Assembly (NCBI GenBank): GCA_026985515.1
Contig: JALSQH010000038.1
Coordinates: 1-17,981 of the forward strand
Source of the DNA: a bacterium
Lineage (GTDB): Bacteria > JALSQH01
Direction of reading: 5' to 3'
DNA: 17,981 bases
Below are positions 1 to 17,981 of the stretch, piece after piece; the stretch's first letter is position 1, and every line of letters begins with the position of its first letter. Made by a program: the position numbers and the translations under genes. The notes below the pieces were generated by a model. It worked only from the letters and a program-made list of their open reading frames with translations, made no database searches and was not told the DNA's origin.

Positions 1-12
1 ATTCAGTGTAAA

Positions 13-1149
13 TTAAATTTCACTGACCAGCTCCCTTATAATTGCATCTGCTCTGCTCCAGTTTGAATAGGGAATTCTTATGTGATTGCCATGGATCTCC
101 AGAAGACCAAGTTCTATAAATTCCCTTACCTTCTCCGCAAGTGAAGCTTTTTCAGGCAAAATTCCCTTTCTGATCCCAAGATAAGTTCTCAATCCAAGCA
201 TAATTTTTTCAGTTATGATGGATTTTTCGTCAAGCTTTTCCATTTCTTTCACAGGGAGATTTCCGCTCTCAATTTTTTCAAAATAGTTTCTGAGAGAGGA
301 TACATTGAAGTATCTCTTTTCTCTTTCACTGAAAAATCCATGGGCAGATATGCCCGTTCCAAGATATGAATCCCTCATCCAGTATCCCCAGTTGTGAATC
401 GAGAAGTTTTTCGGAAGGGCAAAATTTGATATTTCATAATGGGTGAAACCCATGGAAAGGAGATAATCATGAATGGCAATATACCATTCACCAATGACAT
501 CATCAGCTGGAAGCCTCACCTTTCCCCTCTCATACATCTCATGGAGAGGGGTACCCCTCTCAACAATTAGAGAATAAGCAGAAATGTGGTTGGAATATAT
601 GGTTGCGATTTCCAGATCCTTCTCTATTCTCTCCAGAGTATCATTTTCAACACCCCAGATAATGTCAGAATTGATCTTATCAAAATATTTTTCTGCTTCT
701 TTAAGAGTCTCAAGAGCTTCTTTTCCAGTATGGATCCTTCCAAGAAACTTTAAAACCCTATCGTCAAAACTCTGAATCCCAATTGAAACCCTATTAAATC
801 CTATCTCCCTGTAATCTCTCAAACTTCCCCTCTCAACTGTTCCTGGATTCACCTCAATGGTTATCTCTGCAGAAGGGTGAAAATCGGGAAAATATTTTCT
901 TACACAATTAAGGATCATATCAAGTAGATAAGCTGATAAGAGGGAAGGTGTACCACCACCAAAATAAACAGAAATTACTCTCTCATGCTCAATCCCTTCC
1001 TCTTCAAATTTTTCCCTCCACAATTTTAACTCATTGCACAGATCTTCCGCGTATCTCTCGTGGACACTTTTATCTTTGACTGCAAAGGAAACAAAATTAC
1101 AGTAAGGGCACTTTCTCACACAGAAGGGAATGTGGATGTATATTCTCAT
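13..1149 (-). CDS. hemW: HemW-type radical SAM protein (coproporphyrinogen oxidase-like, heme chaperone family)
   Basis: 378-residue protein of the HemN/HemW radical SAM family. The cluster motif is at the extreme N-terminus: C10-x3-C14-x2-C17 followed by N-F, with HIPFC just before it. GGGTPS follows near residues 64-69, the SAM-contact motif. The Cys pattern lacks the fourth Cys of true HemN, and an HNWGYW sequence in the middle of the protein matches the HNxxYW motif of HemW. I therefore call HemW, a heme-binding chaperone of the cytoplasm, rather than anaerobic coproporphyrinogen III dehydrogenase. Length is normal for HemW. The ATG lies 11 bases after the lipoprotein stop, so the gene is probably the second gene of that transcript. 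The ribosome binding site is weak. Old annotations often call such proteins 'oxygen-independent coproporphyrinogen III oxidase'. The family is certain; the exact biochemical role is inferred. Confidence 0.9.
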   Translation of the reverse strand: MRIYIHIPFCVRKCPYCNFVSFAVKDKSVHERYAEDLCNELKLWREKFEEEGIEHERVISVYFGGGTPSLLSAYLLDMILNCVRKYFPDFHPSAEITIEVNPGTVERGSLRDYREIGFNRVSIGIQSFDDRVLKFLGRIHTGKEALETLKEAEKYFDKINSDIIWGVENDTLERIEKDLEIATIYSNHISAYSLIVERGTPLHEMYERGKVRLPADDVIGEWYIAIHDYLLSMGFTHYEISNFALPKNFSIHNWGYWMRDSYLGTGISAHGFFSEREKRYFNVSSLRNYFEKIESGNLPVKEMEKLDEKSIITEKIMLGLRTYLGIRKGILPEKASLAEKVREFIELGLLEIHGNHIRIPYSNWSRADAIIRELVSEI

Positions 1150-1160
1150 ACTTCATTATA

Positions 1161-4100
1161 TCATTTCATCCGTGTAAATGTGGATTCAAGTAACACAGAG
1201 GGTGTAAGATAGTAAAAACCATTTCCAGTGGCAATTCCAGTATTCACATAATTCTTACCGTCAACTGCGATAGCAAAGAAACCTGCATACTGACCACCAG
1301 TTTCCGTGATATGGAACTTTTTCCAGTTCCCATATTTTCCAGTCGCATAAACAATTCTGTTTGAGTTGTAAGTGGAATATACCATGTGAACCTTTCCAGA
1401 ATCATCCACAGTTATCGCTCCATGGCCTGCATAAGCATCACTACTTATCAGCTCACTTTTCCATTTTCCCGACCTGCTGGTGGCATAGAACAGATTGTTG
1501 CCAGATTTATAGATCAGGTAAATGTGATTATCTCTATCCATGGTCACATCAAAATTTCGTACAGCAGGAAAGGGAGTTTCATGTATTCTGCCTTCATTTA
1601 CATCGTAATAGAGGAGTTTATTCCTCTGTTCAGAGAAATCTGAGTAAAAAATCAGAACTCTGTCTCCTCTTCCTATGATTTCAGGTACAGAATTTTCCAC
1701 ATCCTCCTTCCCATCTAACATTATTGGTCCCCTCCAGTCTCCATCGTTATTCTCCATATACTTAACCTGATTGTAATTATCAACATAGATCAGGTGAATA
1801 ACTCTCCTCTCATCTATAAAAAGGGATGGATAGTTCACCTGATCTCCGCCGGTATTCACAACTTCACCGTAAAAAGCAACATCCGTGTCAGGATAAAAGT
1901 ACTTATGAATCAACTCACCCCTATCTGGATCATAGTAAACAAAGTGGACTTTACCCTCATCATCACTGGCCACCGCCCTTCCTGAACTCAGATCCTTATC
2001 TGTAACGGGCGTCGAGTACCAGAAATTTTTGTAAAGATAATAATAGGTAAGGCTTCCATAGCCACCGTGATTTTCCTCCACGAGAATGCCAGGAAATTTT
2101 GAATTCTCAATGTTAAACCAGATTCCACCTATCCATGAAGACTCATGATGCCCGATTTCCTGCATATCAAAGGGTAACTCATATAAGTAAATTCTCTCCC
2201 CATCTGAAGAAGGGTTGCCAGCTGTTATGAAAATTCTGTTGTGATCATCTCTGTTAATCGAGACTGAGTGACCATCCCCCCTCAGAGATTTAACCTGCCA
2301 CCCATCACCAGTTTCAACTGCCACTTTGAGGCCGGATCCCACAAATGAGGCTATAATCTCACCATCTGCACCTGCAACGACATCGCAGTCTATGATATTT
2401 TCATTTGAAATTACCCGAGTATGCCATGTCCCATTACTTTTAAAAGCGTATTTAACCACCTCCGTATCAGAATCTGCATAAACTATATGCGGCCTTCCCC
2501 AACCATCAAGAGCGAGAGAGTTGTAAGCTCCCACATCATGACTGCTGTTATCCACAACCGTGATGCTCCATGAAGAACCATTCTTCTCAGCATACTTCAG
2601 TTCATGATTGGTGTTATCGTAATAAGCAAGTTTTATTCTTCCAGCATTATCCACAGCAATGGAATTAAAAATGCCAGCGTCGTTGCTGTCAGGAACAGTT
2701 TCACTTACCCACCCCCCATATTTTCTGTATGAAACTCTCAATCTCCTCACCGTTGAACCATACTGATTCCTCAATTGATAGTAGGCAATATATGGAGTTC
2801 TATGACTATCAAGGGCAATAGAAGTTCTGAAGGGAGTATACAGAGAAACATTTTTGCTCTCATCAAATGTTTCAATTTCCCAATTACCTCCCGAATAATA
2901 TGCCATTCTAAAATAAGCAGTATATGTTGATCCTGAACCTTCGGGAATCATATCCACAAAGGAGATATATGGCCTCCCATTCTCATCAACTGCTATATCG
3001 GAATCCCAGCCATCACTTCCATCTGCCTCAACCACCTGATACCTCCATTCACTGCCGGCGTTGGTTGCGTAAATCAAACGACTATCACTGGATTGAAAAA
3101 CCATATGTATCCAGCCATTCCTGTCAAGGGCCATAGAAATCTTACCAGCTGGTGCTGGCAAACCTTCAATCTCTTTTCTCATAACTCCAGGCAGATCAAA
3201 ACTATTGTTCCATATCATATCCCCAAGGTAATTATAATTTCTCAATTCAAGAGAACCATTCCAGACCTCCCATGGAAATTTTTTAAGATTTACCTCTGTT
3301 GAATTGTTGTAAACATTGTCACTGTATGTCTCACCGGTGATATCTTCGTACGAGTAATTTCCAAGGAGAGTGGAGGTTCCCTCAGGATTATCCCATACAA
3401 CATGCACCCCATCTGCAGCACTAACATAGTAAGCTCTTTTAACAGGATCAATTGGCAATCCCGCATTAAAAGGGGCAGACCATTCTGAAACATTGCCAAC
3501 ATTATCAATCGTTCTGATTCTGTAAAGATGGGGGTATCCTGGCAAAATTGAAACATCAGTGTATGTGGTTACTCCTGCAGGGAGCTCCGCCACAGTTACA
3601 AAAAAGGTATCTATACCCTCAATCTTTCTCTGCAATTCAAAGTGGTCCAGATCAGCTGACCCGGGAAAACTCCACCCTATTTTAATCTGGTTATTACTGA
3701 AAGATACTCTGTACAGATCAGGAACTGGTGGGGGTGTGGTATCCAGAGTAACAACAGTCAAATACACAGGTGACTCATTACCTGCATAATCAACATACTT
3801 CACAAATATCTCCTTTACTCCATCACCAGAGGTTAAATACCACTCAGTTGAAGTTGTGGCGCTAATTTGATACGATTCACCAAATGCAGGGAAGTTACTT
3901 ATGAGAATTCTGGCAGTATCAGTTGAATAACCGGCAAATTTAAGATTCACTATGGGAGAATTCACCTTTCCATCCACTTTAACATCTTCAACTTCTGCCG
4001 GTGAACCTTCGGGAGGAGTGGTGTCTTTAATAAATTTCAAAACAGCAGATGTTTCATTTCCTGCGTAATCTCTGAAAGATATTCTCAGAGTGTAATCACC

Positions 4101-5318
4101 ATCAGAAGTAAGCGTGACAGAATAGTACTGCTGATAAGGCATCCAGCGTGAAACACTACCATTTACTCTTATTCTGAAATCCTTTACCCCACTTTCATTG
4201 TCAGAAACCACAGAATTCAGAGGAAGCTCTCCCCTCCCTCTGAAATACAGCCTTTCTCCATATCTGACAACATCACCTGTGTCTATAATGCCAAGATAAA
4301 TTACCTCGGGTTTCCCCTGATCAAGATAAATCGACTCTTTCAATACCCCTGTCTCATAACCATACTGGTCCCTGAAATTCACACAAACAGTTTTCATTCC
4401 GCTTCCCTCAGTTAGCAGCCACTCCTCGGTGGCTTTGAAAATCTTCCATCCTGTAAAGTGACAATCTCCATCATAGTAATTTCCAGTGGTCATTGCAGTT
4501 GCATTAAAACCATACAGCTCAAGTTTAACTTCCCGTGTTGATGAAAATGAATAATCCGGGACAGGTTCCCCATTTTCACCTTTAACATATCCTCTAATTT
4601 TAAATGCACCTGTCACTCTGAAAAGTACCACATTACCCACATCTTTTACACCATTCTTTTCATCTGCAATAACTATATTGTCAATTTTCCTTGTAAGGTA
4701 TCCATCTTTCTTTATCAGAAGTGAATACTTCCCGGCATAGACATTATTGAAGTGAAACTCTCCATCCTCATCAACAGTTTTTACCACTGTAAAATCTGAT
4801 GTTTCAGCGGGGAAACTTTCACTCATTTTTCCAAAACCTGATTTTGAAGTGGAAACTCTTTTCAAGATAACAATTGCTCCATCTGGAGAGGAAGATTCCC
4901 CTCCACTCTGTTGCAGGACCACCTTTCCAGTCAGCAGAAATTTCAGAGCTCTTACGAAAATTTCACCTGTATCCTGGATGGTTCCTATCCCCACAGAGAT
5001 TTTTTTCACCGTTCTAACAAAATATTTCTCAGATACAATTATTGAGTAATTTCCAGGTATTACACCTGTAAACTTGAACTTTCCCTCTCTATCTGTAACG
5101 ACGCTTTTTGAATCAAGTTTTCCCTGAAGAAGTACAGTAACACCAGCATAGTCACTTTCTCCCTCAAGAACAATATGACCTGTAACCACACTCCTTTTCT
5201 GGTATCTGACCGGATCAGCTTCGGGATCGTAGGCATTAGTATGATCAAGATTATCTGAGCAGGAAATCAGAAAAAAAGCAATGAAAAGAAAAAGAAAAAA
5301 AATTCTTGGAGAACTCAT
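1161..5318 (-). CDS. Large surface lipoprotein: two carboxypeptidase-regulatory-like domains, Ig-like/FN3 modules, 14 propeller-type repeats
   Basis: 1385 residues. A lipoprotein signal (hydrophobic residues 6-18, LISC lipobox, Cys20) predicts signal peptidase II cleavage; Ser21 does not match the usual inner-membrane retention signal. A GGGGAGG site 5 bases before the ATG supports the start. Residues 43-121 and about 125-235 look like carboxypeptidase regulatory-like beta-sandwiches ('G.F.F..V..G.Y...'). Residues about 290-520 hold Ig-like modules with related 'D..GNE' ends near 417-422 and 510-515. An FN3-like domain lies around 530-620, with the 'DTTPP' linker common before FN3. From about residue 728 to the C-terminus there are about 14 degenerate repeats of 45-50 residues, with cores such as 'SIAVDNAGRIKLAYYD' and 'LKYA...G.SW'. 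No catalytic residues are recognised; adhesion, binding or structural roles are all possible. It has its own promoter with a CRP-type site and precedes hemW. The architecture is clear; the function is unknown. Confidence 0.9.
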   Translation of the reverse strand: MSSPRIFFLFLFIAFFLISCSDNLDHTNAYDPEADPVRYQKRSVVTGHIVLEGESDYAGVTVLLQGKLDSKSVVTDREGKFKFTGVIPGNYSIIVSEKYFVRTVKKISVGIGTIQDTGEIFVRALKFLLTGKVVLQQSGGESSSPDGAIVILKRVSTSKSGFGKMSESFPAETSDFTVVKTVDEDGEFHFNNVYAGKYSLLIKKDGYLTRKIDNIVIADEKNGVKDVGNVVLFRVTGAFKIRGYVKGENGEPVPDYSFSSTREVKLELYGFNATAMTTGNYYDGDCHFTGWKIFKATEEWLLTEGSGMKTVCVNFRDQYGYETGVLKESIYLDQGKPEVIYLGIIDTGDVVRYGERLYFRGRGELPLNSVVSDNESGVKDFRIRVNGSVSRWMPYQQYYSVTLTSDGDYTLRISFRDYAGNETSAVLKFIKDTTPPEGSPAEVEDVKVDGKVNSPIVNLKFAGYSTDTARILISNFPAFGESYQISATTSTEWYLTSGDGVKEIFVKYVDYAGNESPVYLTVVTLDTTPPPVPDLYRVSFSNNQIKIGWSFPGSADLDHFELQRKIEGIDTFFVTVAELPAGVTTYTDVSILPGYPHLYRIRTIDNVGNVSEWSAPFNAGLPIDPVKRAYYVSAADGVHVVWDNPEGTSTLLGNYSYEDITGETYSDNVYNNSTEVNLKKFPWEVWNGSLELRNYNYLGDMIWNNSFDLPGVMRKEIEGLPAPAGKISMALDRNGWIHMVFQSSDSRLIYATNAGSEWRYQVVEADGSDGWDSDIAVDENGRPYISFVDMIPEGSGSTYTAYFRMAYYSGGNWEIETFDESKNVSLYTPFRTSIALDSHRTPYIAYYQLRNQYGSTVRRLRVSYRKYGGWVSETVPDSNDAGIFNSIAVDNAGRIKLAYYDNTNHELKYAEKNGSSWSITVVDNSSHDVGAYNSLALDGWGRPHIVYADSDTEVVKYAFKSNGTWHTRVISNENIIDCDVVAGADGEIIASFVGSGLKVAVETGDGWQVKSLRGDGHSVSINRDDHNRIFITAGNPSSDGERIYLYELPFDMQEIGHHESSWIGGIWFNIENSKFPGILVEENHGGYGSLTYYYLYKNFWYSTPVTDKDLSSGRAVASDDEGKVHFVYYDPDRGELIHKYFYPDTDVAFYGEVVNTGGDQVNYPSLFIDERRVIHLIYVDNYNQVKYMENNDGDWRGPIMLDGKEDVENSVPEIIGRGDRVLIFYSDFSEQRNKLLYYDVNEGRIHETPFPAVRNFDVTMDRDNHIYLIYKSGNNLFYATSRSGKWKSELISSDAYAGHGAITVDDSGKVHMVYSTYNSNRIVYATGKYGNWKKFHITETGGQYAGFFAIAVDGKNYVNTGIATGNGFYYLTPSVLLESTFTRMK
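1164..3137 (-). repeat. Protein-level tandem repeats (about 14 units of about 47 residues) in the lipoprotein
   Basis: Unit cores begin near lipoprotein residues 728, 784, 833, 886, 934, 979, 1018, about 1066 (degenerate), 1114, 1163, 1210, 1256, 1301 and 1348, mostly 45-53 residues apart. The consensus is roughly 'S-[IL]-A-[VL]-D-x-x-G-[RK]-x-[HY]-[IM]-x-[YF]', then '[LV]-x-Y-A-x-x-x-G-x-W' about 20 residues on. The units are too diverged at DNA level to be recent duplications. The pattern is that of a beta-propeller; fourteen units would make two seven-bladed propellers, which is inference. Units 7 and 8 are the weakest and may mark the boundary between two propellers. Confidence 0.7.
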
Positions 5319-5364
5319 CTGATCCTCCCCGCAGAAAGGATTTTCTTACATTTTAACACTAAAG

Positions 5365-5370
5365 ATTATA
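5365..5370 (-). promoter_or_regulatory. -10 box of the lipoprotein-hemW promoter
   Basis: A perfect TATAAT reads on the minus strand here, putting the start of transcription near 5358 and a leader of about 40 bases before the ATG. The hexamer 17 bases upstream is CAGAAT, a poor -35 match. That is typical of an activator-dependent promoter and fits the CRP-type palindrome that overlaps it. Confidence 0.65.
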
Positions 5371-5391
5371 ATCTGAAAGTAAAAAAAATTC

Positions 5392-5407
5392 TGTGACAGA
5401 TGTCACA
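5392..5407. promoter_or_regulatory. CRP/FNR-family operator-like palindrome
   Basis: The 16 bases TGTGACAGATGTCACA form a perfect inverted repeat (TGTGACA / TGTCACA, 2-base spacer) and match the CRP consensus TGTGA-N6-TCACA exactly. The centre is at 5399.5. Measured from the start predicted by the TATAAT box (about 5358) it is at -41.5, the classic class II activator position. Relative to the RNase J promoter it is near -78.5, not a standard activating distance. The target regulator is not in the window. Confidence 0.65.
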
Positions 5408-5442
5408 AAATCAACAAAAAGTAAAATTTCTTACCGGTCATA

Positions 5443-5471
5443 TTGACACCACTCTGTCCAGTTTATAAAAT
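5443..5471 (+). promoter_or_regulatory. Sigma-70 type promoter of the RNase J gene
   Basis: TTGACA at 5443-5448 is a perfect -35 box; 17 bases follow, then TAAAAT at 5466-5471 as the -10 box. The predicted start is about 5478, leaving a leader of about 29 bases before the ATG at 5507. An AGGTGAGG ribosome binding site lies at 5491-5498. Confidence 0.7.
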
Positions 5472-5506
5472 TTTTTTCAGTTTATATTCAAGGTGAGGAT
5501 AAAAAA

Positions 5507-7156
5507 ATGATCAGAATTCTCTGTCTGGGTGGCTGTGGTGAAATTGGACTGAACAGCATCGTGGTAGAAATTAATGAAAAACTCATACTTATTGACTCAG
5601 GTATGGGTTTCCCTTCATGTTCCCATTATGGGGTTGACCTTTTAATTCCCGATTTTAAGTATATCAGGGAAAATCAGGAAAAACTTGAGGCAATTCTGCT
5701 CACTCATGGGCATGAGGATCATATCGGCGCACTACCCTACCTCTTTTCCCAACTGGAAAGGAGTGTTCCCGTCTTTGGAGGAGAATTCACTCTTGCCCTT
5801 GCAGAAAAAAGATTTGAAGGATTTGAAACTGAATCTAAACCTAAATGGAGTGTGGTAAGTCCATTTGAGAAAATGGAAATTAATGAAAACATTTTTGCAA
5901 AGTTTATTCCTGTTACCCACAGTACTGTTGACAGCTATGCAATCGCACTCTATACGGACGAAGGGATCATTTTCCATACGGGAGATTTTAAAATAGATAG
6001 ATCTCCATTAAACGGGGATCCATTCCCTGAAAATGAAATTAGAAACGTTGGAAGTGAAGGTGTTAAAATCCTGTTATCAGAAAGTACAAATGTTGAACTT
6101 CCAGGTTACTCTCTCCCCGAAAAGGATGTAAAAGAATCTCTATTCAAAATTTTCGAAAAGGCAGAGGGAAGGATTCTATTTACAACCTTCTCCTCTCATA
6201 TAACAAGAATTAAAGAAGTTATTGACATTTCAGCTCAGCTCGGAAGAAAAGTTTATATCAGCGGAAGAAGCATAAAGGAAAGTGTTGAGATTGCTTTTAA
6301 ACTTGGGATTTTTGGAGAAGAGGAGAGAAAAGCCATTATTGGCGATTTATCGGACATTCCAGACAGAGCTTTTACAATAATTGTAACGGGAAGTCAGGGA
6401 GAACCATTCTCCACCCTTTACAGAATTTCCAGAAATGAAGATAGAAACATCAAGATAAAACCTGACGACATAGTAATAATTTCAGCCAAATTTATTCCAG
6501 GACAGGAAAAGGCAATCTACAGTTACATCAACAGACTTTACAAGCTGGGAGTAAAAGAGGTTTTTTATGAGAAACTTCACCAGGTTCATGCCTCAGGCCA
6601 TGCCCACAGAGAAGAACTCAGAGAGATGATCAGAATGATCAGGCCTGAGATTTTCATTCCCGTTCATGGTGAATACAGACATCTTGAGCTTCACAGAAGA
6701 CTCGCAAGTGAAGAAGGGATCGAAAAAACCTTTGTCCTTCAGAATGGTGAAGGAGTGGTGATAGAAGGAGAAGAAATTCATAAATTTGAGTATCCAGTTG
6801 GAGTAACTTACATAGATGGATTAAGTACCGGAGATCTCTCGGGAGAAGTGATGAAAAAGAGAAAATTCATTTCAAGGGAGGGATTGATAGTTCTTTTTGG
6901 CGTCATTAACAGTGCAAGGGAGTTTTCCTTTGGACCCAAGATATTCTCTCTGGGAATTGTGGAGGAAGATGTTTTTGAAGAATTGAAAGAAAGGATTACA
7001 GGGATAACTACTGAAGTTTTAAAAAACATTAAAAAGGTTTCTCCTGATCACATACCACTTATTGAAGAAGAGATGAGAGTCAGGATCAGAAGATTTATGA
7101 GAGGAGTAACGGGTAAAAACCCTCTCATTACTGTTATTCTGGAATTTGAAAATTAG
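5507..7156 (+). CDS. rnj: Ribonuclease J (beta-CASP metallo-beta-lactamase ribonuclease)
   Basis: 549 residues, the usual full length for RNase J. The metallo-beta-lactamase domain starts at residue 1 (LGGCGEIG near 8-14). It carries the zinc motif THGHEDH (H67, H69, D71, H72), a further His in VTHST (H138) and the bridging Asp in HTGDFK (D160). The beta-CASP part contains TTFSSH, VTGSQGEP and HASGHA, followed by IPVHGEYRHL with the last metal His. The C-terminal domain (about residues 450-549) is present. RNase J is a cytoplasmic 5'-3' exo- and endonuclease for mRNA turnover and rRNA maturation. The ATG has a ribosome binding site and a consensus promoter upstream. The gene appears monocistronic; its stop overlaps that of convergent tlyA. 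A single copy is seen, so J1 versus J2 cannot be decided. Confidence 0.95.
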   Translation: MIRILCLGGCGEIGLNSIVVEINEKLILIDSGMGFPSCSHYGVDLLIPDFKYIRENQEKLEAILLTHGHEDHIGALPYLFSQLERSVPVFGGEFTLALAEKRFEGFETESKPKWSVVSPFEKMEINENIFAKFIPVTHSTVDSYAIALYTDEGIIFHTGDFKIDRSPLNGDPFPENEIRNVGSEGVKILLSESTNVELPGYSLPEKDVKESLFKIFEKAEGRILFTTFSSHITRIKEVIDISAQLGRKVYISGRSIKESVEIAFKLGIFGEEERKAIIGDLSDIPDRAFTIIVTGSQGEPFSTLYRISRNEDRNIKIKPDDIVIISAKFIPGQEKAIYSYINRLYKLGVKEVFYEKLHQVHASGHAHREELREMIRMIRPEIFIPVHGEYRHLELHRRLASEEGIEKTFVLQNGEGVVIEGEEIHKFEYPVGVTYIDGLSTGDLSGEVMKKRKFISREGLIVLFGVINSAREFSFGPKIFSLGIVEEDVFEELKERITGITTEVLKNIKKVSPDHIPLIEEEMRVRIRRFMRGVTGKNPLITVILEFEN

Positions 7157-7884
7157 ATGTGAAAATACGCGAGGAATTCCACATTTCCCTTCTGTCCCTT
7201 GATTGGGGATTCAACCCATCCCTCAATCACAAGGCCAAGATTTCTGGCAAAATTTAATATTTTTTCAACAGCTTCCATCTGATATTCTCTTTTACGCACC
7301 ACCCCACCCTTTCCCACTTTCTCCCTTCCCACCTCAAACTGGGGTTTAATAAGTACGACTATTTCTTTCCTTCCCTCAAGGATCCCGTAGATAACAGGTA
7401 GAACCAGCGTCAGGGAGATAAAGGAAAGATCCAGGGTTGCCATAACAGGCGGTATTTGAAAATGTTCTCTGGTTACATACCTGATATTGGTGTTGTCCAT
7501 AACCACAACTCTTGGATCCTTCTGAAGTTTCCAGTGTAACTGCCCCCTTCCCACATCCACCGCATATACGAGCCTGGCTCCCCTCTGCAACAGGAGATCA
7601 GTGAAGCCCCCTGTAGAAGCCCCTGCATCAATAACCACCTTATCTCTAACATCGATATTAAAGTGATCAAGAGCCTTTTGAAGTTTAAGGCCTCCCCTGC
7701 TCACATAGGGCAATCTCTCTCTGACCCTGAGCGGCGCGTCAACGGGAAGAAGTTCACCTGCCTTCTCTATTTTTCTGTTTTCAAGAAAAACCTCTCCAGC
7801 AAGGATTAATGCACGCGCCTTCTCCCTCGATTCTGCAAGACCCCTTTCTACAAGGAGCAGATCAGCCCTTTTCTTTTCAACCAT
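7153..7884 (-). CDS. tlyA: TlyA-family rRNA 2'-O-methyltransferase (S4 + FtsJ-like domains)
   Basis: About 243 residues. An N-terminal S4 RNA-binding domain (residues 1-60; R-A-D-L-L-L-V-E-R-G-L then S-R-E-K-A-R-A-L-I) precedes a Rossmann methyltransferase with the SAM loop DAGASTGGFTD near residues 86-96. YVSRGGLKL links the two. TlyA enzymes 2'-O-methylate cytidines in 16S and 23S rRNA; some homologues were called haemolysins. I prefer the ATG at 7884, which fits family N-termini and overlaps the end of dxs by 8 bases. An in-frame TTG at 7890 would add two residues and sits 4-5 bases after GGA, so it cannot be excluded. This is the last gene of the nif3-to-tlyA operon, and its stop overlaps that of convergent rnj. 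The substrate nucleotide is inferred from the family. Confidence 0.9.
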   Translation of the reverse strand: MVEKKRADLLLVERGLAESREKARALILAGEVFLENRKIEKAGELLPVDAPLRVRERLPYVSRGGLKLQKALDHFNIDVRDKVVIDAGASTGGFTDLLLQRGARLVYAVDVGRGQLHWKLQKDPRVVVMDNTNIRYVTREHFQIPPVMATLDLSFISLTLVLPVIYGILEGRKEIVVLIKPQFEVGREKVGKGGVVRKREYQMEAVEKILNFARNLGLVIEGWVESPIKGQKGNVEFLAYFHI

Positions 7885-9751
7885 GGGCAAGTATTCCGGA
7901 AATGATCTCTTTTATTCTCCTGTAGAGACCATCTTCGTCAAGACCTGCAAGTCTCCGGAGATCAGATTGGCTTCCAACAGGTGGGAAACAGTCATTGAGA
8001 CCGATTCTGAAAACAGGTGGCCCCGACCTTTCACTGTAGAATTCCGCAACGGCTCCACCAAGCCCGCCTATGATACTGTTTTCCTCCACAGTTATGGCAA
8101 AAGGTTCAGACTCAAAACTCCTCAGCATCTCACTGTCAAGTGGTTTCACAAAACGCGCATTTACAACTGCTATTTTGATACCATCTTTCCTCAACCTTTC
8201 AGCAACTTTAAGTACAGGATACACCGGATAACCTGCAGCAAAAATAACTCCATGCTCCCCATCAGAGAGAATTTCCCACTTCCCCTCCTCAATAAAGACA
8301 AAATCATCAGTGACTTCCACTCCTACTCCCGCTCCTCTGGGATACCTTATCGCTTTTGGACCTTTTTCCCATCTGAAAGCTGAGTAAAGCAGGTTTTTCA
8401 ATTCATTTTCATCCTTCGGCACCGCAATTGTGAAATTGGGAATTAGCCGCAGATAGCTAAGATCAAAAATACCATGATGGGTGGGACCATCCTCCCCCAC
8501 AATTCCTGCCCTGTCAAGAGCAAAAATAACTGGCAATTTCTGGATGGCAACATCATGGATAAGTTGATCAAAAGCCCTCTGCAAAAATGTGGAGTAAATA
8601 GCCACCACCGGCTTTAAACCTTTAATAGCCATGCCAGCAGCAAACAGTACAGCATGCTGCTCAGCAATACCAACATCAAAAAATCTATCGGGAAAAACTT
8701 CTTTGAACTTATTCAGACCGGTCCCCGTTGGCATGGCTGCGGTTATTGCAACAATATCCTCATCTTCTCTGGCAAGTTTTATAAGTGTATCCGCAAAAAC
8801 AGAAGTATAACTTCTTGGCTTATTGCTTTTAATAACTTCACCAGTTTTAACATCAAAAGGACCTATACCGTGAAACTTTTCAGGGTCACTTTCTGCAGGA
8901 GGATAACCTTTCCCCTTTTTCGTGACCACATGAATAAGAAGAGGCCTTTCTTGTATCTTTGCATTTTCAAAAACCTCAATCAGCTCCTCAATCCTGTGTC
9001 CATTAATTAGACCAACATATACAAAACCCATTGCTTCAAAGAGGGCGCTGGGAGCAAGCAAACTTTTTATTGAATCCTCAATTTTTCTTACAAGTTCAAT
9101 GGCACCAGGTGTACCGATTTTTCTCAGAAAGTTTTTCACCTCATTTCTGAGAGAAGTCATGAACCTGCCGGTCATTTTTCTGCTGAGAAAAGAGGAAATT
9201 GCTCCAACATTGGGAGAGATACTCATTCCATTATCATTCAAAACGACAATAATATCTTTATCGCTGTCTCCCGCGTTATTCAAAGCTTCAAAGGCAACCC
9301 CAGCAGTCAGAGCTCCATCTCCAATAATTGCAACTACCTTCGTATCTTTCTTTCCTTTCCTATCAAGAGCCTCTCTTATGCCAAGAGCAGCCGAGATTGA
9401 TGTACTGCTGTGACCTGCCCCGAAAACATCATACTCACTTTCCTCAATGGATAAAAACCCGCTAATACCGTTAAATTTTCGGAGTTCTTTAAATTCATCT
9501 CTTCTTCCTGTAATGATTTTATGAGCGTATGCCTGGTGTCCAACATCCCATACCAGTATATCCTCAGGTGTGTTGAAAACATAGTGAAGGGCAATGGCAA
9601 GTTCCACCGCTCCAAGGCTTGGTGCAAGATGTCCGCCATTTTTTGAAACCACATCTATTATGTAATTCCTGATTTCTTTTGCCAGAGTGTAAAGTTCATC
9701 AACAGATAATTTTCTTATGTCTTCCGGGGAGTTAACCTTTTCAAGAAGCAT
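7877..9751 (-). CDS. dxs: 1-deoxy-D-xylulose-5-phosphate synthase
   Basis: 624 residues, full length for DXS. It condenses pyruvate with glyceraldehyde 3-phosphate, releasing CO2, to give DXP, the first step of the MEP isoprenoid pathway and a precursor of thiamine and pyridoxal. Visible hallmarks: VWDVGHQAYAHK near 67-78 with the active-site His, the thiamine-diphosphate motif GDGALTAG at 144-151 with N-x-N-G-M-S-I-S near 172-178, and DRAGIVGEDGPTHHG in the second half, typical of DXS rather than transketolase. The ATG is preceded by AGGAGG (9757-9762) that overlaps the stop of the upstream polyprenyl synthetase gene; the gap is 9 bases. Placement next to that gene joins supply and chain elongation of C5 units in one transcript. 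Confidence 0.96.
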   Translation of the reverse strand: MLLEKVNSPEDIRKLSVDELYTLAKEIRNYIIDVVSKNGGHLAPSLGAVELAIALHYVFNTPEDILVWDVGHQAYAHKIITGRRDEFKELRKFNGISGFLSIEESEYDVFGAGHSSTSISAALGIREALDRKGKKDTKVVAIIGDGALTAGVAFEALNNAGDSDKDIIVVLNDNGMSISPNVGAISSFLSRKMTGRFMTSLRNEVKNFLRKIGTPGAIELVRKIEDSIKSLLAPSALFEAMGFVYVGLINGHRIEELIEVFENAKIQERPLLIHVVTKKGKGYPPAESDPEKFHGIGPFDVKTGEVIKSNKPRSYTSVFADTLIKLAREDEDIVAITAAMPTGTGLNKFKEVFPDRFFDVGIAEQHAVLFAAGMAIKGLKPVVAIYSTFLQRAFDQLIHDVAIQKLPVIFALDRAGIVGEDGPTHHGIFDLSYLRLIPNFTIAVPKDENELKNLLYSAFRWEKGPKAIRYPRGAGVGVEVTDDFVFIEEGKWEILSDGEHGVIFAAGYPVYPVLKVAERLRKDGIKIAVVNARFVKPLDSEMLRSFESEPFAITVEENSIIGGLGGAVAEFYSERSGPPVFRIGLNDCFPPVGSQSDLRRLAGLDEDGLYRRIKEIISGILAHG

Positions 9752-9760
9752 TTTTTCCTC

Positions 9761-10639
9761 CTAAAACTCCCTTTCTCCAATAAATTTTACCAGTTTCTCA
9801 AGATTACTACCAGAGGGAATAATGGAGAGGAGTTCCTCAAGAATAGCGTTTTTAAAGATTACAGCATTCTCAAGACCAAGTATGGTTACAAAGGTGTTCT
9901 TTCCCCTCTCTCTATCCTTATGCAATTTCTTTCCCACCTTTTTCTCATCCCCAGTCTCATCAAGTATGTCATCCACAATCTGAAATAAAAGTCCCGTCCT
10001 GCTTCCAACTTTTTTCCACATATCTATTTCCTCTTCGCTTCTTCCAGCCAGAATGGCAGGTCCAGCCACTGATGCTTCTATCAGTTTACCCGTTTTGAAA
10101 AGAGCCATCTTTTCAACTTCATTCTGATTAAGCCTTCTTTTCTCTCCCTCAATGTCAATTTGCTGACCTGCAACCATCCCTTCCACACCTGCGTTCAGAG
10201 CAACATATCCCACAACTCTGAGCACCCTTTCAGAAGGGAAATTTCCTGCAAGACCATTGCTCAACACAAAAAAAGCATGGGTTAATAAAGCATCACCGGC
10301 AAGGATGGCTGTTGCTTCATCATATTTTTTATGCACAGTAGGTTTTCCCCTTCTGAAATCATCATTATCCATGGCTGGAAGATCATCATGAATCAAAGAA
10401 TATGTGTGAATCATCTCTATACCAGCAGCAAAGGGTAAAATATCCTCCTTCTCTACTCCAAGAAGTTCAGAAACGGCAAATGAAAGGAGTGGCCTGACCC
10501 TCTTTCCTCCAGAAAAAACAGCATACCTCATAGCATCAAATAACCTTTCTGCTCCATTTTCAGAAAAAGCCAAGAGATCTCTCAGATACTTATCAATCAG
10601 CTCGCGGTTTTCTTCCATCCAGGAGTGGAAATCTCTCAA
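9761..10639 (-). CDS. ispA: Short-chain polyprenyl diphosphate synthase (farnesyl/geranylgeranyl type)
   Basis: 292 residues, typical for bacterial farnesyl diphosphate synthases. It elongates DMAPP with IPP to a C15 or C20 diphosphate in the cytoplasm. The first Asp-rich motif is DDLPAMD (D85, D86, D91) followed by the RRGKPT loop; the second is DDILDETG (D223, D224, D227); GGKRVRP at 44-50 binds diphosphate. Sequence alone does not fix the product length, so the symbol means family. The start is TTG at 10639-10637: AGGAGG sits exactly 5 bases upstream, whereas the first in-frame ATG (residue 8) lies 20 bases further into the gene. The upstream gene's TGA directly abuts this TTG, implying translational coupling. 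dxs follows after 9 bases. Confidence 0.93.
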   Translation of the reverse strand: MRDFHSWMEENRELIDKYLRDLLAFSENGAERLFDAMRYAVFSGGKRVRPLLSFAVSELLGVEKEDILPFAAGIEMIHTYSLIHDDLPAMDNDDFRRGKPTVHKKYDEATAILAGDALLTHAFFVLSNGLAGNFPSERVLRVVGYVALNAGVEGMVAGQQIDIEGEKRRLNQNEVEKMALFKTGKLIEASVAGPAILAGRSEEEIDMWKKVGSRTGLLFQIVDDILDETGDEKKVGKKLHKDRERGKNTFVTILGLENAVIFKNAILEELLSIIPSGSNLEKLVKFIGEREF

Positions 10640-11392
10640 TCATGCCTCCTCTTCATTAACTTCAGCCTCAATATCGTAGTAAACAATCCTCATACAGTTT
10701 GGACAGGTGAAAATTTCCTTTGATTCCTCCTTTCCATATGCCGCTCTCTGAAGCTGAATATACATCTGAGGGGGAACATTCATAAAACAACCCTGACACA
10801 CTTCATCAACAACTGGTACCACTACAGGAAGTGGAAGTGTATTTTTCAGCATTTCATATTTCCTCAGCAGCTCAGGGGATATCTCCTCGAGAAATTCTTT
10901 TCTCTTTTCTTCAAACTTTTCCAGTTCAGCCTGTAATTCCTGTATCCTTTTATTAACAAACTCTTCAAGCTCAGTAACCTCTTTCAGAAGAGCATCATAT
11001 TTTTCTTTTCTCCTGTTATACTCGCCCTCAATCTTTTCAAGCTCTTCAAGGAGTTCTTCAAGTTCTCTGTCATATTCCTCAATGGCTTTTTTGGCAAATC
11101 CTATTTCTCTCATGATTGCGTTGTATTCCTTAACAGTCTTGATGACCCGTAGATTTGCCTCCAGACTTTTCTTTCTTTCTATTTCTGTTTTCTGCTCCGC
11201 TTCCTTTGAGTCCATTTCACCCTTTATCTCATTCAACTCTTTTTCCACCTCTTTTAGATCACTTTCAAGCTGTGAAAGCTGTTCTTTTTTCCTGTTCAGG
11301 TTCTTTGGCAGCTCGCTCAGTTCCCTAGCAATCTTTTCAATTTCTTCGTCAACTTCCTGAAGCTTTAGCAATTTTCTTATCTGGCTTTGCAA
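10640..11392 (-). CDS. C4-type zinc-ribbon protein with long N-terminal coiled coil
   Basis: 250 residues. Residues about 12-175 are almost continuous heptad-like Glu/Lys/Leu sequence, an antiparallel coiled coil by analogy with the family. The C-terminus holds a zinc ribbon, C-Q-G-C near residue 200 and C-P-N-C about 30 residues later, with 'VDEVCQGCF' and 'QLQRA' as in the C4-type zinc-ribbon (CT398-like) family. Members are common beside nif3-like genes; a nucleic-acid-binding or trafficking role has been suggested, but the function is not established. The start is TTG at 11392-11390, backed by AAAGGAGG (11400-11407) 7 bases upstream, which overlaps the stop of the nif3-like gene. The stop TGA touches the start of the polyprenyl synthetase gene. 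Confidence 0.88.
   Translation of the reverse strand: MQSQIRKLLKLQEVDEEIEKIARELSELPKNLNRKKEQLSQLESDLKEVEKELNEIKGEMDSKEAEQKTEIERKKSLEANLRVIKTVKEYNAIMREIGFAKKAIEEYDRELEELLEELEKIEGEYNRRKEKYDALLKEVTELEEFVNKRIQELQAELEKFEEKRKEFLEEISPELLRKYEMLKNTLPLPVVVPVVDEVCQGCFMNVPPQMYIQLQRAAYGKEESKEIFTCPNCMRIVYYDIEAEVNEEEA
10645..10650 (-). promoter_or_regulatory. Ribosome binding site that fixes a TTG start (polyprenyl synthase)
   Basis: AGGAGG within the last codons of the zinc-ribbon gene lies 5 bases before TTG 10639-10637. The order SD, TGA, TTG with no gap favours termination-reinitiation coupling between the two genes. Confidence 0.75.
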
Positions 11393-11399
11393 TTCTATT

Positions 11400-11407
11400 C
11401 CTCCTTT
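11400..11407 (-). promoter_or_regulatory. Ribosome binding site that fixes a TTG start (zinc-ribbon gene)
   Basis: AAAGGAGG, an eight-base anti-16S match, lies 7 bases before TTG 11392-11390 and overlaps the stop codon of the preceding gene. No ATG lies at a comparable distance, so the TTG is the supported start. Confidence 0.75.
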
Positions 11408-12200
11408 AAAAGTTAATCCATTTTATCAAAATATCAGTGTCAACTACTTCAACTTTAACATCAATTTCTTTCTCAGAAAGCCATCCTGTGAGTAGCTCTT
11501 TAAGGTGCATAAAACCCCACTTTTCAATGGAATGATCAACTGAAATAATATTCAGTCCCAGAAGAAAATTGTCTATCATATCGTGATATTTAACATCCGA
11601 TGTGATGAAGAGATCTATATTCATTTTTCTCACTTCAGATATGAGGGAGGAACAGCTGCCACCACACAGGGCATAATTCTTTACCCTGGCATCAGGATCA
11701 ACTACTCTCACAGGAAGAGAAAAAGCTCTTGAAATTTTATCTGCAATTTCAGAAACCGGGATTGAATATGGAAAATCACCCCACACACCGAGACCCCATT
11801 CACCTCCAGATAGAACAGGTCCACTTATCGGAAGGTCAAGTTCCTTTGCAAGATTCACTGAAATTCCAAATGGGGCTTTGTCAAAATTGGTATGAAGGGC
11901 AATAACAGAGAGTCTATTTTCAATTGCTCCCGTTATGAAACTTCCAGGCCAGTGCTCATCATCAATCTGCTTTATCGGAGAAAAAAGAAGGGGGTGATGG
12001 GTAATAAGAACATTAAAACCCCCTTCGACACACTGTTCGATTGTTTTTAAAGTCGGATTGAGAGAGATCAGGATGCCGTGAACCTCTTCCCCCAGAAAAC
12101 CAACCTGTAGCCCTGAATTATCCCACTCCTCACTCCAGCTAAATGGGATTTTTTCATCAAGAAAGATGATCAGTTGAGAAACATTAAATTTTTTACCCAC
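11406..12200 (-). CDS. Nif3-like dinuclear metal-centre protein (YbgI/YqfO family)
   Basis: 264 residues, the short YbgI-type length without the PII-like insert of YqfO. Metal-ligand motifs are visible: LITHHPLLF (two His), HTNFD, and a C-terminal 'VDHSIEKWG' where family members have a GH-x-x-x-E signature. The N-terminal NSGLQVG is also characteristic. The family forms hexameric rings with paired metal ions; a GTP cyclohydrolase I type 2 activity has been proposed, but the role is not settled. The start is GTG at 12200-12198 after AAAGG, because no in-frame ATG lies nearby. This is the first gene of the five-gene minus-strand operon and begins just after the tRNA terminator. Confidence 0.9.
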   Translation of the reverse strand: MGKKFNVSQLIIFLDEKIPFSWSEEWDNSGLQVGFLGEEVHGILISLNPTLKTIEQCVEGGFNVLITHHPLLFSPIKQIDDEHWPGSFITGAIENRLSVIALHTNFDKAPFGISVNLAKELDLPISGPVLSGGEWGLGVWGDFPYSIPVSEIADKISRAFSLPVRVVDPDARVKNYALCGGSCSSLISEVRKMNIDLFITSDVKYHDMIDNFLLGLNIISVDHSIEKWGFMHLKELLTGWLSEKEIDVKVEVVDTDILIKWINF

Positions 12201-12211
12201 TTTTAACCTTT

Positions 12212-12250
12212 AATTTTTTAAAAAAAAAGCACTCATTAACGAGTGCTTTT
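12212..12250 (-). terminator. Intrinsic terminator of the two-tRNA operon
   Basis: A hairpin with arms AAAAGCACTC (12225-12234) and GAGTGCTTTT (12241-12250) around a six-base loop, followed on the minus strand by a run of about ten T (to near 12219). It is placed about 50 bases after the 3' end of the second tRNA and before the nif3-like start. The short T run at the opposite side makes weak bidirectional action possible, but nothing needs terminating on the plus strand here. Confidence 0.8.
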
Positions 12251-12299
12251 AGCATGATAAGATCTCTGCATCTATAAAACAGCTTCATTTTTTTCAAAG

Positions 12300-12376
12300 T
12301 GGTGGGCCCACCTGGACTCGAACCAGGGACCTAGCGGTTATGAGCCGCTTGCTCTAGCCAGCTGAGCTATGGGCCC
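12300..12376 (-). tRNA. tRNA with CAU anticodon, probably tRNA-Ile2 (alternatively elongator tRNA-Met)
   Basis: 77 bases with encoded CCA. Acceptor stem GGGCCCA/TGGGCCC, D stem GCTC/GAGC, anticodon stem AGCGG/CCGCT around loop CTCATAA, variable loop AGGTC, T arm CCTGG-TTCGAGT-CCAGG, discriminator A. It is not the initiator, because pair 1-72 is matched and the anticodon stem lacks the three-GC run. The loop and flanks (GGCTCATAACCG), the C4-G69 and C5-G68 pairs and the T arm resemble bacterial tRNA-Ile2, whose C34 is modified to lysidine by TilS, more than elongator Met. Ile2 is therefore preferred, but not proven. It follows tRNA-Leu by 11 bases. Confidence 0.9.
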
Positions 12377-12387
12377 ATCCCATCACC

Positions 12388-12475
12388 TGGTGCCGGGGGC
12401 CGGACTCGAACCGGCACGTCCCAGGGGGACAGGGGATTTTAAGTCCCCTGCGTCTACCAGTTCCGCCACCCCGGC
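12388..12475 (-). tRNA. tRNA-Leu (anticodon UAA)
   Basis: 88 bases with encoded CCA. Acceptor stem GCCGGGG/CCCCGGC with discriminator A, anticodon stem GGGGA/TCCCC around loop CTTAAAA (anticodon TAA), a long class II variable arm with stem GTCCC/GGGAC, and T arm GCCGG-TTCGAGT-CCGGC. The long arm and A73 fit leucine identity; it reads UUA and UUG. First of two tRNAs in the minus-strand unit. Confidence 0.97.
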
Positions 12476-12492
12476 TCTTCCAACCGTGGATT

Positions 12493-12521
12493 ATGATATC
12501 ACATTCAAACGGTGCTTTCAA
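12493..12521 (-). promoter_or_regulatory. Promoter of the tRNA-Leu / tRNA-CAU operon
   Basis: On the minus strand TTGAAA (12521-12516), 17 bases, then TATCAT (12498-12493). The predicted start is near 12486, about 11 bases before the mature tRNA-Leu 5' end, a normal leader for a tRNA operon. It is divergent from the lipA promoter. Confidence 0.65.
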
Positions 12522-12539
12522 GAATCGATACCCTTTAAA

Positions 12540-12568
12540 TTGCCATAATCCTACCATTATGGTAAACT
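12540..12568 (+). promoter_or_regulatory. Promoter of the lipA-alaC-hom operon
   Basis: TTGCCA (12540-12545), 17 bases, TAAACT (12563-12568). The predicted start is near 12575, only 22 bases before the lipA ATG. A 7-base inverted repeat fills the space between the two boxes and is listed separately. Confidence 0.5.
12543..12562. promoter_or_regulatory. Inverted repeat inside the lipA promoter, candidate operator
   Basis: Arms CCATAAT (12543-12549) and ATTATGG (12556-12562) are perfect complements separated by six bases. The element overlaps the end of the -35 box and spans the whole spacer up to the -10 box, a position where a bound dimer would block RNA polymerase. I do not recognise the regulator. 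Confidence 0.45.
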
Positions 12569-12596
12569 ATTTACTCTGAAAATTTTGAAATAAATT

Positions 12597-13463
12597 ATGG
12601 TTGCGTCCATGCTGAGAGAGGAAGAACAAATAAAAAAGAAAATAGATTTCAGAGCGATCCACGAAGTAAAAAAAATACTTCGTACTTCCCGGCTCCATAC
12701 AGTTTGTGAAGAAGCGAAGTGCCCCAACATTGTTGAATGCTTCCAGAAGCCCACTGCTACATTTCTTATTTTAGGTGACATATGTACAAGGAACTGCCGA
12801 TTCTGCAGCATTAAGAAGGGTAAACCATTTCCACCTGATCCCTACGAACCCTTCCATCTTGCCATCACATCAAAGCTGATGGGTCTGAAACATGTCGTCA
12901 TAACCTCGGTAACAAGAGACGATTTACCGGATGGAGGAGCAGAGCATTTTGCAAAATCAATAAGGTTTGTAAGGGACGTCACAGGTGCAACAGTGGAGGT
13001 TCTCACACCAGATTTCAAGGGCAAAAGAGACGCCATAGACAAAGTTATTGACGCACATCCAGAGATTTTTAACCACAATGTTGAGACGGTGCCTTCCCTC
13101 TACAGAAGAGTAAGACCCCAGGCGGATTATGCGAGATCTCTTCATGTGCTGGAATATGTGAAAGCAAAAGACCCTTCAATTCTCACAAAATCGGGATTGA
13201 TGGTTGGACTCGGGGAAACCCTGAAAGAAGTTAAAAAGGTTATGGTGGATCTGAAAAATGCAGGGTGCGACATCGTCACCATCGGGCAGTACTTCCAGCC
13301 TACCAGAAAACAGCTTCCGGTGCATGAACTGATAAGTAGCGAGAAGTATGAAGAGCTTACAGAGTTTGGAAAAGAAATTGGAATAAAATACGTATTTGCA
13401 GGGAGATACGTGAGGAGTTCATATAATGCAGCGGAAATATACGCTCTTTTAAAAGGAGTTTAG
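12597..13463 (+). CDS. lipA: Lipoyl synthase
   Basis: 288 residues. LipA inserts two sulfur atoms into protein-bound octanoate to form the lipoyl cofactor of 2-oxoacid dehydrogenases and the glycine cleavage system. Both clusters are encoded: the auxiliary cluster C37-x4-C42-x5-C48 and the radical SAM motif C63-x3-C67-x2-C70. The conserved Ser near the C-terminus is in RSSYNA (residues 273-278). The N-terminus is short and lacks the usual K-P-x-W segment. It cannot be extended, because an in-frame TAA sits at 12591-12593. No ribosome binding site precedes the ATG at 12597; an ATG at 12609 is the alternative. alaC begins one base after the stop, so this is the first gene of the plus-strand operon. 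LipB or LplA is not in the window. Confidence 0.95.
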
Positions 13464-13464
13464 A

Positions 13465-14670
13465 ATGAATGGAGAGGAAAAATTTCCGAAAATTCAGAGA
13501 CTTCCCCCCTATGTTTTCAATATAGTCAACGAATTGAAGATTGCCGCACGCCGGACAGGGGAAGATATAGTTGACCTTGGAATGGGTAACCCCGATTTAC
13601 CCACCCCCAGACACATTGTGGAAAAATTAAAAGAAGCAGTGGATAATCCAAGAAACCATCGATACTCGGTTTCAAGGGGTATCTATAAACTCCGACTCGC
13701 CATTGCCAACTGGTATAAAAGGAAATTTAACGTTGATATTGACCCGGAAACAGAAGCAGTGGTAACTATAGGCTCAAAAGAGGGACTTGCACATCTTGTA
13801 CTTGCAATGATCGGCCCGGGAGATGTGGTTATTGTTCCCACACCCAACTATCCCATCCACACATACAGCGTGGTTATTGCAGGTGGAGATGTAAGGCATG
13901 TTCCCCTGGAACCTGACAGATGCTTCATTGAGGATCTGGAAAAAACTGTTAAAGATTCCTGGCCCAGGCCAAAACTCCTGATCATAAATTATCCCAACAA
14001 TCCCACCACAAAAGTGGTTGATCTTGAATTCTTCAAAAGAATAGTTGATTTTGCAAAGGAGAACAATATATACATAATTCATGATTTTGCCTATGCGGAA
14101 CTTGTTTTTGACGGATACAGGGCACCAAGCATCCTGCAGGTACCAGGTGCAAAAGATGTTGCAGTGGAATCCTACTCTCTCTCCAAAACCTACAATATGC
14201 CGGGGTGGAGAGTGGGATTCATGGTGGGTAATAAAGATATGATTCATGCCCTGGCAAGAATTAAAAGTTACCTTGATTATGGAATGTTTCAACCCATTCA
14301 AATTGCATCAATTATCGCTTTAAATGGGCCTCAGGACTGTGTGAAAGAAACAGTTGAGACATACAGAAAGAGGAGAGATGTCTTAATCAGGGGACTGAAA
14401 AATGTAGGATGGGATGTAGAACCACCCCTTGCCACCATGTTTGTATGGGCAAGGATACCAGAACCATTCAGAAAAATGGGTTCACTTGAATTTGCCAAAC
14501 TTCTTCTTAAGGAGGGAAAGGTTGCAGTATCCCCTGGAATTGGATTTGGTAACAATGCAGATGAGTATGTAAGATTCGCCCTTGTGGAAAATGAGCACAG
14601 AATAAGACAGGCTATCAGGGGCATTAGAAGAGTATTCCAGAAGTATGGAGCGGATGGAGGTAAGAAATGA
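13465..14670 (+). CDS. alaC: AlaC-type alanine/pyruvate aminotransferase (class I/II PLP enzyme)
   Basis: 401 residues, fold type I aminotransferase very close to E. coli AlaC (YfdZ). Shared stretches include [25 protein letters not shown] and VAVE followed by [15 protein letters not shown] contacts visible are N178 (NYPNNP), D207 (HDFAYAE) and the Schiff-base K241. The likely reaction is glutamate plus pyruvate giving alanine plus 2-oxoglutarate; a broader substrate range is possible and cannot be read from sequence. The start has AAAGGAG 6 bases upstream. The TGA overlaps the ATG of hom (ATGA), indicating translational coupling. The alaC-hom pairing recurs in several bacterial lineages, so the annotation 'aspartate aminotransferase-like' would also be understandable from context. 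Confidence 0.93.
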
Positions 14671-15938
14671 AGGAAGTTAAGATTGGTCTGATTGGATTTG
14701 GTACAATTGGTACCGGAATGGTAAAAACCATTTTTCAAAACAGGGAGTGGATAAAAAACAGAACGGGAATTGACCTTAACCTTGTCAAAATTGCAGATAT
14801 AGATATTAAAAGAGAAAGAGAAGTAAAAGTTTCAGAGGATCTTCTGACAACAGATGCCTATGAAATCATAAATGACCCATCCATAGATATTGTTGTGGAA
14901 CTGGTTGGAGGCACCACAGTTGCAAAACAATTTATCATTGATTCCATCAGGAATGGGAAAGCAGTTGTAACCGCCAACAAGGCACTGCTGGCAGAACATG
15001 GCGAAGAAATTTTCAGACTCTCCAGAGAAAAAGGAATTCCCATTGCTTTTGAGGCGAGTGTGGGAGGGGGAATTCCCATAATAAAGGCTATGAGAGAAAG
15101 CTATGCTGCAAACCACATTTCCAGAATTGCAGGAATCGTAAACGGAACATGCAACTATATTCTGACCACCATGGAAAAAGAGGGAAAAGATTTCAGAGAG
15201 GTTCTTGCTGAAGCACAGAAAAATGGATATGCTGAGGCTGACCCATCTCTCGACATTGATGGTGGAGATTCCGCCCATAAACTTGCAATTTTAGCCATGC
15301 TTGCATTTGGTAAAAGAGTTAATCTCAAAGAGATTTACGTTGAAGGCATTTCAAGGATAACTCCTCTCGACATTAAATTTGCCTCTGACTTACACTACAG
15401 AATCAAACTCCTTGCCATAGCAAGAGAAAGAGAAGATGGTGTGGAACTCAGAGTTCATCCAGCCATGGTTCCCGAAGAACATCTTCTTGCAAAGATAGAT
15501 GGAGTTTACAACGCAATTTACCTTGAGGGAGACATTGTGGGTCCAAATCTTCTTTATGGTCAGGGTGCAGGCATGATGGCAACGGCAAGTGCAGTGGTTG
15601 CAGATATAATTGATCTTGCAAGAAAAATAGACTATCCAAGAGTTGAAGAGGACTTCGTAAAATGTGATGGCGACCTGAATATAATACCCATTGAGAAACA
15701 TGTAAGCCCTTTTTATCTCAGATTTCAGGTTGTTGACAAACCCGGCGTGCTTGCAAAGATTGCAGGAATTCTTGGTGATCACGATATATCAATTGCCTCA
15801 ATGATCCAGCCCGAGCGTAGAGAAGGTGAAAGTGTGCCCATTGTTATTATTACCCACGAATCCGTGGAGGGTAATTTGATTAAGGCCATAGAAAAAATTG
15901 ACAAACTTGACATAATCAGGGCAAAACCCAGATCATAA
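14667..15938 (+). CDS. hom: Homoserine dehydrogenase with C-terminal ACT domain
   Basis: 423 residues, a normal length for the monofunctional, ACT-containing form. It reduces aspartate semialdehyde to homoserine with NAD(P)H on the way to threonine and methionine. The N-terminal Rossmann loop is GFGTIGTG (10-17); [11 protein letters not shown] carries catalytic K105; the substrate domain has [10 protein letters not shown] (156-165) and GGDSAHK with K205. Residues about 350-420 form an ACT domain ([18 protein letters not shown]), consistent with allosteric control by threonine, which is inferred. GGAGG lies 6 bases before the ATG. The gene overlaps alaC by four bases and is followed after 36 bases by the ApgM-like gene. 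No aspartate kinase is fused or adjacent. Confidence 0.97.
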
Positions 15939-15974
15939 GAATCGAAGATAACCTGTAAAAACCATGGAGGAGAA

Positions 15975-17192
15975 ATGAAATACATAATTCTTCAGGGTGA
16001 TGGAATGGCAGATATGCCTGTGGAGGAACTTGGCAACAGGACTCCCCTTGAAGTGGCTGATAAACCCAACATAACCAGGCTTCTCTCATACAGCCTGATG
16101 GGGGTGATCCACACAATTCCAGAAAATCTCCCACCGGGAAGTGATGTGGGTAACCTCTCTCTTTTGGGATATGATCCTGTGAAGTACTACACAGGCAGAG
16201 CTGCCATTGAAGCTGCAGCCATGGGAATAAAGATGGACAGGGGAGATGTTGCGTACAGGTGCAATCTGGTTACTCTGAGTGAAGGTAATCCGAGAAAAAT
16301 GGTGGATTACAGTGCGGGTCACATCTCCACAGAGGAAGCCAGGGAGTTAATAGAAGAGGTAAACAGACAGCTGGGATCAGAAAGTTTTCAATTTTATCCG
16401 GGAGTAAGTTACAGACATATAATGCTCTGGAAAAATGGTATTGCTGATCCAGTCACCACCCCACCCCATGACATCTCAGGCGAGGAAATAGAGAAACATC
16501 TTCCAAAGGGAGAAGGAAGCGAAGTTCTGATTGAACTTATAAAAAAATCCTGGTCATTTCTCCCGGGACATCCCGTAAATATTAAGAGAATTGAAAAAGG
16601 AGAAAATCCTGCCAACAGTATATGGTTATGGGGACAGGGCACAACACCCCAGATAGAACCTATTGAGAAAAAATATGGTATCTCAGGAGCAATGATCTCT
16701 GCAGTTGACCTTCTCAAAGGACTTGCTAAACTTATGGGTATGGAAGTGATCAATGTACCGGGGGCAACAGGCTATCTGGATACAAATTATCAGGGAAAAG
16801 TGGAAGCGGCACTGGAGGCACTTAAAAGAGTGGATCTTGTATTTGTTCACATTGAAGCACCAGATGAAACGGGGCATCAGGGAAGGGCGGATTTGAAGGT
16901 TCAGGCAATTGAAGATTTCGACAAGAAGATTGTCGGCCCCATCGTTGAAGGACTCGGAAAAGAGGATTATCGTCTCCTGATAACACCTGACCATCCAACC
17001 CCTGTAAAATTGAAAACTCACACATCTGCTCCCGTACCATTCATACTTTTTGACTCAAGAGGAAAATATTTCAATGAACTATACCACAATTACAGTGAAA
17101 GTGAAGCGCTCAAAACGGGAATTGAAATCAACCCGGGTTACAGAATAATGGAAATACTTCTTGAAAAGGAAGAGATTGGCTATGGATATTGA
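15975..17192 (+). CDS. ApgM-family protein: archaeal-type phosphoglycerate mutase / proposed homoserine kinase
   Basis: 405 residues of the alkaline-phosphatase superfamily, archaeal-type cofactor-independent phosphoglycerate mutase branch. Metal and catalytic residues are present: D9 in QGDGMAD, nucleophile S56 in PGSDVGN, D297 and H301 in EAPDETGH, D339-H340 in TPDH, and H349. On sequence alone this is a 2,3-bisphosphoglycerate-independent mutase. However, a subfamily of these proteins next to homoserine dehydrogenase has been catalogued as 'proposed homoserine kinase', and the position right after hom fits that idea. I keep both options and give no symbol. A GGAGGAG site lies just before the ATG. 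Its last 11 bases overlap the following GlpX-like gene. Confidence 0.9.
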   Translation: MKYIILQGDGMADMPVEELGNRTPLEVADKPNITRLLSYSLMGVIHTIPENLPPGSDVGNLSLLGYDPVKYYTGRAAIEAAAMGIKMDRGDVAYRCNLVTLSEGNPRKMVDYSAGHISTEEARELIEEVNRQLGSESFQFYPGVSYRHIMLWKNGIADPVTTPPHDISGEEIEKHLPKGEGSEVLIELIKKSWSFLPGHPVNIKRIEKGENPANSIWLWGQGTTPQIEPIEKKYGISGAMISAVDLLKGLAKLMGMEVINVPGATGYLDTNYQGKVEAALEALKRVDLVFVHIEAPDETGHQGRADLKVQAIEDFDKKIVGPIVEGLGKEDYRLLITPDHPTPVKLKTHTSAPVPFILFDSRGKYFNELYHNYSESEALKTGIEINPGYRIMEILLEKEEIGYGY

Positions 17193-17981
17193 CAAAATTG
17201 CCCTTGAGATCCTTGCAGTTACAGAATACACAGCCATAAAGGCAAGTGCCTTTATGGGAAAAGGTGATGAAATTGAAGCTGAAAAAAACGCCATAAAAAG
17301 TATGTGGGATGCTCTGAAAAACTTCCCGTTCTGTGGAGAAGTTGCAATAGGCGAAGGGCTACCTGGAAATATTGAACATCTCTTTGATGGAGAAAAAATT
17401 GGTAACTGTGAGAAAGGTGATATCAGGTATTCTTTTGCCATGAAGGCAATTGAGGGTACAACCCCATGTGTTACTGGAGGTACAAACGCAATTTCCGTGA
17501 TTGGAATCACACGAAAAGGGGGTATTAAGCCCTTCCCTCCAGTTTACATGGAAAAAATAGCAGTTGGCCCCGACGCACGGGATGTGATAAGCTTTGATCT
17601 GTCAATTGAAGAAAACATCAGGAGAATAGCGGACAAGAAGGGAATTCCTGTTGAATATCTCACAGCCATCGTTCTCGATAGACCAAGGAACAGAAACATC
17701 ATTAAATCTATACGAAAAGCCGGAGCCAGGGTCAAACTTATAGGAGATGGAGATGTTGCAGCTGCCATCGCTACAGCCATAGATGGAACGGGAATAGATG
17801 TACTGATGGGTATTGGAGGAGCAAGAGAGGGAGTAATTGCAGCAACAGCTCTGAAGGGACTGGGAGGTGAAATAATCGGGAAATTATGGTTCAGGAACGA
17901 GGATCAGCGCATCATGGCAAGAGATTATGAGCTTGACCATTATGCAATCTACACGACTGAAAATATGGTAACAGGTGATTC
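17182..17981 (+). CDS. GlpX-family (class II fructose-1,6-bisphosphatase-like) protein with altered active site, 3' end outside window
   Basis: Partial: 266 codons are visible with no stop before the window end. The start ATG overlaps the end of the ApgM-like gene by 11 bases. Family features are clear: 'VTE' near residue 14, AIGEG (55-59), GEKIGN (70-75), IEGT (90-93), MEKIAVGPDA, GDGDVAAAI, GIGGAREG and GEIIGKL. But against E. coli GlpX several catalytic positions differ: Lys29 becomes Glu, metal ligand Asp33 becomes Glu34, Glu59 becomes Leu60, Asp61 becomes Gly62, and metal ligand Asp85 of DPIEGT becomes Lys88 (KAIEGT). Glu57 and Glu88 equivalents remain. It may be an enzyme with another substrate or a non-catalytic paralogue. 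A gene symbol glpX would overstate what is known. Membership of the family is secure; fructose-bisphosphatase activity is doubtful. Confidence 0.85.
   Translation, partial: MDIDKIALEILAVTEYTAIKASAFMGKGDEIEAEKNAIKSMWDALKNFPFCGEVAIGEGLPGNIEHLFDGEKIGNCEKGDIRYSFAMKAIEGTTPCVTGGTNAISVIGITRKGGIKPFPPVYMEKIAVGPDARDVISFDLSIEENIRRIADKKGIPVEYLTAIVLDRPRNRNIIKSIRKAGARVKLIGDGDVAAAIATAIDGTGIDVLMGIGGAREGVIAATALKGLGGEIIGKLWFRNEDQRIMARDYELDHYAIYTTENMVTGD

Follow-up and report, generated by a model that had tools for sequence, protein, structure and literature searches.

A GlpX-family protein with an altered metal site, encoded next to hom and an apgM-like gene

The window, the whole 17,981-nucleotide stretch of DNA that we analyzed from an uncultured bacterium (contig C38), ends inside a GlpX-family gene that follows a co-directional run of genes (Table 1). 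The glpX reading frame starts with the ATG at position 17182, overlaps by 11 bases the apgM-like gene, whose stop lies at 17192, and leaves the contig after 266 codons. The C-terminus is therefore absent from the window: 45 further residues (ATGITDGDLLKG...) were found at the edge of C54, a contig of 4,657 bases from the same genome, where ferredoxin-like and 2-oxoacid:ferredoxin oxidoreductase genes follow, and judging by E. coli GlpX the gap between the contigs amounts to about 5 residues. Apart from these two fragments the whole genome has no GlpX match, and together they give a frame open across about 310 codons, with an intact C-terminal motif. The window protein matches the FBPase_glpX family (PF03320) with 289 bits (cut-off 27; 3e-86) and, without its C-terminal 50 residues, scores 209.5 bits against the glpX equivalog TIGR00330, whose cut-off is 259.3. 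Its AlphaFold2 model (mean pLDDT 93.9) superposes on class II fructose-bisphosphatases (FBPases) with a TM score of 0.91, and the top PDB matches all belong to this class.

Table 1. Genes of the co-directional run and sites within the GlpX-family protein
Feature	Position	Strand	Remark
lipA, lipoyl synthase	12597..13463	+	first in the co-directional run
alaT-like class I/II aminotransferase	13465..14670	+	NF006033 over cut-off
hom, homoserine dehydrogenase with ACT domain	14667..15938	+	-
apgM-like, TIGR02535 "proposed homoserine kinase"	15975..17192	+	550 bits, cut-off 446
GlpX-family gene, 5' 266 codons	17182..17981	+	3' end (~50 codons) on contig C54, same genome
Glu34 (GAA)	17281..17283	+	E. 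coli Asp33 position
Residues 58-67, metal-responsive (Psi) loop	17353..17382	+	EGLPGNIEHL replacing EGExDEAPML
KAIEGT, residues 88-93	17443..17460	+	Lys88 for Asp85, Ala for Pro86; Glu88/Thr90 equivalents retained
Tyr122	17545..17547	+	E. coli Tyr119, conserved
Arg-Pro-Arg 167-169	17680..17688	+	6-phosphate pocket, conserved
Asp-Gly-Asp 189-191	17746..17754	+	furanose hydroxyl binding, conserved
Glu216	17827..17829	+	E. coli Glu213, metal ligand inside GIGGAREG, conserved

The catalytic set of class II FBPases comprises, in E. coli numbering, D33, E57, D85, E88, T90, Y119, K164, R166, D188 and E213 (PMC5892879). In solved structures the M1 metal sits on Asp85 and the second site on Asp33 (PMC5892879, PMC10289334), and the loop at about residues 57-65 is reported to be disordered without metal and ordered upon metal binding (PMC10289334). 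Within this set, the window protein differs only at these two ligands: the metal-1 position, normally the Asp of DP[IL]EGT, is Lys88, and the second-site position is Glu34. The Lys164 position is an Arg, the usual alternative, while the Thr90 nucleophile, the ligands E57, E88 and E213, and the residues of the FBP pocket (Y119, R166 in the RPR motif, D188 in DGD) are all in place. An earlier note, made from the sequence alone, had proposed that Lys88 replaces the metal-ligand Asp and that Asp33, Glu59 and Asp61 correspond to Glu34, Leu60 and Gly62, and the alignment bears out each of these assignments. Among the 166 GlpX sequences gathered for residue comparison, Lys at the Asp85 position occurs in the window protein alone (Asp in 159/166). 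The Asp33 position is Asp in 157 of the 166, Glu34 being a conservative change, and positions E59 and D61 are canonical in 149/166 and 152/166, respectively, so that E59L and D61G are unusual; the loop further carries A63I, P64E and M65H. The Glu that the note had read in place of Lys29 is indeed there (E30) but is ordinary, as 36 of the 166 family members have it. Likewise, its description of a fold without canonical metal ligands holds for D33 and D85 and is overstated for E57, E88 and E213, which are kept.

Compared with the class II FBPases of known structure (E. coli 3d1r, M. tuberculosis 6ayy/7txb, F. tularensis 7js3/7txg; TM 0.91, ~32-41% identity), the window protein has the RPR and DGD substrate motifs, Thr90, E57, E88 and E213 in common, but differs by Asp85 to Lys, Asp33 to Glu, Pro86 to Ala and the rewritten loop. 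The cyanobacterial FBPase/SBPase proteins 3roj, 3rpl and 5a5l, dual FBP/SBP enzymes of photosynthetic bacteria, share its family and fold (TM 0.91-0.93), whereas the IMPase/HisN proteins (SuhB, histidinol-phosphate phosphatase) form a different family with a remote superfamily fold in common (TM ~0.4-0.5, 9-16% identity). A scan of 84,980 species returned no close relative of this GlpX, the best matches being canonical proteins at ~46-48% identity; the best plasmid match reached 43%, and a search for viral relatives found none.

We surveyed 386 genomes sampled across bacteria, 86 of which contain PF03320. At least one catalytic residue is lacking in 18 of the 166 GlpX sequences, from about 13 lineages, although some of these are minor cases, such as L078 (E88N only). 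The positions lost most frequently are A63, M65, D61, R41, E59, D33, P64 and T90, while R166, G187, G207 and G209 are never lost in any GlpX compared. The concern that the changes might be unique to one sequence is thus justified for the Lys (1/166) and not for catalytic-site changes in general, which recur. Several altered proteins, those of G049 (L112), G087 (L156), G227 (L152), G073/G344 (L150, L151) and G032 (L110), resemble the window protein in their metal-site and loop changes and in a mostly retained substrate pocket, but each has its own set: position 85 is H, N or D and never Lys, E57 is Q, A, M or kept, and E213 is Q, K or kept. L112 also shares its operon with the window. In a quick tree on all columns, the window protein groups with L156, L152, L150 and L019 (SH-aLRT 88). 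With the altered columns removed, this group and the G049 protein fall on one branch whose support (68/82) is not significant, and the window protein stands next to that of G049 at 77/89, both on long branches. A clade of KAIEGT proteins, which the note had proposed to look for, was not found as such, the Lys being so far unique to this sequence, and what stands of the idea is this weak grouping of altered GlpX from other lineages with the window protein. The hosts of the group span at least three phyla, and with branches this long a common origin of altered GlpX is no more than possible. Phylum-wide searches with an altered-group profile yielded no further altered member, as the phyla of G087 and G073 comprise only 2 and 3 genomes.

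Other altered GlpX take different forms. Those of two genera (L142 and L143, in G080 and G351) are extremely diverged and have lost nearly all catalytic residues, and in L146 and L147 (G060, G201), L186 and L189 (G355) and L188 (G225) Thr90 is replaced by Arg, Val or Gly. In L150 and L152, from two phyla, the altered gene adjoins genes that we read from their sequence as miaB and DUF151 (bifunctional nuclease-like).

The check for a second FBPase, which the note had suggested, turned out positive: a class I FBPase is encoded in the window's genome (G000), where it has both Pfam domains, N- and C-terminal, and a DPLDGSSN motif, and in the sister G001, the one other genome of the family in a sample otherwise related at domain level only. 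FBPA/P was not found in the window's own genome. Elsewhere, altered GlpX occurs alongside FBPase I (G026, G173), FBPA/P (G073, G344, G032) or a separate canonical GlpX encoded elsewhere in the genome (G060, G201, G355). In three altered lineages we found no other FBPase: G049 and G087/G227, whose bins are 68-85% complete, and G080/G351, both 97% complete, in which neither FBPase I nor FBPA/P was detected. Among canonical-only comparison genomes, FBPA/P (PF01950) was present in 0 of 11 and FBPase I (PF00316) in 0 of 4 tested. Altered GlpX and another FBPase are thus associated, on small numbers. In E. coli, FBPase I and a canonical GlpX coexist, so GlpX is not bound to change wherever FBPase I is present. 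The pairing is unlikely to be a binning artifact, since the composition of the window contig fits the rest of its genome (r = 0.973). Contigs of that genome give 0.946-0.986, the sister gives 0.929 and no unrelated organism exceeds 0.80, which makes a mis-binned contig unlikely. In the sampled 18% of G001, the sole homologue of any window gene is an apgM paralogue (31%).

We then considered whether the gene is simply on its way to being lost. The window GlpX branch is about three times the median length, and glpX, hom and this type of apgM were undetected in G001; however, G001 is merely ~80% complete, the frame is open and the C-terminal motif is intact. Moreover, the losses are not scattered. 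Of the 50 positions that 148 canonical GlpX conserve at 95% or more, 12 are lost in the window protein, against an average of 0.7 in canonical proteins; 8 of its losses fall within the 14 metal/loop positions and none within the 8 substrate-pocket positions (P = 0.0016), and the clustering persists when D33 and D85, the residues used in selecting the protein, are set aside (P = 0.009). A sequencing error was also rejected: the K88 codon is AAG and Asp to Lys requires at least two base changes, so a single error could not yield it, and many other changes are co-located. Ongoing decay therefore appears very improbable. Losses, open frame and predicted fold favor a protein that is being maintained and whose metal site has changed, in agreement with the note's view of remodeling rather than random decay.

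The note had correctly placed glpX downstream of hom and overlapping the "proposed homoserine kinase" gene, and had concluded from this, together with the changed metal site, that a sugar- or amino-acid-phosphate role other than FBP hydrolysis, or a regulatory subunit, was suggested. An alaT-hom-apgM-glpX order also occurs in G049, with an altered GlpX, and in G057, with a canonical one; G038 and G183 have canonical GlpX in this order, except that hom and apgM are separated by a gene for a PALP-fold enzyme, most likely threonine synthase, and G288 has an apgM-glpX pair, again with canonical GlpX. Since canonical GlpX fills the identical slot elsewhere, the operon does not argue for a new amino-acid role, and the neighborhood is likely older than the altered site. 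One could still propose that the GlpX-like protein acts on or regulates Hom or the ApgM-like homoserine kinase in response to sugar bisphosphate, as a component of the threonine pathway. The translational overlap and the gene order with hom and apgM, including the probable thrC of G038 and G183, fit this proposal, but canonical GlpX occupies the slot in G038, G183, G057 and G288, and glpX is missing beside most TIGR02535 apgM genes (adjacent in 6 of ~107 genomes). It follows that the linkage likely predates the altered site and does not track it, a point that the note had proposed to check, and we regard a threonine-pathway role as quite unlikely. In the open-access literature searched, we found nothing relevant on GlpX linked to homoserine dehydrogenase. 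For the ApgM-like protein itself, the gene order supports a putative role as a threonine-pathway enzyme. In L196 and L197, a likely thrC (5479-6552 and 6694-7767, respectively) separates hom from the TIGR02535 apgM-like gene, which fits the proposed homoserine kinase role. In L112 (2253-6853, G049), alaT-hom-apgM are followed by another, differently altered GlpX (E57Q, D85H, D33F, T90L; loop GQSMPELQDR) and then by gltX and cysS.

Based on these observations, we think that the window protein is probably, though by no means certainly, a pseudoenzyme or a strongly impaired FBPase that would still bind a sugar bisphosphate. According to this model, an orthologue of canonical glpX would have remained in the ancestral alaT-hom-apgM-glpX slot and been released from FBPase duty, an activity that the intact class I FBPase encoded elsewhere in the genome can supply. 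The protein would keep a normal fold and the fructose-bisphosphate pocket (RPR for the 6-phosphate, DGD for the sugar ring, Tyr119 and Thr90), while the main metal ligand has been swapped for lysine and the metal-responsive loop rewritten. It would thus most likely bind a sugar bisphosphate but show hardly any Mn/Mg-dependent hydrolysis of it, if any, and serve as a ligand-binding or regulatory protein, and it is likely misnamed by the automatic label "fructose-bisphosphatase". Against such a loss of activity speak the three altered lineages in which no other FBPase was found and the retention of Thr90, E57, E88 and E213, which a pure pseudoenzyme would not need to keep.

The same residues, together with the entire substrate pocket and the conservative Asp33 to Glu change, fit the main rival, a phosphatase whose mechanism has changed and whose substrate is FBP or a different sugar bisphosphate. 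In this scheme, Lys88 might be an electrostatic stand-in for the M1 cation or a carbamylated metal ligand, with one metal held by Glu34, Glu58 and Glu216, and one-metal catalysis has been proposed for FtFBPaseII (PMC10289334). However, the single metal of FtFBPaseII sits on the very residue replaced here (Asp84 in Ft; PMC10289334), the loop bearing Glu57 is rewritten, and no family member with Lys at this position is known to be active. We thus view catalysis by such a mechanism as conceivable but rather unlikely. More speculative than this, and doubtful at present, is an extension of the pseudoenzyme reading, in which several uncultured phyla would share a GlpX subfamily turned into a non-catalytic sugar-bisphosphate sensor, two of its lineages still lying in an aspartate/threonine operon; if true, such a sensor could link flux through gluconeogenesis with amino-acid synthesis.

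The naming of class II FBPases is automatic and follows family scores, despite changes at catalytic positions in 18/166, of which a few are minor. Several altered GlpX score over the equivalog cut-off that NCBI applies for naming fructose-bisphosphatase. As a consequence, gluconeogenesis will be credited, in metabolic models of uncultured bacteria, to proteins that possibly do not perform it. The recurrence of such changes beside another FBPase also offers a natural experiment on the fate of a phosphatase fold after release from catalysis. The open-access papers searched gave no account of this recurrence and held nothing relevant on GlpX as a pseudoenzyme. Two further observations concern the surveyed genomes and the window. 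GlpX-like segments lie within long frames of 560-1040 codons in G186, G318, G297 and G285 (L158-L161). Finally, the reverse strand of the window encodes, at 1161-5318, a probable lipoprotein of 1385 residues with repeated domain-like segments, flanked by hemW-like and RNase J-like genes.
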